Positions 1-64,000 of a stretch of 64,000 bases of DNA are shown here, one piece after another. The position numbers were made by a program, and so were the translations under genes. Origin of the DNA: Variovorax sp. S12S4 (GTDB lineage: Bacteria > Pseudomonadota > Gammaproteobacteria > Burkholderiales > Burkholderiaceae_C); assembly GCF_023195515.1 (NCBI RefSeq), contig NZ_JALPKR020000002.1, positions 2,829,001 through 2,893,000 of the forward strand, in the 5' to 3' direction. Numbering within the stretch: position 1 is the first letter of the stretch; the number at the start of each line of letters is the position of its first letter. The notes below the pieces were generated by a model. It was not told where the DNA came from. It saw only the letters and a list, made by a program, of their open reading frames with translations, and searched no databases.

Positions 1-1053
1 TGCTCTTCGTGGCCGAGCTTCGTGTGCTTGATCTTGGGTGCATAGGCCGTTCCCATTGGACTGGTTTCGGTCATGCCCCAAACTTGCATGACTTCCGCAC
101 CCCGTTCTTCGAATCCTTTGATCATGGCTGAATTGACGGCGGCTCCCCGATCACCAGCTTGCGCAAAGTCGAGAAGCGCAGATCCTGCGATTGCACGTGC
201 GCAAGCAGCATCTGCCAGACAGTTGGTACGCCTGCTGCGCAGGTGACGCCTTCGCCTTCGATGAGTTCGTAGATCGACTTGCCGTCCATTGCCGGGCCGG
301 GCAATACCAGCTTGCAACCAGTGAGCATTGCGGCATACGGGATCCCCATGCATTTACATGAAACATGGGAACCACGGGCAGTACGGCGCCGCATGCTGAA
401 AGATCCAACCCATCGGGCACCGGAACTGCGAATGCATGCAAAAGCGTGGAGCGATGGCTATAGAGCACACCCTTGGGATTGCCGGTCGTCCCGCTCGTGT
501 AGCACATGCTCGACGCCGTGTTCTCGTCGAACGTCGGCCACTGGTAGTCGCCCGAATGCTCTCCGATCCATGTCTCATAGCAAACGAGACCAGGGATGCC
601 GGAATCCGCTGGCAGCCGATCCTCGTCGCACAGCGCCACGTATTTCCTGATGGTCTTGCAGTTGGCGTGGATCGCTTTGACAAGTGGCAGGAATGTCAGG
701 TCGAAGCAGAGGATCTGGTCTTCCGCATGATTGGCGATCCATGCGATTTGATCCGGCGGCAGGCGCGGGTTGATCGTGTGCAGTACACGACCCGATCCCG
801 ATACGCCGGCGTACAGCTCAAGATGGCGGTAGCCGTTCCATGCCAGAGTCGCGACGCGACCGGAAAATTCGAGGTCCGTTGCGTCGAGCGCCTGCGCCAG
901 TTGTCTGGAACGCCGTGCGACGTCGCGCCAGGTGTACCTATGAATATCGCCTTCCACGCGGCGCGATACGATCTCGCTGTCGGCGTGGTGTCTCTCGGCG
1001 GACAAGATAAGTGACGAAATCAGCAGCGGATGCGTTTGCATCAGTCCCAGCAT
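1..1053 (-). pseudogene. AMP-forming acyl-CoA synthetase, 3' end outside window, two frameshifts
   Basis: This enzyme would activate a fatty or related carboxylic acid to its CoA thioester through an acyl-adenylate. The start is the ATG at 1051-1053, preceded by a CAGGAGA ribosome site, giving MLGLMQTHPLLISSL. The adenylate-forming signature YTSGTTGNPKG is near residue 190 and the PMFHVNAWG motif follows. The frame breaks within a run of four C (344-347) and continues in another frame (IPYAAMLTGCKLV, then PTVWQ). It breaks again at a second four-C run (145-148), after which VWGMTETSPMGT is readable. Each break is repaired by one extra G in the coding strand, so these may be sequencing errors in an intact fadD-like gene. 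It is probably the last gene of the operon that starts at the thiolase (5749). Confidence 0.85.
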
Positions 1054-1182
1054 GGTTGTCTCCTGAATTGTTTTGTCTTGCCGGCCGTTCATGAGGGCCG
1101 TTCTTCTTTAACGAGATAAAGGTCATTCGAAGAACGTTTCTCATCGCCAGGCCAGCGATGGCGTTGTCTTTGCCGTTTCATC

Positions 1183-1201
1183 GAAACAGGTGACCTGTTT
1201 C
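1183..1201. promoter_or_regulatory. 19-bp perfect palindrome, candidate operator
   Basis: GAAACAGGTGACCTGTTTC reads as a 9-bp inverted repeat around one central base, and one more flanking C/G pair also matches. It lies in the 188-bp gap upstream of the acyl-CoA synthetase (1053) and downstream of the ligase ending at 1242. A one-base loop rules out a stable RNA hairpin, so a protein-binding operator is more likely than a terminator. It is unlike the operators at 6071 and 6191, which suggests a second regulator. Confidence 0.5.
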
Positions 1202-1241
1202 GCGCGGGGAGGAGGTGACGACTTCTTTGTTTATGGGGCTT

Positions 1242-2762
1242 TCAGCGCAAGTACCGATCGCGCAGCAATCTCTTGTAGAGCTTGCCGGTGGCATGGCGAG
1301 GAAATTCGGATTCGAAATCTATGCTCCGGGGCACCTTGATGGGCCCGAGCAGCGCGAGGCAGCGGGCCCTGAGCGCCTCGGCAACCGACGGCTCCGCAAA
1401 GTCCGGGTGCGCTGGCTGGATGACGGCCTTGACTTCCTCGCCGTATTCCTCGTTCGGCACCCCGAAGACCGCGGCATCCGCCACGCGCAGGTCCTGCAGC
1501 AGCACGTCCTCGATCTCTTGCGGGTAGATGTTGACGCCGCCGGAGATGATGACGAAGTCCTTGCGGTCGGTCAGGTAGAGGTAGCCTTCGCGGTCGAGAT
1601 GGCCGATGTCGCCGAAGGACCGCCAGCCCTGCGGGCTCGTCGCCACGCGGGTCTTGGCGGGATCGTTCCAGTACTCGAACTGCGCGTCGCTCTCGAAGTA
1701 GACGTTCCCGGTTTCGCCCGGCGGCAATTCCCGGCCCGCGTCGTCCAGGATGTGCAGGATGCCGTCGGTCGCGCGGCCGACCGAGCCCTTGTGCTCGAGC
1801 CATTCGCGCGACGTGATGGCCGTGGAGCCGATGCCCTCGGTGCCGGAGTAGTACTCCTGAAGGATCGGCCCCCACCAGTCGATCATCGCCTGCTTGACGT
1901 GCACGGGGCAGGGCGCCGCGCCGTGGACCGCCTGCACCATGGAGGCCATGCTGTAGCGGCCGCGTACGCCCGCATCCAGCCGCAGCAGGCGGTGGAACAT
2001 GGTCGGCACCCAGAGCGAATGCGTGCATCCGAATTGCGCGATGGCGGCGAGCGCGCGCTCGGCATCGAACTTTGCCATCACGATGCTGGTGGCACCGGCA
2101 TGGACGGCCGCCGAGAGGAATCGGTTGGGCGCGCTGTGATAGAGGGGCGACGTCGACAGGTAGACCGTGGCGCTGCCGAGTGCGAACGACCGGGCCACCG
2201 CGGCGTTGCGGTTGTCAACGGCATCGAAGTCGCCTTCGAAGGGCGGCTTGCGCACGCCCTTGGGCCGGCCGGTCGTGCCCGACGAATACAGCATCTCGCG
2301 TCCTGGCGCGAGCACGGGCGGCAGCCCGCTCGGCGCCGCCAGAAAATGCGCCTCCCAGGATTCAATGGCCGGATCCGCAAAGCCGATGCCGACGCGCCGT
2401 GCGCCGCCGACGTCCAGCGACGACGCCGTTTCGGCGTTCATGCAGGCCGACGACACGACGGCGACCGATGCCGCCGAGTCCTTCACGATGTACTCGAAAT
2501 CCGCAGTCGACAGCCGCGTCGAGGTAAGCACGTAGTACAACCCGATGCGCTGCGCGCCGAGCGCAAGAAAAAGCAGTGCGGGCGCGTTCTCGATGCACAG
2601 CACGACGCAGTCTCCCCGCTTCAGGCCGAGCGACAGCAAGGCGTTGGCCGCGCGATTCGCCTCGCGCTCCAACTGCGAGAAGCTGAACGCCTCACCCGAT
2701 TCGAGAAAGTGCACCGCGACCTTGTCGGGCGTGGCAGCTGCGAAGCGGCTCAGGTGGTACAT
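1242..2762 (-). CDS. AMP-dependent CoA ligase (acyl/aryl-CoA synthetase)
   Basis: The protein has 506 residues, the usual length for ANL-superfamily CoA ligases. The P-loop-like motif YSSGTTGRPKGV is near residue 165. The adenine-contact motif EYYSGTEG is near 305, the hinge YLYLTDRKDFVIISGG near 405, and the C-terminal catalytic lysine sits in ATGKLYKR near 495. It converts a carboxylic acid, ATP and CoA to acyl-CoA, AMP and PPi; the substrate cannot be read from sequence. It starts 9 bp after the acyl-CoA dehydrogenase stop, so the two are co-transcribed. The combination with dehydrogenase and thiolase points to beta-oxidation of a specific side-chain or fatty acid. Confidence 0.9.
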   Translation of the reverse strand: MYHLSRFAAATPDKVAVHFLESGEAFSFSQLEREANRAANALLSLGLKRGDCVVLCIENAPALLFLALGAQRIGLYYVLTSTRLSTADFEYIVKDSAASVAVVSSACMNAETASSLDVGGARRVGIGFADPAIESWEAHFLAAPSGLPPVLAPGREMLYSSGTTGRPKGVRKPPFEGDFDAVDNRNAAVARSFALGSATVYLSTSPLYHSAPNRFLSAAVHAGATSIVMAKFDAERALAAIAQFGCTHSLWVPTMFHRLLRLDAGVRGRYSMASMVQAVHGAAPCPVHVKQAMIDWWGPILQEYYSGTEGIGSTAITSREWLEHKGSVGRATDGILHILDDAGRELPPGETGNVYFESDAQFEYWNDPAKTRVATSPQGWRSFGDIGHLDREGYLYLTDRKDFVIISGGVNIYPQEIEDVLLQDLRVADAAVFGVPNEEYGEEVKAVIQPAHPDFAEPSVAEALRARCLALLGPIKVPRSIDFESEFPRHATGKLYKRLLRDRYLR

Positions 2763-2771
2763 GCCGCGCGG

Positions 2772-4548
2772 TCAGAAAAGATCGATGGCCGGCTCCATCA
2801 GCGCGGCCGACCCCGCCTGGATCTCACCGCACAGCGCCGCCGTCTGCGGCAGCAGCCGCTGGAAGTAGAAGCGGGCCGTGGCAATCTTCGATGCATAGAT
2901 CGGGTCGCTCGATCCAGCGTTCCTGAATGCCACCTCGGCCATGCGCGCCCAGGTCCACGCAAGTGCCAGATGCCCGACCAGCCGCAGATAGGGCACCGCG
3001 GCAGCACCTGCCGCGTTCGGATCTTGAGCCGACGTAGCGACCAGCTCGCCTGTGAGCTGCCTGATGTCGGTGACCAGTTTGGTGAGCGGCTCAGTGAACT
3101 CGCGCATCGCCTCGCGCGGGCGGCAGGTTTCGGCGAATGCGCCGGCCATGTCCAGGAAGACACCCATCTGCCGGCCCTGGTCGGCCAGCACCTTGCGCCC
3201 AAGCAGGTCCATGGCCTGCACGCCGTTCGTGCCCTCGTACAGCCCCACGATGCGTACGTCTCGCAGGTGCTGCTCGACGCCGTTCTCGCGGATGTAGCCG
3301 TGCCCGCCGAACACCTGCATGGCAAGCAGTGTGCCTTCCACCGCGAGGTCGCTGGACAGCGCCTTCACGAGCGGGGTGAGGAGGCCCAGCAGTTCGGCCG
3401 TCTCATTGCGTTTGGCGGGGTCGGGATGGAGGCGCTGCACATCGCTCAGTTGCGACGTCCACAGCGCCAGTGCGCGCGCGCCCTCGATGTTCGCCTTCTG
3501 CGTGAGCAGCATTCGGCGCACGTCGGCATGCCCGATGATCGGGTCGGCGGCTTCGCCGGACGACCTTGTCCCGCTCGCGCGGCCCTGCAGGCGCTCCTTC
3601 GCATAGGCCAAGGCCTTCTGATAGGCCGCTTCCATCAGGCCGATGGCGATCGTGCCGACGAGCACGCGCATGTGGTTCATCTGCACGAACATGCCCGCCA
3701 GCCCTTTGTTGGGTGCGCCCAGAAGCCAGCCGGTCGCGCCGTCGAAGTTGATGGTGCAGGTCGAGTTTCCGTGGATGCCCAGCTTGTGCTCGATGGAGCC
3801 GCAGACCACCCCGTTGCGTGCGCCCGCCGCGCCGTTCGCATCGGGAATGAACTTGGGCACGATGAAAGAGAGATGCCCTTCACGCCGGGCGGCGCGTCGG
3901 AGATGCGCGCGAGCACCAGATGCATGATGTTGTCGGTCAGGTCCTGCTCGCCGCCCGAGATGAAGATCTTGCTGCCAGTGATGCAGTAGCTGCCATCGGG
4001 CTGCGCCACGGCGCGGGTGCGCATCAGCCCCAGGTCGGTGCCCGCGTTGGGCTCGGTCAGGCACATGGTCCCGGCCCACTGGCCCGACGCGATCTTCGGC
4101 AGATAGAGTGCCTTCTGTTCTTCCGAACCGTTGGCGGCCACGTTCACGTACGTGGCATGCGACATGCCGGGATACGACGACCATGCCATGTTCGCGCCGC
4201 CGAAGACTTCATAGACCGCATTGGCCACGACCGACGGAAAGCCCTGCCCCCGAACTCGGGGCTGCACGCGAGGCCGGCCCAGCCGTTCTTCGTGAACTCG
4301 TCATAGGCTTTTTTAAAGCCAGGAGGTGTTTGCACCACGCCCGGCGAGGGCATGCTGCATCCGTGCTCGTCGCCGGGCCCGTTGAGCGGCGCAATCACCT
4401 CGGAGGCGAACTGGCCGGCCGCGGTGAGCACCTGGTCGATGGTTTCGGCGTCGAACTCCGGCTGGCCGCAATCCTCCAGCATGACCGGCACCCGGAGCAA
4501 CTCGTGCAATATGAACTGAATATCTCGCAGTGGGATCTGGTAGCTCAT
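2772..4548 (-). pseudogene. Acyl-CoA dehydrogenase, ~592-aa type, two frameshifts
   Basis: The N-terminus MSYQIPLRDIQFILHELL and the length of about 592 residues identify the long acyl-CoA dehydrogenase family with an extra N-terminal segment (the 3-methylmercaptopropionyl-CoA dehydrogenase-like group). The family oxidises acyl-CoA to 2-enoyl-CoA using FAD. Visible motifs are MCLTEPNAGTDLG (FAD and substrate region), GSKIFISGGEQD and LYEGTNGVQAMDLLGRK. The frame breaks at a five-C run (4247-4251, after CSPEFGG) and at AAA 3865-3867 (after VKGISL). One added base at each site restores a continuous protein. The AAGGAG ribosome site sits just inside the end of the thiolase gene, 16 bp upstream. 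Sequencing error is the likeliest cause of both breaks. Confidence 0.88.
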
Positions 4549-4564
4549 GGCGATGCTCCTTGCG

Positions 4565-5749
4565 TCAGACCACTTCGAACAGGCCCGCGGCACCCATGCC
4601 GCCGCCGATGCACATCGTCACGACGACGAAGCGCGCGCCGCGCCGCTTGCCCTCGATGAGCGCATGCCCCACCAGCCGCGAGCCGGTCATGCCGTAGGGG
4701 TGACCGATCGTGATGCCGCCGCCGTTGACGTTCAGCTTCTCGGGGTCGATGCCCAGACGATCGCGTGAGTACAGCACCTGGCAGGCGAAGGCCTCGTTCA
4801 GTTCCCACAGGCCGATGTCGTTCACTGTGAGCCCGTGCGTCTTCAGCAGCTTGGGCACCGCCAGCACCGGGCCGATGCCCATCTCCTCGGGCGCGAGGCC
4901 GGCGACCGCGATGCCGCGGTACATGCCCAGCGGCTTGAGCCCGCGGCGCTCGGCAACCGCACGCTCCACCAGCACGCAGGCCGATGCGCCATCCGACAGT
5001 TGGCTCGAATTGCCCGCGGTGATCACGCCGCCTTCGATGACCGGCTTGAGGCTGGCAAGGCCTTCGAGCGTGGTGTCGGGGCGGTTGCCTTCATCGCGGT
5101 CCAGCGTGACGTCGCGATAGCTGATCGCGCCCGTCTGCTTGTCGGCCACGGCCATGCGCGCGGTGATCGGCACGATCTCGTCGTCGAACAGGTGGCGCTC
5201 CTGCGCCAGCGCGGTGCGGCGTTGCGCTTCCGCGGAATACGCGTCTTGCGCTTCCCGTGAGATGCCGTACTTCTTTGCCACGATCTCGGCCGTGTTGAGC
5301 ATCGGGATGTAGGCATGCTGCACGCGCGAGATGAGCAGCGGGTCGGCCTCTTCACCCACCCACTTGACGAAGGGGTTCTGCACAGCGGAGATGTTCTCCT
5401 GCCCGCCACCCACGGTCACGTCCATGCCGTCGACGATGATCTGCTTGGCCGCCGTCGCGATGGCCATCAGGCCCGAGGCGCATTGCCGATCCATTGTTTG
5501 GCCCGGCACCGACTGCGGCAGTCCCGCCGCCAGCGCAGAAAGGCGGCCGATGTTCATGCCCGCGGTGCCGGCGGCCATCGCGCTGCCGATGACCACATCC
5601 TCCACCTCGCCGGGATTGATGCCCGCCCGTCGCACGGCGTGCTGGATTACATGGCCCATCAGGGTGGGCGACTTGATGTTGTTCAATGCGCCGCGAAACG
5701 CGCGGCCGATGCCCGTGCGTGCGGTGGAAACGATGACGGCTTCTCTCAT
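4565..5749 (-). CDS. Acetyl-CoA acyltransferase (thiolase)
   Basis: A 394-residue thiolase of normal length. The nucleophilic cysteine is C90 in DRQCASGL, the histidine lies in [11 protein letters not shown] near residue 350, and the second catalytic cysteine is in [11 protein letters not shown] near 380. All catalytic residues are present. It cleaves 3-ketoacyl-CoA to acetyl-CoA and a shortened acyl-CoA, the last step of beta-oxidation. It is the first gene of the minus-strand operon (thiolase, dehydrogenase, ligase, synthetase). Its upstream region holds two copies of a TetR-type operator shared with the divergent regulator at 6250. Confidence 0.93.
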
Positions 5750-5754
5750 GATTC

Positions 5755-5909
5755 AGACTCCCGGGGTTGGGTAAAAGGTTGGCGCAGCGGCTCGCCACGA
5801 CCGCGCGGTTCAGGCGCAGCGCAGGGGTGAGTTCTTCGTCGCACTGGCGCAGCGAACGGGGGATGACGCGGACGGCGGACACGCGCGGGTCCTCTGGCAG
5901 GCCGAGATG
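5755..5909 (-). pseudogene. Relic resembling C-terminus of an AMP-binding synthetase
   Basis: On the minus strand a readable segment (HLGLPEDPRVSAVRVIP, then DEELTPALRLNRAVV) resembles the extreme C-terminus of long-chain acyl-CoA synthetases, where a GELTPTLKLRR-like motif is typical. No upstream part of such a gene is visible in a consistent frame. The segment runs into the thiolase start. It is probably a leftover of a ligase gene once adjacent to the operon. The family assignment rests on a short motif only. Confidence 0.35.
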
Positions 5910-6070
5910 CGCAGCACGATGACGAATCCCCTGCCGAGCGACGCGGAGGCCACCAGCGCCACGCCTTGTTCGAAATTGAGGATCTCGGTTGCCTCCTTGC
6001 TGAGGACGAGCCCGTAGATCTTGGGTCAGTCGCGTCATCACATCATCCGGTTAAGAGTGAAATTAACGTT

Positions 6071-6083
6071 CGTTTAGTAAACG
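6071..6083. promoter_or_regulatory. Operator copy 1 (CGTTTAGTAAACG)
   Basis: A 13-bp palindrome CGTTTAGTAAACG lies about 320 bp upstream of the thiolase start, followed by ATTG. It matches the site at 6191 in 12 of 13 bases. TetR-family regulators of acyl-CoA operons commonly bind such palindromes. The regulator is presumably the TetR protein encoded at 6250. Confidence 0.65.
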
Positions 6084-6190
6084 ATTGCTAAACTATAGGT
6101 CGACAGCGAGGCACCGTCAACGGACGTGGGATGGGTTGTCGCAGGGACAAACCCTGATTCAGGGGCGCTTCTTTTCAATAAGAGTGAGCT

Positions 6191-6203
6191 CGTTTAGCAA
6201 ACG
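6191..6203. promoter_or_regulatory. Operator copy 2 (CGTTTAGCAAACG)
   Basis: CGTTTAGCAAACG, followed by ATCG, repeats the 6071 site exactly 120 bp away. It overlaps the -35 position of a possible promoter whose -10 is TATGAT at 6214-6219, upstream of the TetR gene. This arrangement fits autorepression of the TetR gene together with control of the divergent operon. Confidence 0.65.
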
Positions 6204-6249
6204 ATCGGCATGTTATGATGGGGTCCTTACGACCTGCTGAGATTCATCC

Positions 6250-6840
6250 ATGCGCTATCCATCAACGCACAAAGAGGAAACCCGCAAGAAGCTGCTTGCG
6301 AACGCCCGCGCGATCGCCAAAAAAGGCGGCTTCGAGTCGACTGGCGTCGACGAACTGATGGCAAGCATCGGTCTGACTGGAGGTGCCTTTTATGGCCATT
6401 TCCCCTCCAAGGACGCCCTGTTTGCCGAGCTCCTGGAGCAAGAAATCTTGAACAGCGGAGAGATGCTGGGCGCGGACGAGGAATCACCGCCCGACCACGT
6501 TGCGAAGAGACTGCGCAGTTATCTGAGTTCGTATCACGCCCTGCATCCGGAAACCGGCTGCGTCTTGCCGGCACTGGGGCCCGAGATCGCACGGGCAGGG
6601 CCCGAGGTGCGTGAGGTCGTCGAGAGAGGCTTGAAGCAGTTGCAAAAGAGCTGGAGTTCTCGCATGGGAGACCCGGATGCAGCGTGGGCGCTTATTGCCC
6701 AATGTGTGGGCGCGCTGGTCCTGTCTCGGGCGGTCGAGTCGGAGCGCACCCGCAAGGACATCCTCGCCTCCAGCCGCCGGTTCATTGACCAAACTCACGC
6801 GGTTGAGCAGACCTCGGTAAAGCCCTCGAAGGCCTCCTGA
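6250..6840 (+). CDS. TetR/AcrR family regulator
   Basis: A 196-residue TetR-type repressor. The N-terminal helix-turn-helix covers about residues 10-55 (ETRKKLLANARAIA, then FESTGVDELMASIGLTGGAFYGHFPSKDALF); GAFYGHF is the recognition-helix signature. The rest is the ligand-binding, dimerising domain. It is divergent from the thiolase operon and has two copies of a 13-bp palindrome in the shared region. It is therefore likely to repress both itself and the operon until an acyl-CoA ligand binds. The ligand is unknown. Confidence 0.9.
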   Translation: MRYPSTHKEETRKKLLANARAIAKKGGFESTGVDELMASIGLTGGAFYGHFPSKDALFAELLEQEILNSGEMLGADEESPPDHVAKRLRSYLSSYHALHPETGCVLPALGPEIARAGPEVREVVERGLKQLQKSWSSRMGDPDAAWALIAQCVGALVLSRAVESERTRKDILASSRRFIDQTHAVEQTSVKPSKAS

Positions 6841-6852
6841 CAGCGACGGTAG

Positions 6853-7371
6853 ATGAATCAAAGGCGCGTCGCTCGTACACGTGCGCCAATGCATCCGTTT
6901 TTCGCACCGGAGACACAGGCTGTTGCTCCAGAGGCAGCGAGGGCGGGACCGAAGCCATCGGCCTGTACTGACACAAAGCTTCACCAGCTCGCGCGGCTCG
7001 TGAGGCGTCGTTATGAGGCCGAACTTGGGAAGGTGGGTTTACGAACCACGCAATATGGGCTGTTGACGCAGGTAGCTGCCAACGGGCCGATGCGTCCCTC
7101 GGACCTAGCGGATGCGATGGCGCTCTCTCCGTCGACACTGACCCGCAATCTCAAACCCCTCATCTCGTCGGGTTTGCTGAAACTGGGCGCCGGTACCGAC
7201 GGACGCACGCGAAGCGTGCACATCACCGCTTCGGGTAAAAGTAAGTGCGCGGAAGGCTTGCCTCATTGGACCGCGGCACAAGCCAGAGTGCATCAGCTGA
7301 TAGGGAGCAGGAACGTTCGCGAGTTGCATGCACTCGTTGAGGACTGCTTGGCGAGCATCTCGGCATCATGA
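6853..7371 (+). CDS. MarR family winged-helix regulator
   Basis: The protein has up to 172 residues. After a poorly conserved N-terminal tail of about 35 residues it shows a MarR-type winged helix: TTQYGLLTQVAANGPMRPSDLADAM, then SPSTLTRNLKPLISSGLLKLG and the wing GRTRSVHITASGK. An internal ATG at 6889 is a possible alternative start. It begins 12 bp after the TetR stop, so it may be co-transcribed with it. The next gene on the same strand encodes a YciI-like protein. The target is unknown. Confidence 0.85.
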   Translation: MNQRRVARTRAPMHPFFAPETQAVAPEAARAGPKPSACTDTKLHQLARLVRRRYEAELGKVGLRTTQYGLLTQVAANGPMRPSDLADAMALSPSTLTRNLKPLISSGLLKLGAGTDGRTRSVHITASGKSKCAEGLPHWTAAQARVHQLIGSRNVRELHALVEDCLASISAS

Positions 7372-7537
7372 ACTGCCGCTGCTGTAGACGCTCTTGGACC
7401 GGTGCATCCGGCGAACCGGAATGTTCGCAATGACAGTCGCAATCGGAACGAAGGCTTCGTCGTCCCGGGCTTGGCGCTCAAACTTGCCTTACAAGGCGGC
7501 GAGCCGCCTGCCGATCGGTACCCAATGGAGAATGAAG

Positions 7538-7834
7538 ATGAAATACTTTCTTGCCAGATTCCTGCCACCCCGCGCCGATTTTCTAGCAACCATGTCTCCC
7601 GACGAAGTCAACCTGATGAAGGAACACGGGGCCTTCCTGAACGACCTTCTGCAAAAGGGGGTGGTCGTGGCACACGGCCCGGTGGCCGACCCGGCCGGCG
7701 GATGGGGCCTCTCGCTCTATCAGGTCGAGGATGGTCAAGATGTCAGGGCATTGGCGCAGGAGGATCCCATGGTGAGATCGGGTGGCGCGTGCTACGAGAT
7801 CTTCTCGATGCCGCACCTGCAGGTGCGGGTCTGA
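7538..7834 (+). CDS. YciI-like domain protein
   Basis: A short alpha-beta barrel protein of about 98 residues starting MKYFLARFLPPRADFLATMSPDE. A GGAG ribosome site 7 bp upstream supports this ATG over the one at 7532. YciI-related proteins share the segment seen here: a leading KYF strand, 'EHGAFLNDLLQKGVVVAHGPV', and a closing region of aspartate and arginine residues. The biochemical role of most family members is unknown. It lies downstream of the MarR gene, with 166 bp between them. Confidence 0.75.
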   Translation: MKYFLARFLPPRADFLATMSPDEVNLMKEHGAFLNDLLQKGVVVAHGPVADPAGGWGLSLYQVEDGQDVRALAQEDPMVRSGGACYEIFSMPHLQVRV

Positions 7835-8094
7835 GATTTCCCAAGGGGCGCCCGCATGAGGTTTCGGAGGGACGCGCGCCGACGCCAGTTGAGGATGCTC
7901 ACGGCCATGGATGGAGTCCTTGGTTCCTAGTCACAGATTCTGGCGCAACTTGAACCGACGCTGTTGCGATGCGAGCAATAGCCGCACAGCTCACGTGACG
8001 GAGAGGGATAGGGGGCCGCCGCATTTGTTCTCAGCTAAAATTGGAGACTGGTGGTCTGCAATCGGGCGGGCCGTTAAATGAAGTGTGATCCCGC
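7835..8094. other. Intergenic region, no gene recognised
   Basis: A 260-bp gap between the YciI-like gene and a second TetR gene. I see no convincing ORF, RNA gene or terminator. It probably carries the promoter of the TetR gene at 8095. Confidence 0.5.
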
Positions 8095-8760
8095 ATGAAT
8101 TCGCCCACCTCATACGTACGCGCCCGATCCGCCGAGCAGAAGGAAGAGCGGCGCCGCCACTTGCTGGCCACCGCCCGGGAAATGCTGAGCCAGAACCCGG
8201 CTGCCCTCGAGTTGGGAATCAACGAACTGGCGCGACAGGCTGCGATGACCAAGTCGAACGTGTACCGGTATTTCGAGAGCAGCGAAGCAGTGCTGATGGA
8301 CCTGCTCGTCGAAGAATTTGCAGCCTGGCATGCCGAACTGAGCACGGCACTGGCGCGCGGCGGCAAGGCGGGCGCCAGCTTTGAGCACATTGCCCGCGTC
8401 TTCGCCTCGACGGTCTCTGCCCGACCTTTGCTTTGCCGGCTGACCAGCGTCCTGCCGTCCTTCCTGGAGCGCAAGGTGTCGTTCGAGCGCATGGTCGAGT
8501 TCAAAGGCAACCTGCTGGCCGTTCGGCAGGGCGCAGCGCAGGCCTTTCACGCCCGCGTGCCCGGCATGCCGGTGCAAGCCTTCGAGCAGGTGATGAAGCA
8601 CACGGTGCCGCTCATCATCGGGCTATGGCCGCTCAGCAACCCGGCGGAGATGGCCGCGCAAGTCGTCGAGCTGCCCGAGTTGGCGGGTTTGCGATACGAC
8701 TTCGAGCAAGACCTTGCGCATGCCCTGCTGACGTTGATGCGGGGGATGGCGAAAGTGTAG
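8095..8760 (+). CDS. TetR/AcrR family regulator
   Basis: A 221-residue TetR-type protein. The helix-turn-helix is at about residues 20-65 (ERRRHLLATAREML, then LGINELARQAAMTKSNVYRYFESSEAVLMDLL); NVYRYFES is the recognition helix. The C-terminal part is long, with 'LTSVLPSFLERKVSFERMVEF', a pattern seen in TetR proteins that control lipid or quinone-related genes. No obvious target gene is adjacent, since both flanks are intergenic or relic sequence. Confidence 0.88.
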   Translation: MNSPTSYVRARSAEQKEERRRHLLATAREMLSQNPAALELGINELARQAAMTKSNVYRYFESSEAVLMDLLVEEFAAWHAELSTALARGGKAGASFEHIARVFASTVSARPLLCRLTSVLPSFLERKVSFERMVEFKGNLLAVRQGAAQAFHARVPGMPVQAFEQVMKHTVPLIIGLWPLSNPAEMAAQVVELPELAGLRYDFEQDLAHALLTLMRGMAKV

Positions 8761-9373
8761 AAGGCGTCTTGCCACACAGAAGTCTTTCAGCTCATCTTCG
8801 AGCATTGATCGAAATTGAGCGGCCACTGTAAGCACGTCGATAAATGCGGATGGGCTCGAATTTGCAGCCACTCAATGCGGATCTTCCGAAGAGCAATCGC
8901 CACTGGGTTCGACTCGCGGCCCCTAATCTTGTTGCGGCGCAGAACTACGCGGCGCAGCCGTTCTGGATTGGCGTAAGCCGCACAGTCGCGCCGACACCTC
9001 CGGGCTCCGCGGGAGTTTTGCGCGGATGCCCCGGGCGCAAACCAACACCGAGCTCAGTTGCATCGCAATTGAAGGCGACCGTGTCCGTTGGGACGCAGTT
9101 TAATGACCACGATGCTGCTGGTTGACGACCAGGAGAGTTGAGTGACCCCCACTCCAAAGGACGGCGCCTGACCTCAGACGCGCGCGCTTGCGCCTGAATG
9201 CTGCGCATGTGGCGCTCTGTTCGGACGGACAGCAGAGTCCGTCGAAATTTTGCACGGGCCGCTTCACTCTCCAAGCGGAGCGCGCGGCTTCCTTCCAGAA
9301 GATGGTCCATGCCTGTCTCCGGCAATCGACGTGCCTGCCGCATTTTGCAAGCCCGACAACCTGCCCGCACACT
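8761..9373. other. Relic-bearing intergenic region
   Basis: These 613 bp hold no intact gene that I recognise. On the minus strand at about 8957-9012 the sequence resembles the 3' end of the hypothetical gene at 24569-24889. The same peptide GGVGATVRLTPI is encoded, but the TAG stop of the 24-kb copy is replaced by a glutamine codon here. The rest looks like decayed accessory DNA. Confidence 0.5.
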
Positions 9374-9643
9374 CTATTCGAGTGCCCCGAAGTCCGTGAC
9401 GCCGCTATGCGGCCGCGACAGGTACTCGTCGATCCAGAAGCGAGCTTTGACAGCCAACAGGCGATGAGCCTCTTCTTCCGACCATGTCCCGGTGATGGTC
9501 AGGCGACAGACCGGCGCGCCTGCGCGTTGTATGTCCGCGAAATAGCTGGGCATCTCACCGAGGCCTTCTTGGGTGACGGCCATTGTCCAATCGGCGGGCG
9601 CTAAGGGCCCGCCGGGGTCGTCGCCCGAAAGATAGAGATTCAT
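9374..9643 (-). CDS. Hypothetical protein, 89 aa
   Basis: A complete 89-residue frame starting MNLYLSGDDPGGPLAPADW. It is rich in acidic and aromatic residues and has no signal peptide or membrane segment. The composition (SYFADIQRAG, RLTITGTWSEEEAHRLLAVKARFWIDEYL) looks like a folded cytoplasmic protein rather than a shadow frame. I do not recognise the family. It stands alone, upstream of the relic region at 8761-9373. Confidence 0.55.
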   Translation of the reverse strand: MNLYLSGDDPGGPLAPADWTMAVTQEGLGEMPSYFADIQRAGAPVCRLTITGTWSEEEAHRLLAVKARFWIDEYLSRPHSGVTDFGALE

Positions 9644-9800
9644 CGCCTTCCTCGCTCACGCGTTGTTTTCCGCATCCGCCGTTGGATACGCTTGTTAGGG
9701 AATGTAGTGCGCCAGCTCCTGGGGCGGTAGCTTTTCGCTCGCCCGCGGAGACAGTAGCGGACACGACCAATCGACTAATTCTGACGCTGTTGCCTTCATT

Positions 9801-9819
9801 GATGTGAAAAATTCACATC
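9801..9819. promoter_or_regulatory. 19-bp palindrome upstream of small-protein gene
   Basis: GATGTGAAAAATTCACATC is a perfect 8-3-8 inverted repeat 54 bp upstream of the ATG at 9873. Its position fits an operator in the promoter of that gene. A related palindrome lies at 63183-63196. Confidence 0.45.
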
Positions 9820-9872
9820 AACACCAAACCCGGCCTCCGAGTCGTTTACTTGGGCCGGCGTCGGAGAACTGA

Positions 9873-10148
9873 ATGCCGATCCTTCTTCTCTTGAGGCTGC
9901 AACGTGTGCAGTTGCCTGTCCGAGTCACCGATCCGGAGGAAGTGCGGCAGGTCTCGATGCTTGTGGCCACAGGCTTGATCGAGGCTGAGTTCGAATCCAT
10001 CAGGACGCGGGCCCGGCACGCTGTCTGGCATGTGGCAACCGTGACTCGCATCACGGAAGAGGGCATTACCGAACTCGCGGCAGCGAGCAACGTGCCTCAA
10101 CCGAAGCGAACCTTCATCCGGTTCCCCGGTGGCTTGCGAGTGCTGTGA
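9873..10148 (+). CDS. Small paralog family protein, copy 1
   Basis: A 91-residue protein (MPILLLLRLQRVQLPVRV) of unknown function with three relatives in this window, at 11256, 13231 and 22281. Conserved positions are QLPVRV near residue 13, a core LVATGLIEAE near 30-40, and VTRITEEG near 57-65. The GLIEAE segment followed by a (V/I)TRIT.EG strand resembles the end of a recognition helix and the wing of a winged-helix fold, so DNA binding is possible, but no full helix-turn-helix is visible. A perfect palindrome lies 54 bp upstream. Confidence 0.65.
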   Translation: MPILLLLRLQRVQLPVRVTDPEEVRQVSMLVATGLIEAEFESIRTRARHAVWHVATVTRITEEGITELAAASNVPQPKRTFIRFPGGLRVL

Positions 10149-10254
10149 TTCGCGAATGCGCGGGCCGACCCGTGCCGAAAGGTCAGTGGACCAACGGCCC
10201 CGGGGGTTGAACGAGCGGGAGTTTGCTGATCCCTAGCCCCCGCCGAGAGCCAGC

Positions 10255-10480
10255 TCAGATGCCGACACCGGGAACAGACTTCAGCGCCAGGGAATGCCAG
10301 ATCTGCTCCGCCCCGCTCGCGCGGGCAAGCCGCTTGAGAAACTGCAGCGGCAGTGGTTCGCCAGGTGCATGGGAGCAGCGCAGCCCTTCTGGCGCAGTAT
10401 GGGCACACAATGCCGGCGCCGCGTCCAGCGAGTTCATCGAATGCTTCAGCGGCAAATTGCGGCATTTCTGACTGGGTCAC
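10255..10480 (-). CDS. Uncertain small gene(s), two overlapping frames
   Basis: Two overlapping frames look protein-like. One starts with GTG at 10480, overlapping the upstream stop by four bases, and reads VTQSEMPQFAAEAFDELAGRG with a CPYC motif. The other ends at 10255 and reads PEGLRCSHAPGEPLPLQFLKRLARASG. They may be two halves of one gene separated by an indel, or only one may be real. I cannot decide from sequence alone, and I do not recognise a family. Confidence 0.3.
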
Positions 10481-10737
10481 TTCAAGCCAGATGGTGACGT
10501 TCTCGTCAAGCGATCAGCCGCGTCGATGGCGGCGGCCAACAACTTGGCTGCTCGGTGCGTGCAGACTGCGGTCGCACATGCGTCTGCATCGAGATTCAGA
10601 CGCACCACCGGGCCATCCGGAAATGGCGCATAGCTCCAGAGTTCAATATCGAAGAGACCAACTACCTGGCTCAACGCGAGAGCATCTGCTTCGGTAAATC
10701 CAACCATGCGGTCCGCATGAAAAGGATCTCCGCGCAT
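10477..10737 (-). CDS. Hypothetical protein, 86 aa
   Basis: A complete 86-residue frame (MRGDPFHADRMVGFTEADALAL) containing LWSYAPFPDGPVVRLNLDADA and THRAAKLLAAAIDAADRL. The composition is that of a soluble protein. It follows the 67-aa gene at 10742 by only 4 bp and may overlap the next frame downstream. It is thus part of a small minus-strand operon of unknown function. Confidence 0.5.
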   Translation of the reverse strand: MRGDPFHADRMVGFTEADALALSQVVGLFDIELWSYAPFPDGPVVRLNLDADACATAVCTHRAAKLLAAAIDAADRLTRTSPSGLK

Positions 10738-10741
10738 TCGG

Positions 10742-10945
10742 TCAGTCCTTCATCGTTAGGAGATCATCCTGCGCCCTGGCCTGTTCTTTTGCTGACCCTC
10801 CGAGCACGAGGTCATCTGAATCGCCGCTCGAGCGATAGACGCGAAGCGCCATGCAATTCAAGGAGCCGTGCTCCGCCTCATGCAGAAGCTCTCGCAGCGT
10901 TGCCAAAGCCGCTTCCTTGCCGAGAACAGCACTGGTTCGAATCAT
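10742..10945 (-). CDS. Hypothetical protein, 67 aa
   Basis: A 67-residue frame starting MIRTSAVLGKEAALATLRELLHEAE, with a predicted amphipathic helix at the start and an acidic tail. It is the first gene of a compact minus-strand group (10945 to 10255). No family is recognised. Confidence 0.45.
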   Translation of the reverse strand: MIRTSAVLGKEAALATLRELLHEAEHGSLNCMALRVYRSSGDSDDLVLGGSAKEQARAQDDLLTMKD

Positions 10946-11255
10946 TTCTAGATCTCCAAGAGAATGAACTCAACGTGTCTGCCCAGTGCTGTCCGCATGT
11001 CAGACACGGTCGGTCTTGACGACTCTGGAAACTACTAAGCAAACCAAAACGTAACCAAGCGTACGATTAATGTAAAAGTAACACATTTGAGCCAGATGAT
11101 GAATGCGTTAATCCCCTCGAAGGCGCCCTCCGATCTGGGGCACAGGATCGCCGCGCTCGACGTGCTCATGAGGCGGCTCTCCGAAAACGCCGAGGCTTCG
11201 GGAGGAAGCAAAGCGCCTCCGGACCGAGCACGCCAGGATTCATTTGGGGACTCGG
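10946..11255. other. Intergenic region with AT-rich segment
   Basis: A gap of about 310 bp between the small minus-strand operon and the broken paralog copy. An AT-rich patch at about 11030-11085 could be a promoter region for either side. An ORF starting at 11087 on the plus strand runs across the paralog in a different frame and looks spurious. Confidence 0.4.
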
Positions 11256-11531
11256 ATGCCGCTCGGGTTTTTGCTGCAACTGCAGTACGAAGAGTTGCCT
11301 GTTCGGGTCTGCGAGCCTGGAGACGTCCGGTAAGTCTCGGTGCTTAGAGCGACCGGTCTGGTGGAGGCCGGGATTGGCTCCCTGGACGCGACGGCCCGCT
11401 ACGCCGCGTCACAGGCTGCCACCGTGACGCGCATCACAGAACATGGGCACGCCGAAATTGCACGAAGCGAGGACCTGCCAGATCAGGCGCCAGCTTCAAC
11501 GCTCCCTGCGCACGGGCTTCGCGTGGGATGA
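11256..11531 (+). pseudogene. Small paralog family, copy 2, internal stop
   Basis: This copy has exactly the same 276-bp length as copies 1 and 3. It reads MPLGFLLQLQYEELPVRVCEPGDVR, then TAA at 11331-11333, then VSVLRATGLVEAGIGSLDA and VTRITEHGHAEI in the same frame. The TAA stands where the other copies have CAG or CAC, so it is a base substitution rather than an indel. The gene is a true nonsense pseudogene unless it is read through. Confidence 0.7.
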
Positions 11532-11616
11532 CTCCCCTCCAGCGGCGCTCTGTCAGAGGTTCCCTTGGCGTGCGGCGCCAACGAGCGCGGAGGGGCATCA
11601 GCAGGTGCTGGCTGCT

Positions 11617-11903
11617 CTATGGACCTTCTGGGGCGACCTGCTGTTCAAGCGCCTCGTTCACGGTCCTCAACTTTTCGTGGGCCGCCTCGAGCTTGTCTTT
11701 AAGCAGGTCCGTTTGCTCGATGGCCTGCCCGACATCGGGGGCAGCGTCTCTTTTGGCACTTCGCTGTCCAGCACCGCGTGGATCACCGAGAGATCCTCGG
11801 CAACTTCCTGGACCGTTTCAGCGGCTCGTTTGTTCGTTTCGAGCACCGTGGCCAGATTGGGGGAGTCTTCGCCGGAAGGAGCAGCGGAGGATGAGCGGGT
11901 CAT
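11617..11903 (-). pseudogene. Coiled-coil hypothetical protein, frameshifted
   Basis: The first half reads MTRSSSAAPSGEDSPNLATV, then LETNKRAAETVQEVAEDLSVIH. After the A-run at 11751-11754 the frame is lost. One added base continues it as DAAPDVGQAIEQTDLLKDKL, then EAAHEKLRTVNEALEQQ, ending at the stop 11617-11619. The heptad-like pattern suggests a helical, coiled-coil protein of about 95 residues. The function is unknown. The break is probably a homopolymer sequencing error. Confidence 0.6.
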
Positions 11904-12070
11904 GGCACACCTTTCAGTTGGGGGCGATGTTAGCCGGGCCCATCCAAACGGTTCACCCGCTTCTGTGAGATCAAGCTTTTAGCCTACAAAGTCAGCCGAG
12001 CCGACACGTATAACCATTCACAGTCGGCAACCTGCCGCAACGAATCGAACCGCAGCACCGCTGCAACGCC

Positions 12071-12475
12071 ATGTCGCTCCAGACAGTTCTCATCGAGGAC
12101 AGCAATACCATCAGAGAGGCTCTGGTCCCGGCACTGGCCGACCTTGCCGCTGCAGAAGTTGTCGCCGTCGCCGAGACGGCAAGCGAGGGCGTCGCCCTCC
12201 TTGAAAAGCTCGGGGATACCTGGGACTTGGCCGTGGTGGATCTCTTTCTGCGCGAGGGCTCAGGCCTTACGGTATTGCGAACACGCAAGCAGCGTGCATC
12301 GCACCAGAAGATTGTCGTCTTGACGAACTATCCAACCGACGAAATGCGTCGGCGTAGTCTGGAATTGGGCGCCGATGCTCTGTTCGACAAATCGAATGAG
12401 CTCGACCAATTCTTCGAGTGGTGCCTTCAGAGCGGCATTCCGCGCTCGGCTGGCTCTTTCCCGCCCCGGGTATAA
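12071..12475 (+). CDS. Single-domain response regulator (REC)
   Basis: A 134-residue stand-alone receiver domain. The acidic pocket is E9-D10, the phosphoacceptor is D57 (AVVDLFLREGSG), the switch threonine is T85 (VVLTNY) and the conserved lysine is K107 (LFDKS). No output domain follows, so it resembles CheY/Spo0F-like phosphorelay or protein-interaction regulators. No histidine kinase gene is adjacent, though a kinase fragment survives at 17250. The last codons overlap a TATAAT box at 12471-12476. Confidence 0.88.
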   Translation: MSLQTVLIEDSNTIREALVPALADLAAAEVVAVAETASEGVALLEKLGDTWDLAVVDLFLREGSGLTVLRTRKQRASHQKIVVLTNYPTDEMRRRSLELGADALFDKSNELDQFFEWCLQSGIPRSAGSFPPRV

Positions 12476-12664
12476 TCCGACCTGCCCGAACTAAGTTTTG
12501 GGTTTTGACTGGCCAGTCAAGCCGAATTTCACACCGGCGCGTCGAAGTCACTACGACGAGAAAAACAACAGGTGGCTTCCGCAAGTGAACATTTGCCGTA
12601 ACCGTGGACCGCGTGAGAGTTCACGACCACATCCCCAAAGCCCGCCTTTTGCGGGCTTTTTCAT
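12471..12664 (+). ncRNA. Candidate small RNA (promoter box, palindrome, terminator)
   Basis: A perfect TATAAT at 12471-12476 is followed by about 160 bp without a convincing ORF and then a strong intrinsic terminator. The stretch includes a perfect 16-bp palindrome, TTGACTGGCCAGTCAA, at 12505-12520. No good -35 box is visible. The transcript could equally be the tail of the response-regulator mRNA. An sRNA is an inference from layout only. Confidence 0.3.
12637..12664 (+). terminator. Intrinsic terminator
   Basis: Stem arms AAAGCCCGC (12637-12645) and GCGGGCTTT (12651-12659) enclose a five-base loop and are followed by a run of T. This is a typical rho-independent terminator for the plus strand, ending the response-regulator transcript or a small RNA. 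Confidence 0.85.
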
Positions 12665-13230
12665 GCGCGCGCCACCTGAGCTTGAGTAGCTGCGTCGACC
12701 GATCTTTGGAAAAAATACATCGGCCACTCACCTAAGGAGCGTGCAGGTGCTCTGTGGGATCGTTGTCCTCCGATGCCGTGCTGGCGTTGTATCTATGGCA
12801 ACTATCTAGAGAGCAAGCCATTCACGAATCCATCGAAGCAACGATCACGCTGACGCCTACTGTTTCGCCGGATCGCGAAGAAAGTTGCTGTTGGCACGCC
12901 GGCTCGTCCAAGGTGCTTCGCCCGTACACCCGAATGTTCCCAATACCTGGTCCGATGGAGGCGCCGCCGCCTTCAAGGCGGGTGCAGCGGAAGCTGCCGT
13001 GGATCAATGACGGCGGAGGCAAATTAGGTTAAAAGCAGGATCGCACTGGCAAGTCTTGGCAAGTGCGGAGCTGTCTTACTGCCCGTGGCGCTGCCAAGGC
13101 CCTGCAATGCCGACTCTTGGGATGTAGTTGCGCCCACTGGTCCGCTGTGCCGTGGAAGATCTCACGTCGAATCTAGGCTCAAAGACCGCCGGCATCTTTG
13201 GGCACAGCAAGCGCCGGCACGGAGATGCGA
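12665..13230. other. Intergenic region, no gene supported
   Basis: About 560 bp between the terminator and paralog copy 3. A 92-codon open frame at 12754-13032 has no recognisable composition or ribosome site and I do not support it. Nothing else is seen. Confidence 0.4.
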
Positions 13231-13506
13231 ATGCCGCTTTCGTTCTTGCAAAGGCTGCAACACGTGCAGCTTCCAGTCCGGGTTGCCGAACCAGAGGAAA
13301 TCCGGCACGTTTCGGTGCTGTTGGCCACGGGTCTGATCGAGGCCGAGATCACCACGCTCAAGACAACGACGTCCTACGCTTCGCCGCGCTTGGCAACTGT
13401 GGTGCGGATCACGAAAGAAGGCCGTGCTGAGCTTGAGAAGATGGAAGAGGTTCCCGCGCCGAGGGCAACCTCGATGCAATTCACCCGAGATTTCCGGCTG
13501 ATGTGA
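13231..13506 (+). CDS. Small paralog family protein, copy 3
   Basis: A 91-residue protein, MPLSFLQRLQHVQLPVRV, then EEIRHVSVLLATGLIEAEI, then LATVVRITKEGRAELEKM. It is close to copies 1 and 2 along its whole length. GGAG lies 6 bp upstream of this ATG, favouring it over the ATG at 13225. The ATGLIEAE and RITKEG elements recall a winged-helix core, but function is unknown. The upstream DNA also resembles that of copy 1, which suggests segmental duplication. Confidence 0.68.
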   Translation: MPLSFLQRLQHVQLPVRVAEPEEIRHVSVLLATGLIEAEITTLKTTTSYASPRLATVVRITKEGRAELEKMEEVPAPRATSMQFTRDFRLM

Positions 13507-13552
13507 CCTAGGCAGTTCACCCTTCGGCATAGGCGGAGGATAAATCGCGCTA

Positions 13553-13639
13553 CTCGAATTCACCCGTTCCCAAAAGCATCGGGTTAGCGTCCGTGTACAC
13601 GTCGCCAGTTGGCGCAAGTTCCAACACCTTGGCGTTGAT
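13553..13639 (-). pseudogene. Repeated coding relic, copy A
   Basis: The minus strand reads INAKVLELAPTGDVYTDA, then NPMLLGTGEFE, ending at a TAG (13550-13552). The same peptide with few changes is found at 17118-17203 on the opposite strand. No start codon is found in this frame upstream, since a TGA is met. It looks like the 3' part of a small gene that was copied and decayed. Confidence 0.45.
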
Positions 13640-13705
13640 CGCGCTCGATGAACCAGGTATGCGTGAGCGAGATCCTTCTCGCCCTGTCCCGCTGCAAAGT
13701 GGGCT

Positions 13706-13861
13706 TCAAGCGCGCGTAATGACCACCGGTACCGATCCTTCGCCGTCAATTCGTTTAACGCGCACGAACAACGTGCCGCCCCTGTCTTCGAGATGCGCAA
13801 AGTCCTTGCTTGCATCAGCGCTCTCGACCCCCTCGCCTGCCTGAGTTTTCACGCTCGTCAT
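13706..13861 (-). CDS. Small hypothetical protein, 51 aa
   Basis: A 51-residue frame starting MTSVKTQAGEGVESADASKD, with a GGAG ribosome site 6 bp before the ATG. The C-terminal half (GGTLFVRVKRIDGEGSVPVV) looks like two beta strands. The frame is open further upstream to 14014, but that extension has no ribosome site. The family is unknown. Confidence 0.45.
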   Translation of the reverse strand: MTSVKTQAGEGVESADASKDFAHLEDRGGTLFVRVKRIDGEGSVPVVITRA

Positions 13862-14676
13862 CTGGCACTCCGTTCTTGCAAGCTTCTGCAAAATAGTGAT
13901 CCGCATGCGGCGCCGTGGATGAGCCAGACGGCGGGGCGTCCATGTGCAGGACAAGACCTTCGGCGGTAGCGGCTCAAGCATGGCTATGAAGATCAAGAGG
14001 ACAAAGCCGGGCATTGCCTCGCCCAGAGCTCAGCGTCTAACGACACTCATGTGGCGACGTCAAGGGCGGTCGCGACGAGGCTTTCGCGCTAGCGCCGGGG
14101 ACGAGCGCCTATGGAGTGGGATCGAAGCGGTAGGCGAATCGGCGCCTTGCCTCGATGACTCAAGCTGTGTGCCCGAGCCATGCAGGGCCGCCAGGGCGCA
14201 TGCCGCTTAAACAGGCGCAGCGTCGCGACGCAGGCGTGGCAACGCCCTCAGGCGATGCGGGACATGCTTATCCACCGCGTTATCCACCGGAACGGTGGAT
14301 AACTCGTTCACGCCGGCCGCGCCGGGCGGGTAAAACAAGGCCCATCGCGTTTGGCCGTCGTAGATCTACCTTTATCCAATCACGGGGCCGAGGGTCGATC
14401 AGCAGGCTCGTGATGCTTTTGTGCGGAAAGACGCCTTGTGCGGGCAGAACTTGTTGCTGCATCGATGTTGCTTTAAAACTGTTCTGTGGATTTATGTCTC
14501 AGCGACGAACCATGACCTACCAAGCATCACATCTTCCTACAAGGAAGCTGTCAGAAAGATGCGCCAATTGCCTGCACGCCGCCACCGAGCTGCAGTTAGA
14601 AATCAAATCAGCAGCTGGAGCCGCACGAGCGGCCTCTGACGGTACGTATTCGCAGATCAACCAGGGAGAACGAAGC
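13862..14676. other. Long intergenic stretch with DnaA-box-like cluster
   Basis: About 800 bp with no recognised protein. It holds the DnaA-box-like inverted repeat at 14268-14303. An open frame from 14494 runs into the short ORF at 14677 but lacks a ribosome site. No RNA gene is recognised. Confidence 0.45.
14268..14303. repeat. Cluster of three TTATCCACC motifs with hairpin
   Basis: TTATCCACC occurs at 14268-14276 and 14280-14288 and, inverted, at 14294-14302. Arms GTTATCCACCG (14279-14289) and CGGTGGATAAC (14293-14303) form a perfect 11-bp inverted repeat around GAA. Each motif differs from the DnaA box TTATCCACA only at the last base. No replication genes are nearby. Confidence 0.6.
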
Positions 14677-14763
14677 ATGGCAGATGAGAAGGCCATCGCA
14701 GGCGAGGTGCTGAAATCAGTGGCACCCAACGGCAGGCAAGCTCTGCTGGCAGGTCACGATTGA
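14677..14763 (+). CDS. 28-aa upstream ORF, possible leader peptide
   Basis: The frame MADEKAIAGEVLKSVAPNGR, ending GHD, has a strong AGGGAGA ribosome site. Its TGA stop overlaps a TTG that opens the reading frame of the GGDEF-EAL protein. Such a TTGA overlap suggests translational coupling. It could be a leader peptide regulating the downstream gene, or the remnant of a longer protein. Confidence 0.4.
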   Translation: MADEKAIAGEVLKSVAPNGRQALLAGHD

Positions 14764-16987
14764 ATCGCTTCTCGACAAACGTGTTGTCGTGGGTCAAAAG
14801 GCGTAGGCTGCAGTTCGAAATTGGGTTCGCTTTCGGCGGTGTCATCACCTTAGTGTGCGTGTTGGGGGAGCTTTCCATTTCAGCATGCAGCGCTCCGCGG
14901 CGGCCGTCGACAAGTTGTTGATCAGCCAGAACATGACCAATCTGAGTATGCGAGGCTCGTTGGAGATGTACAAGGCTTGGGCTATTGAAAGCGAACTCCT
15001 GCGATCCGTCGATCAGCCCGGGATTGGAGCTGCGACCAAGCGCTTGCTGCCGAAAATGCAATCCCATCTGCGGAGCATGCGAGGACACCTCTCCAGCCTC
15101 CATTCGACCTCAGTCGATCCGACCGTTCGACATCAAGCGCGAGAGATCGAAGTTCGGCTTCAGCGATACGAGGACGGGCTTCTTGCGTTCGTCGGGTTGC
15201 ATGACCAAGATCTCCAATCCAGCGCCGTATACAGCGCGCGCCAAGATTACTTGGACGCGGGCGTTGCGATCGGGCTCGGTTTGGAGAATCTGCACGCTAC
15301 CACGAGCAAGCTCGAGTTAGACGCGCGAGCCGACGTCGAACGCGCAACCAGCTTTGCACAATGGTTCGCCATCGCCATCGTTGCGCTGGTCACTGTTCTG
15401 GGCATCGTGGTCGCTGGCACCGTCGCGCGGCGCATCGCAGGTGCTGTCGCGCCGCTCATCGTGCTTTCCCGGCAGATCGCATCAGGAAACTTCAGCGCAC
15501 GCGCGGCGGAAGGCCGCTCTGACGAATTCGGCGTGCTGGCCCGCAGCATGAACCAGATGGCCGAATCCATCGAGAAGTCCAACGTGCTTCTGGAGAGCAG
15601 CGCCGACACCCTAAAGCACCAAACGAGCCACGATGCGTTGACTCGGCTACCGAACCGCGCATTGCTGGAGGATCGCCTCGAGCAAGCCATTTCCTATGCG
15701 GATCGATATTGTCGGCTGATGACGGTCGTATTCGTCGACCTCGATGGCTTTCAGCTCATCAACGACAGTCTGGGCCACAAGGCTGGAGACGAATTGCTGA
15801 AGATCATGGCCGAGCGCCTGAGCGGCTGCCTGCGCAGTGTCGACACGCTGGCGCGGACAGGCGGCGACGAATTCGTGATCGTTCTGTACGACCAGCCGGG
15901 GGACGGAGCAGAGATCGAACCGACCCTGCAACGACTGCTCGAGACCATTGCGCTGCCTGTGCAGATCGGCAGCCAAGCGGTCCAGCTCACGGGCAGCATG
16001 GGCGTGGCCACCTATCCTGCGGACGGAATCGACGCCGACGCATTGCTCATGAATGCCGATGCCGCGATGTTTCGCGCCAAGGCGGCGGGCCGCAACAACT
16101 TCCAGTTCTATGCCGCCGAGATGAATGGAGCGATCCTGGCCAAGCTCGCCATGCGCGAAGAGTTACGTAATGGCATTGCGCATGGCGAGTTCTATCTCTT
16201 GTACCAGCCGCAGATAGACATGGAATCAGACCAGGTGGTCGGCGTGGAGGCGCTGATCCGTTGGCAGCATCCCGAGCGCGGATTGATACCGCCCGCGGAG
16301 TTCATTCCCCTTGCGGAAGAGACAGGGCTCATCGTTCCTATTGGCGAATGGGTCCTGCGCACCGCCTGCTTCCAAAACAAGGCTTGGCAGGACGCAGGTT
16401 TGCCCGCCTTCAGCGTTTCAGTCAATGTGTCCGCCCGGCAGTTCAAGGAACGGAGCTTGATTGAACGGGTTGCGCAGGCGCTGCAAGAGAGCGGACTCGA
16501 AGCCCGCTTTCTTGAATTGGAACTCACTGAAAGCTTGGTCATGGAGAATCTCGAGGAAGCGCTTTTGTCGATGAGGGCCCTGCAGGCGATGGGCGTTCAG
16601 CTCTCCATCGACGACTTCGGAACGGGCTACTCGAGCCTCAGCGCCCTCAAGCGCTTTCCCATCGCCAGGCTGAAGATCGATCGGTCCTTCGTGCGCGACA
16701 TTCCGGGTGACGAAGAGGACCAGGCGATTGCCAAGGCCATCATTTCCCTGGGACGCGAACTCAACCTCAGGGTCATCGCAGAAGGCGTCGAAACTGAAGA
16801 ACAGCTGGAATTCCTCCGGGCCCACGGGTGCAACGAAATGCAGGGCCATCTTTTCAGCCCTCCTGTCTCGTCGACTGAGATCGAATCACTGTTGGAGCGG
16901 CACTCCGCCAGCGCGTCGAAGGGTACCGCCTTGCGGAAGCAACCGGCGGCCATACCGGGATCTGAATCGGGAGGCGAGGTGAATTGA
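14760..16987 (+). CDS. GGDEF-EAL signalling protein with membrane sensor domain
   Basis: This protein would make and/or degrade cyclic di-GMP at the inner membrane. It has an N-terminal sensory region flanked by membrane segments (second segment at about [20 protein letters not shown]), a HAMP-like linker ([13 protein letters not shown]), a GGDEF domain with intact RTGGDEF, and an EAL domain with [16 protein letters not shown] and AEGVET. Both catalytic signatures are intact. An uninterrupted frame starts at 14855. Upstream, the other frame encodes a first membrane segment ([18 protein letters not shown]) starting at TTG 14760. One G added in the run 14864-14868 joins them, so the true start is probably upstream of 14855. 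Confidence 0.85.
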
Positions 16988-17117
16988 GAATTCGCGGCAC
17001 CGCTAATCGTTCAATTGTGAGCTTGTGCGTTCCGCCGAGCGTCGAATCGCGGCACACGCTGCCGCGATTCGGTCATCAGGGCAGCCTAGCCGCGCGCGGT
17101 GCACACTGCGAGCGACG

Positions 17118-17203
17118 ATCAACCCCAAGGTGCTTGAACTTGCGCCGGCGGTGACGTGTACACGGACGCCAACCCGATGCTCTTGGGTGTGGGCGACTTC
17201 GAA
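17118..17203 (+). pseudogene. Repeated coding relic, copy B
   Basis: The plus strand encodes INPKVLELAPAG, then DVYTDANPMLLGVGDFEQ, once one base is restored in the GG run near 17150. It is nearly the same as copy A at 13553-13639 on the other strand. This copy continues in frame a little further (PGHCRTRYRLSGPRP). The surrounding 17.0-17.25 kb has no intact gene. Confidence 0.45.
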
Positions 17204-17249
17204 CAGCCGGGGCACTGCCGAACGCGCTACCGTTTATCTGGCCCACGGC

Positions 17250-17429
17250 CTACGGAAGAGCATGCAGCGGAAGGCTGATGGTGAAAACGCAGCCCGAGGC
17301 CGGCACGTCCAGCACCATCAACGTTCCATAGTCCGCTTCGATAGACTGGCGGGCGATGGAGAGTCCCAATCCCACCCCGGCTCTACTGTCGCTGTTGGGT
17401 GTGAAGGGGATGAACTTTCCAGGCGTCGG
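17250..17429 (-). pseudogene. Fragment of sensor histidine kinase (HATPase C-terminus)
   Basis: About 59 codons read GKFIPFTPNSDSRAGVGLGL, then SIARQSIEADYGTLMV, ending SGCVFTISLPLHALP and a stop at 17250-17252. GVGLGLSIARQSIE is the G2 box of a histidine kinase ATPase domain. Nothing of the dimerisation domain or N1/G1 boxes remains. The fragment begins right after the esterase stop codon and in the same frame, which suggests a deletion joined the two. Confidence 0.7.
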
Positions 17430-18527
17430 CTAGACAGGCTGCCCGCCGTGGCAGTTGTCGCCCAATCGATGGCCCAGGAAAAATCGAAGCATCTCGCGGC
17501 TCGCGTCGACACCGTCGGGCTGCGTGTAGCTGCCATGCGCGCTACCGCCCGACCACGCGTGGCCCGCCCCGTGAAGGCGCCAATGCTCGGAATCTCCGCA
17601 GGCTTCTGACGCGGGGTAGAGAGTCCGCGTGAAGCGCCGGCCCGATGGCGATTGACCTTCCCTGGCCTCGCCCGGCGACGCCCCCGTGAGGATGGCCAGC
17701 CCGTTGTCGGCATGGACAGTCGTGTCGGCGTCGCCATGAAAAACAATGGTCGGCGGCCGCTTTGCCGTCGCATCGGCGGAAGCCCGCGCCGGGCCTGCTC
17801 GCATTGCGCTCAACGCCGACGCCATGTCGTGTGCGGCGCCATGCGGAAGACCGGAATGAACGCCCACGGCGGCATAGACATCGGGATAGCAATGGCCCAG
17901 GACATCGGCCATCGCGCCCCCTGCGGACAGGCCAGCCACGTAGACCCGGCGACGGTCTGCGTGCTGCTGCAGCGTGATGTGTCGGGTCAGGGCAGTCAAG
18001 AGAGCCGGTTCGCCACGGTCGCGTTGCTGATGCTGGGACTTGAACCAGTTCCAGCATTTCTGGCCATTGGCCCTTTGCGCCTGCTCCGGATAAAGCACCA
18101 TCGCGCCGCAGGCTCTTGCGTGCTCGTTCATGCGCGTGCCAGCGGCGAAATCGGCAGCGTTCTGAGTGCACCCGTGAAGCATCACCACCAGTGGCGGCGG
18201 CGCCTCGCGCTGCTCCGCGGCTGATGCCGGGACGAACAGCATGTAGTCGATGGTGCGGCCCTGATGTGCGAATGTGGCTCTGATCCATTGTTCGGTGCCC
18301 TCCGTCGCCCGGGGCGGCTGCCTCTGGCGCTCCACATCGATCACTCGGGCCTCCACCTCGATGACGTCTGAGTCGGCCTTGGGCGAGTTCGATCCGTCGG
18401 GCGCTGCCGCTCGCGGCTCTGCCTCGCTACGCAGTGCGCGCTGAATGGCCTCCGTGGCTTCGGCCAAGCGCCCGTGGCGGGTGAGATGGGCGGCCTTGTC
18501 CATCAGGCTCGCGAAATGTGGATTCAT
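17430..18527 (-). CDS. PHB depolymerase family esterase
   Basis: A 365-residue alpha/beta hydrolase of the esterase/PHB-depolymerase family. Family motifs are MLHGCTQNAADFAAGT near residue 118, the nucleophile elbow GLSAGGAMA (serine near 200), VFHGDADTTV near 268 with the acid, and the histidine in GAGHAWSGG near 325. There is no signal peptide, so an intracellular esterase or short-chain PHB hydrolase is more likely than a secreted depolymerase. The first 90 residues are a charged, low-complexity extension. It follows the ribbon-helix-helix gene by 30 bp and is probably in its operon. Confidence 0.88.
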   Translation of the reverse strand: MNPHFASLMDKAAHLTRHGRLAEATEAIQRALRSEAEPRAAAPDGSNSPKADSDVIEVEARVIDVERQRQPPRATEGTEQWIRATFAHQGRTIDYMLFVPASAAEQREAPPPLVVMLHGCTQNAADFAAGTRMNEHARACGAMVLYPEQAQRANGQKCWNWFKSQHQQRDRGEPALLTALTRHITLQQHADRRRVYVAGLSAGGAMADVLGHCYPDVYAAVGVHSGLPHGAAHDMASALSAMRAGPARASADATAKRPPTIVFHGDADTTVHADNGLAILTGASPGEAREGQSPSGRRFTRTLYPASEACGDSEHWRLHGAGHAWSGGSAHGSYTQPDGVDASREMLRFFLGHRLGDNCHGGQPV

Positions 18528-18557
18528 TGATTGGTCCGAGAAGTTGGGTAGGAAAAA

Positions 18558-18983
18558 CTAGCGGATGCGTCCTGCCAACGCCGCCTTGACTGCGGGCGAC
18601 GCGTGAAGCGCACCCAGCACAGTCAGCGAGTCGATGGCCGCGCTGGCGAGCGCGGGACTGACATTCGGATCAATGACAGCAAGGCCGAGTACTCGAATCT
18701 GGAGCTTCTCGCCAGCGTCTCGTGCGGCTTCGAGATCCGCGACCGAAAAATTCTGCAAACCCAGCACCAGCATCTTGCGTGTCGCGGCCTGGCGAAGCAC
18801 GTCAGCATGCGACGCCAGATGGGTACGGATGGCGGTGCGAATGAAGTCCGTACGGTTCGAATAGAAGCCTTCCGCCACAAGCAAGTCGATGTGGCCCAGG
18901 TCGACGAAGCCCATGTTGATGGTGATCTTCTCGGACTCCGGTGTCTTGACGGTGTTTAGGGCAATTGCAGGCTTTGGTGGCAT
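18558..18983 (-). CDS. Ribbon-helix-helix (CopG-like) regulator
   Basis: A 141-residue protein beginning MPPKPAIALNTVKTPESEKI. An N-terminal ribbon-helix-helix motif is seen in ITINMGFVDLGHIDLLVAEG, then YSNRTDFIRTAIRTHLA, where the first strand contacts DNA and NRTDFIRTAIR is the dimer helix. The C-terminal region (about 60-141) is an unrecognised helical domain. The ATG at 18983 is chosen for the AGGA ribosome site 8 bp upstream. Repeated ACCATCC half-sites immediately upstream make autoregulation likely. It precedes the PHB-type esterase, which it probably controls. Confidence 0.8.
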   Translation of the reverse strand: MPPKPAIALNTVKTPESEKITINMGFVDLGHIDLLVAEGFYSNRTDFIRTAIRTHLASHADVLRQAATRKMLVLGLQNFSVADLEAARDAGEKLQIRVLGLAVIDPNVSPALASAAIDSLTVLGALHASPAVKAALAGRIR

Positions 18984-18987
18984 GTCA

Positions 18988-19017
18988 ACCATCCTATCAC
19001 CATCCACTTGGATGGTG
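18988..19017. promoter_or_regulatory. Candidate operator with three ACCATCC half-sites
   Basis: ACCATCC occurs at 18988-18994 and 18999-19005, 11 bp apart, and inverted as GGATGGT at 19010-19016. The inner pair forms an 8-bp inverted repeat, CACCATCC and GGATGGTG. Tandem short half-sites spaced about one helical turn are typical of ribbon-helix-helix repressors, and the site lies directly before the ribbon-helix-helix gene. Confidence 0.6.
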
Positions 19018-19311
19018 GCACCTAAGTATCCGGGTTTCGGTTCCCTGCGGCGTTTCTCCGGTGCTGGCGCCGGGTCGCCTTGTCGACCGCAGCTGGAGCA
19101 GCTTCAGCCGATACACCACCCGGCTGATGTCTCCGGCCAATCCGAACTCTTTCGGAAAACTGCGATTGCGCGACGCGACCGCAGGCAGGCTCAACGCGGT
19201 CTCATCTGCATTCGTCGATTCGGCAAATCTGGCAATGCTTCCGGCGATACCCTGTGCTGCAGCCTCGAGCGACTCCATTGCCAGCGCAACGTCCGCATCC
19301 CACTTCGTCAT
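18997..19311 (-). CDS. Hypothetical protein, ~104 aa
   Basis: The frame begins MTKWDADVALAMESLEAAAQ, with AAGGAG close upstream. The first 65 residues (through RSFPKEFGLAGDISRVVYRLKLLQL) look like a soluble helical protein. The last part (RRPGASTGETPQG onwards) looks non-coding and runs into the operator of the next gene, so the true end may be earlier, perhaps hidden by an indel. No family is recognised. Confidence 0.45.
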   Translation of the reverse strand: MTKWDADVALAMESLEAAAQGIAGSIARFAESTNADETALSLPAVASRNRSFPKEFGLAGDISRVVYRLKLLQLRSTRRPGASTGETPQGTETRILRCHHPSGW

Positions 19312-19563
19312 CTGCTCCTTCACCGAAGTGCAAGAGCTCGCCTTCGCGAAATCGCTTCTATGCCGGGGGCTGCGCTCATACGTGCCTTTGCCCATTGATA
19401 TTTTTCGATGAAGATGAGTCGCGCCAGCTGGCCAAATCCGGCGAGAGCTCAGTTCAGTAGGACACCCTAGGCAAATCGATCGCCACTGGCCCTGTGTCGG
19501 CGAACTTCCTCAAGCCGAGACGCGGCCGTCGATCGGATGCTGGAGCGGCGTAGTCGCTGCGCC

Positions 19564-19812
19564 TCAGCGGCGGCGTACGACCATCCCGTAAATGACAAGC
19601 ACGACGATGGCTCCCACGACAGAAGCGATGAAGCCGGCGCCGGCACCGGCCGTGTACCAGCCCATTGCCTGACCGAGATAAGTGGCGATCAGCGAGCCGA
19701 CGATGCCCAGTGCAGCCGTCAAGATGAATCCCATGGCTTGTTTGCCCGGCAGCAGTGCACGAGCCACGAGCCCGGCGATGAAGCCGATGAGGATGGTCCA
19801 GATGATTCCCAT
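19564..19812 (-). CDS. GlsB/YeaQ/YmgE family membrane protein
   Basis: An 82-residue, glycine-rich protein with about three membrane segments: MGIIWTILIGFIAGLVARAL, then MGFILTAALGIVGSLIATYL, then GFIASVVGAIVVLVIYGMVV, ending in basic RRR. This pattern defines the small stress-induced family often called transglycosylase-associated, whose role is unclear. The start at 19812 has an AGGA-type site. It is just downstream of the hemerythrin gene on the same strand. Confidence 0.85.
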   Translation of the reverse strand: MGIIWTILIGFIAGLVARALLPGKQAMGFILTAALGIVGSLIATYLGQAMGWYTAGAGAGFIASVVGAIVVLVIYGMVVRRR

Positions 19813-19846
19813 GGTGGTGTTTCCTTCTAATTGGAGAGGGCGGCAA

Positions 19847-20332
19847 TCAGACCGCCGCGAGTTCACCCATGAGTTCTTCCTTGCGGGCCATGAGTGCGTC
19901 CCGCATACCGACGAGATCCAGCTTTCGCGCGGCGCGTGCCTTCACGAAGATCTCGTTGCGCTCTTCTTTCACGTGGTGGTCGATGTACTCGCCCAGGACG
20001 GTAACCTTGGCGTCGAACATGTCGTCCACGTCGGCCGCTTCCTGGATCTGTGCGATCAGGTCCTTGGCGCCCGCGTGTTCGACTTCGGCTTCGTCGAGCA
20101 GGTCCGTGTCCTTGATTGCTTCGCGCAGAGCCGGATAGAAGATTTCTTCTTCGATCTGGGCATGGACCGTCAACTCCATGCAGATCTGGTTCGCAAGGTC
20201 GCGCTTCTTCTGGGGTGCGCTTGCGGCGCGCGACTTCGTCAAAGCTTCGTAGTCCTTGAACATGGCTTTGACCTTGCGATGGTCAGCGTCGAGAAGGGTG
20301 CAGGCGTCTGCAGGGGTGCGGGTCGTGGGCAT
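19847..20332 (-). CDS. Hemerythrin domain protein
   Basis: A 161-residue four-helix protein of the hemerythrin HHE type. Potential metal ligands are in LLDADHRKVKAMF (H18), HAQIEEEIFYPAL, EVEHAGAKDLI and YIDHHVKEERNEIF, the expected order of the HxxxE-type sites. Such proteins bind a di-iron centre and sense or store O2, NO or iron. It sits between a membrane stress protein and a manganese catalase, so a role in oxidative or nitrosative stress is likely. Confidence 0.88.
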   Translation of the reverse strand: MPTTRTPADACTLLDADHRKVKAMFKDYEALTKSRAASAPQKKRDLANQICMELTVHAQIEEEIFYPALREAIKDTDLLDEAEVEHAGAKDLIAQIQEAADVDDMFDAKVTVLGEYIDHHVKEERNEIFVKARAARKLDLVGMRDALMARKEELMGELAAV

Positions 20333-20550
20333 ATCGGCTCCTGTGAGTGGGAGCCTTACGGTGACGTGTTTCCATGAAGAAGCCGTAGGACGCGATCAGC
20401 GGGCGCCGAAAGGTTTTGCAACCTGTAATTGAAGTGGCTGCGGCTTTGCAATAAGCGCCTGCATTCGTTTCTCTGGCCTGAGCCGGTGGAGAAGTCCATC
20501 AGCGCCCGATGACACGCCTTCCGCTCCACGGCGCATCGTGTCTGCAGGCG

Positions 20551-21465
20551 TCAGGACCCCTTCTTCGGCTGCGCATTCAATTCGTCCGAGCCCGCAGCCC
20601 CCGACATGCCGAGTTCGGCGCCCGTCTGCGGGTCGCCCAACGGGTCGGATGCAGTCCGGGTTGCCATGGCCGCCACCGCAGCCTCTTCTTCGGCAGAAAG
20701 CTGCACACTGGCCTCTCCATCGCCGCCATCCACGGCGATCTGGTCTTCCGGAACCTCGACGAACTCCCAAAGGGGGCCCTGATTCCATGGGCCGCGCACA
20801 TCGCCACCTTTGGACATGTCGAAGTAGACACTCGCGAATTCCGGCATGCCCGGCAGCTTGCCCGGAGGAAAGTTCGGTTCGATCGCGTAGAGCGCTTTCT
20901 CGAAGGACTTCTGGTGCGCAATCTCGCGCGTCATCAGAAATCCGAGTGCCTCTTTCACGCCGGGATCATCCGTCAGGTTGATCAGCCGCTCGTAGACGAT
21001 CTTGGCGCGCGCTTCGGCCGCGATGTTGGAGCGCAGGTCCGCCGTGGGTTCGCCGATGCTGTCGATGTAAGCGGCGGTCCAAGGTACGCCAGCCGAGTTC
21101 ACCAGCGCAGGGCCGCCGCCGTAGAGCACCTGTGTCAGATGGCTGTCGTTGCCTGCGCCCGTGATGCGACGGTACGCTTCGGCTTCCGAGTCGGTGCCTT
21201 CAGCGAGCCGCCCCTTTGCGCCTTTGTTGAGCATGGCGACCATCGTGCCGATCACCTCCAGGTGACTGAGTTCTTCTGTCGCGATGTCGAAGAGCATGTC
21301 TTTCCGACCGGGATCGTCCTCTGCGATGGCCTGGGTGAAGTAGCGGCAGGCGGCGGCCAATTCGCCCTGCGGCCCGCCGAACTGCTCCAGCATCAGGTTG
21401 GCGAGGCCGGGATTGGTTTCGTTCACCCGCAGGGTGTATTGAAGGCGCTTGTTGTGTGCAAACAT
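20551..21465 (-). CDS. Manganese catalase
   Basis: A 304-residue non-haem catalase that splits H2O2 using a dimanganese centre. Ligand-bearing helices are visible: CRYFTQ, ATEELSHLEVIGTM (Glu and His), AAEARAKIVYERL (Glu) and TREIAHQKSFEKAL (His). Its length is normal for the family. The C-terminal 40 residues are acidic and disordered. AAGGAAATTTCC precedes the ATG. A small hairpin (TGCGGG/CCCGCA at 21479-21495) lies in the leader. It belongs to the stress group 19564-21465. Confidence 0.92.
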   Translation of the reverse strand: MFAHNKRLQYTLRVNETNPGLANLMLEQFGGPQGELAAACRYFTQAIAEDDPGRKDMLFDIATEELSHLEVIGTMVAMLNKGAKGRLAEGTDSEAEAYRRITGAGNDSHLTQVLYGGGPALVNSAGVPWTAAYIDSIGEPTADLRSNIAAEARAKIVYERLINLTDDPGVKEALGFLMTREIAHQKSFEKALYAIEPNFPPGKLPGMPEFASVYFDMSKGGDVRGPWNQGPLWEFVEVPEDQIAVDGGDGEASVQLSAEEEAAVAAMATRTASDPLGDPQTGAELGMSGAAGSDELNAQPKKGS

Positions 21466-21887
21466 GGAAATTTCCTTTTGCGGGGCAAGCCCGCATATGA
21501 CGCAGAAGATGAGACGACGTGCTCGCGTCCGTGTATCGGCAGCTGGCGCTTAATTGCGGATGAGCGCTTGCTACGTTCAAGATCCACACGATGCGCTGGT
21601 GTAGTCATTCAGCGCTTGGCGCGGTGCGCGCCAGCCTTGTGTCTTCCAGTCTTTAAGGCGCTTCCCTTCCGAGAATCCACGCGTCGTGATTGGCACACCG
21701 AGCGAGAAGTCGCTGCGTCTTTGGCGCTGTTGTCGGTGATTCATCCTGCGTGCCGGGGCGGAAAGCGGCCGCAGCATGCAGAATCTCGACGACCAATTGA
21801 TTGGTCTGGAACTGACACAGGTGCCACATCTGCCTATTGCACCAGCGGCGCCGCCTGATGAGGCGACCAACAACTGGCTGCAGCCGA
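21466..21887. other. Intergenic region, no gene recognised
   Basis: About 420 bp upstream of the catalase. Apart from the leader hairpin at 21479-21495, I see no supported gene. The minus-strand frames here have low-complexity, unfamiliar translations. Confidence 0.45.
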
Positions 21888-22127
21888 TCAACGAGAACGT
21901 CGATATCGCTGCCGGGCCGGTGTCTTGAATATCTGCGCAAACTGGCGGTCGGCCACGGCGCGGGTGCGCTTGGCCAATGAGTAGTCTTCGGGCTCAGGGG
22001 CCGGAGACAAGCCTCGGAAGTAGGCGATGAACTTCTTGTTCAAGCTCGCCTCGGCATCGCGCGCAAGGCGTTCCAACTCTTTCCATAGCTGCAGCGAGGC
22101 CACAGATTCATACTCTCCAGTCGACAT
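21888..22127 (-). CDS. Hypothetical protein, 79 aa
   Basis: A 79-residue frame starting MSTGEYESVASLQLWKELER. It is helical and charged (KELERLARDAEASLNKKFIAYF, LAKRTRAVADRQFAQIF). It has no signal or membrane segment. The composition looks genuine, but the family is unknown. Confidence 0.5.
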   Translation of the reverse strand: MSTGEYESVASLQLWKELERLARDAEASLNKKFIAYFRGLSPAPEPEDYSLAKRTRAVADRQFAQIFKTPARQRYRRSR

Positions 22128-22280
22128 GGCTGATCCCGCAGCTTACAAGCCGGTTGAATGATGGAAGGGCGCTGCGCCTATGGTGCAGGAAGAGTCTGGC
22201 ATGGTTGACGGAATAGTCCGACGATGCGTGTTACTTCGCATCATCCGAATCATTGTCCCGCGGCGAACTGGAGAGAAGCC

Positions 22281-22499
22281 ATGCCAATGAATTTCCTGCG
22301 CCGCATTGAGCACGCCTCGTTCCCCTTGGCCATCCATGAAGAGGCAGACACTCAGTGCGCCGCTGTGCTGGCCGCGGCCGGGCTTGTGGAGGCGAACCTC
22401 CCCGATCCCAACAACATCGAGGACCGCGGGGGCGTGATCTTGCGCATCACCCCTGAGGGGCGCGCGGAGCTCAACCGGACGCGAGATGCGCAACTCTAA
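22281..22499 (+). CDS. Small paralog family protein, copy 4 (divergent)
   Basis: A 72-residue protein, MPMNFLRRIEHASFPLAIHE, then AVLAAAGLVEANL and VILRITPEGRAELNR. It keeps the three signature blocks of the 91-aa family (aromatic start, AAGLVEA, RITPEGRAEL) but lacks the C-terminal 20 residues. GAGAG lies 6 bp before the ATG. RITPEGRAEL is typical of the wing end of MarR/PadR-like winged helices. Confidence 0.6.
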   Translation: MPMNFLRRIEHASFPLAIHEEADTQCAAVLAAAGLVEANLPDPNNIEDRGGVILRITPEGRAELNRTRDAQL

Positions 22500-22605
22500 A
22501 AACTGTAATCGAGGGAGGTTTGCGCGATGCGCTTCTTTCCTTCCGCGTGCAGGCTTCATGAGTCTTTTCTTTGACCGAGCGCCGTTCGTCCCAGCCAGGT
22601 GATCC

Positions 22606-22809
22606 GTGCCACCTGGGCCTGCTGCATTGGTCGAACGCTTCGCGGATCATTGCGTCTGGGGGTCGGACTGGCCCCACCCCAATCACACTCACATTCCTGA
22701 CGACGGTGTACTGATCGATGCCCTCAAGGAGATTGCGCCGAACGCCGAGCTGCTTGAAAAGCTACTTGTTCGAACCCCCAAAACGCTTTACAAATTTCTG
22801 GATGCTTAG
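22606..22809 (+). pseudogene. C-terminal fragment of amidohydrolase family 2 protein
   Basis: The frame encodes ALVERFADHCVWGSDWPHPN, then HIPDDGVLIDALKEIAP and LLVRTPKTLYKFLDA. GSDWPHP is the conserved metal-dependent hydrolase motif carrying the catalytic aspartate near the end of the TIM barrel. The other three-quarters of the enzyme are absent and a stop lies just upstream. It is a remnant of a catabolic hydrolase gene. Confidence 0.75.
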
Positions 22810-22974
22810 GGCGGCCTTTCATTGCGTCGTGGAAGCGCTTACAAGAAAACGTCGTCGCTAGCACAGCCTCCGCTCCTCCAGCCACTCAATATTGCGGCCA
22901 GAAGCGAGCCTTCGAGTAGATCTTGCAGCAGCAAATCTGCGCAACTCCAATCTCAGTAGTCAAGGGACATCGCA

Positions 22975-23121
22975 ATGTATCGTGTAGCTGTCCGCAATGA
23001 CCACCCATATGAGCCCTCCCGAGTGCCGGTCGCGCTTGTTTACCGACCCGCGTCGGCCAGTGATCCGGTGATAAAGCTGCTGCACGCCGTTGTTCACGAA
23101 CTCACGGGTTTAGCAGGCTGA
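22975..23121 (+). CDS. Small ORF, 48 aa, possible LysR C-terminal relic
   Basis: An ORF of 48 residues (MYRVAVRNDHPYEPSRVPVA, then LVYRPASASDPVIKLLHAVV) with AAGGGA 7 bp upstream. The VALVYRP...SDPVIKLL pattern resembles the end of a LysR substrate-binding domain, so it may be a relic rather than a gene. The assignment is weak. Confidence 0.3.
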   Translation: MYRVAVRNDHPYEPSRVPVALVYRPASASDPVIKLLHAVVHELTGLAG

Positions 23122-23417
23122 ACTGGACGCTGATATCAACGACTGTGCCGGGGCCGCGCGAGGCGTTGTGCCCAGCCTGCAATGAAGAGCGAAGCCAAGA
23201 AGCTCGACATCGAGCGACATGGCCACGAGCTTACGTTCAAGTAAGTTGGCATCTACAAGCTACGTACGGGTTGGCCGATCTCAAGCAACTGAAGTGCGCG
23301 TGTCAGTGCGAGCCGACAGTTCGGGCGACACCATCGCGGTTTAAGATCGTTTCCGCCGCTGGATCGACCAGCATCGATCCGGGGCAAATACCTTTAGAAA
23401 ACCTGGGAGGGAAATCG

Positions 23418-24214
23418 ATGGGCATCAGGGACACCCTCGGGCACGCGCTGCTCGACAACGAAAAGCTTAACTTCGGCAGCGAAGAATCACTCACCGCCGA
23501 AGAGCAGTGGCTGGTCACGCTGAGCGCACCTCTGTCGGCGTTTAACGGCGACCACGTAAATGCGCTCGCCACCGGTAAGGACAATGAGGCGCTGCGCGAG
23601 GGGATCTCGGAAGTCTGGAACGTGCACGACCGCGAGAGTTTCGAACAAATGGCCCGCTGGCTCGCAGAGGAGGGACAGCGTTCAAGCTACCTTTCCACAT
23701 GGCAGGCCGTTGCCGCGATCGATGCAGCAACCCAAAGCACGCCGGCCATGCTGCGGCTGGTCATGGAGGCGTGCTTTCCGGCGTTCTTCCAGATCAAGGC
23801 GCGCAAGAGCCTGGACTACCGCGCACTCTCGGCGGAGAGTGGGCGACCAGTATCGGAACTTAGCCAATTGACGATGGGCAGCCAGAGCTGGGTCAATGCG
23901 CTGCGCAAGCACTTCAACGTTTCGCCGCCCCAGCTCTCGGACCTGGTCGCCTGGGATGCCGTGCGATTGGCCAGTCTGTCGCGATGGGCAGTGCAACTGG
24001 GCTTCATCGAACGCGGGGAATTCGCAGGCTTCGCAGGCGCACTGGCCTCACAAGTGCGCGAGGCCTATGCGGACTGGTCGCAAGTGAGTGCCGCCTACAT
24101 TGCCGCGGGCCTAATTTGGCGCTATTCCGACGCGCGCGAGGAGCACCTTTGCGCACGAATCGCATGCTGTTGAGCGACTCCCGCAGCCCGTATCGCAGCG
24201 TTCCCTTCCGCTGA
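23418..24214 (+). CDS. DUF1266 domain protein, C-terminal frameshift
   Basis: A protein of about 265 residues beginning MGIRDTLGHALLDNEKLNFG after a GGAGG site. Conserved DUF1266 features are the VWNVHDRESFEQMARWLAEEG block near residue 70, WDAVRLASLSRWAVQLGFI near 180 and AYIAAGLIWRYSDAREEH near 235. The continuous frame ends early at 24173. One T added at the TTT run 24148-24150 extends it as LRTNRMLLSDSRSPYRSVPF to 24214. Function is unknown; the family appears in toxin-immunity-like settings. A SUKH-like relic lies downstream on the other strand. Confidence 0.7.
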
Positions 24215-24314
24215 GCGGCGACAGGCACAAACGAAAACAGCACCTGGAGGTGCGGTGTCCGCCGGAGTCGTCCGCGATGGGGATGCAGCTCGCAGCCCTT
24301 ACTCTCGGTTGCGG

Positions 24315-24425
24315 CGTGCCGCCATTGCTCATCATCATGTCGAGGCGATACGTCGTCGGGACGTTGACGCCTAACGCCTGCTCCGCAGCTTGCAGGTAGC
24401 GATCATCCAAATCGAACGGCTTCAA
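24315..24425 (-). pseudogene. N-terminal relic of SMI1/KNR4 (SUKH) protein
   Basis: From a TTG at 24425 the minus strand reads LKPFDLDDRYLQAAEQALGV, then PTTYRLDMMMSNGGT, the opening of a SUKH domain, where 'LP..Y...L...NGG' is typical. After that the reading decays. SUKH proteins are often immunity proteins against contact-dependent toxins. This one is truncated and converges on the DUF1266 gene. Confidence 0.5.
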
Positions 24426-24568
24426 ATCCCTTTCATTGAGAACTTGGATCTAAGGTTGGCTTCTCGCCGGACTGATACCGTTGATTCAGCTGGAACTTCG
24501 CGGTTCACGGCCGCTACGTGAGGTGGCCAGTCCGTCCAAGTGTCGCTGTATGCTACGGTGCAGCCGTT

Positions 24569-24889
24569 CTAGATTGGCGTGAGGCGCACCGTCGCGCCGA
24601 CACCGCCGGGCTTGCCATAGAGCCGCTGGCGCACCACGCGCGCCGAGAACTTCGTGCCTGCGATCACGGCAACCACAGACCATGCCGGCGGGGCGTAGGG
24701 GCCGGTTTCATCTTCGAAAGCGACAACCTCTGGGTGCCGCAAGATCATGTCCGCAAAGGCTGCGCTGTCGAAGTCACAGGCCGTGATCGTGAGGACCTTG
24801 GCTTCGTGGTCGAAATGTTCTGCGAAGAGGAAGTCGGGCACTCTGCTGCCCGTGTGCTTGTAGCGTCTGGTCGCGTCGTCGATGGTCAT
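24569..24889 (-). CDS. Hypothetical protein, 106 aa, last gene of phosphoesterase operon
   Basis: A 106-residue protein starting MTIDDATRRYKHTGSRVPDF. Its ATG overlaps the stop of the previous gene (ATGA at 24886-24889). It has mixed alpha/beta composition (KVLTITACDFDSAAFADMIL) and a C-terminus GGVGATVRLTPI that is also found in the relic at 8957. No family is recognised. Its place in the overlapping operon implies a role linked to the phosphoesterases. Confidence 0.6.
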   Translation of the reverse strand: MTIDDATRRYKHTGSRVPDFLFAEHFDHEAKVLTITACDFDSAAFADMILRHPEVVAFEDETGPYAPPAWSVVAVIAGTKFSARVVRQRLYGKPGGVGATVRLTPI

Positions 24890-25362
24890 GCTTTTTTGCG
24901 CTCCAGGCCTTGAGACGCGAAGGTGTCGGCTTTGGGAATATTGCGAAGCCGCCGGTTCAGCCGAATGGCCTGAACCGCCGGCGTGGCCGCCAGTTCGCGG
25001 ATCTGTGCGGCCGTGGCCTCGACCACATAGGCGCCAGCGAGATCATTCCGACGAGCCAGGCCATCCAGACCGAGGCGTTTCAAGGCCTGCCCGATCTCCT
25101 CCATGGCCACCGGCGCGACACCGTCGCCCTCTGAAACACGCCGCTTGCGCAAGGCCACCGCGGGCGGAGGCAGCATCTCCCGCGGATATGTGATCGCTTT
25201 CTCTCCAGCACGCGAAGGGGCACTCACCGGGGGCCGTGCGGACTCGATGATGACCGACCGTGTCTCGCCGCCTCGGCTTTCGTGCAGGAAAGCGATGAGT
25301 CCGGCCCCGCTGATCGCGGCGATCGGGCTCTCACCCTTTGCAGAAGAGGTAGCGTCGCTCAC
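24886..25362 (-). CDS. Hypothetical protein, 158 aa, protease-propeptide-like end
   Basis: It starts with GTG at 25362, overlapping the preceding stop by four bases, giving VSDATSSAKGESPIAAISGA. The last 70 residues (IGQALKRLGLDGLARRND, then GAYVVEATAAQIRELAATPA and VQAIRLNRRLR) resemble the inhibitor-type propeptide of subtilases, a small ferredoxin-like fold. No protease gene follows. The frame is open further upstream, but that extension is a shadow of the phosphoesterase gene. Confidence 0.6.
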   Translation of the reverse strand: MSDATSSAKGESPIAAISGAGLIAFLHESRGGETRSVIIESARPPVSAPSRAGEKAITYPREMLPPPAVALRKRRVSEGDGVAPVAMEEIGQALKRLGLDGLARRNDLAGAYVVEATAAQIRELAATPAVQAIRLNRRLRNIPKADTFASQGLERKKA

Positions 25363-26180
25363 AGGTCGACCACCATGCCAGGATCGAACGCCTGGTTCTC
25401 GATCTGGCCGCTCATGCGGCGCACGTACCCTCGCGGGTTGCACACCACCCGGCAGGCACGGGCCCGGTAGTCGAAGCTCTGGTGGGTGTGGCCATGCACC
25501 CAGAGCACGGGCACCTCGAAGAATGGATCCGGAAGCTCGCTCACGAACGCGCCCGATACCCAATCGTCGGCATACTGCGCCGAAAGCGAACCGCGGTGCG
25601 GCGCATGGTGCGTCACCACCACCGTTCGACCGTCGAACGGTTCAGCGAGCTTCGCCTGCAGCCATGCCCGCTGGATCTGATGGACCCGCAGCGTGTCGGC
25701 CGCCTGGAGCTTCCGGCCTTGTTGGCACCGCAAGCTGCCGGGTTCGGCCGTCTCGTCGAACGTATGGATCAGCGCGTAGTCGTTCAGCACGCTGTTCGCC
25801 TGCTTCATCGCCCATGGGACGTCGCTGACCCGCCCTTCGGGTGCCTCGATGGCGAGCGCGAAATCGGTCCACAAGGTCGCGCCCAGGAAGCGCACGCCGT
25901 CGATGACCAGTTCGTCGCCATCGAGCAGGTGCACATGGCTGCCTTCGGCCGCGCGGCGCGCCTCGGCCAGGGTCTTGTCCAGGTGGCCGTCGTAGTACTC
26001 GTGGTTGCCGGGGACATAGACGACCGGCTTGTCCGGGAAGCGCTCCATCGCCCACTGGATGGCGCTCTTCGCGGGAGAATCGATGTCGCCTGCAAGGATG
26101 GCGACATCGAACACCAGATCGGCCGCCGGCTCGAAGGGGGCGAACTCCAGGTGCAGGTCGGACAGGATCAGCAGCTTCAC
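25359..26180 (-). CDS. Calcineurin-like metallophosphoesterase (1)
   Basis: A 273-residue phosphoesterase starting with GTG at 26180 (VKLLILSDLHLEFAPF). Metal-binding motifs of the superfamily are complete: SDLHLEF (D8, H10), AILAGDID, VPGNHEYYDG, VVTHHAPH and WVHGHTHQSFDY. It could hydrolyse phosphomonoesters, phosphodiesters or nucleotides; the substrate is unknown. Start and stop each overlap the neighbouring genes by four bases. No signal peptide is seen, so it is cytoplasmic. Confidence 0.88.
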   Translation of the reverse strand: MKLLILSDLHLEFAPFEPAADLVFDVAILAGDIDSPAKSAIQWAMERFPDKPVVYVPGNHEYYDGHLDKTLAEARRAAEGSHVHLLDGDELVIDGVRFLGATLWTDFALAIEAPEGRVSDVPWAMKQANSVLNDYALIHTFDETAEPGSLRCQQGRKLQAADTLRVHQIQRAWLQAKLAEPFDGRTVVVTHHAPHRGSLSAQYADDWVSGAFVSELPDPFFEVPVLWVHGHTHQSFDYRARACRVVCNPRGYVRRMSGQIENQAFDPGMVVDL

Positions 26181-26629
26181 GAGCGGGTTCTCTCGAAGTG
26201 GACCCCCAAGGCGGCGCAGGCCTCGGCGTCGAAGCCGATGAAGGATCCGCAGACCACCAGCCGGGCCTTGTGCCGGTCGAATTGCCACTCGGCATCGTCA
26301 AGCGGCACCCAGGGTTCGTCGGCCCTGCCGCGGGCCCGCTGCCAGGCGAGGATCTCGCCTTCGCGGTGCGCGAACGAATGTGGAGCGCCGGATCCGCGCG
26401 GGGGCGTGACGCCAAGGATCCGGGCCCGGATGTCTTGGGAAAACGACGCCAGCAGGGACTCGAACGTCAGCTGCTCGCGCCAGCTCGAGCTGATGACGAT
26501 GCGCACGTGCGCGAACTCGCGCAGCAGCGCTTCGAGGCTCGGCAGGAAGCAGAAGTCCGTACCGTCGTTGGGCAAGTGTCCTTCCCCTTCCAGGTGCAGC
26601 ACGCCGTCGAAATCGAGGAATAGGATCAC
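26177..26629 (-). CDS. HAD phosphatase, 'Swiss Army Knife' RNA-repair type
   Basis: A 150-residue HAD-superfamily protein starting with GTG at 26629 (VILFLDFDGVLHLEGEG). Motif I is DFDGV (D6, D8), motif II is VISSSW near residue 48, and motif IV may be WVPLDDAEW near 105. The short form without a cap, and the GEILAWQ...WVPLDD region, match the HAD family described from RNA-repair gene contexts. It lies between two metallophosphoesterase genes with GTGA overlaps on both sides, so all three are translated together. Confidence 0.8.
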   Translation of the reverse strand: MILFLDFDGVLHLEGEGHLPNDGTDFCFLPSLEALLREFAHVRIVISSSWREQLTFESLLASFSQDIRARILGVTPPRGSGAPHSFAHREGEILAWQRARGRADEPWVPLDDAEWQFDRHKARLVVCGSFIGFDAEACAALGVHFERTRS

Positions 26630-27372
26630 GAGGTCCCTCCTTCGCAGAGTGGCCAGGCGAGGTACGATCCCTTGTCGACGCCGAAGGCGCGGAATGGCGC
26701 GCTGGCATCCATCAGGCCCTGTTCGACATAGTCGATGTTCTCGTGGTGGTGACCGTGGACCAGCAACCGCGCACCGAGCATCTTCGCGAGATCGTCGATC
26801 GCCTGCCAGCCATGCGGGTGGGCCGCCGGTGCCTCGTGCGTCACCAGGATGTCGGCGGATTGGCGTCCGAATAGCTGTTGGTAGTCGTCCGGGAAGATGG
26901 AGGATCGGTGGCGCCGGGAGATGCCGTCGCGCCACCGCGCCTCGGGGCGCATGGATTGACGCATGGTCTCGCCCGACACGAACGCGGCCTCCTCGATCGG
27001 GCGCCGCGGGTCCCAGATCTTGCTGCGGAAGACGCCGCCCAGTCCGGCCACCCGGTAGCCTGCGATGGAAACGATGCGGCCATGCAGATTGCGGCCCGCG
27101 AGCTCCGATCCCCACAGGTGGTCGTAGTCGGCATCCGATTCGGTGTCGTGGTTGCCGTGGATAAACCAGACTCCAGTGCGATCCAAGATCGGCTGCAGCT
27201 CGATGTGCAGCGGCTGACGAGGCTGCAGATCGCCGAGCAGCACGATCGCCTCGGGCCGGTAGCGCTCGACCGCGGCGATCACCGGCTCGAAGTCGCCATG
27301 CGGGTCGCCGAAGAACATCAGCTTGGGAGCCGATGGCTTGGGCACCTGATCGCTACGTGCGGTGTGGTTCAT
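26626..27372 (-). CDS. Calcineurin-like metallophosphoesterase (2)
   Basis: A 248-residue enzyme, first gene of the operon, starting MNHTARSDQVPKPSAPKLMF. The full motif set is present: FFGDPHGDFE, VLLGDLQ, FIHGNHDTE, LVTHEAPAAHPHG and LVHGHHHENIDY. It differs clearly from the second phosphoesterase, so this is not a recent duplication. The frame is open to 27408, but the ATG at 27372 is the first sensible start. The product is probably cytoplasmic, acting on a phosphodiester or nucleotide. Confidence 0.88.
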   Translation of the reverse strand: MNHTARSDQVPKPSAPKLMFFGDPHGDFEPVIAAVERYRPEAIVLLGDLQPRQPLHIELQPILDRTGVWFIHGNHDTESDADYDHLWGSELAGRNLHGRIVSIAGYRVAGLGGVFRSKIWDPRRPIEEAAFVSGETMRQSMRPEARWRDGISRRHRSSIFPDDYQQLFGRQSADILVTHEAPAAHPHGWQAIDDLAKMLGARLLVHGHHHENIDYVEQGLMDASAPFRAFGVDKGSYLAWPLCEGGTS

Positions 27373-27547
27373 AGGTGAACGATCAGCCCGAGGCTGCCCA
27401 TCCCACAAAACCGGCCTAGTAGGACGCTAGGACCGAGTACGTCGGCGGCTCGCCCTTCACTCACCAAGCGTCGGGAGATCGAATTCGCCTGTCTCAATAA
27501 AGGAAGTGCACCTACTTGTAGCGCCAGGGCCGATGCGACCGCGAGCG

Positions 27548-27976
27548 TCATGTGGGGATTAGCGGCCAGATCTGATGTTGAAGGTTAAAAGGGGAGCGAA
27601 CGCCGAAGTGTGTGAATAGCGCGCCGCTTTCGTCTTCAAGGACCAAGTGATTGGTTTGATCTGCATCGGCGCTGATGGCTGACCAGATTTTTCGGACGTC
27701 CCGAATCTGCCAGCGATCAGGATCGCTCTCAGTCGGCTCCAGATACTGAACGTGCCGCAGCGACTGCGGTCCCACGCTCTCGAAGAGATCGAGAAAATCG
27801 CTCTCATAGATCAATAGCGCACGCTCTGAGATCTCGAGGTCGTCCTCTCGCACCACCCAGGTCGGAAAAAAAGCAGGAATCGTCAAATTCAACTGGACTG
27901 CTCTCCAGCATTTCACACCGGGACCCGCCAGCATGGAAGAGATCCTCACCTCGTGTGAATCCATCGTCATAAACAT
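27548..27976 (-). CDS. Hypothetical protein, 142 aa, AT-richer gene
   Basis: A complete frame of up to 142 residues with ATGs at 27976, 27970 and 27964. The sequence (LNLTIPAFFPTWVVREDDLEI, DFLDLFESVGPQSLRHVQYL, NHLVLEDESGALFTHFGV) looks like a soluble alpha/beta protein similar in style to immunity proteins, but I cannot name a family. Base composition is lower in GC than its neighbours, suggesting recent acquisition. Confidence 0.55.
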   Translation of the reverse strand: MFMTMDSHEVRISSMLAGPGVKCWRAVQLNLTIPAFFPTWVVREDDLEISERALLIYESDFLDLFESVGPQSLRHVQYLEPTESDPDRWQIRDVRKIWSAISADADQTNHLVLEDESGALFTHFGVRSPFNLQHQIWPLIPT

Positions 27977-28171
27977 AAGAATGAACCCTATCGGTTGCAG
28001 CCCAATGTGGAGCTTGGTCTCGGATGCCTTATCGACCGATGCTCAAGCAACTCAGCAAGCCATACAAACATTGCTCGTTGCGCCCCACGAAGTTGATGTT
28101 GCTACTCAAATGCATCCAATAGATATCTTAGCGCTGTCGATAAAAAATGCCAGACAGGGAATTCTTGGTGG

Positions 28172-28417
28172 ATGGGACAACCTCAACCAAGAACGCAAAG
28201 TGCAAGGCAAAGGGTGGCCTTCCATCTACGGGTCATCCGCGCAGAACGCCGCATCTCCCAGGAACAGCTTGCGGAAGCTGCAGGGCTTCATAGGACCTTC
28301 GTGGGATCAGTCGAGAGAGAAGAGAGGAATATCTCCATCGACAACCTTGAGCGCCTTGCGTACGCCTTGGACGTTGACGTCTCGTTTCTGGTTTCGCCGG
28401 TGATCACTCGCTCGTAG
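28172..28417 (+). CDS. XRE-family DNA-binding protein, 81 aa
   Basis: An 81-residue helix-turn-helix protein: FHLRVIRAERRISQEQLAEA, then AGLHRTFVGSVEREERNISI and NLERLAYALDVDVSFLV. This is the single-domain form typical of phage-like repressors and restriction-modification controller proteins. The surrounding 27.5-28.7 kb is AT-richer and contains an IS3 relic, so it is likely part of a decayed mobile region. A longer frame from 27933 overlaps in another phase and is not supported. Confidence 0.82.
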   Translation: MGQPQPRTQSARQRVAFHLRVIRAERRISQEQLAEAAGLHRTFVGSVEREERNISIDNLERLAYALDVDVSFLVSPVITRS

Positions 28418-28521
28418 CGATCTTCATTCCCTCGGTGATCGTGATACCGCCACAACCTCGCGAATAGGGACGGAGTTCCGCGCTCAAACGGTCGCACACA
28501 TGCAGATCGGGGACTACCACG

Positions 28522-28644
28522 ATCAAGCAGTTCATCAAAGAAGTTGATTTCTGCATCCACTGGTACAACGAGAAGCGGATCAAGATCTCCCTTGGCTCCC
28601 TTAGTCCCATCGAATATCGAGAAAGTCTTGGACTTGCGACATAA
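28522..28644 (+). mobile_element. IS3-family transposase C-terminal relic
   Basis: 41 codons read IKQFIKEVDFCIHWYNEKRI, then KISLGSLSPIEYRESLGLAT and stop. The WYNEKRI...LGSLSPIEYR pattern is the C-terminal end of the DDE integrase (OrfB) of IS3-family elements, after the catalytic glutamate. The following bases (28645-28680) may hold the right inverted repeat. The rest of the element is gone. Confidence 0.78.
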
Positions 28645-28828
28645 AACCAGTCCAAGTTTCTATCCGCACCCCTAGGGCCGCGAAATTCAACGTTTTGAGT
28701 GCACGCTCGATAACATGGCGTGTGAACGCACGGAGCGGATTGTGCAGGTCGCGTGAGCGCTCCGACCGCCGCAAAGAGTTAGGAACACCAGCTGACTCGC
28801 CTACCGAGGGAAAAAACCGTTCTAACCG

Positions 28829-29314
28829 TTAGGATGGGCCCAGAAGACTGGGGACGTACGGCAGGTAGACCAGCTTCATGCCGGCTTCCTCGGGCAGGCG
28901 GTCTGCTTTTTCCGAGTTGCAGGCGCGGCAGGCCGCGACCAGGTTCATCCAGTCCCAGCCGCCGCCGCGGCTGATGGGAAGAATGTGCTCGCACGTGAGG
29001 TCTTGTTCGCGAAAGTGCTGCGCGCAGTAGGCGCAGGTGAAACGGTCGCGCACGAAGAGCTTGCGCCGGCTGAAGGCCGGCGTCTGGTCGAACAGGTTCA
29101 CCTTCGCGCAGCCCTTGAGCGCGATGATCGGCGAAATCTCGAGCCGCGACTCCACGCCGCGCGCCACGTTGAAGCCCCCACGCATCGTCGCCAGCGGACC
29201 AGCGCCGTCTTCCCATACAACGGAGTCCGTCGCATAGTGAGCAGCGGCGTGCTCAAGCGAGATCCAGGCCTGCGGCGTTCCCTGGATGTCGAGCTGAAGA
29301 ACTTGGGGTTTCAT
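28829..29314 (-). CDS. HNH endonuclease
   Basis: A 161-residue protein with a C-terminal HNH domain: RKLFVRDRFTCAYCAQHF near residue 85 (first CxxC), LTCEHILPISRGGGWDWMNL (His, Asn) and VAACRACNSEKADR (second CxxC, His/Asn position). The N-terminal 80 residues are of unknown fold (MKPQVLQLDIQGTPQAWISL). AAAGGAGG precedes the ATG. It lies downstream of the tRNA array on the same strand and may be expressed from it. HNH proteins are nicking or cutting nucleases, often in mobile elements. Confidence 0.88.
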   Translation of the reverse strand: MKPQVLQLDIQGTPQAWISLEHAAAHYATDSVVWEDGAGPLATMRGGFNVARGVESRLEISPIIALKGCAKVNLFDQTPAFSRRKLFVRDRFTCAYCAQHFREQDLTCEHILPISRGGGWDWMNLVAACRACNSEKADRLPEEAGMKLVYLPYVPSLLGPS

Positions 29315-29373
29315 GATGACGGCCTCCTTTCATGGCCGAGCTTTTTTGAGTGGGATCTCCTGTTTGTTGGTTG

Positions 29374-29450
29374 TGGCTCCTCGACCCGGGTTCGAACCAG
29401 GGACCTTCGCATTAACAGTGCGACGCTGCTACCAGCTGAGCTACCGAGGA
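29374..29450 (-). tRNA. tRNA-Asn (GTT)
   Basis: A cloverleaf can be folded with 5' TCCTCGGTAGCTCAG, anticodon loop CTGTTAA on a CGCA/TGCG stem, T-loop GGTTCGAACCC and encoded CCA. It is the last tRNA of the array, 60 bp before the HNH gene start. Confidence 0.88.
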
Positions 29451-29496
29451 AAAAAGAATGTGTTCGATCGAGTAGGCGGCGGCCATTGCCGCGGCT

Positions 29497-29697
29497 TTAC
29501 CACTCGCCGATTTCGCGCACGCGCTGGTCGAAGTCGAGCTTCTCGAAGCGCTCGCGTGCGCGCTCGGCCTCCCGCTGGCGCTGCCCGGTCATCGCACCGA
29601 AGCTGCGGGTGACCGCCTGCACAAGCGCGTTGCGAGGCCTGGGCTCGGACACCAAGATGCTGTTCGCCGGCCGGCGGTGGCTGGTGGTGAGTCGCAT
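29497..29697 (-). CDS. Small basic protein inside tRNA array, 66 aa
   Basis: The frame MRLTTSHRRPANSILVSEPR, then NALVQAVTRSFGAMTGQRQR and ARERFEKLDFDQRVREIGEW, has a perfect AGGAGG site 7 bp upstream. The protein is strongly basic and helical, as expected of an RNA- or DNA-binding peptide. It lies between the Arg and Asn tRNA genes on the same strand. No family is recognised. Confidence 0.6.
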   Translation of the reverse strand: MRLTTSHRRPANSILVSEPRPRNALVQAVTRSFGAMTGQRQREAERARERFEKLDFDQRVREIGEW

Positions 29698-29793
29698 GGA
29701 TGTCCTCCTGTGGGTCGCGCTGGGCGGTGGTGAATGATCTGTATATCGGCGGGTGCCGTGAAATGTTGAGCGGCTGCTCGCACTCCAGGTGTA

Positions 29794-29871
29794 TGGCCCC
29801 ACGCACACGATTCGAACGTGCAACCCCCGGCTTCGTAGGCCGGTGCTCTGATCCAGTTGAGCTAACGCGGG
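29794..29871 (-). tRNA. tRNA-Arg (ACG)
   Basis: 5' CCCGCGTTAGCTCAACTGG, anticodon stem CCGGC/GCCGG with loop CTACGAA, T-loop GTTCGAATC, encoded CCA. The acceptor stem pairs with G-U wobbles. Confidence 0.87.
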
Positions 29872-29927
29872 AAGAAAAATGGATGGATGATGTCGCCCGA
29901 CGCGAGGCGAGTCGAGCGCTGAGAAGA

Positions 29928-30003
29928 TGGCGATCCGTAGGGGAGTCGAACCCCTGGCTTCCTCCTAGACAGGGAGGCACTCTGGCCACTGAGTTAACGA
30001 ATC
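29928..30003 (-). tRNA. tRNA-Asp (GTC)
   Basis: 5' GATTCGTTAACTCAGTGG, anticodon stem CCTCC/GGAGG with loop CTGTCTA, T-arm GGGGTTCGACTCCCC, encoded CCA. The acceptor stem GATTCGT pairs with ACGGATC. The body is unlike typical bacterial tRNA-Asp. Confidence 0.82.
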
Positions 30004-30019
30004 AAAGTAGTAATAAATG

Positions 30020-30112
30020 TGCTGGGCATGGACCTGGCGAGGGCTTCTTACGAGCCGCTTGCGTGGCCACGGCTTAGCAAGCCGCTGCCTTGGACCTCTC
30101 GGCCAATGCTCC
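30020..30112 (-). tRNA. tRNA-Ser (GCT)-like, degenerate 3' half
   Basis: 5' GGAGCATTGGCCGAGAGG and anticodon stem CGGCT/AGCCG around GCT strongly resemble tRNA-Ser(GCT). A variable arm GGCT/AGCC follows. The T-arm lacks GTTCGAA, the acceptor 3' strand pairs imperfectly and CCA is not encoded. It is probably a decayed or unusual gene. Confidence 0.5.
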
Positions 30113-30204
30113 AATGGTGTCCGGTTACGAGTTCCGGCGCCTCCCAATCGTTGAGGCCGGTTTCCACGAGAGGACGACGCGAATCGTCCGGTCTCGCTCT
30201 TGTG

Positions 30205-30280
30205 TGGTCGGGGCGGCAGAAATCGAATCTGCGACCTGATGCTCCCAAAGCAACCGCGCTGCCAACTGCGCTACGCCCCG
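30205..30280 (-). tRNA. tRNA-Pro (TGG)
   Basis: 5' CGGGGCGTAGCGCAGTTGG, anticodon loop TTTGGGA, T-arm GCAGATTCGATTTCTGC, encoded CCA. The anticodon stem GTTGC/GCATC has one T-T mismatch. Confidence 0.85.
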
Positions 30281-30297
30281 AATTTCTGGTTGTGAAT

Positions 30298-30375
30298 TGG
30301 CACGCCGTGGTCGATTCGAACGACCGATTGCCTGAGTCAAAGTCAGGTGCCTTGGTCCAGCTAGGCGAACGGCGC
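30298..30375 (-). tRNA. tRNA-Gln (TTG)
   Basis: 5' GCGCCGTTCGCCTAGCTGG, anticodon stem CCTGA/TCAGG with loop CTTTGAC, T-arm GGTCGTTCGAATCGACC, encoded CCA. Confidence 0.87.
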
Positions 30376-30392
30376 GTAAGGTTGTCGAACGA

Positions 30393-30469
30393 TGGAGTCG
30401 TATGCGGGATTCGAACCCGCGTCTACAAGGATGAAAACCTTGTGTCCTAAGCCACTAGACGAATACGAC
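30393..30469 (-). tRNA. tRNA-Glu (TTC)
   Basis: 5' GTCGTATTCGTCTAGTGG, anticodon stem CAAGG/CCTTG with loop TTTTCAT, T-arm GCGGGTTCGAATCCCGC, acceptor GTCGTAT/ATACGAC, encoded CCA. Confidence 0.88.
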
Positions 30470-30486
30470 GTGAATCTGCGAAGGAA

Positions 30487-30545
30487 GCCTGCACTCCGGA
30501 TCGAACGAAGAAGCTCTCTTTAAAGGTGGGCTGATCTATGCGGGC
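30487..30545 (-). pseudogene. tRNA-like relic
   Basis: GCCCGCA at the 5' end can pair with TGCAGGC (one mismatch), and a T-arm CTTCG-TTCGATC-CGGAG is present. The D-arm and anticodon stem cannot be formed, and the total length is only about 59 nt. It is interpreted as a truncated tRNA gene. Confidence 0.35.
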
Positions 30546-30557
30546 GAACTGACTGGT

Positions 30558-30642
30558 TGGTGCCCCAAGAGAGCCTCGAACTCTCATGACTTTCGTCCCC
30601 GGCTTCTGAGGCCGGTGCGTCTTCCAATTCCGCCATCGGGGC
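30558..30642 (-). tRNA. tRNA-Leu (CAG)
   Basis: 5' GCCCCGATGGCGGAATTGG, anticodon stem CCGGC/GCCGG with loop CTCAGAA, a short variable arm, T-arm GAGAGTTCGAGGCTCTC, encoded CCA. It is class II, about 85 nt. Confidence 0.88.
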
Positions 30643-30789
30643 ATTCCATTTCGGTTGTGTCTTCACGCGATTCGAGCGCTTGCGCGCCCACGTCGGCATC
30701 GCTGCACATGGTTGGGTCCAGACCGTGCACATCCCTCCAGGCCGCCGGCGCGGTTGCCCTCTGGAGGTGCTGCAAAGGCACACCCGAAA

Positions 30790-30866
30790 TGGAGCAGCAG
30801 GAGGGCTTCGATCCCTCGGCCTCAACGTTGGCGACGTTGCGCTCTACCTGGCTGAGCTACGGCTGC
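30790..30866 (-). tRNA. tRNA-Gly (GCC)
   Basis: 5' GCAGCCGTAGCTCAGCCAGG, anticodon stem CAACG/CGTTG with loop TCGCCAA, T-arm GAGGGATCGAAGCCCTC, encoded CCA. The acceptor has one C-T mismatch. It is the first tRNA of the array. Confidence 0.85.
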
Positions 30867-31058
30867 ATGTTCTTGCGGATCGTCGGCCCACCAGTGAGGG
30901 GCGCGACCCGCGGCAAATTTTTAAAGAGCATTCGCCCGCGCAGTTCAGCGGGTGAGTTCACGGCAGCGCGATCACTGCAATGGCGGCGGGCAACGGGTGC
31001 CGTTCGCGGCTTGCGTTGCGAATCGGAGTCCGCAACATGAGGTGAGTAAAAAAACAAA
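30867..31058. promoter_or_regulatory. Probable promoter region of tRNA array
   Basis: The 192 bp between the first tRNA and the terminator at 31059 must hold the promoter of the minus-strand tRNA transcript. No clear -35/-10 pair is identifiable with confidence. Confidence 0.35.
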
Positions 31059-31088
31059 AGGCCCGGATCCATTTCGGAATCCGGGCCT
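31059..31088 (-). terminator. Intrinsic terminator (minus strand)
   Basis: Arms AGGCCCGGAT (31059-31068) and ATCCGGGCCT (31079-31088) form a perfect 10-bp stem. Read on the minus strand it is followed by TTTTGTTTTTTT. It ends the transcript of the small gene at 31117-31302 and insulates the tRNA array. Confidence 0.85.
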
Positions 31089-31116
31089 CTGATGAGAGAG
31101 CTTGGAAGGTATGCGC

Positions 31117-31302
31117 CTACGCGCTACCTCCACCCGGGTGCGGCTGATCCTCGTACTGCTGTCCGAGCCACAAGGTGGCCGGCGCTGCGGGACGGGAGTT
31201 CAGCTGCGAATGCACGTTGGGCGCCGCCAGACCGCGACCGCCGCGAAACGAGACGCGCACGAACGTCCGGCCCGATGCCGGTCGGTTGTTCAATGAGGTC
31301 AT
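31117..31302 (-). CDS. Small hypothetical protein, 61 aa
   Basis: The frame MTSLNNRPASGRTFVRVSFR, then GLAAPNVHSQLNSRPAAPAT, ends 29 bp before a strong intrinsic terminator on the same strand, which supports it being transcribed. The start is chosen as the first ATG not overlapping the divergent regulator region; the ribosome site is weak. The protein is basic and of unknown function. Confidence 0.45.
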   Translation of the reverse strand: MTSLNNRPASGRTFVRVSFRGGRGLAAPNVHSQLNSRPAAPATLWLGQQYEDQPHPGGGSA

Positions 31303-31410
31303 GTTTGCTTTCACGATGGTTTCCAGTGCTTGGCGAAGAAGTTCTCGATGATTCGAAGTTGGTTGTTGCGGATGAAACGGGGACGAAGCATTTCGTCGAT
31401 GGGATGTACT

Positions 31411-31425
31411 GTAAACTCGGTTTAC
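31411..31425. promoter_or_regulatory. 15-bp palindrome upstream of HTH gene
   Basis: GTAAACTCGGTTTAC is a 6-3-6 perfect inverted repeat. It overlaps a plausible -10 region (TTTACTAAT) 50 bp before the HTH gene at 31475. It is probably the operator of that regulator. Confidence 0.5.
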
Positions 31426-31474
31426 TAATTCGCGCAACACTTTTTTTGAGTGTTGTGTTTTTTTCTCACCAAGC

Positions 31475-31861
31475 ATGTCTCTTCCAGCCATTCGCCGCAA
31501 CAACGTCCTGCTTCTGTTCGGTGAGTTCGTTGCGGAGCATGCGGCCAACGGGGCGGAGCCACTCGGCCTGGCGGCCAGGTTTGCACAGAAGCTGCAAATC
31601 TCGGCGAGCATGTGGAGCCAGATCAAGAAGGGCCGGGTGATCTCCGACAAGCTGGCTCGGCAGATCGAGTCCCACTGCGGTAAGGCTCCACTCTGGCTTG
31701 ATGCGCCGCAAGCCGCCGAGCCTTTGCCCGACCTGGGTGAAGAGCGGTTCGTGGAACTGGCGCGCCAGGCCTACAGGGCGCAGAACGCGCGTGGCAAGCG
31801 CGCACTGCGCACCATCTTGCTGGAGCATGCGAACCCACCACAAGCCCAAAGCCCGCGGTAG
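31475..31861 (+). CDS. Helix-turn-helix regulator, 128 aa
   Basis: An N-terminal DNA-binding region is seen in PLGLAARFAQKLQISASMWS, then QIKKGRVISDKLARQIESHC, a lambda-repressor-like helix-turn-helix with the recognition helix around SASMWSQIKKGR. The C-terminal 55 residues are helical (ELARQAYRAQNARGKRALRT). A palindrome lies just upstream, fitting autoregulation. It is divergent from the small gene and tRNA array and may regulate that transcription unit. Confidence 0.75.
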   Translation: MSLPAIRRNNVLLLFGEFVAEHAANGAEPLGLAARFAQKLQISASMWSQIKKGRVISDKLARQIESHCGKAPLWLDAPQAAEPLPDLGEERFVELARQAYRAQNARGKRALRTILLEHANPPQAQSPR

Positions 31862-31890
31862 GTTGGCAGTAGGTAATAACCCCGCTTGGC

Positions 31891-34104
31891 TCAGGCCACC
31901 GGCGGCAAGCGGTCCAGCAGCTTGTCGAGCGTGATCGGGTAGTTGCGCACCCGGACGCCGGTCGCGTTGTAGACGGCATTGGCCACCGCGGCCGCCACGC
32001 CGCACATGCCGAGCTCGCCCACACCCTTGGCCTTCATCGGCGACGAGATCGGGTCCGTCTCATCGAGAAAGATCACTTCCTGGTGCGGAATGTCGGCGTG
32101 CACCGGCACCTCGTAGCCCGCCAGGTCGTGGTTGACGAAGAAGCCATGCCGCTTGTCGAGCGCCAGTTCTTCCATCAATGCGCCTCCAACGCCCATCGTC
32201 ATGGCGCCGATCACCTGGCTGCGCGCCGATTTGGGATTGAGAATGCGGCCCGCCGCGCACACCGCGAGCATGCGCCTGACGCGTATCTCGCCCGTGGCTG
32301 CATCGACGCCCACCTCCACGAAATGCGCGCCGAAGGTGGACTGCTGGTATTTCTTGTCGAGGTCGCCGTACTCGATGCCGTCTTCGGCCACCAGGCCGTT
32401 CGCGCCTGCCGCTTCCGCGATGGGCACCACGCGCTCGCCGGACCGCACCATGCCGTCCGAAAATTCCACGCCCGCCGCAGCAGCAAAGCCCAGCTTGCTT
32501 GCGATGGCTTCGCGCAGCTTCATGCAGGCCGCGTAGACGCCGGACGTCGAGTTGTTGGCACCCCACTGGCCGCCGGAGCCGGCCGAGACGGGGTAGGCCG
32601 AGTCGCCCAGGCGCACCAGAACCTTGTCGAGCGGCACGCCCATGGTTTCCGCAGCGGTCTGCGCAATGATGGTGTACGAACCGGTGCCGATATCGGTCAT
32701 GTCGGTTTCGACCGTGACCATGCCGCGGTTGTCCAGGCGCACACGCGCGGCCGACTTGGCCAGCAGGTTGTTGCGGAACGCCGCGGCAACGCCCATGCCG
32801 ACGAGCCAACGCCCGTCGCGCTGGCGCCCGGGCGACGCGTTGCGCTTGCTCCAGCCGAAGCGCTCGGCGCCGGTGCGCATGCACTCGATCAGCTTGCGCT
32901 GGGAGTAGGGGCGTTCGGGCTTTTCAGGGTCGACCTGCGTGTCGTTGAGCACGCGAAACTCGATTGGATCAAGCCCGAGCTTCTCGGCCATTTCGTCCAT
33001 GGCGATCTCCAGCGCCATCATGCCGGGCGCTTCGCCGGGCGCGCGCATGGCGTTGCCCTCGGGCAGGTCGAGCACCGCGAGCCGCGTGGTCGTCAGGCGG
33101 TTGGCGCCCGCATAGAGCAGCCGGGTCTGGTTAACCGCCGTCTCCGCCTGGCCGCCCGGCAGGTCGCCGGACCAGCCTTCATGCGCAATGGCCGTGATCT
33201 TGCCGTCCCTCGCGGCGCCGATGCGGATGCGCTGGATGGTCGCCGGCCGATGCGTGGTGTTGTTCATCATCAGCGGCCGCTGCAGGGCCACCTTCACGGG
33301 GCGCTTTGCCGCCCGCGCACCCAATGCGGCAAGCAATGCATCCGAGCGCACGAACAGCTTGCCGCCGAAGCCGCCGCCGATGAAGGGCGACACCAGGCGC
33401 ACATTCGCTTTCGGAATGCCGAGCGTCTTGGCGACATCGCCGACGCCCCAGGCGATCATCTGGTTCGATGTCCAGATGGTGAGCTTGTCGCCCTTCCACT
33501 GCGCGATGGAAGCGTGCGGTTCCATCATGGCGTGCGACTCGTCGGGCGTGGTGTAGGTGGCATCGAGCTGCACGGGGGCTGCGGCAAACGCACCCGGGAA
33601 GTCCCCGGTCTTGGTTTCCGGCTGGCCCGAAAACGGATTGGGTTCGGGTAGCTGCGCCGCACCCATCTCGGCCGACAGGTCGAAGCGTCCCTGTGTTCGC
33701 GTGTACTCGATGCGCACCAGCTGCGCCGCGGCACGCGCCTGCTCGAAGGTGTTGGCCACAACCACCGCGACTGCCTGGTGGTAATGATCGATCTCGGGCC
33801 CGCCCAGGAGCTTGGCCGTATTGAAGTCGCCCTTGCCGAGCTTGCCTGCGTTGCGCGCCGTGACGATCGCCAGCACGCCCGGCGCCGCGCGTGCGGCGTT
33901 CAGGTCCATCGAGGCGATGCGGCCTTTTGCGATGCCGGCACCCACCACGTAGCCATAGGCGGCATTGGGTACTTCGGAGTTGCGTTCATAGGCATAGCGT
34001 GCGGAGCCCGTGGTCTTGACCGGGCCGTCGATCCGGTCGGTCGGCTTGCCGATGATCTTGAGCTGGTCGATCGGGTTGGTGGTGGCGGGTGTGTCGAATT
34101 TCAT
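31891..34104 (-). CDS. paoC: Molybdopterin-binding subunit of aldehyde/xanthine-type oxidoreductase
   Basis: A 737-residue large subunit that binds the molybdenum cofactor and oxidises an aldehyde or N-heterocycle. PaoC/YagR-type features are GFGGKLFVRSD near residue 240, the cofactor contact MRAPGEAPG near 350, GQWGANNSTSG near 520, and the catalytic glutamate in GVGELGMCG near 705. Length and the absence of N-terminal Fe-S domains show a three-subunit enzyme. The start is 5 bp after the FAD subunit stop. In E. coli the orthologous PaoABC is periplasmic and detoxifies aromatic aldehydes. Confidence 0.88.
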   Translation of the reverse strand: MKFDTPATTNPIDQLKIIGKPTDRIDGPVKTTGSARYAYERNSEVPNAAYGYVVGAGIAKGRIASMDLNAARAAPGVLAIVTARNAGKLGKGDFNTAKLLGGPEIDHYHQAVAVVVANTFEQARAAAQLVRIEYTRTQGRFDLSAEMGAAQLPEPNPFSGQPETKTGDFPGAFAAAPVQLDATYTTPDESHAMMEPHASIAQWKGDKLTIWTSNQMIAWGVGDVAKTLGIPKANVRLVSPFIGGGFGGKLFVRSDALLAALGARAAKRPVKVALQRPLMMNNTTHRPATIQRIRIGAARDGKITAIAHEGWSGDLPGGQAETAVNQTRLLYAGANRLTTTRLAVLDLPEGNAMRAPGEAPGMMALEIAMDEMAEKLGLDPIEFRVLNDTQVDPEKPERPYSQRKLIECMRTGAERFGWSKRNASPGRQRDGRWLVGMGVAAAFRNNLLAKSAARVRLDNRGMVTVETDMTDIGTGSYTIIAQTAAETMGVPLDKVLVRLGDSAYPVSAGSGGQWGANNSTSGVYAACMKLREAIASKLGFAAAAGVEFSDGMVRSGERVVPIAEAAGANGLVAEDGIEYGDLDKKYQQSTFGAHFVEVGVDAATGEIRVRRMLAVCAAGRILNPKSARSQVIGAMTMGVGGALMEELALDKRHGFFVNHDLAGYEVPVHADIPHQEVIFLDETDPISSPMKAKGVGELGMCGVAAAVANAVYNATGVRVRNYPITLDKLLDRLPPVA

Positions 34105-34109
34105 GATGG

Positions 34110-35060
34110 TCAGCTCCTCGCTTGCACCAGCGCCGCGGCCAGCGCGCGCTCGGCCAATGGCAACTTGAATGCGTTCTCGTGGGTCGGCTGCGCGCCGGCC
34201 AGCAGCTGTGCAGTCACGGCCTTGGCGCCCTGCGGCATGGCGGCCTCCGCGGCCTCAAGGCGCCACGGCTTGTGCGCCACGCCGCCCAGGGCCACGCGGC
34301 CGGAGCCGTCGCGCTGCACGATGGCCGCAACGGACACGAGCGCAAAGGCATAGGAGGCCCGGTCACGTACCTTGCGGTACACCTGCGTGCCGCCAATCGG
34401 CTTGGGCAGCGTGACGCTGGTGATCAGCTCGTCCTGCTCCAGCGCCGTTTCGATGTGCGGCGTGTCGCCGGGCAGGCGGTGAAAGTCGGCAATCGGAATC
34501 ACGCGGGTGCGGCCATCGGGGCGCACCGTTTCCACGGTCGCGTCGAGCACGCGCATGGCCACCGCCATGTCGCTGGGGTGCGTCGCAATACAGGCCTTGC
34601 TGGTGCCGACCACCGCATGCTGGCGGGTAACGCCGCCGATGGCGCTGCAACCGCTCCCGGGCTGGCGCTTGTTGCACGGCTGGTCGGTGTCGTAGAAGTA
34701 CGGGCAGCGCGTGCGCTGCAGCAGGTTGCCCGCCGTCGTTGCCTTGTTGCGCAACTGGCCGGAGGCACCGGCCAGCAGCGCACGCGACAGCACGCCGTAG
34801 TCGCGGCGCACGCGCTCGTCGGCCGCCAGGTCGGTGTTGCGCACCAGTGCGCCCACACGCAAGCCGCCGTCGGCCGTGGGTTCGATCTTGTCCAGTGCAA
34901 GGCCGTTCACGTCGACCAGGTGCGGCGGCGCTTCGATCTGCAGCTTCATCAGGTCCAGCAGGTTGGTGCCGCCCGCGATGAACTTTGCGCCCGGATTGCG
35001 GGCGATGGCTGCGGCAGCCTGTGCCGGCGACTGCGCCTTCTCGTAGGTGAACGGCTTCAT
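34110..35060 (-). CDS. paoB: FAD-binding subunit of molybdenum oxidoreductase
   Basis: A 316-residue FAD subunit ([20 protein letters not shown]). FAD-binding motifs are [14 protein letters not shown] near 26-40 and [16 protein letters not shown] near 115. The extra cysteines in [21 protein letters not shown] are characteristic of the PaoB type, which carries an additional [4Fe-4S] cluster. ATGA overlap with the Fe-S subunit stop at 35057-35060 means translational coupling. It passes electrons between the 2Fe-2S subunit and FAD. Confidence 0.9.
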
Positions 35061-35707
35061 GCTCTGCTCCCCGCCACTTCGGTGATGGCTTCGACGATGT
35101 TGGAATAGGCGCCGCAGCGGCAGATGTTGCCGCTCATGCGCTCGCGCAGTTCTTCGGCCGAAAGCATCGGGCGCGCAGTGAGGTCGGCGCTCACGTGGCT
35201 CGGCACGCCGCGCTTCACCTCGTCGATCACGCCGACCGCCGAGCAGATCTGGCCCGGCGTGCAGTAGCCGCACTGGTAGCCGTCGTGCTTCACGAATGCC
35301 GCCTGCAGCGGATGCATGTTCTGCGGAGTGCCCAATCCTTCGATGGTGGTGACCTGCCCGCCGTCGTGCATGACGGCGAGCGTCAGGCAGGAGTTGATGC
35401 GCCTTCCGTCGGCAATGACGGTGCAGGCGCCGCACTGGCCGTGGTCGCAGCCCTTCTTGGTGCCGGTCAGGTGCAGGTGTTCGCGCAATGCATCGAGCAG
35501 GGTCGTGCGCGTATCGAGATCGAGCGAGTGAGATTTGCCGTTGACGGTGAGCGACAGCTTCGCACGGGGCACCGCACCTGCCGCGGAAGCAGCGGGCGCA
35601 GCGGCAGCAGGGGCGGAAGACGAAACCGCGGCGGCAGTGGCCGCGGTCGCGGCACCGACGATGAGCGCGTCGCGTCGCGAGATCAAGTGGGTCGTGGGAC
35701 TGTCCAT
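35057..35707 (-). CDS. paoA: 2Fe-2S subunit of molybdenum oxidoreductase, Tat-exported
   Basis: A 216-residue small subunit. The N-terminus has a twin-arginine signal ([19 protein letters not shown]), so the folded complex is exported to the periplasm. The plant-type cluster is in [16 protein letters not shown] near residue 90, with its fourth cysteine in INSCLTL. The second cluster is in CGYCTPGQ near 145 and [11 protein letters not shown] near 195. AGGAG precedes the ATG. It is the first gene of the paoABC operon. Confidence 0.9.
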
Positions 35708-35952
35708 ATCAGCTCCTGTTGTTCGAGGTTCGTGGGTTCGTGGGCGATCACCGCTGATATCGCGAGCCATCAGCGATGGCAATAGGAGGCGGGCCCTTTG
35801 TTGCCGGATGAGTTCCCCGACAGCAAAAAGTCCTCAGCCCCCAAGGCAAGGCCGAATCACCATTTTTAGAAGACGCGCGCGGGATTGATAGAGCAATCCG
35901 CTTCATTTCTTGCCTGATCCTCTGTGCTCGGCATGTGCCGCGCCGCAAAGCG

Positions 35953-36936
35953 TCAATCGTTCAGGGCAGGGCGTCGTCGCACGAAGTCTTTTGCATGCGT
36001 TTGCACGTTGGCGCCGCGCGCGCCGTCCCGCAGCACCTCGATGTCTCGCTTGGGCGGTGCTCCGAACAGCCGGCTGTATTCGCGGCTGAACTGCGAGGGG
36101 CTTTCGTAGCCGACCTTGAAGGCGGCGCTCGCCGCGTCGGAGTGCTCGCTCAGCATCAACCGCTTCGCTTCGTTCAGCCGCAGCCACTTCTGGTACTGCA
36201 GCGGGCTCATGGCGGTGAGCTGGCGAAAGTGGTGATGGAACGTGGGCGTGCTCATCTGCACGCGCGCCGCGAGCTCGTCGACGCGCAGCGGCGAGGCGTA
36301 GTTCAGCTTCAGCCAATCGATGGCTCTCGCAATCCGGTAGCCCTGCCCGTCCACGGAGGCAATCTGCCGCAGCTTCGGCGCCTGGTCGCTCATCAGCAGC
36401 CGGTAGTGAATCTCGCGGTGGATCAGGGGCGCAAGAACAGGAATGGCCGCGGGCTCGTCGAGTAGCTCGAGCAGCCGGCCGAACGGCGCCAGCAGCGCGG
36501 GCGTGGCCGCGCCGATTCCCACGCCCACACCGGGCGAGCGATCGCGATGCGGCGGCAAGCCGCCCTGCGCGACCAGCTCGGCCAGCACCCGCACGTCCAG
36601 CTTCAGCACCAAGCCGAGGCAGGGCCGCTCAGGGCTTGCCGCCAGCACTTCGGAATTGGCGGGCACATCCAGCGAGGTGACCAGAAAGCGCGACGTGTCG
36701 TAGGGATAGGCGTCACCGCCCACCCACATCTGCTTTGCGCCTTGGGCGACAAGAACGATGCTCGGCTCCACCATGCACACGACAGGCGACGCCGGGGCGT
36801 CGCGCCTAAAGAAGGCCAGGCCGGCAATGGGCGTTTCGAAGTCGCCCGAACCCGACGTTCGCGCGCCGATGATGCGGACCATGGCCTCTTGCGGCGGAAT
36901 GGGCTGGGCGGCCGTGTCGTGGGGTTTGGGTGCCAT
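35953..36936 (-). CDS. AraC family regulator with AraC_N domain
   Basis: A 327-residue regulator. The N-terminal sensor (ETPIAGLAFFRRDAPASPVV, CMVEPSIVLVAQGAKQMWVG) is the AraC_N cupin type. The C-terminal DNA-binding domain holds two helix-turn-helix units: LRVDELAARVQMSTPTFHHH and AAFKVGYESPSQFSREYSRL. It lies 245 bp upstream of paoABC on the same strand and is divergent from the alpha/beta hydrolase at 37136. Either could be its target. Confidence 0.9.
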   Translation of the reverse strand: MAPKPHDTAAQPIPPQEAMVRIIGARTSGSGDFETPIAGLAFFRRDAPASPVVCMVEPSIVLVAQGAKQMWVGGDAYPYDTSRFLVTSLDVPANSEVLAASPERPCLGLVLKLDVRVLAELVAQGGLPPHRDRSPGVGVGIGAATPALLAPFGRLLELLDEPAAIPVLAPLIHREIHYRLLMSDQAPKLRQIASVDGQGYRIARAIDWLKLNYASPLRVDELAARVQMSTPTFHHHFRQLTAMSPLQYQKWLRLNEAKRLMLSEHSDAASAAFKVGYESPSQFSREYSRLFGAPPKRDIEVLRDGARGANVQTHAKDFVRRRPALND

Positions 36937-37135
36937 GTTGCTGGAGCCTCCGCGAAGCACTCTAATGCGCGGGCCGATCTTGATCCGCAAAATAGCGGCA
37001 ACGCCAGAGGATCAGGCAAGAAATCGAGCGGAATGCGCAAACGATTGGTGGGGCGGCTCTCCAGAACGTGCACTTGCCCAGCTTGCCGCGGCGAGCGTAC
37101 CCTTTGATTCAAGCTGATGAAAGGAGAGCCGCGAA

Positions 37136-37996
37136 ATGAAAGCCGATCCAGCACGCCGCGAAAGCTTCGATATCGCAGGCTGCAAACTTTCCGCCGTGGT
37201 GGGCGGAAACCGGAACCACCCGGCTGTCTTGCTCCTGCATGGGTTCCCGAGTTCGTCGCGTACCTTCAGGAACGTCATTCCGCGCTTGTCTGAAGCATGC
37301 TTCGTGATCGCGCCTGATCTTCCAGGCTCGGGCGAGTCCGATCTCATTCCGAACGCGACCTTTGCCCGCTTCGCTGACTTGGTCGAAGGGCTGCTGCAAG
37401 AGCTTGGCATCGCCAAGGTCCATCTCTATCTGCATGATTTCGGCGCGCCTGTTGCCCTCGAGCTGGCAATGCGCGATCCGCGTCGTGTGCTGGGCCTGAT
37501 CATCCAGAACGCGAATGCGCATCGCAGCGGTATGGGGCCGCAATGGCGCGGCACGATTGACTATTGGAACGCGCCCACAAAAGAAAATGAACGGGCCGCC
37601 ACGGCGCATCTGACCTTCGAAGGTGTGCGCGCCGAATATGTCGGCGGCGTGCCGGACGACATTGCCTCGCGCATCTCCGCCGACAGCTGGATCGAAGACT
37701 GGCGCACGATGAGTCGGCCCGGCCATCTGGAACTTCAACGCGCCCTGGTGAAGGACTACGGAAACTACGTGGCCCGCTTCGACGACATCGCACGTTATCT
37801 GCGCGATCATCAGCCGCACGCACTCATGCTGTGGGGACGGCATGACAGCTACTTCGATTGCGCCGAAATCCTCTCCTGGCTGCAGGATCTGCCGCGCATG
37901 GAAGCGCATGTTCTGGACGGCCCCCACATGCTGCTCGAAACCCACGCCGAGTACTGCGCGGAACGGATTGCCGATTTCGTGCGGCGCCACGGCTGA
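37136..37996 (+). CDS. Alpha/beta hydrolase with aspartate nucleophile
   Basis: A 286-residue hydrolase. The oxyanion motif is HGFPSSS near residue 35. The nucleophile elbow reads LYLHDFGAPVALE, i.e. aspartate instead of serine, as in haloalkane/haloacetate dehalogenases and epoxide hydrolases. LWGRHDSYF probably carries the acid and LDGPHMLLET the histidine. AAAGGAGA precedes the ATG. It is divergent from the AraC regulator, which likely controls it. Substrate class is uncertain: epoxide or halogenated compound. Confidence 0.85.
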   Translation: MKADPARRESFDIAGCKLSAVVGGNRNHPAVLLLHGFPSSSRTFRNVIPRLSEACFVIAPDLPGSGESDLIPNATFARFADLVEGLLQELGIAKVHLYLHDFGAPVALELAMRDPRRVLGLIIQNANAHRSGMGPQWRGTIDYWNAPTKENERAATAHLTFEGVRAEYVGGVPDDIASRISADSWIEDWRTMSRPGHLELQRALVKDYGNYVARFDDIARYLRDHQPHALMLWGRHDSYFDCAEILSWLQDLPRMEAHVLDGPHMLLETHAEYCAERIADFVRRHG

Positions 37997-38002
37997 GCCG
38001 CG

Positions 38003-38908
38003 CTACGCAGTCTTCCTGTCTTGCTCCGAGGCCAAGTCGTCGTCCATATCGTCCAGCATGTCGCACAGCTCGCCCGAGACGCCGCTCCCCACCTTGCGAA
38101 CGAACCATCTGCCCGACGCGACGATCTCCTCGTAGTCCGCCGCGTGAAACCAGCGCGACAGCGAAGGGTCGATCAGGTGCAGGTTGGCCGCGTCCCACAC
38201 GCCGGAGCCGGAGACGCGCTTCACGCTGTGCCGAAGCGGGGAGTGTGCGAGCAGGGTATGAAAGTAGATTTCGTCCGGCGCCTTGGAGAACCGCAGAAAG
38301 CGCTTCACGGGCTCTTCGAGCGGATGCGAAACGAGGTACTCCACCGCTTCGGGGTTGAGCGCCCACCATTGCGAGCCGAAGTGCCATTGCGGAAGAAGCG
38401 AAAGCGAGCGGCGGCCGAGCTTGCCGGCCAATTGCGAAAGGCCGCGCGCCAGGCGCACCAGCGTGAACTTGCGTCCATCGACCGGCAGGTCTTCGTAGAA
38501 CCAGAAATGGCGAATGCGCTCATGCAGCTTGCGCGAGCTTGCCAGGGGAATCATCTTGATGAAGTTCATGCCGGCATGCGAGCGCGAGTAGGCACGGAAC
38601 TCTTCCAACGACCGCACGGGGTAGCAGTTGCCGGAGAGCAGCACGAAATGGCTCACCTGCGACACCTCGCATCCTGCAAGCGCAGCCCGCATGAGCCTCA
38701 AAGTGGCGTCGACCTGAGAGATGGCGCCCCAGCGCACGTCGACCCGGTCTTGCACGTAGCTCACGCGCGGGTCTTCGATGCGGAACGCCGAGAGATCGGA
38801 CTTCGCGTCGACATGAACAAAGCAGCGGCCTACGGAAACGAGCCGCTGCAGCAGCCGTTTGGCCTGCTGTGGATCCGTATGGACAAGCAATAGGAATACC
38901 GGGCTCAT
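38003..38908 (-). CDS. GT14-type (core-2/I-branching) glycosyltransferase
   Basis: A 301-residue protein with the family pattern: FVHVDAKSD near residue 30, RVDVRWGAISQVDATL near 56, FVLLSGNCYPVRSLEEF near 86, FGSQWWALNPEAVEYL near 178 and KAPDEIYFHTLL near 205. Bacterial GT14 enzymes transfer a sugar, often N-acetylglucosamine or xylose, with beta linkage onto a glycan. It is cytoplasmic or membrane-associated. It converges with the hydrolase gene and is followed upstream by the LysR gene; no other glycan genes are present. Confidence 0.85.
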   Translation of the reverse strand: MSPVFLLLVHTDPQQAKRLLQRLVSVGRCFVHVDAKSDLSAFRIEDPRVSYVQDRVDVRWGAISQVDATLRLMRAALAGCEVSQVSHFVLLSGNCYPVRSLEEFRAYSRSHAGMNFIKMIPLASSRKLHERIRHFWFYEDLPVDGRKFTLVRLARGLSQLAGKLGRRSLSLLPQWHFGSQWWALNPEAVEYLVSHPLEEPVKRFLRFSKAPDEIYFHTLLAHSPLRHSVKRVSGSGVWDAANLHLIDPSLSRWFHAADYEEIVASGRWFVRKVGSGVSGELCDMLDDMDDDLASEQDRKTA

Positions 38909-38981
38909 GTCGCGGCGTGCTCAGTGTTTGGGGTTCTTTCGATCATGCAAGAAGAATGCCCCGGAAACCAGCGCGACCCCG

Positions 38982-39881
38982 CTACTGGGTACCCTGCAGG
39001 CTGCTTCGCAGCGCCAGTTTGCGCACGATGGTCGAGAACGCGCGCGTGGCTGCCGCGTCGCGCGCCACGGGCGACCACAGCATGCCGGGCGTGCGCACCG
39101 GCGTGGGGCTTTCGAGCCGAACGACCACGAGGCCCGACTGAGCAGTAACGACATTGGCGGCCATGATGGAAGCCAGCTGCGTCTTGGCGACCAGGTCCAT
39201 CATGGGCGCCAGCGTGTTGATCTCCGCCACCACGTGCGGCTGCGCACCGCAGGAGCGAAAGCATTCGTCCAGCATCTGGCGGGTGGCAAAGCTGCCCGGC
39301 AGCAGCACCATGGGCAGGCGATGCAGCTCCACCATGCGCACGCGCTTGCGCCGCGCAAGAGGGTGCTTCTTCGCCACCACCAGCACCATCTCCTCGTTGT
39401 AGAGCGGCTCGAACTGCAGCGGGCCGGGCGCATTCGGCCGATAGGCAATGCCCAGGTCGAGCGTGCCCTGCTGCAGCCGCGCGGCAATCTGGTCGGCCGA
39501 GAGTTCTTCGACCACCACCTTCACCTGCGGGTGCTTTCCGTGAAAGCTCGCAATGCAGTCGGGAATGAAGCCCAGGTTGAAGGTGTGCGTGGAGCCCACG
39601 CGCAATTCGCCCGCTATGTCGGAGCTGCTCTGGCGCAGCGCGCCCAGGCCCAGGTCGATCTCGTGCAGGGCCTTGGTGCAGTAGTGCAGAAACTCGTCAC
39701 CGGCCTCGGTCAGGCTCACGCGCTTGCCGATGCGGTCGAACAGCGGCTGCCCGATTTCTTCTTCGAGTTGCTTGATCTGGTGCGACAGCGTCGACTGCGT
39801 CACGTGCAGGCGCTCGGCCGCACGGGTGAAGTTGAGCGAGCCTGAAAGGGCGATGAAGTAGCGCAGGTGCCGGAGTTCCAT
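38982..39881 (-). CDS. LysR family regulator (CynR-like)
   Basis: A 299-residue LTTR. The N-terminal winged helix-turn-helix reads MELRHLRYFIALSGSLNFTR, then RLHVTQSTLSHQIKQLEEEI. The substrate-binding domain begins at GELRVGSTHTFNLGFIP. It is divergent from the CoA-transferase operon at 40004 and is the obvious regulator of that operon; LTTRs generally activate divergent genes in response to a pathway intermediate. Confidence 0.9.
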   Translation of the reverse strand: MELRHLRYFIALSGSLNFTRAAERLHVTQSTLSHQIKQLEEEIGQPLFDRIGKRVSLTEAGDEFLHYCTKALHEIDLGLGALRQSSSDIAGELRVGSTHTFNLGFIPDCIASFHGKHPQVKVVVEELSADQIAARLQQGTLDLGIAYRPNAPGPLQFEPLYNEEMVLVVAKKHPLARRKRVRMVELHRLPMVLLPGSFATRQMLDECFRSCGAQPHVVAEINTLAPMMDLVAKTQLASIMAANVVTAQSGLVVVRLESPTPVRTPGMLWSPVARDAAATRAFSTIVRKLALRSSLQGTQ

Positions 39882-40003
39882 GGCGGTTTTGGGTGCCGAT
39901 GATCGATGGCATCGATGCTAACGATGAAAAACAATCATTTTCAGGAACTGCCCGCCCCGCCTACAGTTTCTTCCAGTCCTTACAACTATCAGGAGACGCC
40001 TCG

Positions 40004-41164
40004 GTGCAAAAAGTCCTCAGCGGCATCAAGGTGCTGGAACAAGGCACGTTCATCACAGGGCCGGCCGCGGGCATGTTTCTCGCGGACCTGGGCGCCGAGG
40101 TGGTGAAGATCGAGCAGCCCGGCGCGGGCGACCCGTTCCGCGCCTTTCGCGGCGGGCTCTACAGCCCTCACTTCCAGACCTACAACCGCAACAAGCGCAG
40201 CATCACGCTCAACCCCAAGCTGCCCGAAGACGCGGCCGTGTTCGACGAGCTCGTCAAGGACGCGGACGTCTACATCCAGAATTTCCGTCCCGGCGCGGCC
40301 GACCGACTCGGGGCCGGCGAAGCCCGGTTGCGCGCGCTCAACTCGCGGCTGGTGTATTGCGCCATCAGCGGCTTCGGGCAAACGGGCCCCGCCGCCGGGC
40401 GGCCCGCCTACGACACTGTGGCGCAGGCCGCGAGTGCCTTCCTCAAGCTGCTGGTGAACCCCGCCAACCCACGCGTGGTGGGCCCCGCGCTGGCCGACGC
40501 CATGACCGGTTTCTACGCCGCGTACGGCGTGCTCGGCGCGCTGGTCGAACGGGGCCGCACCGGCGTTGGCCGCGCGGTGGAAGTGTCGATGCTGGAGGCC
40601 ATGTGCCACTTCAACCTCGACGCATTCACGCACTACTTTTCAGAGAGCGAGGTCATGGGCCCGTTCAGCCGGCCGAGCGTGTCGCAGTCCTACGTGCTGG
40701 AGTGCGCGGACGGCCTGTGGATTGCGCTGCACATGTCGTCGCCCGAAAAGTTCTGGCAGGGCCTGGCCAATGCGATCGAGCGACCGCAGCTTTTTGCCGA
40801 CCCGCGCTTTGCCTCGCGCGAGGCGCGCATTGCCCATCAGGAAGACCTGATCACGCTGCTCGGCGAGCTGTTCCGCCAGCAGCCGCGCGCCACCTGGTGC
40901 GCCCGGCTCGAGGCGGAAGACGTGCCGCACGCCCCCATGTACGACACCCGTGAGGCGATGGAAGACCCGCAGGCGCGGCACCTGCAATTGGAGGTGAGCG
41001 CGCCACATCCGGAGGGCGGCGAATGGCGCACCATCCGCTCGCCCGTGAGCTTCGACGGCGAGCGCGCGCTTGAAGTGACGGCGCCGCCCACGCTCGGCGC
41101 CGACAACGCATCCATCGTCGATCCGATCCGCAAGCGCCTGGGGCAGCCGCCGGGCGCAAGCTGA
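40004..41164 (+). CDS. CaiB/BaiF family CoA-transferase
   Basis: A 386-residue class III CoA-transferase starting with GTG at 40004 (VQKVLSGIKVLEQGTFITGP), chosen for AGGAG 8 bp upstream. Family motifs are FLADLGAEVVKIEQPGAGDP, FQTYNRNKRSITLNP, QNFRPGAADRLG, CAISGFGQTGP and the catalytic aspartate in GPALADAMTGFYAAYG. It moves CoA between carboxylic acids. It leads the LysR-divergent catabolic operon and could activate a dicarboxylate such as a methylmalate, itaconate or citramalate-type acid for the lyase encoded two genes later. Confidence 0.9.
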   Translation: MQKVLSGIKVLEQGTFITGPAAGMFLADLGAEVVKIEQPGAGDPFRAFRGGLYSPHFQTYNRNKRSITLNPKLPEDAAVFDELVKDADVYIQNFRPGAADRLGAGEARLRALNSRLVYCAISGFGQTGPAAGRPAYDTVAQAASAFLKLLVNPANPRVVGPALADAMTGFYAAYGVLGALVERGRTGVGRAVEVSMLEAMCHFNLDAFTHYFSESEVMGPFSRPSVSQSYVLECADGLWIALHMSSPEKFWQGLANAIERPQLFADPRFASREARIAHQEDLITLLGELFRQQPRATWCARLEAEDVPHAPMYDTREAMEDPQARHLQLEVSAPHPEGGEWRTIRSPVSFDGERALEVTAPPTLGADNASIVDPIRKRLGQPPGAS

Positions 41165-41216
41165 ATCTCTCTCGACACAGCCCTTGAATCAAAACAGAGC
41201 CAGGAGACAAAAGAAC

Positions 41217-42143
41217 ATGACCCCATCGAACGAAAGCGAGCTGACGCAGGCCGTGCTGCAGCGGCTGGAAGGCGCCGGCGATGCGCGCTTTGCAGAGATC
41301 ATGCAGTCGCTCATCACGCACCTGCATGCCTTCATCCGCGAGGTGGACCTGAAGCCCGATGAATGGATGAAAGGCATCGAGTTTCTGACCGCGGTGGGCC
41401 AGACCTGCACCGACAGGCGCCAGGAGTTCATCCTGCTGTCGGACACGCTGGGCGCGTCGATGATGGTGGTCATGCTCGATCAGCTGCGTGCCGCCGCCGG
41501 CAAGCGCAGCCGCGGGGGCAGCGGTGCGACCGAAGCCACAGAAGCCACGGAGCTGGGCGAGGCCACGCACGCCACGGTGCAGGGCCCCTTCTATTGGGAA
41601 GGCGCACCCGATCTGCCGCTGGGCGCCGACGTGGCGCAGGGCGCGCGCGGTGAGCCGACCTTCTACAGCGGCCGCGTGACCGACACCCACGGGCAGCCGC
41701 TGCAGGGTGCGCTGCTCGACATCTGGTCGGGCGACGGCGAAGGCGTGTACGACATGCAGATCGAAGGCGCCGCCATGGCCGCGCGCGGGCGCATTCGTAC
41801 CGACCATGAAGGCCGCTACTGGTTCTGGTCGATTCGCCCGACCTTCTATCCGATTCCGGTCGATGGACCCGTGGGCCGCATGCTCGATGCGATGGGACGC
41901 CACCCGAACCGCCCCGGCCACATCCACATGATGGTTTCGGCGCCGGGCCATGTGCCGGTGACCACGCACCTGTTCGTGGCGGGCAGCCCGTACATCGAAT
42001 CCGACGCGGTGTTCGGCGTGCGGCCCAGCCTGATCGTCGATTTCGAATCGCACCCCGCGGGCCGCGCGCCCGACGGCAAGACGCTGGAAACGCCGTATTG
42101 GTCCGCGCACTACGACTTCCGCCTCGAACCCCAACACGCCTGA
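41217..42143 (+). CDS. Intradiol ring-cleavage dioxygenase (catechol/hydroxyquinol type)
   Basis: A 308-residue Fe(III) dioxygenase. The N-terminal catechol-dioxygenase domain is recognisable (FLTAVGQTCTDRRQEFILLS), with TVQGPFYWEGAP. The iron ligands are two tyrosines (YWFWSIRPTFYPIP region) and two histidines in RPGHIHMMV. It opens an ortho-diol ring to a muconate-type product. No muconate cycloisomerase or maleylacetate reductase is adjacent, which is unusual. AGGAGA precedes the ATG. Confidence 0.87.
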   Translation: MTPSNESELTQAVLQRLEGAGDARFAEIMQSLITHLHAFIREVDLKPDEWMKGIEFLTAVGQTCTDRRQEFILLSDTLGASMMVVMLDQLRAAAGKRSRGGSGATEATEATELGEATHATVQGPFYWEGAPDLPLGADVAQGARGEPTFYSGRVTDTHGQPLQGALLDIWSGDGEGVYDMQIEGAAMAARGRIRTDHEGRYWFWSIRPTFYPIPVDGPVGRMLDAMGRHPNRPGHIHMMVSAPGHVPVTTHLFVAGSPYIESDAVFGVRPSLIVDFESHPAGRAPDGKTLETPYWSAHYDFRLEPQHA

Positions 42144-42155
42144 AAGACGCTACCC

Positions 42156-42962
42156 ATGAAGATCGGAAAGTCCACCGTCCCGAGCACCGCGATCTGCACC
42201 TCGGACGAACACACCATCGTCGTGCGCGGGCAGGACCTGTGCCAGGAGCTGATCGGGCACCTCTCGTTTGCCGACTATTTCTTCCTGCTGCTCACCGGGC
42301 GGCGCCCCGATGCGGCGTGCAGTGCCGTGCTCAATGCCACGCTGGTCGCCATCGCGGAGCACGGCCTGGTGCCGAGCGTGCAGGCCAGCCGCATGACCTT
42401 TGCGGCAGCGCCCGATGCGCTGCAGGGCGCGGTGGCGGCGGGCATCCTCGGCTGCGGTTCGGTGATCCTCGGCGCCTCTGAAACGGCCGGCCGCCTGTTC
42501 ATGGACGTGGCGGCGCGCGTGGATGCGGGGGCCGCGCTGCCAGACGCCGCCACGGCAGCCATCACCGAGCTGAAGGCCGCGCGCGCGGCCATTCCGGGCT
42601 ACGGCCATCCGCTGCACAAGGAGCGCGATCCGCGCGTCGACCGCCTGATCGAAGTGGCCACGCAGGCGGGTGCAGACCTGCGCTACGTGCGCATCGCGCA
42701 AGCGCTCGAAGAAGTGATTCCGGGCATCGTCGGCAAGGACCTGCGCATGAACGTGTCCGCTGCCATTCCGGCGGTGCTGCTGGGGGTGGGCTTTCCGGTG
42801 GCGTCGCTGCGCGGCGTGCCGATCCTCGCGCGCACGGCGGGGCTCATCGCGCACCTGGCGGAAGAAGCCGAAACGCCGAGCGGCTTTGCGCTGTCTTACC
42901 AGGCGACGCGCGAGCTTCAGTACAACGGCACCGTGCCTGCGGGCTTCGGAAAACCGGCATGA
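42156..42962 (+). CDS. Citryl-CoA lyase / short citrate-synthase-like protein
   Basis: A 268-residue member of the citrate synthase superfamily, much shorter than citrate synthase (about 430). Motifs are GHLSFADYFFLLLTGRRP near residue 35, GYGHPLHKERDPR near 150 (catalytic histidine) and LRMNVSAAIPAVLLGVGFP near 205. Such short proteins cleave citryl-CoA-like 3-hydroxyacyl-CoA esters to acetyl-CoA and an oxo acid. With the upstream CoA-transferase it would form a two-step CoA-dependent cleavage route. Its TGA overlaps the ATG of the next gene. Confidence 0.82.
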   Translation: MKIGKSTVPSTAICTSDEHTIVVRGQDLCQELIGHLSFADYFFLLLTGRRPDAACSAVLNATLVAIAEHGLVPSVQASRMTFAAAPDALQGAVAAGILGCGSVILGASETAGRLFMDVAARVDAGAALPDAATAAITELKAARAAIPGYGHPLHKERDPRVDRLIEVATQAGADLRYVRIAQALEEVIPGIVGKDLRMNVSAAIPAVLLGVGFPVASLRGVPILARTAGLIAHLAEEAETPSGFALSYQATRELQYNGTVPAGFGKPA

Positions 42963-43924
42963 AGCGCCGCGCAGTCCTGGCCGCGGCGGCCCTGGCCGCC
43001 ATGCTGCTTCCCCAGGCGGGCGCATGGGCGCAGGCCGGCGACAGCAGGCCCATCAAACTGGTCGTGCCCTTCGCCGCCGGCACCTCGACCGACATCGTGG
43101 GGCGCGTGCTGGGCGAAGCGCTGGCGCGCCAACTCTCGCAGCCGGTCATCGTCGACAACAGGCCCGGCGCGGGCGGCGCCATCGGCAGCGAGCTGGTGGC
43201 CCGTTCGGGTGCGGACGGGCACACCGTGCTGCTGGGCACCGTGGGCACGCACGCCATCAACGCTTCGCTCTACAAGCGGCTTTCCTACCAGCCGCAGCGC
43301 GACTTCGTGCCGCTGGGTTTCGTCGGAGCCACGCCCACGCTGCTGGTGGTGCCCGCCGCGGCACCGTGGAAGACGGTGGCGGACATGCGCCAGGCCAGCG
43401 GCAAGTCGGTGAGCTTTGCGTCCGCCGGCAACGGCACCTCGGGCCACCTTGCGGGCGAACTGCTCAACCTGCGGCTGGGCAAGGACTTCGTGCACGTGCC
43501 GTACCGCGACGGCGCGCAGGCGCTCACCGAGGTGATGGCGGGCAACGTGCAGTTCATGTTCTATCACCCTGCCGCGGTGCTGCCGCAGGTGCGCGCCGGC
43601 AAGCTGCGCGCCCTCGGCGCATCGAGCGCCCGGCGGAGCATGGCCGCACCCGATGTGCCCACGCTGGCCGAGCAGGGCATCGCCGAATTCGACCTGGTCG
43701 CCTGGTTCATGCTGTATGCCCCGGCCGACATGCCCACTGCCCAGCGCGATCGGCTGCGGGAAGCAACGCAGGCCGTACTGGCCCAACCCGCGGTGCGCGA
43801 CAAGCTGGCCGCCCAAGGCATCGAGCCCATGGCCATGAAGGCCGCGGAAATGGCGGCCTTCGGCACAGCCGAGATCGCGAAATGGGGCGAGGCCGTGCGC
43901 CGTTCGGGCGCACAGGTCGACTGA
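42959..43924 (+). CDS. Bug/TctC-family periplasmic binding protein (1)
   Basis: A 321-residue secreted solute-binding protein (signal MKRRAVLAAAALAAMLLPQA, cut after AWA). Bug-family features are PIKLVVPFAAGTSTDIVGR, VIVDNRPGAGGAIGSE, HVPYRDGAQALTEVMAGNVQ and VPTLAEQG. These proteins bind carboxylates for tripartite tricarboxylate transporters or sense them. No TctAB membrane genes are nearby. The ATGA overlap ties it to the lyase gene. Confidence 0.9.
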   Translation: MKRRAVLAAAALAAMLLPQAGAWAQAGDSRPIKLVVPFAAGTSTDIVGRVLGEALARQLSQPVIVDNRPGAGGAIGSELVARSGADGHTVLLGTVGTHAINASLYKRLSYQPQRDFVPLGFVGATPTLLVVPAAAPWKTVADMRQASGKSVSFASAGNGTSGHLAGELLNLRLGKDFVHVPYRDGAQALTEVMAGNVQFMFYHPAAVLPQVRAGKLRALGASSARRSMAAPDVPTLAEQGIAEFDLVAWFMLYAPADMPTAQRDRLREATQAVLAQPAVRDKLAAQGIEPMAMKAAEMAAFGTAEIAKWGEAVRRSGAQVD

Positions 43925-44025
43925 AGAAAAAGACAACAACAAGAGCGGACGCCCGGCCGCACCGGGCGCGACAAGAAGCGGAATGACCAAAACACGGGCA
44001 CGCAGCGGCCCAAGGAGACAAAGAA

Positions 44026-45006
44026 ATGCGTTCGACAACTTTCAAGAAGATGCTCGGCCTGGTGCTGGGCATTGCCGGCAGCGTGGCCTCGGGCCTTGCA
44101 GGCGCCCAGACACCGGAATGGCCGAGCAAGCCGATCAAGATCGTGGTGGGCTTTGCCCCCGGCACGCCACCCGACATCTTTGCGCGCATGTACGGCGACT
44201 ACGCGAGCCGCAAGCTCGGCGTGCCGGTGCTCATCGACAACAAGCCGGGCACGGCCGGCAACCTTGCCTCGGACACCGTAGCCAAGGCGCCGGCCGACGG
44301 CTACACCTTTCTCTACAACCTCTCGACCGCGTTCACGATCAACCCGTACATCTACAGCAAGCTGCCGTTCGATCCCGACAAGGACCTCGTGCCTGTTGCG
44401 ACGACGATGCGCCAGGGCCTTGTGCTGATCGCCAACGCCAAGTTCCCGGCCAAGACCATCAAGGAGCTGGTGGCCGCGGCCAAGGAGAAGCCGGGCACCT
44501 ACTCGCATGCCTCCTACGGCGCGGGGAGCCCGTCGCAGCTGATCGTCGAGTCGCTGAAAGACGAGGTGGGCATCAACATGCTGCACGTGCCCTATCGCGC
44601 GAGCCCCATCGCCGACCTTGTCGGCGGTCAGGTCGACACGCTGATGGAGCCGATTGCCACGGGGTATCCGCTCATCAGCAGCGGCCGTGTCCAGGCCCTG
44701 GCTTACTCGGGCTCCACGCGCCACCCGGCCTTGCCCGACGTACCTACGCTGTCAGAGGTGATGCCGGGCTTTTCGATGATGTCGTGGCACGGCATCTGGG
44801 CGCCTGCTGCAACGCCTGCCGCGGTGCTCAACCGCTTCAATGCGGTGTTCGTGGAGGCCAGCAAGGACCCGGACTTGGCCAAACGCATCAAGGACCTCAA
44901 CAGCGAACCGCTGGGTGTCACGCGCGGCGAGATGAGCGCCATGGTGCGGCGCGACGCGGAAATCTACAGCAAGGTGGTGAAGGCCCGCAACATCAGGGTG
45001 GACTGA
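44026..45006 (+). CDS. Bug/TctC-family periplasmic binding protein (2)
   Basis: A 326-residue paralog with signal peptide (FKKMLGLVLGIAGSVASGLA). Features are PIKIVVGFAPGTPPDIFARM, VLIDNKPGTAGNLASD, HVPYRASPIADLVGGQVDTL and VPTLSEV. It differs enough from the preceding Bug protein to bind a different ligand. It is the last gene of the operon begun at 40004, and AAGGAGA precedes the ATG. Confidence 0.9.
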   Translation: MRSTTFKKMLGLVLGIAGSVASGLAGAQTPEWPSKPIKIVVGFAPGTPPDIFARMYGDYASRKLGVPVLIDNKPGTAGNLASDTVAKAPADGYTFLYNLSTAFTINPYIYSKLPFDPDKDLVPVATTMRQGLVLIANAKFPAKTIKELVAAAKEKPGTYSHASYGAGSPSQLIVESLKDEVGINMLHVPYRASPIADLVGGQVDTLMEPIATGYPLISSGRVQALAYSGSTRHPALPDVPTLSEVMPGFSMMSWHGIWAPAATPAAVLNRFNAVFVEASKDPDLAKRIKDLNSEPLGVTRGEMSAMVRRDAEIYSKVVKARNIRVD

Positions 45007-45028
45007 GGCAGGCAGACGCCGGCGCGCC

Positions 45029-46441
45029 TCAATCCACCTTGCGCTCTTCGATGCTGCGCGCCAGGAAGCGCCAGATTCGTTCGTCTTCGCTGAACGCCAC
45101 GTTAAAGCGCAGCCAACCGGTGGGGCGCGGGTTCACCAGAAACAGCTGTCCCGGGCCGAGCATGATGCCTTCCGCTGCCGCCAGCCGGGACAGCTCGGCG
45201 GTGTCGGTCAGGTCGGGGTGGCGCGCCCACAGGTACAGGCCCGCCGCGGGCTCGTGAAAAAGCTCGAAGCCCTGGGCTTCCAGCCGCCTGGCCACGTTCG
45301 AATGCGCCTCGGCCAACCGCTCGCGCAGCGACTTCAGGTGCTTGCGCCAGCGCCCGTCGGTCACGGCGCCGAAGACCAGCCGCTCGGTAATGTCCGAAGA
45401 GGTGAGCCCCGAGACCATCTTCAGCTGGGCCAGGTCTTCCATCAGCTCGGGCTGCGCCACCGCGTAGCCGACCCGCAGGTTCGGCGAAATGGTCTTGGAA
45501 AAGCTGCCGACGTACACCACCTGGCGCAGCTGGCTCAGGCTGGCCAGCGAGGGCCTCGACGAGGCGTCCATGTCGGCGTAGATGTCGTTCTCGACCAGCG
45601 TGAACTGGTGCTCCTGCGCGAGCTGCAGCAGCCGCACGAGCTGCGGCATCGACGCCAGCGAGCAGGTGGGGCTTTGCAGCCGCGGCTGCGTGAAGAAGGC
45701 CTTGGGCCGGTGCAGCGCCAGCAGCGCCTCCAGCGCCGGCAGGTCGTAGCCGGTGGGCGTGCGCGGCACGCCGATGATGTTCACGCCCAGGAAGCGCAGC
45801 ATGAACATCAGGTTGGGATATCCGGGGTCGTCCACCAGCACCTCGTCGCCCGGCTTCAGCAGCTGGCGCGCCACGAGGTCGAGCGCCTGGCTCGAGCCCT
45901 GGGTGAGCAGCACCTGGCCCGCCTCCACTGCAATCTGCCGCTCGCACAGCGAATCGGCCACCGCCATGCGCAGCGCCATGTGGCCGAACGGCAGGCCGTA
46001 GCCGCCGATGTCGGTGCCGCCGGCCGCAAGGCTGCGCAGGCTGCGGCGCATGCCGTCCTCGAACAGCCAGTCGTGCGGCAGCCATCCGCAGCCCGGCTTG
46101 AGCGGCAGGTTGCGGTTCTCGAAGATCTGCCGCAGGTACCAGCGCGCGTCGAAGCGCGGGTCGGGCTGGGCCGCGGTGGGCCCGCTGCCGGCGGGGTTGT
46201 CGTCGCTTCGCCGCTTGACGAAGAAGCCCGCGTTGGCGCGCGACACCAGGAGCCCCTGCGCCACCAGCCGGTCGTAGGCCTCCACCACCGTGAAAACACT
46301 GACGCCATGGGCCGCCGCAAAGGCGCGGATCGAAGGCAGCTTGCTGTCCGCCTTGAGTTTCTGGGCGCCGATCAGCCCGCGGAGCCCTTCCACGATCTGG
46401 CTCACCAGCGGAGTCGGCTGTTCGGGGTGAAGAATGAGCAT
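45029..46441 (-). CDS. MocR-type (GntR/aminotransferase fusion) regulator
   Basis: A 470-residue fusion. Residues 1-75 form a GntR winged helix (TPLVSQIVEGLRGLIGAQKL, then LPSIRAFAAAHGVSVFTVVE). Residues 120-470 form a fold-type I aminotransferase domain with the PLP lysine in YVGSFSKTISPNLRVGY and the aspartate in LVDDPGYPNL. MocR regulators such as PdxR and GabR sense PLP with an amino acid. It is divergent from the aminotransferase at 46604, like GabR and gabT, so GABA-responsive control of the polyamine genes is likely. Confidence 0.9.
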   Translation of the reverse strand: MLILHPEQPTPLVSQIVEGLRGLIGAQKLKADSKLPSIRAFAAAHGVSVFTVVEAYDRLVAQGLLVSRANAGFFVKRRSDDNPAGSGPTAAQPDPRFDARWYLRQIFENRNLPLKPGCGWLPHDWLFEDGMRRSLRSLAAGGTDIGGYGLPFGHMALRMAVADSLCERQIAVEAGQVLLTQGSSQALDLVARQLLKPGDEVLVDDPGYPNLMFMLRFLGVNIIGVPRTPTGYDLPALEALLALHRPKAFFTQPRLQSPTCSLASMPQLVRLLQLAQEHQFTLVENDIYADMDASSRPSLASLSQLRQVVYVGSFSKTISPNLRVGYAVAQPELMEDLAQLKMVSGLTSSDITERLVFGAVTDGRWRKHLKSLRERLAEAHSNVARRLEAQGFELFHEPAAGLYLWARHPDLTDTAELSRLAAAEGIMLGPGQLFLVNPRPTGWLRFNVAFSEDERIWRFLARSIEERKVD

Positions 46442-46488
46442 CAAAAGGGGTCCCGGCAGGCCGAATCTGCACCATATTGAGGAAAGTA

Positions 46489-46541
46489 TGTACAGGATAC
46501 AAGACCAGCACAGTCCGCCGATCCACGGCTCGGGGTGTACA
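46489..46541. promoter_or_regulatory. Candidate MocR sites (two TGTACA motifs)
   Basis: TGTACA occurs at 46489-46494 and 46536-46541, 47 bp apart, in the 162-bp divergent promoter region. The first lies in GTATGTACAGGATAC and the second in GGTGTACATGG. GabR-type regulators bind repeated half-sites of this kind. Confidence 0.4.
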
Positions 46542-46603
46542 TGGTCAGGCCCGGACGTGAAACCTAAAGTGCCAGCATCTTCTTTCAGGCACAGGTCGTA
46601 TCC

Positions 46604-47896
46604 ATGCAGCGCGAACCCCATCTCAGCAACGCCGCCCTCATGGCCCGCCGCGGCGCGGCCGTGGCCCGCGGCGTTGGCCAGGCCCATGAAATCTTCGTCA
46701 GCCGGGCCGCCAACGCCGAGGTCTGGGACGTCGAGGGGCGCCGCTACATCGACTTTGCCGGCGGCATCGCGGTGCTCAACACCGGCCACTGCCACCCCGA
46801 AATCAGCGCGGCGGTCAAGGCGCAGGTCGACCTGTATTCGCACACCTGCTTCCAGGTGCTGGCCTACGAACCCTATGTGGAGCTGGCCGAGCGGCTGAAC
46901 GCGCTGGCACCGGGCAACTTTGCGAAGAAGTCGATCTTCCTGAGCACCGGCGCCGAGGCGGTCGAAAACGCGGTGAAGATCGCCCGCGCCTACACCCGGC
47001 GGCCGGGCGTCATCGCCTTTACCGGCGGCTACCACGGCCGCACCATGATGACGCTGGGACTCACCGGCAAGGTGGCGCCCTACAAGGTCGGCTTCGGCCC
47101 GTTTCCGGGCGAGGTGTTCCACGCGCTCTACCCCAATGCGCTGCACGGCGTGAGCGTGGACGACGCCCTGCACTCGGTCGAGCTGCTGTTCAAGAACGAC
47201 ATCGAGCCCGAGCGCGTGGCGGCCTTCATCCTGGAGCCGGTGCAGGGGGAGGGCGGCTTCTACGTCGCGCCCAACGACTTCGTCGAAGGCCTGCGCGCCC
47301 TGGCGGACCGCCACGGCATCCTGGTCATTGCCGACGAAGTGCAGACCGGCGCCGGCCGCACCGGCACCTGGTTTGCCAGCGAGCAGTGGCCCGTGGCGCC
47401 CGACCTGATCACCACCGCCAAGTCGATGGCGGGCGGCTTCCCGATCTCCGGCGTGGTGGGCCGCGCCGAGGTGATGGACGCCCCCGCGCCCGGTGGCCTG
47501 GGCGGCACCTATGCCGGCAGCCCCATCGGCTGCGCCGCGGCGCTGGCGGTGCTCAAGGTGTTCGACGACGAGCAGCTGCTGGCGCGCAGCAGGGCGCTGG
47601 GCGAACGGCTCACGGCCGGCCTGCGACGAATGGCGGCCGAGGTGCCGGCCATTGGCGACGTGCGGGGCCTTGGCGCCATGGTGGCGATCGAGCTGTTCGA
47701 AGAGGGCGATACGGCGCGCCCGGACGCGGCATTGACCCGCCGGGTGGTGGCCGAAGCGGCGCGGCGCGGGTTAATCCTGCTGTCATGCGGCACCTACGGC
47801 AATGTAATTCGCGTGCTGGTGCCGTTGACGGCATCCGACTTGCTTGTGGATGAAGGCCTGTCGCTTCTCGCGGACAGCTTCGCCGCACTGCGCTGA
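46604..47896 (+). CDS. gabT: 4-aminobutyrate-type aminotransferase
   Basis: A 430-residue class III aminotransferase. Features are GGIAVLNTGHCHPEI, FLSTGAEAVENAVKIARAYT (PLP phosphate), FTGGYHGRTMMTLGLTGK, EPVQGEGGFYVAP, the PLP aspartate in VIADEVQTGAGRTG and the lysine in TTAKSMAGGFPISGV. It transfers the amino group of GABA (or putrescine/5-aminovalerate) to 2-oxoglutarate. Context, with a MocR/GabR-like regulator and gabD at 53596, favours GABA. Confidence 0.88.
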   Translation: MQREPHLSNAALMARRGAAVARGVGQAHEIFVSRAANAEVWDVEGRRYIDFAGGIAVLNTGHCHPEISAAVKAQVDLYSHTCFQVLAYEPYVELAERLNALAPGNFAKKSIFLSTGAEAVENAVKIARAYTRRPGVIAFTGGYHGRTMMTLGLTGKVAPYKVGFGPFPGEVFHALYPNALHGVSVDDALHSVELLFKNDIEPERVAAFILEPVQGEGGFYVAPNDFVEGLRALADRHGILVIADEVQTGAGRTGTWFASEQWPVAPDLITTAKSMAGGFPISGVVGRAEVMDAPAPGGLGGTYAGSPIGCAAALAVLKVFDDEQLLARSRALGERLTAGLRRMAAEVPAIGDVRGLGAMVAIELFEEGDTARPDAALTRRVVAEAARRGLILLSCGTYGNVIRVLVPLTASDLLVDEGLSLLADSFAALR

Positions 47897-47925
47897 CCGG
47901 TCCACTTTTTCTCTTGAACACCTCC

Positions 47926-49020
<1,095 letters not shown>

Positions 49021-49105
49021 CGCGCGCTCCGACATGCGCATTGAATCCCGTCCCGTTTCTCGCTCCCGTTCCCGCTTCCGTACATCACCCAGGACTACCA
49101 CCACC

Positions 49106-50134
49106 ATGAAAAAGACACTCCTCGCCTGCACCGTCGTTGCCAGCTTCGCGCTGCCGGCGCTTGCCCAGCAGCAGCTCACCGTCGTCAACTTCGGTGGCGC
49201 TAACGCCAACGCGCAGAAGAAGGCCTATTACGAGCCCTACGAGAAGACCGGCACCAAGATCATTCCGGTCGAATACAACGGCGAGCAGGCCAAGATCAAG
49301 GCCATGGTCGAAACCAAGAAGGTCACCTGGGACGTGGTCGAAGTCGAATCGCCCGACGCGGCGCGCGGCTGCGACGAAGGCCTGTTCGAGAAGCTCGACT
49401 ATTCGAAGATCGGCAACAAGGCCGACTTCCTGCCGGCCGCAGTGACCGATTGCGGCGTGGGCCTTTTCGTGTGGTCGACCGTGATGGCCTACAACGGCGA
49501 AAAGCTCAAGACCGCGCCCACCAGCTGGGCAGACTTCTGGGACGTGAAGAAGATCCCGGGCAAGCGCGGCATGCGCAAGGGCGCGCGCTACAACCTGGAG
49601 TTCGCGCTCATGGCCGACGGCGTGAAGCCGGCCGACGTGTACAAGGTGCTGGCCACCAAGGATGGCGCCGAGCGCGCGTTCAAGAAGCTCACCGAACTCA
49701 AGCCGAACATCCAGTGGTGGGAAGCCGGCGCGCAGCCCCCGCAGTTCCTGGTGGCTGGCGACGTGGTGCTCACCACCGTGTACAACGGCCGCATCGACGC
49801 GGCCAACCGCGAAGGCCGCGACCTCAAGATCTACTGGCCGGGCGGCATCTACGACCTGGACTACCTGGTGATTCCGAAGGGCGCACCCAACAAGGAAGCC
49901 TCGCTGAAGTACATCCAGTTCGCGATGCAGCCGGCCAACCAGTCGGTCTACGCGCAGAACATTGCCTACGGCCCCACCAACACCAAGGCACTGGCTTCGC
50001 TCAGCCCCAAGGTGCTGGCCGACCTGCCGACCTCGGCGACCAACGCCAAGGATGCGCTGCAGTTCAACGTCGCCTTCTGGGCCGACCAGGGCGAGGCGCT
50101 CGAGAAGCGCTTCGCATCCTGGGCCACCCAGTAA
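49106..50134 (+). CDS. potD: Polyamine-type ABC transporter substrate-binding protein
   Basis: A 342-residue periplasmic protein. The start at 49106 gives a signal peptide MKKTLLACTVVASFALPALA. The mature protein begins QQQLTVVNFGGANANAQKKA, and the PotD-like pattern VWSTVMAYNGEKLKTAPTSW is present. The family binds putrescine, spermidine or related cations; conserved tryptophan and acidic residues (WPGGIYDLDYLVIPKG) fit this. Longer upstream frames to 48992 overlap the ATPase gene and are not supported. Confidence 0.88.
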   Translation: MKKTLLACTVVASFALPALAQQQLTVVNFGGANANAQKKAYYEPYEKTGTKIIPVEYNGEQAKIKAMVETKKVTWDVVEVESPDAARGCDEGLFEKLDYSKIGNKADFLPAAVTDCGVGLFVWSTVMAYNGEKLKTAPTSWADFWDVKKIPGKRGMRKGARYNLEFALMADGVKPADVYKVLATKDGAERAFKKLTELKPNIQWWEAGAQPPQFLVAGDVVLTTVYNGRIDAANREGRDLKIYWPGGIYDLDYLVIPKGAPNKEASLKYIQFAMQPANQSVYAQNIAYGPTNTKALASLSPKVLADLPTSATNAKDALQFNVAFWADQGEALEKRFASWATQ

Positions 50135-50161
50135 CCGGCGCGCGAACGAACGAAAGAGGCC

Positions 50162-51418
50162 ATGCACGCGGCAACGACTGTTCCCCTGGTTCCGGCGGAG
50201 GCAGCCCCCGTTTCGCTGCGGCGTGCGCTGGCCCGCGCCGAAGCGCGCCGCAAGTGGCGGGCGTTTGCGCTCACGGCGCCGCTGCTGGTGTTTCTGTTGT
50301 TGACGCTGCTGGTGCCCATCGTCGCGCTGCTGCAGCGCGCGGTCGAGAACCCGGAGGTCGCCAACGCGCTGCCGCGCACCGTGCGCGCCCTCGACGACTG
50401 GAACCGCAAGGAGACGCCCGCACCCGCGGCCTACGCCGCCATGGCGGCCGACCTGGCGCAGCTGCCAGACAGCTCCGACGCGGGCGCCTTGGCGCGCCGC
50501 CTCAACACTGAAATTGCCGGCGCCCGTTCGCTGGTGATGAGCACCTTTCGGGCGCTTCCGATTGCCGGCACGCCCGAAGAGGTGAAGGCGCGCATGCTGG
50601 AACTCGACCCGCGCTGGGGCGAGGCGCCGTATTGGCAGGCCATTGCCAAGAACGGCTCGCGCTGGACGCCTGACTACCTGCTGGCTTCGCTCGACCTGCG
50701 CCGCAACGTGGCGGGAGAGGTGGAGCGCATGCCCGACGACCAGCGCGCCTTTGCGAACATCCTGTTGCGCACCTTCAACATCAGTGCCGTGGTCACCTTC
50801 TTTTGCCTGCTGCTGGCGTATCCGCTGGCGTGGTGGCTGTCGACCCTGCCCGCGCGCAAGGCCAACGTGCTGATGATCCTGGTGCTGGTGCCGTTCTGGA
50901 CGTCCATCCTGGTGCGCGTGGCGGCGTGGATCGTGCTGCTGCAATCCGAAGGGCTGGTCAACCGCGGCCTCATGGGCATCGGGTTGATCGACCATCCGCT
51001 GGCGCTGCTGTTCAACCGCACCGGCGTGATCATCGCCATGGTGCACATCCTGCTGCCGTTCATGATCCTGCCGCTCTACAGCGTCATGAAGAGCGTTCCG
51101 CCCACCTACCTGCGCGCAGCCGTCTCGCTGGGCAGTTCTCCACTGGCCGCGTTCTTTCGCGTGTATGTGCCGCAGACCTACCCCGGCATCGGCGCGGGCG
51201 CGCTGCTGGTTTTCATCCTGGCCATCGGTTACTACGTAACGCCGGCGCTGCTCGGCGGGGCCGACGACCAGATGCTGAGCTACTACATCGCGCGTTACAC
51301 GAATGTGGAAATCAACTGGGGCATGGCCTGTGCGCTGGGCGCCGTGCTGCTGGTCGCCACGCTGGTGCTGTATGCCGTGTACCGCCGCATCGGCAAGGCC
51401 GAGCTGAGCCTCGGCTGA
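50162..51418 (+). CDS. potB: Polyamine-type ABC permease 1
   Basis: A 418-residue permease, longer than PotB of E. coli (about 285). The first membrane segment (FALTAPLLVFLLLTLLVPIV) is followed by a periplasmic insertion of about 140 residues before the remaining segments. The EAA-type loop is YLRAAVSLGSSPLAAFFRVY. The insertion is known in related proteobacterial permeases. It is 27 bp after potD, in the same operon. Confidence 0.87.
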   Translation: MHAATTVPLVPAEAAPVSLRRALARAEARRKWRAFALTAPLLVFLLLTLLVPIVALLQRAVENPEVANALPRTVRALDDWNRKETPAPAAYAAMAADLAQLPDSSDAGALARRLNTEIAGARSLVMSTFRALPIAGTPEEVKARMLELDPRWGEAPYWQAIAKNGSRWTPDYLLASLDLRRNVAGEVERMPDDQRAFANILLRTFNISAVVTFFCLLLAYPLAWWLSTLPARKANVLMILVLVPFWTSILVRVAAWIVLLQSEGLVNRGLMGIGLIDHPLALLFNRTGVIIAMVHILLPFMILPLYSVMKSVPPTYLRAAVSLGSSPLAAFFRVYVPQTYPGIGAGALLVFILAIGYYVTPALLGGADDQMLSYYIARYTNVEINWGMACALGAVLLVATLVLYAVYRRIGKAELSLG

Positions 51419-51440
51419 GCGGCACGAAGGACACACACGC

Positions 51441-52259
51441 ATGTTCAAGCTCCCTCAATTCCCGGCCTACGCCACCTTCGCCGACAAGCTCGGCTGGTGG
51501 CTGGTGCGCGCCGGCTGTGTCGCGGTGCTGGCCTTTCTGCTGGCGCCGATCCTGGTGGTGATTCCGCTGTCTTTCTCCGACAGCTCCTTTCTGGCCTACC
51601 CGATCCGGGGCTGGTCGCTGCAGTGGTACCGCCACCTGTTCGAATCGCCCGAGTGGGCACGCGCGGCGCGCAACAGCTTCATCGTCGCGCCGGCCGCCAC
51701 GGCGCTGGCCACCGTGCTCGGCACCCTGGCGGCGGTGGGGTTGTCGCGCACCAACTTCGCGTTCAAGGGCCTGCTCATGAGCGTGCTGATCTCGCCGATG
51801 GTGGTGCCCATCGTGGTGGTGGGCGTGGCCGCGTACCTGTACTTCGCGCCGCTCGGCCTGGCCGACACTTACTTCGGGCTGATCGTGGTGCATGCGGCGC
51901 TTGGCGCGCCTTTTGTGCTGACCACCGTGCTTGCCACGCTGGCGGGCTTCAACCACAACCTGGTGCGTGCATCGCTGAGCCTGGGCGAGACACCGTTCAG
52001 GACTTTCATGCGCATCACGCTGCCGGTGATTGCGCCGGGCGTGATCTCGGGCGCGCTGTTCGCCTTTGCCACGTCGTTCGACGAGGTGGTGGTCACGCTG
52101 TTTCTCGCGGGGCCGGACCAGGTCACGCTGCCGCGGCAGATGTTCACGGGCATCCGCGAGAACATCTCGCCCACCATTGCCGCGGTGGCGACGCTGCTCA
52201 TCATCTTCACCACCACGTTGCTGCTGGCGCTCGAGTGGCTGCGCGGCCGGCGGCGCTGA
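51441..52259 (+). CDS. potC: Polyamine-type ABC permease 2
   Basis: A 272-residue inner-membrane permease with about six segments. The EAA loop reads LVRASLSLGETPFRTFMRIT followed by LPVIAPGVISG. Normal length for PotC. It starts 22 bp after the first permease. With PotA, PotB and PotD it completes the importer. Confidence 0.9.
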   Translation: MFKLPQFPAYATFADKLGWWLVRAGCVAVLAFLLAPILVVIPLSFSDSSFLAYPIRGWSLQWYRHLFESPEWARAARNSFIVAPAATALATVLGTLAAVGLSRTNFAFKGLLMSVLISPMVVPIVVVGVAAYLYFAPLGLADTYFGLIVVHAALGAPFVLTTVLATLAGFNHNLVRASLSLGETPFRTFMRITLPVIAPGVISGALFAFATSFDEVVVTLFLAGPDQVTLPRQMFTGIRENISPTIAAVATLLIIFTTTLLLALEWLRGRRR

Positions 52260-52270
52260 AACCGCACACC

Positions 52271-53227
52271 ATGCCCACGACCACACCGAACCAGCCGCTG
52301 GGCGGCAACACGATGCCGCGCTTCGCCGGCCCTGGCACGATGATGCGGCTGCCGGCTGCAACGTCCGCGCAAGGGCTGGACGCGGCGTTCATCGGCGTGC
52401 CGCTGGACATCGGCACTTCCAACCGCCCGGGCGCACGCTTCGGGCCGCGCCAGATACGCGCCGAATCGGCGCTGCTGCGGCCCTACAACATGGCGACCGG
52501 CGCAGCGCCGTTCGACAAGCTGAACGTGGCCGACCTGGGCGATGTGCCCATCAACACCTATTCACTCGAAAAATCGGTCGACATCATCTCGACGTTCTAC
52601 GACACGGTGCTGGCGGCCGGCTGCGCACCGCTCACGCTCGGCGGCGACCACACGATTGCGCTGCCCATCCTGCGTGCAGTGGCACGCAAGCACGGCCCGG
52701 TCGCGCTGGTGCATGTCGATGCGCATGCGGACGTGAACGACGACATGTTCGGCGAGCGCATCGCCCACGGCACGCCGTTCCGCCGCGCGGTGGAAGAGGG
52801 GCTGCTGGCATGCGACAAGGTCTGGCAAATTGGCCTGCGCGGCACCGGCTATGCGGCCGATGATTTCGACTGGCCCCGCGAGCAGGGCTTTACCGTGGTG
52901 CAGGCGCACGAGGTCTGGTACCAGTCGCTCGCCCCGCTGATGGCGCAGGTGCGCGAGCGCATCGGGCCGACGCATCCGGTCTACATCAGCTTCGACATCG
53001 ACGGCATCGACCCTTCGTTTGCTGGCGGTACGGGCACGCCGGAGATCGGCGGCCTTACGGTGCCGCAGGCGCTGGAGATCGTGCGCGGTTGCCGTGGGCT
53101 GAACGTGGTGGGCGCCGATCTGGTGGAGGTGAGTCCGCCTTACGACGTCAGCGGTAACACCGCGCTGCTGGGTGCAAATCTTCTCTACGAAATGTTGTGC
53201 GTGCTTCCGGGCGTGCCTTTTCGCTGA
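52271..53227 (+). CDS. speB: Agmatinase / guanidinobutyrase (ureohydrolase)
   Basis: A 318-residue arginase-family enzyme. Manganese ligands are in LTLGGDHTIALP (His), LVHVDAHADVNDD (Asp, His, Asp) and ISFDIDGIDPSFAGGTGTPE (two Asp). It releases urea from a guanidino compound. The start ATG at 52271 is 11 bp after potC. Next to GABA aminotransferase and succinate-semialdehyde dehydrogenase, 4-guanidinobutyrate (giving GABA) is at least as likely a substrate as agmatine (giving putrescine). Confidence 0.88.
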   Translation: MPTTTPNQPLGGNTMPRFAGPGTMMRLPAATSAQGLDAAFIGVPLDIGTSNRPGARFGPRQIRAESALLRPYNMATGAAPFDKLNVADLGDVPINTYSLEKSVDIISTFYDTVLAAGCAPLTLGGDHTIALPILRAVARKHGPVALVHVDAHADVNDDMFGERIAHGTPFRRAVEEGLLACDKVWQIGLRGTGYAADDFDWPREQGFTVVQAHEVWYQSLAPLMAQVRERIGPTHPVYISFDIDGIDPSFAGGTGTPEIGGLTVPQALEIVRGCRGLNVVGADLVEVSPPYDVSGNTALLGANLLYEMLCVLPGVPFR

Positions 53228-53274
53228 GAGACTGGGTCGCGTGTTCTTTTTTGGGGCGATGCAGTTGTGTGTTG

Positions 53275-53530
53275 TTCAGGGCGCGTGCAAAGGCCACCGG
53301 GTACTCCCCTCCGCGAATGTCCCCCGCCTTCGGCTCCTCCTTTATTTCGCTGCGGGGAGCACCCGATGCCCTGTGCACATGGGCACGCTGCTGGTGTGCA
53401 GCCGATCAACGACCGGCGCGCATGACGCTCACGTCGATGGGGTGCCTTGCGCAGCGAAATAAAGGAGGAGGCCGCAGGCCGGGGGACATTCGCGGAGCAA
53501 GGTACCCCGTCGGCGGGTGCGCGCCCTGAA
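53275..53530. repeat. 256-bp imperfect inverted repeat (fold-back element)
   Basis: Two long arms lie head to head between speB and gabD. The ends match (TTCAGGGCGCG). Perfect blocks include 17 bp (53309-53325 with 53481-53497) and 21 bp (53334-53354 with 53450-53470). The centre (53360-53440) is unpaired. It encodes no supported protein. It resembles a miniature inverted-repeat or intergenic mosaic element. Confidence 0.75.
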
Positions 53531-53595
53531 TGGCAGCTAGAAGCGCCCGAGCAAGACCCCTCAACAGATCACAACAAACCCGAGACCCATTGACC

Positions 53596-55068
53596 ATGAA
53601 AACCTCCCCCCTCGCACTGCTCAACGACCCGACCCTGCTCAAGACCGACGCGCTGATCGCCGGCGAATGGACAAAGGGCAAGAGTCGCTTCGACGTGAAC
53701 GACCCGGCCACTGGTCAGAAGCTGGTCGACGTCGCCAACCTCACGCGCGCGGACGCCGTCCTCGCCATCGCCGCTGCGAATATGGCGCTCGCAGCCTGGC
53801 GCCGCAAGACCGGCAAGGAGCGCAGCATCGTGCTGCGCAAGTGGTTCGACCTGCTGATCGCCAACACCGAAGACCTGGGCCGCCTCATGACCGCCGAGCA
53901 GGGCAAGCCCTTTGCCGAAGCCAAGGGCGAGGTGGCCTACGGCGCGAGTTTTATCGAGTGGTTTGCCGAGGAAGCCAAGCGCGTCAACGGCGAGGTGCTG
54001 CCGCAGTTCGACAACAACCGGCGCTTGCTGGTCATGAAGCAGGCCATCGGCGTTTGCGCCGCCATCACGCCATGGAACTTTCCGCTGGCCATGATCACGC
54101 GCAAGGTGGCACCGGCGTTGGCCGCGGGCTGCACGGTCGTCATCAAGCCGGCGGAGCTCACGCCGCTTACTGCACTGGCCGCGGCCGAGCTGGCGGTGCG
54201 CGCGGGCATTCCGGCGGGTGTGCTCAACGTGCTTACGGCAGACAGCCAGAACAGCATCGCCGTCGGCAAGGAACTTTGCGAGAGCGACATCGTGCGGCAC
54301 CTGAGCTTCACCGGCTCCACCGAAGTCGGCCGCATCCTCATGAGCCAGTGCGCGCCGACGGTCAAGAAGCTGTCGCTCGAGCTCGGCGGCAACGCGCCTT
54401 TCCTGGTGTTCGACGATGCCGATGTCGATTCGGCGGTCGAGGGTGCCATGGCCAGCAAGTACCGCAATGCCGGCCAGACCTGCGTGTGTGCGAACCGGCT
54501 GTATGTGCAAGACGGCATCTACGACAGCTTCGTCGAGAAGTTCGCGACCAAGGTCAAGGCGCTCAAGGTCGGCAACGGCTTTGAAGAGGGCGTGGTGCAG
54601 GGGCCGCTTATCGAGGATGCGGCCGTTGAAAAAGTGCAGCGACACGTCGACGACGCGGTGGCCAAGGGCGGCAAGCTGCTGGCGGGCGGCCACAAGATCG
54701 AGGGGCAGTTCTTCGAGCCGACGGTCATTGCCGAGGCCACGCCGGACATGCTGTGTGCGAAGGAAGAAACCTTTGGCCCCTTTGCGCCGGTGTTTCGCTT
54801 CAAGACCGAGCAGGACGCCATCGATGCCGCCAACAACACCGAGTTCGGCTTGGCGAGCTACTTCTATACGCGCGACGTGGGCCGCATCTTCCGAGTGGCG
54901 GAGGCGCTGGAGTACGGCATGGTCGGCATCAATGCCGGCGTGATCGCCACGGAGCACGTGCCCTTCGGCGGCGTGAAGCAGTCAGGCCTTGGGCGCGAAG
55001 GTTCGCACCATGGCATGGACGACTACGTCGAGATCAAGTATCTCTGCCTGGGCGACATCCAGAAATAA
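53596..55068 (+). CDS. gabD: Succinate-semialdehyde dehydrogenase (NAD(P)+)
   Basis: A 490-residue aldehyde dehydrogenase. Motifs are ITPWNFPLAMITRKVAPAL, VIKPAELTPLTA, FTGSTEVGRIL, the glutamate in LELGGNAPFLVF, the catalytic cysteine in NAGQTCVCANR and EETFGPFAPVF. Length and the C-terminal GLGREGSHHGMDDYVEIKY match GabD. It oxidises succinate semialdehyde to succinate, completing GABA breakdown. It is separated from speB by the fold-back repeat but is in the same orientation. Confidence 0.9.
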   Translation: MKTSPLALLNDPTLLKTDALIAGEWTKGKSRFDVNDPATGQKLVDVANLTRADAVLAIAAANMALAAWRRKTGKERSIVLRKWFDLLIANTEDLGRLMTAEQGKPFAEAKGEVAYGASFIEWFAEEAKRVNGEVLPQFDNNRRLLVMKQAIGVCAAITPWNFPLAMITRKVAPALAAGCTVVIKPAELTPLTALAAAELAVRAGIPAGVLNVLTADSQNSIAVGKELCESDIVRHLSFTGSTEVGRILMSQCAPTVKKLSLELGGNAPFLVFDDADVDSAVEGAMASKYRNAGQTCVCANRLYVQDGIYDSFVEKFATKVKALKVGNGFEEGVVQGPLIEDAAVEKVQRHVDDAVAKGGKLLAGGHKIEGQFFEPTVIAEATPDMLCAKEETFGPFAPVFRFKTEQDAIDAANNTEFGLASYFYTRDVGRIFRVAEALEYGMVGINAGVIATEHVPFGGVKQSGLGREGSHHGMDDYVEIKYLCLGDIQK

Positions 55069-55087
55069 GAGAGAAGTAGGCCCAGGC

Positions 55088-55121
55088 GACCGGCTACGCG
55101 CGCAGGCGGCGCGTGCCGGTC
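55088..55121. terminator. Hairpin between convergent genes
   Basis: GACCGGCTACGCGC and GCGCGTGCCGGTC pair with one bulge in the 65-bp space between gabD and the convergent peptidase gene. There is no T-run, so it is a weak or bidirectional terminator candidate. Confidence 0.45.
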
Positions 55122-55133
55122 GGGAGGCCGGCC

Positions 55134-55907
55134 TTACTTGGCCTTGGTGTCGAGGCGCTTCTGCATTGCTGCAGCGCGCTCGCTCGACGGCGGGTGCGAG
55201 CTCAGGATCGAGCTGCCCGAACTGCCGCTGCTCAGCGCGGCGAGTTTCTGGAAGCTGCTCACCAGGCCCTTGCGCTCCAGCTTGCGTTCCGTCAGCAGGT
55301 CGAACGAGTAGTTGTCGGCCGCGCTCTCTTGCGTTTGGGAGAACTGGGCGTTGATGAACTTCTCGCCGAGGTCGCCCGCTTGCGATTGCGACAGCTGGCC
55401 CACGACACCACCGGCGGCGCTGGCAAGGCCGCGGACAGCCGAGGCTGCGTACGCGGTTTGCATGCGCGACTTGGAATGGCCCAGTGCCACGTGGCCGATT
55501 TCATGGCCGATGACGCCGCGCAGCTCGTCGTCGTTCATCAGGTCCATCAGCCCGCTGTACACGCGGATGCAGCCGTTGGCCATGGCCCAGGCGTTCACGT
55601 CCTTGGTGAGATAGACCTTGTAGTTGGCCGTCTTGCCGTTCACGCTGGTGGGCATGGCGCGCACCACCTGGTTCAGCCGCGTGGTGTAGCGGCTGTTGGC
55701 GGGTGCGACTTCGTTCTTCTGGTCCATTGCGGCGCAAGACTGGTCGGACATCGTTGCAATGTCCGCGTCGGTCAGCGACATGGCCTTGTAGGCCGAGCCG
55801 CCGACTTGCGCGAGAGCGCCGGTGTCTGCGCCCTTCATGGCTCCACAGCCCGCGAGGGCGGCAGCCATGATGACGGAGACGGCGATAGGTAGTTTGAGAT
55901 GGTGCAT
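55134..55907 (-). CDS. M48 family metalloprotease lipoprotein
   Basis: A 257-residue protein with a lipoprotein signal (IMAAALAGCGAMKG, lipobox cysteine 21). The zinc motif is VIGHEIGHVALGH near residue 135, and the third ligand glutamate is in QTQESAADNYSFDLL near 195. It belongs to the LoiP/YcaL-like outer-membrane peptidases involved in envelope protein quality control. It is monocistronic and converges with gabD. Confidence 0.88.
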   Translation of the reverse strand: MHHLKLPIAVSVIMAAALAGCGAMKGADTGALAQVGGSAYKAMSLTDADIATMSDQSCAAMDQKNEVAPANSRYTTRLNQVVRAMPTSVNGKTANYKVYLTKDVNAWAMANGCIRVYSGLMDLMNDDELRGVIGHEIGHVALGHSKSRMQTAYAASAVRGLASAAGGVVGQLSQSQAGDLGEKFINAQFSQTQESAADNYSFDLLTERKLERKGLVSSFQKLAALSSGSSGSSILSSHPPSSERAAAMQKRLDTKAK

Positions 55908-56133
55908 TGGAGCTCCCCTTCTTATGAATATTAAAAGTCAGTGCATCAAGCTGGCCGCGCTCCGACTTTGCATCGGTGCGCTGCGCGTCAGCGGGCGCCA
56001 TCATAGGTGAGCAAAAGCGACTGGAGCCATTGCTTTTTAACTGCGTCGCTTCTTGTAATTCTTTCGTTGGACGGCTGTGGACTAATTCCCGCATCGGTCT
56101 TGTTGCTGTTCTCCCGGCCGATACAATTCCCGC

Positions 56134-56541
56134 ATGTATCGGGTCCGCCTGTTCGTTCTTTGGGTCATGATGATCGCCGTGCCGTTCCAGGGGTACGCGG
56201 CGGTAGCCATGGCCTTTTGCACACCGGAGCACGGCGGTAGCCATGCGGCTGCAACGGCCTCGGCCGAACACTCGCACGGCGGCAATGGGCATGCGGACCA
56301 TCACGCCAAGGCCCAAGACAAAGCAAAGCAATCCGCGGATGACAGCGCCGGCAACACCGCCAGCGCCGAGCCCGACGCAATGCACAAGTGCGGCACCTGC
56401 GGCGCATGCCACGGCACCGCCCTGATCAGCACGCCGCAATTCGCGGTACTCCACGGCCTGCCTCGCGCAGACCTGGTGGAGCCTCCCCTCGCGATGGCCA
56501 CGCTCGAGCCTCGCGTTCTCGACAAACCTCCTCGCGCCTAA
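56134..56541 (+). CDS. Periplasmic His-rich protein of copper cluster
   Basis: A 135-residue protein with an N-terminal signal or anchor (LFVLWVMMIAVPFQGYAAVA). It is histidine-rich (SAEHSHGGNGHADHHA), with a CGTCGACHG motif near 97 and the ending LDKPPRA often seen in small proteins of copper-resistance loci. Metal binding is likely. It is the first gene of the copper cluster. Confidence 0.6.
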   Translation: MYRVRLFVLWVMMIAVPFQGYAAVAMAFCTPEHGGSHAAATASAEHSHGGNGHADHHAKAQDKAKQSADDSAGNTASAEPDAMHKCGTCGACHGTALISTPQFAVLHGLPRADLVEPPLAMATLEPRVLDKPPRA

Positions 56542-56683
56542 CGCGTTCGCGTTTGTGCATGCGCGCCTGTGACCTGGTCACGGGCCGCCGCTGCCCTGCC
56601 GCGAACGCTCATGCATCGCTGCGCCGCGCCCGTTCCCGGGCCGCATTGGCGCACTCCGTTCATGAACACGTTGCGAGGACTCC

Positions 56684-57031
56684 ATGTTCCATCCATTGCC
56701 GGCCCGTTGGCTGGCTGTATTTCCCGCCATGGCGGCGGTGGCTGCCATGGCGCAGCCCGCGCCGGGCGAAGCGCCGGCGGCTGCGCCCCCAGCCCTGACC
56801 TACAAGTCCGCGCTCGAGGACTACCGGCCTTTCACTGACGAAAAGCCCATTCCTTGGAAGGAGGCCAACGAGACCGTGCGCCAGCGCGGCGGTTGGCAGG
56901 CCTATGCCAAGGAGGCGGCGGGCGGCAATTCGGCAGGGGCCGAACAACCGGCCAAGGGCAAGACGGAAGACCCTGCCGCGCACCGGGGCCACACGATGCC
57001 CATGCCGCCCAAGAAGGAGCAGCAGCCATGA
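56684..57031 (+). CDS. Small secreted protein of copper cluster, 115 aa
   Basis: It has an N-terminal signal (WLAVFPAMAAVAAMAQPAPG), then YKSALEDYRPFTDEKPIPWK, EANETVRQRGGWQAYAKEA and an His/Met-containing tail (HRGHTMPMPP). Small proteins of this type commonly precede TolC-like genes in copper efflux operons. Its stop overlaps the next ATG by four bases. The function is not established. Confidence 0.65.
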   Translation: MFHPLPARWLAVFPAMAAVAAMAQPAPGEAPAAAPPALTYKSALEDYRPFTDEKPIPWKEANETVRQRGGWQAYAKEAAGGNSAGAEQPAKGKTEDPAAHRGHTMPMPPKKEQQP

Positions 57032-58451
57032 AGCCCGCCCTTCGCCTGGGCGCCGCTGCATTCGCGGCCACGCTGCTGGCAGGCTGCGCCTCGGTCGGTA
57101 TCGACGACGCGCTGCAGGACACGAACACCAGTGCCCGGCAGTTCACAGGCGGCAAGCTCGAACTCAGCCGCACGCAAGAGCAGCGGGACCGCCGCTCGGC
57201 GCTCGCGCAGGAGCTGCTCTCAAGCCGCTGTCGCAGACCGATGCGGTGCAGCTCGCGCTGGCCAACAGCCCCTCGGTGCAGGCCCTGGTCGCGCAGAGCT
57301 GGGGCGACATTGCCGCGGCCAACCAGTCGAGCCGGTTGCCGAATCCGGTCTTCACCTTCGAGCGCATGCGCCTGAACAGCGAACTCGAGCTTGGCCGGCT
57401 GCTGTCGTTCGGGCTGGTGGATCTCATCCTGCTGCCGCAGCGCCTGTCCATCTCGCGAAGCCAGGCCAGCCAGGCCAAGGTGCAGCTCACCGGCGCCGTG
57501 GTCGACCAGGTCACGCAGGTGCGGCAGGCCTGGGTCCGCGCCGTGGCGGCGCAGCAGACGCTGAAGTACGCCGAGCAGGTCAACCGCTCGGCCCAGGCCA
57601 GCGCGGAACTCGCTCGGCGCATGCAGCAGATCGGCAACTTCAGCAAGCTGCAGCGCGCGCGCCAGCAGGTCTTCTATGCCGATGCGACCACGCAACTGGC
57701 TTCGGCGCAGCACGCCGCCACGGCCGCGCGCGAGGAACTGGTTCGCGCCTTGGGGCTCGACGACGCGCAGGCCGCCAGGCTGGCCTTGCCGGATCGGTTG
57801 CCCGACTTGCCCAAGACACCGCGCGAGCCGAAGGAAGTGGCCGCCACCGCGACCGAGCAGCGGCTCGACGTGCAGCTCGCACGTGCCCAGCTCGATGTGG
57901 CGGGCAAGTCGCAGGGCATCAACCTGCTGTCGACCTTCGTCGACGTGGAGGTCGGTGGCCGGCGCGACACGGTATTCGACAACGCCGAAGGCACGAAGAG
58001 CACGCGGCGCGGCTTCGAGCTCGACATCCGGCTGCCGTTGTTCGACTGGGGCTCGGCGCAACGCGATGCGCTGAACGCGCGATCGCTGGCCGCGGCCAAC
58101 CGCTATGACGGCGCGGTGCGCGGTGCCTCGTCGCAGTTGCGCGATGGCTACTCGGCCTACCGCACAGCCTACGACATCGCGCGGCACTACCGCGACGAGA
58201 TCGTTCCGCTGCGCCAGGCCATGGCCGACGAAAACGTGCTTCGCTACAACGGCATGCTGATCGGCGTGTTCGAGCTGCTGGCCGAAGCGCGCGACCAGAT
58301 CGCGAGCGTGAGCAACGCCATCAACGCCCAGCAGCAGTTCTGGCTGGCCGACGCCGCCCTGGCGGCCTCGGTGATCGGAAAGCCGACAGCCACGGGCGCC
58401 CCCGTAGCCGGTTCGGGCGGCGAGGCCGCCACTGCAAGTGCCGCCCACTGA
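57028..58451 (+). pseudogene. TolC-family outer-membrane efflux lipoprotein, one frameshift
   Basis: The start at 57028 gives a lipoprotein signal (FAATLLAGCASVG). After LAQELLS near 57220 the frame is lost. One added base continues it with KPLSQTDAVQLALANSPSVQ, LLSFGLVDLILLPQRLS and so on to 58451, about 474 residues in total. The two repeats of outer-membrane efflux protein are recognisable. It would form the outer-membrane channel of a copper efflux system, but no RND pump or adaptor gene is adjacent. The break is probably a sequencing error. Confidence 0.82.
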
Positions 58452-58481
58452 GCGCGCACGCCCACCAACGATTTGAACGAC

Positions 58482-59906
58482 ATGACCAACAGACGCAATT
58501 TTCTGGGCGGCGCGGGTGCCATCACCGGTGCCATCGCCGCCGCAAGCGTGAGCAAGGTGGCGATGGCCGCATTGCCCGAGCCCGTGACCCGCACCACGCC
58601 CGACACCATGCCGCCGCTCGCGCCTTCGAGCGGGCGGCCCTACAACCCCGTGGTCACGCTCAACGGCTGGACCCTGCCCTGGCGCATGAACAACGGCGTG
58701 AAGGAGTTTCACCTCGTGGCCGAGCCCGTGGTGCGCGAAATGGCGCCCGGCTTCAAGGCCAACCTGTGGGGCTACAACGGCCAGTCGCCCGGCCCGACCA
58801 TCGAGGTGGTCGAAGGGGACAGGGTGCGGATCTTCGTGACCAACAAGCTGCCCGAGCACACCAGCGTGCACTGGCACGGCCAGCGCCTGCCCAACGGCAT
58901 GGACGGCGTCTCCGGCCTGACGCAGCCGCCGATTCGCCCGGGCAAGACCTTCGTCTACGAGTTCGTCGCGCGCCGGCCCGGCACCTTCATGTACCACCCG
59001 CATGCGGACGAAATGACGCAGATGGCCATGGGCATGATGGGCTTCTGGGTCACGCACCCGAAGGCCGAGCACCCGCTGATCGAAAAGGTCGACCGCGACT
59101 TCGTGTTCTTGCTCAACGCCTACGACGTGGAGCCCGGCAGCGCGACGCCCAAGATCATGACGATGCTGGACTTCAACCTGTGGTCCTGGAACAGCCGCAT
59201 CTTTCCGGGCATCGATTCGCTCAACGTGAGGCTGAACGACAAGGTGCGCATCCGCATCGGCAACCTGACGATGACCAACCACCCGATGCACCTGCACGGG
59301 CATGAGTTTCTCGTCACCGGCACTGACGGCGGCCCGACCCCCAAGAGCACGCGCCAGTACGAGGTGACCACCGACGTGGCGGTCGGCCAGATGCGCCAGA
59401 TCGAGTTCCTGGCCGACGAGGAAGGCGATTGGGCCTTCCACTGCCACAAGAGCCACCACACCATGAACGCCATGGGCCACGACGTGCCCACGATGATCGG
59501 CCTGGACCACAAGGACGTGGCCAGGCAGATCACCAATCTTGTGCCCGACTACATGGTGATGGGCGAGCGCGGCATGGCCGACATGGCGGAAATGGAGATG
59601 CCGATTCCCGACAACACGGCGCCCATGATGACGGGCCAAGGTCCGTTTGGCTCCGTGGAGATGGGCGGCATGTTCAGCATGGTGAAGGTGCGCAAGAACC
59701 AGAAGCCGGGCGACTACAGCAACCCCGGCTGGTTCAAGCATCCCAAGGGCACGGTGGCCTACGAGCTGGACGGCCCGTCGCCCGAGCCCGCGCGCCAGCG
59801 CGGCGCAGGTGCGGCCGCCATGCCCGCGCGGAACATGCCCGCCAACAACATCGAAGTGCAGGTCCGCAAGCCGGGCAAGGCCACTTCCGGCCATGCCGGC
59901 CATTGA
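58482..59906 (+). CDS. Multicopper oxidase (CopA-like), Tat-exported
   Basis: A 474-residue multicopper oxidase. The twin-arginine signal is NRRNFLGGAGAITGAIAAAS. All copper-binding motifs are present: SVHWHGQ, YHPHADE, HPMHLHGHEF and the T1/T3 motif FHCHKSHH. A methionine-rich C-terminal part (MADMAEMEMPIPD) probably binds Cu(I). It oxidises Cu(I) to the less toxic Cu(II) in the periplasm. It is 31 bp downstream of the TolC-like gene. Confidence 0.9.
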   Translation: MTNRRNFLGGAGAITGAIAAASVSKVAMAALPEPVTRTTPDTMPPLAPSSGRPYNPVVTLNGWTLPWRMNNGVKEFHLVAEPVVREMAPGFKANLWGYNGQSPGPTIEVVEGDRVRIFVTNKLPEHTSVHWHGQRLPNGMDGVSGLTQPPIRPGKTFVYEFVARRPGTFMYHPHADEMTQMAMGMMGFWVTHPKAEHPLIEKVDRDFVFLLNAYDVEPGSATPKIMTMLDFNLWSWNSRIFPGIDSLNVRLNDKVRIRIGNLTMTNHPMHLHGHEFLVTGTDGGPTPKSTRQYEVTTDVAVGQMRQIEFLADEEGDWAFHCHKSHHTMNAMGHDVPTMIGLDHKDVARQITNLVPDYMVMGERGMADMAEMEMPIPDNTAPMMTGQGPFGSVEMGGMFSMVKVRKNQKPGDYSNPGWFKHPKGTVAYELDGPSPEPARQRGAGAAAMPARNMPANNIEVQVRKPGKATSGHAGH

Positions 59907-59927
59907 TTTTTTATTGGAAGGAAAACC

Positions 59928-60428
59928 ATGAAACACACGCTTCGCCATATCGCGTTCACCGCTTTCTCCGCCTTCGCCGCGCTGGTGGCCACAGGCGCCT
60001 CGGCCGCCGGCAACCACGCCGGTGGCCATGGGCACGATGCCGATGCCGCCATCGGCAAACCCGGCGTTGCCGCCAAGGCCACGCGCACCGTCAACGTCGA
60101 CATGACCGACTCGATGCGCTTCACGCCGGCCGACATCTCCGTGAAGCAGGGCGAGACCGTCCGCTTCGTCGTCAAGAACTCCGGCCAGCTGAAGCACGAG
60201 CTCGTGCTCGGAACCGAGAAGGAACTCAAGGAGCACTACGAAGCCATGAAGAAGAACCCCGAAATGGAGCATGCCGATCCGAACATGGTGACGCTGGCCG
60301 CGGGCAAGACCGGCGAGATCGTTTGGCAGTTCACCAAGGCGGGCAAGGTCGATTTCGGCTGCCTGCAGCCGGGCCACTACGACGCGGGCATGAAGGGCGC
60401 CGTGAAGGTTGCCAAGGCTGCCAAGTAA
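59928..60428 (+). CDS. Cupredoxin-like periplasmic copper protein
   Basis: A 166-residue secreted protein (signal ending ATGASA) with a His-rich start (GNHAGGHGHDAD). The cupredoxin fold is seen in MRFTPADISVKQGETVRFVV. The type-1 copper ligands are His in GQLKHELVLG and Cys, His and Met in FGCLQPGHYDAGM. It may carry copper or electrons to the oxidase encoded just upstream (21 bp gap). Confidence 0.87.
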   Translation: MKHTLRHIAFTAFSAFAALVATGASAAGNHAGGHGHDADAAIGKPGVAAKATRTVNVDMTDSMRFTPADISVKQGETVRFVVKNSGQLKHELVLGTEKELKEHYEAMKKNPEMEHADPNMVTLAAGKTGEIVWQFTKAGKVDFGCLQPGHYDAGMKGAVKVAKAAK

Positions 60429-60448
60429 ACAAGGAAAGGAAATCGAAG

Positions 60449-60742
60449 ATGCCGAACATCCGTATCGCACTCGCGGCCTTGGTCGCCGCACTTTCATTCA
60501 CTGGCGCCGTGGCCGCCGCGGAACTCGCCGACGGCGAGGTCCGCAAGGTGGACAAGGACAACAAGAAACTCACCATCAAGCACGGCCCGCTGACGGACCT
60601 GGACATGCCCGGCATGACCATGGTTTTCGGCGTCAAGGAAGACGCCTTGCTCGACAAGGTGAAGACCGGCGAGAAGGTGCGCTTCCAGGCCGAGAAGATC
60701 GACGGCAAGTTCGTCGTGACCGCAATCGAACCCGCGCAGTGA
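60449..60742 (+). CDS. CusF-like copper-binding protein
   Basis: A 97-residue periplasmic protein with signal MPNIRIALAALVAALSFTGA. The CusF beta-barrel motif is KLTIKHGPLTDLDMPGMTMVF: the His and the two Met of the MxM site are kept, but the tryptophan that caps the copper in E. coli CusF is replaced by Met. AAGGAAA precedes the ATG. It is the last plus-strand gene of the copper operon. Confidence 0.87.
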   Translation: MPNIRIALAALVAALSFTGAVAAAELADGEVRKVDKDNKKLTIKHGPLTDLDMPGMTMVFGVKEDALLDKVKTGEKVRFQAEKIDGKFVVTAIEPAQ

Positions 60743-60750
60743 ACGGCGGT

Positions 60751-61080
60751 TCAACCGGCCATTGAGCGGCACGCTGCCGCGCACTCCCGGCATGCCTTGG
60801 CGCATGCCTGGCAGTGCCCGGCCTTGTGTTTGACGCATTCTTCGCCGCAGGCCTGGCAGATGTCCGCGCACAGGGCGCAGATGGACCTGGCATGTTCGCT
60901 GCCGCGCGCCATCGCGGCGGCGGCAAACTGGCAGGCGGCCGCGCAGTCGATGTCCAGCGCGATGCACCTGGCCATCATGGCGACATCGCTTTCCTTCAGG
61001 CAAGAGGCCGCGCAGTGATTGCACGCCGTGGCGCAGCCGTTGCACGCTTCAATGCATGCGGCATAGGTTTCATGTGGCAT
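60751..61080 (-). CDS. Cysteine-rich four-helix copper-storage protein (Csp type)
   Basis: A 109-residue protein with 19 cysteines in repeating CxxxC patterns (CIEACNGCATACNHC, then CALCADICQACGEEC and CQACAKACRECAAAC). This defines the DUF326/Csp four-helix bundle that holds many Cu(I) ions inside. It has no signal peptide, so it is of the cytosolic Csp3 type. It is on the opposite strand, 8 bp from the CusF-like gene. Confidence 0.9.
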   Translation of the reverse strand: MPHETYAACIEACNGCATACNHCAASCLKESDVAMMARCIALDIDCAAACQFAAAAMARGSEHARSICALCADICQACGEECVKHKAGHCQACAKACRECAAACRSMAG

Positions 61081-61306
61081 TGCTGACTCCTTCGGGCGTT
61101 CCAGAAAATGCTCTTCCCCCGATCAGTTGCATGTGTAGGAAGACGGCCCACCGGCTCGTGAGGCGGCGGCGATGCATGGCTGCCTCCGCGGCGTGCAACT
61201 GCTGGCGGCGCCGACGCTCTCACCGGCGGTTTTCCTACGCGGCGGCCCACTGCGCAGAAGAGCATCCCGCCTTGATTCGGTTTCTCTCAACGCAGGAGCA
61301 TTTCGC

Positions 61307-61552
61307 ATGAGCACTACCCTTCGCAACGACGCGGCACTCGCCAAACACTCTCTCGGCATCGCGGACTGGATCGCGCTGGTCCTGATGATCGTCGGGGCCA
61401 TCAACTGGGGCCTTGTCGGCGCGTTCAACTTCGATCTGGTCGCGGCCATCTTCGGCGAGATGTCGATGGCCAGCCGCATCGTCTATGTGCTGGTTGGACT
61501 GGCGGGCCTCTACGGCCTGACCATGCCGATGCGCCTGGTGCCGCGCAGTTGA
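61307..61552 (+). CDS. DUF378 family membrane protein
   Basis: An 81-residue protein with two membrane segments: LGIADWIALVLMIVGAINWG and RIVYVLVGLAGLYGLTM. The GAINWGLVG motif is characteristic of the DUF378 family of unknown function. AGGAG lies 9 bp upstream. Its TGA overlaps a TTG start of the following hydrolase. Confidence 0.87.
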   Translation: MSTTLRNDAALAKHSLGIADWIALVLMIVGAINWGLVGAFNFDLVAAIFGEMSMASRIVYVLVGLAGLYGLTMPMRLVPRS

Positions 61553-62397
61553 TCCGCCATCAGCGCGTTGCCGCGAACGGCATCGGCTTTCACCTGGCGA
61601 CCTGCGGGCCGGAGGACGGGCCCGCGGTGGTCTTGCTGCACGGCTTTCCGGAGTTCTGGTACGGCTGGCGGCACCAGATCGAGCCGCTTGCCGCTGCCGG
61701 CCTGCGCGTGATCGTGCCGGACCAGCGCGGGTATGGCGAATCGGACAAGCCCGGCGGCATCGGCGCCTATGCGCTCGATACGCTGGCCGACGATGTGTGC
61801 GGCATATGCAGTGAGCTGGGGCACGAGCGTTTTGCGGTCGTGGGGCATGACTGGGGCGGCATCGTTGCATGGCATCTCGCCGCACGGGAGCCGGCCCGGC
61901 TGAGCCGCCTTGCGATCCTGAACGCGCCGCATCCGGCCACGTTGGCAAGCTATGCGCTCACCCATCCGCTGCAGGCCGTGCGCAGCGCCTACGTCGGCTT
62001 CTTCCAGATGCCGTGGCTGCCCGAGATGGCGCTGAGCGCAAACGACCATGCGCTGCTTGCGCTGGCGCTCACCAGCCGAAGCCCGCCCGGAACCTTCGAC
62101 GAGGCAGCGCTGGCCAAGTACCGCGAGGCGTGGTCGCGCGAAGGCGCACTCAGCGCCATGCTCAACTGGTACAGGGCAATGCCGCTGGCGCGGCCGCTCA
62201 GCCGGCAGATCGAAATTCCGGCAATGGTCTTGTGGGGTGACGAAGATCCAGCGCTATCGAGCGGCCTGGCCGAAGCGGGCGCGGCATTCTGCGGCACATG
62301 CGAAGTGCTTCACCTGCCGGGCGCCACGCACTGGCTGCACCACGAGATACCCGAGGAAGTGAATGCGTTGCTGCTCGCGTTCCTTGCCGAGGCCTGA
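61549..62397 (+). CDS. Alpha/beta hydrolase, epoxide-hydrolase-like
   Basis: A 282-residue hydrolase starting at TTG 61549 (LIRHQRVAANGIGFHLATCG). The HGFPEFWYGWRHQIEPLAAA pattern and the nucleophile aspartate in VVGHDWGGIVAWHL are typical of epoxide hydrolases. The acid lies near LWGDEDPALS and the histidine in HWLHHEIP. It opens epoxides to diols or acts on related substrates. It is coupled by TTGA overlap to the DUF378 gene. Confidence 0.87.
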   Translation: MIRHQRVAANGIGFHLATCGPEDGPAVVLLHGFPEFWYGWRHQIEPLAAAGLRVIVPDQRGYGESDKPGGIGAYALDTLADDVCGICSELGHERFAVVGHDWGGIVAWHLAAREPARLSRLAILNAPHPATLASYALTHPLQAVRSAYVGFFQMPWLPEMALSANDHALLALALTSRSPPGTFDEAALAKYREAWSREGALSAMLNWYRAMPLARPLSRQIEIPAMVLWGDEDPALSSGLAEAGAAFCGTCEVLHLPGATHWLHHEIPEEVNALLLAFLAEA

Positions 62398-62401
62398 ACG
62401 A

Positions 62402-62953
62402 TCACCGCATTGCCGAACCGAGCGATTGCGCCGCGTCCAGATGCGAGCGCAGCGCGGGCAAGGTCTTGCCCGCCCAGGCCCGCAGTTCGGGGTCGCGAAG
62501 CTCGCGGCTCGCGCGCTCGAACAGCGCAATGTCCGCCTGGTGGTCTTCGATGCCCACGATGCGGATGTACATGCGGTCGAACTCGCCGCCCGAGGCCGAC
62601 GCCAGGCGGTCCAGCTTCGCGCGCTTGTCGCGTGGGAGCACGCCGGGCAGCCGCATGCCGCGGGCACGCACCAGGTCCATGAGTTCGTTGTTGGCCCGCG
62701 TGTGGTGGTCGACGAGCATCTGCGCGTAGCTTCGCACCTGGGGGCTAGCGGCGCGGTACATGGCCAGGCGCGACGCCTGGACTTCGTAGCGGCCGTTGCC
62801 TGTTGCCGCGGTGATGAACTGCGGGTCTTGAAGGCCGCCCGCCCGGGCTGTGGCCGGCCTCGATGCGGGGTCTTCCGGAGCCGCGCACCCGGCGGCAAGC
62901 GCAGCAGCGCAGACGAGCATCAGGGCACGCGTAAAGGGTCGGAGCGTTTTCAT
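62402..62953 (-). CDS. DUF4142 lipoprotein
   Basis: A 183-residue protein with a lipoprotein signal (LVCAAALAAGCAAPED). The DUF4142 helical bundle includes FITAATGNGRYEVQASRLAM, RSYAQMLVDHHTRANNELMD and VGIEDHQADIALFERASREL, the last with the conserved histidine. The fold is ferritin-like; the role is unknown. It converges with the hydrolase gene. Confidence 0.87.
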   Translation of the reverse strand: MKTLRPFTRALMLVCAAALAAGCAAPEDPASRPATARAGGLQDPQFITAATGNGRYEVQASRLAMYRAASPQVRSYAQMLVDHHTRANNELMDLVRARGMRLPGVLPRDKRAKLDRLASASGGEFDRMYIRIVGIEDHQADIALFERASRELRDPELRAWAGKTLPALRSHLDAAQSLGSAMR

Positions 62954-63182
62954 CGTTTTCCTTGCAGCCCGGCAAGGGCCGGACCTCCACCTCGGCGAGG
63001 TTGGCCCAATCTATAAGTCGCGCCCGAGGCGGCCCGTGTCGGACGCTACCTGCATCTGCGGCCTCCCAATCCCTTGTCATTCGGGCCTTTGGCAGAGCGG
63101 TTTGGAGGCTTTTTCACCCGCGCCAGCGCATCCCCGAATCGGCTGCAACTCATCAATTCCACCGCGTGTACAGTGACATCCC

Positions 63183-63196
63183 GTGAAATTTTTCAC
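63183..63196. promoter_or_regulatory. Palindrome GTGAAA/TTTCAC
   Basis: GTGAAATTTTTCAC is a 6-2-6 perfect inverted repeat 59 bp upstream of the ATG at 63256. It resembles the core of the palindrome at 9801-9819 and may be an operator for the same kind of regulator. Confidence 0.4.
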
Positions 63197-63255
63197 ACAA
63201 AGTAAGCAGTGCGAACTTTGCACTGCATTTGGATCCGCAGAGCACAGGGGCAGCG

Positions 63256-63537
63256 ATGGAGCTCATTCCGCAGGGGCAGTACTTTCACAAAGGATGGGAG
63301 ATCGCCTTCTTCTCCGAAAAGACGGCGAGCGGTGGCCAAAGTTCTGGCGTGGCCGAAGTACGCAAGGAAGGCGAGCTCCGCTGTTCGCTGCTTTCCACGG
63401 GACATTTCGAGGACCGGAACAACCTGTTCGAAAGCCTTAGAGCGCGTGGCATCCGGTGGATCGACGAGCACGAAGCCAGGAAAACCGTTGTCGCCTATTG
63501 GGATGAATCGGAGCGATCGGAGGGATCCCGCTCATGA
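63256..63537 (+). CDS. Hypothetical protein, 93 aa
   Basis: A complete frame starting MELIPQGQYFHKGWEIAFFS, rich in charged residues (HFEDRNNLFESLRARGIRWI). It looks like a small soluble alpha/beta protein. Its stop overlaps the next gene's ATG by four bases, so the two are co-expressed. The family is unknown. Confidence 0.6.
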   Translation: MELIPQGQYFHKGWEIAFFSEKTASGGQSSGVAEVRKEGELRCSLLSTGHFEDRNNLFESLRARGIRWIDEHEARKTVVAYWDESERSEGSRS

Positions 63538-64000
63538 GCAAAGACCTGGGTTCGTTGTCGCCATTGACGCCCGACGTCTTGCAGCGCCGCGTGGCGCAGA
63601 AGCCTGCGGTGCTTCTTGTGCCCGGATGGGACGACAGCAAGCACGAGCAGTACGACCGCATCAGCGCCGCGCTGGAAGAGCAAGGCTGGCTCATGCGCCG
63701 CGTCGATTTTCCGGGGACCGAAGCCAGGACGGCACGCGCAATGAAATGAGCCGCGACCAGCACCTGAAAGAACTCGTTGCGGCATACGACGGCCTGGTGG
63801 CGCAGCAGGTGGTCGAGGGCAGGGCCGTGGCCTTCATCGGCTTCAGCTATGGCGGCTATCTTGGCGCGCTGCTGAGCGCCCAAAGGCCACTTCAGTGGAT
63901 GGCGCTGCGCTCACCCGCGCTGTATCGCGACGAGGACTGGTTCGTTCCCAAGCAAGAGCTGGACAAGGACGAGCTCGACCGCTACCGCCGCAGCGTTCGA
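63534..64000 (+). pseudogene. Alpha/beta hydrolase, frameshifted, runs off the window
   Basis: The start MSKDLGSLSPLTPDVLQRRV leads to VLLVPGWDDSKHEQYDRISA. The frame breaks at AA 63740-63741. One added A continues it as MSRDQHLKELVAAYDG, with the nucleophile elbow AFIGFSYGGYLGALL (serine) and WMALRSPALYRDEDW. It resembles dienelactone-hydrolase-like carboxylesterases. The 3' end is outside the window. The indel is probably a sequencing error. Confidence 0.72.

Follow-up and report, generated by a model that had tools for sequence, protein, structure and literature searches.

Mycobacterial tRNA array units are dense, mixed clusters of tRNA genes that occur on chromosomes, plasmids and phages, and roughly 81% of them are described as including a structured RNA about 430 nt long (Morgado and Vicente 2018, PMC5966550). 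Such a unit has been defined, in the excerpt quoted in PMC5966550, by at least 20 tRNA genes and at least two tRNAs per kb (Tran 2016). Another report deals with tRNA arrays on giant linear plasmids of M. avium and regards such arrays as a putative antidefence system (PMC12803027). GOLLD and ROOL are structured RNAs near the tRNA islands of phages and prophages; in the available text their function is unassigned, and GOLLD often exceeds 800 nt (PMC12286853). On a megaplasmid of Anabaena, a trn operon of 26 tRNAs is kept silent by a repressor that covers its -10 box, and translational stress turns it on (PMC10272220). Phage tRNAs that evade tRNA-cleaving defences show anticodon-loop changes, according to the available part of that study (van den Berg 2023, PMC10264068). 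Our limited literature search found no publication on tRNA arrays and structured RNAs whose title concerned the organisms treated here, none on tRNA arrays in Variovorax or tRNA gene clusters in Comamonadaceae, and none on boxA antitermination of tRNA operons or leader peptides of tRNA arrays.

We analysed a 64 kb stretch of DNA from Variovorax sp. S12S4 (the window) in which a tRNA array lies among a divergent HTH gene, a leader ORF, a terminator-like hairpin, a boxA-like motif, two conserved RNAs (RNA-1 and RNA-2) and an HNH endonuclease gene. The original prediction for this DNA described neither the HTH gene nor the leader nor the two RNAs. Like the Mycobacterium arrays, the locus is a dense, mixed tRNA array with structured RNA; it belongs to another phylum, its RNAs of 147 and 89 nt, both without an Rfam match, contrast with one of ~430 nt, and it has a leader ORF, a terminator and a boxA that the available descriptions of the mycobacterial arrays do not include (PMC5966550). 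RNA-1 and RNA-2 share with GOLLD and ROOL the property of being structured RNAs near tRNA genes, but GOLLD and ROOL, as the accessible text presents them, are Rfam families, much larger, and borne by phages or prophages, whereas RNA-1 and RNA-2 are smaller and unmatched in Rfam (PMC12286853). The likeness to the M. avium giant-plasmid array lies in an array carried on a plasmid (PMC12803027). The trn operon of Anabaena sp. PCC 7120 shares with the array family plasmid-borne spare tRNAs and a repressor site, in the window a putative one, at the -10 box, while its description, in the part available, contains neither a leader ORF nor an RNA-1, both of which are present in the window (PMC10272220).

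Eight tRNA genes in the window, all on the minus strand at 29374-30866 and thus within 1.5 kb, were called by both ARAGORN and Rfam. These are tRNA-Gly(GCC) (30790..30866), tRNA-Leu(CAG) (30558..30642), tRNA-Glu(TTC) (30393..30469), tRNA-Gln(TTG) (30298..30375), tRNA-Pro(TGG) (30205..30280), tRNA-Asp(GTC) (29928..30003), tRNA-Arg(ACG) (29794..29871) and tRNA-Asn(GTT) (29374..29450). Their Rfam scores range from 48.6 to 62.9 bits against a gathering cut-off of 29. At gathering scores Rfam matched nothing else in the whole 64 kb, so the window is free of rRNA, and the array lies, as had been predicted, on one strand within 1.5 kb and outside any rRNA operon. Alignment to related arrays revealed two relics on the same strand. 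The tRNA-Ser(GCT) relic (30023..30112), at 20.1 bits, aligned to the Ser(GCT) genes of related arrays with a score of 61, versus at most 19 for 20 letter-shuffled copies, and the tRNA-Thr(TGT) relic (30470..30557) scored 29 versus 17.5 for shuffled copies. The array thus consists of eight intact tRNA genes and two relics. The original prediction had counted nine or more genes plus one relic; its ninth gene, Ser(GCT), is itself a relic, and relics are indeed present, two in number. It had also reported mismatched stems in several of the tRNAs, which are marked in Gly, Asn and Pro, although non-standard pairs are few overall. A small ORF of 66 aa (29497..29697, minus strand) adjoins tRNA-Asn here and in two plasmid arrays, RA8 and WDL1, and family searches with it gave no match above chance. 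The name 'short-chain dehydrogenase' in the RA8 and WDL1 records is at odds with the length of the ORF.

The genome (5.97 Mb, two contigs) contains 53 tRNA genes, and a core set of 44 distinct tRNAs was assembled from its loci other than the array. All eight array specificities and anticodons are also present in this core. The array tRNAs are 64-77% identical (Asn 88%) to the closest tRNA of the same amino acid in their own genome and 94-100% identical to their best array relatives in other species. They form a supplementary set redundant with the core and appear to be of foreign lineage. The comparison with the core that the original prediction had called for came out on the side of a supplementary set; an array holding the only genomic copies of these tRNAs, and hence a core locus, is ruled out by the duplication of every specificity and by the 64-88% identity to the genome's own tRNAs.

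Two of the array tRNAs also differ from the core in the anticodon loop. tRNA-Gly has C33 in place of U33 and tRNA-Asp has U37 where a purine is expected; among the 44 core tRNAs, none has a base other than U at 33 and none a pyrimidine at 37. Both features recur in the 24 array loci scanned for anticodon loops, several of which are closely related and one of which (L294) was covered in part only: C33 was found in tRNA-Gly of 11 loci, and a pyrimidine at 37 in tRNA-Asp of 17, including Methylibium, Polaromonas and Hydrogenophaga. One further tRNA-Asp (L064) is normal at this position, and the remaining six loci are without a pyrimidine-37 Asp. In having extra tRNAs with anticodon-loop changes, the array resembles the phage tRNAs that are reported to evade tRNA-cleaving defences (van den Berg 2023, PMC10264068).

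Similar DNA is found on plasmids of Variovorax RA8 (23 tRNAs), SPNA7 (10) and WDL1 (27), of Methylibium petroleiphilum PM1 (27) and of Polaromonas P1-6 (19), and the same array also occurs in a contig of Variovorax sp. DXTD-1. PM1 was reportedly the subject of a study by Kane et al. in 2007. The plasmid relatives share the window's flanking genes. On the three Variovorax plasmids the shared tRNA genes follow the window's order with others interspersed, tRNA-Gly(GCC) being called only in SPNA7 and Gln not being called there; the gene order of the PM1 and P1-6 arrays is unlike that of the window. Additional genes lie within some arrays, namely a phage-type RNA ligase in RA8 (Pfam E 4e-28; phrog_24030 E 2e-134) and AlkB and HD genes in PM1. 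A search of genome contigs with the RA8 HNH protein gave 320 relatives, of which the best 80 were kept. Among these best 80, contigs of Variovorax, Polaromonas, Hydrogenophaga and Rubrivivax hold 4-25 tRNAs (ARAGORN), seven Acidovorax contigs 1-3, Rhodoferax and Ideonella 2-3, and one contig (L062) none. The more distant matches within the same 80 have none or few, with the exception of two Kangiellaceae-type contigs (18 and 14 tRNAs) and a planctomycete contig, L127 (16). The window array is thus of the mixed kind carried by mobile elements, as had been proposed, and this proposal is borne out by relatives with 10-27 tRNAs on large plasmids. By the published definition, the window reaches the density of two tRNAs per kb (eight in 1.5 kb) but, with eight tRNAs, not the number of 20, which RA8 (23), WDL1 (27) and PM1 (27) exceed; because it falls short in number, it is a reduced derivative and not a full tRNA array unit.

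RNA-1 (30646..30792, minus strand) is a structured RNA of 147 nt with a four-way junction that lies directly 3' of tRNA-Gly, its first CCA being the CCA end of that tRNA. In an alignment of 30 sequences, 98.7% of cells pair, and 15 of 38 pairs have changed on both sides, compared with 5.2 in shuffles and 1-5 in slid structures; the shuffles give no probability, because the sequences are related. The covariation score was 0.200 versus 0.089. With more distant members (27 sequences) 20 of 38 pairs had changed on both sides against 8.9 in shuffles, in an alignment that was fitted to the model and hence leans towards it. Taken by itself, the window copy has a modest thermodynamic z-score (-2.2). 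Comparison of RNA-1 with Rfam gave no match up to E 10, and the GOLLD and ROOL models matched neither RNA-1 at E 10 nor the window or four of its relatives. Within the genus, RNA-1 was found in 53 of 100 genomes; for the family the figures are 44 genomes out of 299 and 27 genera out of 141. The first model found it in 8 of 399 genomes of the order. In the class, a search with strict filters, by which weak matches may be missed, found it in one genome out of 369, namely that of the window. No match was found in the 39 of 80 viral loci that were searched for it. A weak match (E 0.017) was seen in a Nevskia contig, L081, that is without tRNAs.

We compared 40 of the 51 RNA-1 loci of the family (hereafter, family loci). 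HNH is present in 21 of them, and 25 have one or more tRNA genes downstream, as called by ARAGORN on the same strand within 4 kb, relics being uncounted. The unit in the window comprises the divergent HTH gene, the leader and RNA-1 upstream and the HNH gene, truncated, downstream. The HTH gene (31475..31861, plus strand) encodes a putative repressor of 128 aa that matched phrog_12107 'transcriptional repressor' (E 4.4e-9) and no Pfam family. Its AlphaFold model (mean pLDDT 79) has helices at 32-39, 44-52 and 58-67, and the best Foldseek match to this model was a temperate-phage repressor at an E value of only 0.018. Of the 40 family loci, 36 have a homologue upstream on the other strand, and in 34 its near end is within 1.2 kb.

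An operator-like palindrome, GTAAACCGAGTTTAC (31411..31425), adjoins TACAGT, a putative -10 box for transcription of the array. The single exact genomic copy of GTAAACNNNGTTTAC is this palindrome, and its sole copy with one mismatch precedes a second HTH paralogue at which leader and RNA-1 are gone. The pattern GTAAA-N5/6-TTTAC occurs upstream in 30 of 40 family loci, with 33 matches in these loci (330 kb) versus 0.15 in shuffled copies. Within the window's own genome, a reversed control pattern gave 5 and 5 matches versus 2 and 2 for the palindrome, so that the argument linking HTH protein and operator rests there on position. The link gains from three loci (L322, L325 and L330) in which the HTH gene is displaced by 1-3 kb and a second palindrome lies within ~10 bases of the end of the displaced ORF. 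We infer that the HTH protein acts as a repressor on the GTAAAC-N3-GTTTAC palindrome. For such control, the Anabaena trn operon is the closest precedent that has been tested. Its repressor TrcR is a ribbon-helix-helix protein, whose gene, to our knowledge, does not adjoin the operon, whereas the HTH gene of the window is divergent and adjacent.

Between the palindrome and the array lies a leader ORF (31117..31314, minus strand) of 65 codons from a presumed GTG start, which finishes in PHPGGGSA-stop and has ends conserved across genera. Among 11 related sequences, whose pairs are not independent, the synonymous share of single changes was 44% in frame versus 26% and 15% in the other frames, a slight indication that the leader may be translated. 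Between leader and array, a hairpin resembling an intrinsic terminator (31056..31087, minus strand; GGCCCGG...CCGGGCC followed by a T run) is also found in Methylibium, Polaromonas, Acidovorax, Hydrogenophaga and Rubrivivax; its pattern was matched in 24 of 40 family loci and is absent from 16. In five loci without same-strand tRNAs (L281 and L283-L286) the terminator starts 38-47 bases before RNA-1, which leaves little room for a promoter and thus favours read-through as the probable source of RNA-1 there. In the window ~190 bases separate terminator and tRNA-Gly, and a separate promoter may lie within them. This interval contains a small conserved hairpin, GCAGTGATCGCGCTGC (30963..30978, minus strand), which looks boxB-like by eye and is present, as such or in variants, in other genera, and a boxA-like motif, CTCTTTAAAAATT (30916..30928, minus strand), resembling the boxA of the rrn operon. 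Matches to TTCTTTAAAAATT within one mismatch number four in the whole genome: two belong to the rrn operon (read from sequence), one is the array copy, and there is one more. The boxA pattern, absent from 27 of 40 family loci, was found in 13 of the 25 with tRNAs versus 0 of the 15 without (Fisher p 0.0005).

RNA-2 (30116..30204, minus strand; window copy E 1.2e-22) is a conserved element of about 89 nt with three predicted hairpins, situated between tRNA-Pro and the Ser relic. Its 5' hairpin is variable, whereas the 3' part, with two small predicted hairpins, is nearly invariant. The 5' hairpin aligns badly, compensatory changes were found in two of nine predicted pairs, and eight single sequences gave folding z-scores of -0.3 to -2.1; the structure of RNA-2 is less certain than that of RNA-1. 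Rfam returned no covering match in the window (E 5) and, in the surroundings of the RNA-2 copy of L323, besides tRNAs only matches far below cut-offs. No second copy was found in the window's own genome with up to three mismatches. Across the family, RNA-2 is present in 78 of 299 genomes; it lies within 2.5 kb of RNA-1 in 40 of 51 RNA-1 matches, and there are 62 further matches elsewhere in 58 genomes. Seven of these, at 45-91 bits, are perhaps further units; the other 55, in 53 of 299 genomes, score 23-44 bits. When nine of the elsewhere copies were read, one (L355) had a unit-type terminator just before RNA-2, and the other eight shared the 3' part, most with a terminator-like hairpin close behind (by eye). 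These copies had no Rfam match at gathering scores.

The HNH endonuclease gene of the unit (28829..29314, minus strand; HNH_5 E 7e-17) has lost its C-terminus. Its product corresponds at 85% to residues 1-157 of the 187-aa RA8 protein, the last ~30 residues being missing, and homology to syntenic relatives stops at 28848, inside the gene and near an IS3 relic (about 28512-28689) recognised by DNA similarity to IS3 transposase genes. A reading as an RNA-guided nuclease was set aside: the HNH domain resembles those of IscB and Cas9d at scores far below cut-offs. HNH proteins of this superfamily occur in 97 of 100 genomes of the genus, mostly as a near-universal paralogue at ~52% identity; array-type copies (85% or more) are present in at least 14 of the 100, own genome included, and a class at 72-76% lies beside Arg(ACG) and His(GTG) in 16 of 17 loci (L228-L244) and beside Pro and His in the other, L234. 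The IS3 relic, an XRE gene (28172-28417) and the HNH nuclease, which had been cited together as signs that the array was probably acquired, are all real, and one of them, the HNH gene, is part of the unit. The other two are not: the XRE gene had no match at E 1e-12 in 28 loci compared, and blastn found no DNA aligning to the IS3 relic in three syntenic loci. In these three loci, from other Variovorax species (L249, L250, which is the same contig as L061, and L251), a unit with five tRNAs lies beside the same xanthine-dehydrogenase-like genes, with DNA 92-94% identical. Since three other species have the unit at this chromosomal site without the IS3 relic or the XRE gene, the unit is not freshly acquired, and a recent acquisition marked by these two features was rejected. 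Together with the end of homology inside HNH near the IS3 relic, this synteny indicates a unit that is old at this site and was later damaged at one end. In L255 the xanthine-dehydrogenase-like genes are on the HNH side and further loci have different neighbours, which counts against simple vertical descent.

Beyond these conserved features, namely the anatomy of the unit, its kinship with plasmid arrays, the divergence of its tRNAs from the core and the two conserved RNAs, the control and function proposed here are a reading of the sequence. We hypothesize, and give about an even chance to, a partly decayed chromosomal member of a group of regulated tRNA-array elements of Burkholderiales, each holding a repressed, attenuated emergency set against tRNA damage. 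The divergent HTH protein, bound to its operator, would keep the promoter off. After relief, transcription would meet the leader ORF and then the terminator, and translation of the leader would set the read-through (attenuation). Where present, boxA would recruit the rrn antitermination machinery and so allow completion of a long untranslated precursor that spans RNA-1, the tRNAs and RNA-2. The tRNAs, some of them loop-altered, may stand in for host tRNAs lost to tRNA-cleaving toxins or defences, or ease translational stress in some other way. On plasmids the set would protect element and host; on this chromosome it would be eroding. In favour of this hypothesis are the plasmid relatives, the redundancy with the core and the loop changes, the association of HTH genes with palindromes, the short distance from terminator to RNA-1 in L281 and L283-L286, the boxA in loci with tRNAs, the RNA ligase of the RA8 array and the Anabaena precedent. 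Several findings weigh against it. The boxA and terminator patterns are missing from part of the family loci, as counted above, and the loss of Ser and Thr, the C33 of tRNA-Gly and the broken HNH gene could mean that the array in the window no longer works. Moreover, 15 of 40 family loci keep RNA-1 where no downstream tRNA was found, which the supply of tRNAs alone does not explain.

These 15 loci, 13 of which keep the HTH gene and 12 the palindrome, demonstrate that a non-tRNA core can outlive the tRNAs, and they are the principal support for a tentative alternative in which the conserved RNAs are what is selected: repressor, leader, RNA-1 and RNA-2 would form an RNA-based regulatory or stability element, with tRNAs as exchangeable cargo on its promoter. 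The proximity of RNA-2 to most RNA-1 copies and the weaker RNA-2 homologues elsewhere in the family agree with such an element, but RNA-1 was found in loci of this type only, and the loci without tRNAs could be late stages of decay. We consider it unlikely that the two RNAs, together with repressor, operator, leader and terminator, make up a self-contained RNA switch that senses translation failure. In such a switch ribosome stalling in the leader would lead to bypass of the terminator and release of a nuclease-resistant tRNA set; RNA-1 would serve a separate function that persists after the tRNAs are lost, RNA-2 would imitate a free-standing host small RNA, and tRNAs would be the commonest cargo.

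Plain decay is a doubtful explanation; it would take the array for an old one of plasmid or phage origin that integrated a single time and has since lost its function in the lineage of the window. The two tRNA relics, the truncated HNH gene and the IS3 relic fit it, as do the eight tRNAs of the window and five of its syntenic relatives against up to 27 on plasmids; however, neutral decay yields neither the 94-100% identity of the remaining tRNAs to their counterparts in other species nor an intact and conserved leader, RNA-1, operator and HTH gene. Codon compensation, in which the extra tRNAs would boost translation of host-rare codons, is highly improbable, as our analysis produced no point in its support and all eight anticodons are already in the core.

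Catalogues of tRNA arrays go back years, and we found hardly any array whose control is known. Both tRNA arrays and structured RNAs near them were already known; the two RNAs reported here differ from the known ones. The family described here combines a conserved control region with two conserved RNAs outside Rfam, one of them strongly covarying, and the RNA-1 unit is present in 27 of the 141 genera sampled and in completely sequenced soil bacteria. Two questions thereby become testable: how mobile tRNA arrays are switched on, and what structured RNAs do inside them. The graded series, which runs from 27 tRNAs to none behind a shared leader, records naturally which of the parts are under selection.

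The window's own genome carries a second paralogue of the unit's HTH gene (L296, at G000:C2:3466442), which has its own palindrome and is a relic unit; leader, RNA-1 (the 147-nt conserved RNA element of the window's tRNA array) and tRNAs are all absent beside it. RNA-2, the conserved element of about 89 nt in the same array, has weak homologues at sites distant from RNA-1 (55 matches in 53 of the 299 family genomes), and a terminator-like hairpin shortly follows the homologue in most of the nine loci inspected (L348-L356, e.g. L348). These homologues apart from RNA-1 are possibly an undescribed chromosomal small RNA.

The XRE protein encoded near the window's array (28172-28417) resembles control proteins of restriction-modification systems (E 1e-19 in PADLOC). 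Of the 10 proteins scanned around its gene, none was identified as a restriction enzyme.

Array tRNAs for Arg(ACG) and His(GTG) are retained next to the HNH gene in 16 of the 17 loci of one Variovorax class (L228-L244), one of which additionally has Pro. An HNH paralogue, 52% identical, is nearly universal across the genus, with the copy of the window's own genome at G000:C2:3203164. Within the RA8 plasmid array, an RNA ligase (L037:13739-14800) that is close to phage family phrog_24030 has an HNH-like N-terminal stretch. Among the 80 viral loci retrieved by HNH (L135-L214), some of which are near-duplicates of each other, 27 contain 15-34 tRNA genes, and thus HNH and tRNA arrays travel together in phages too.
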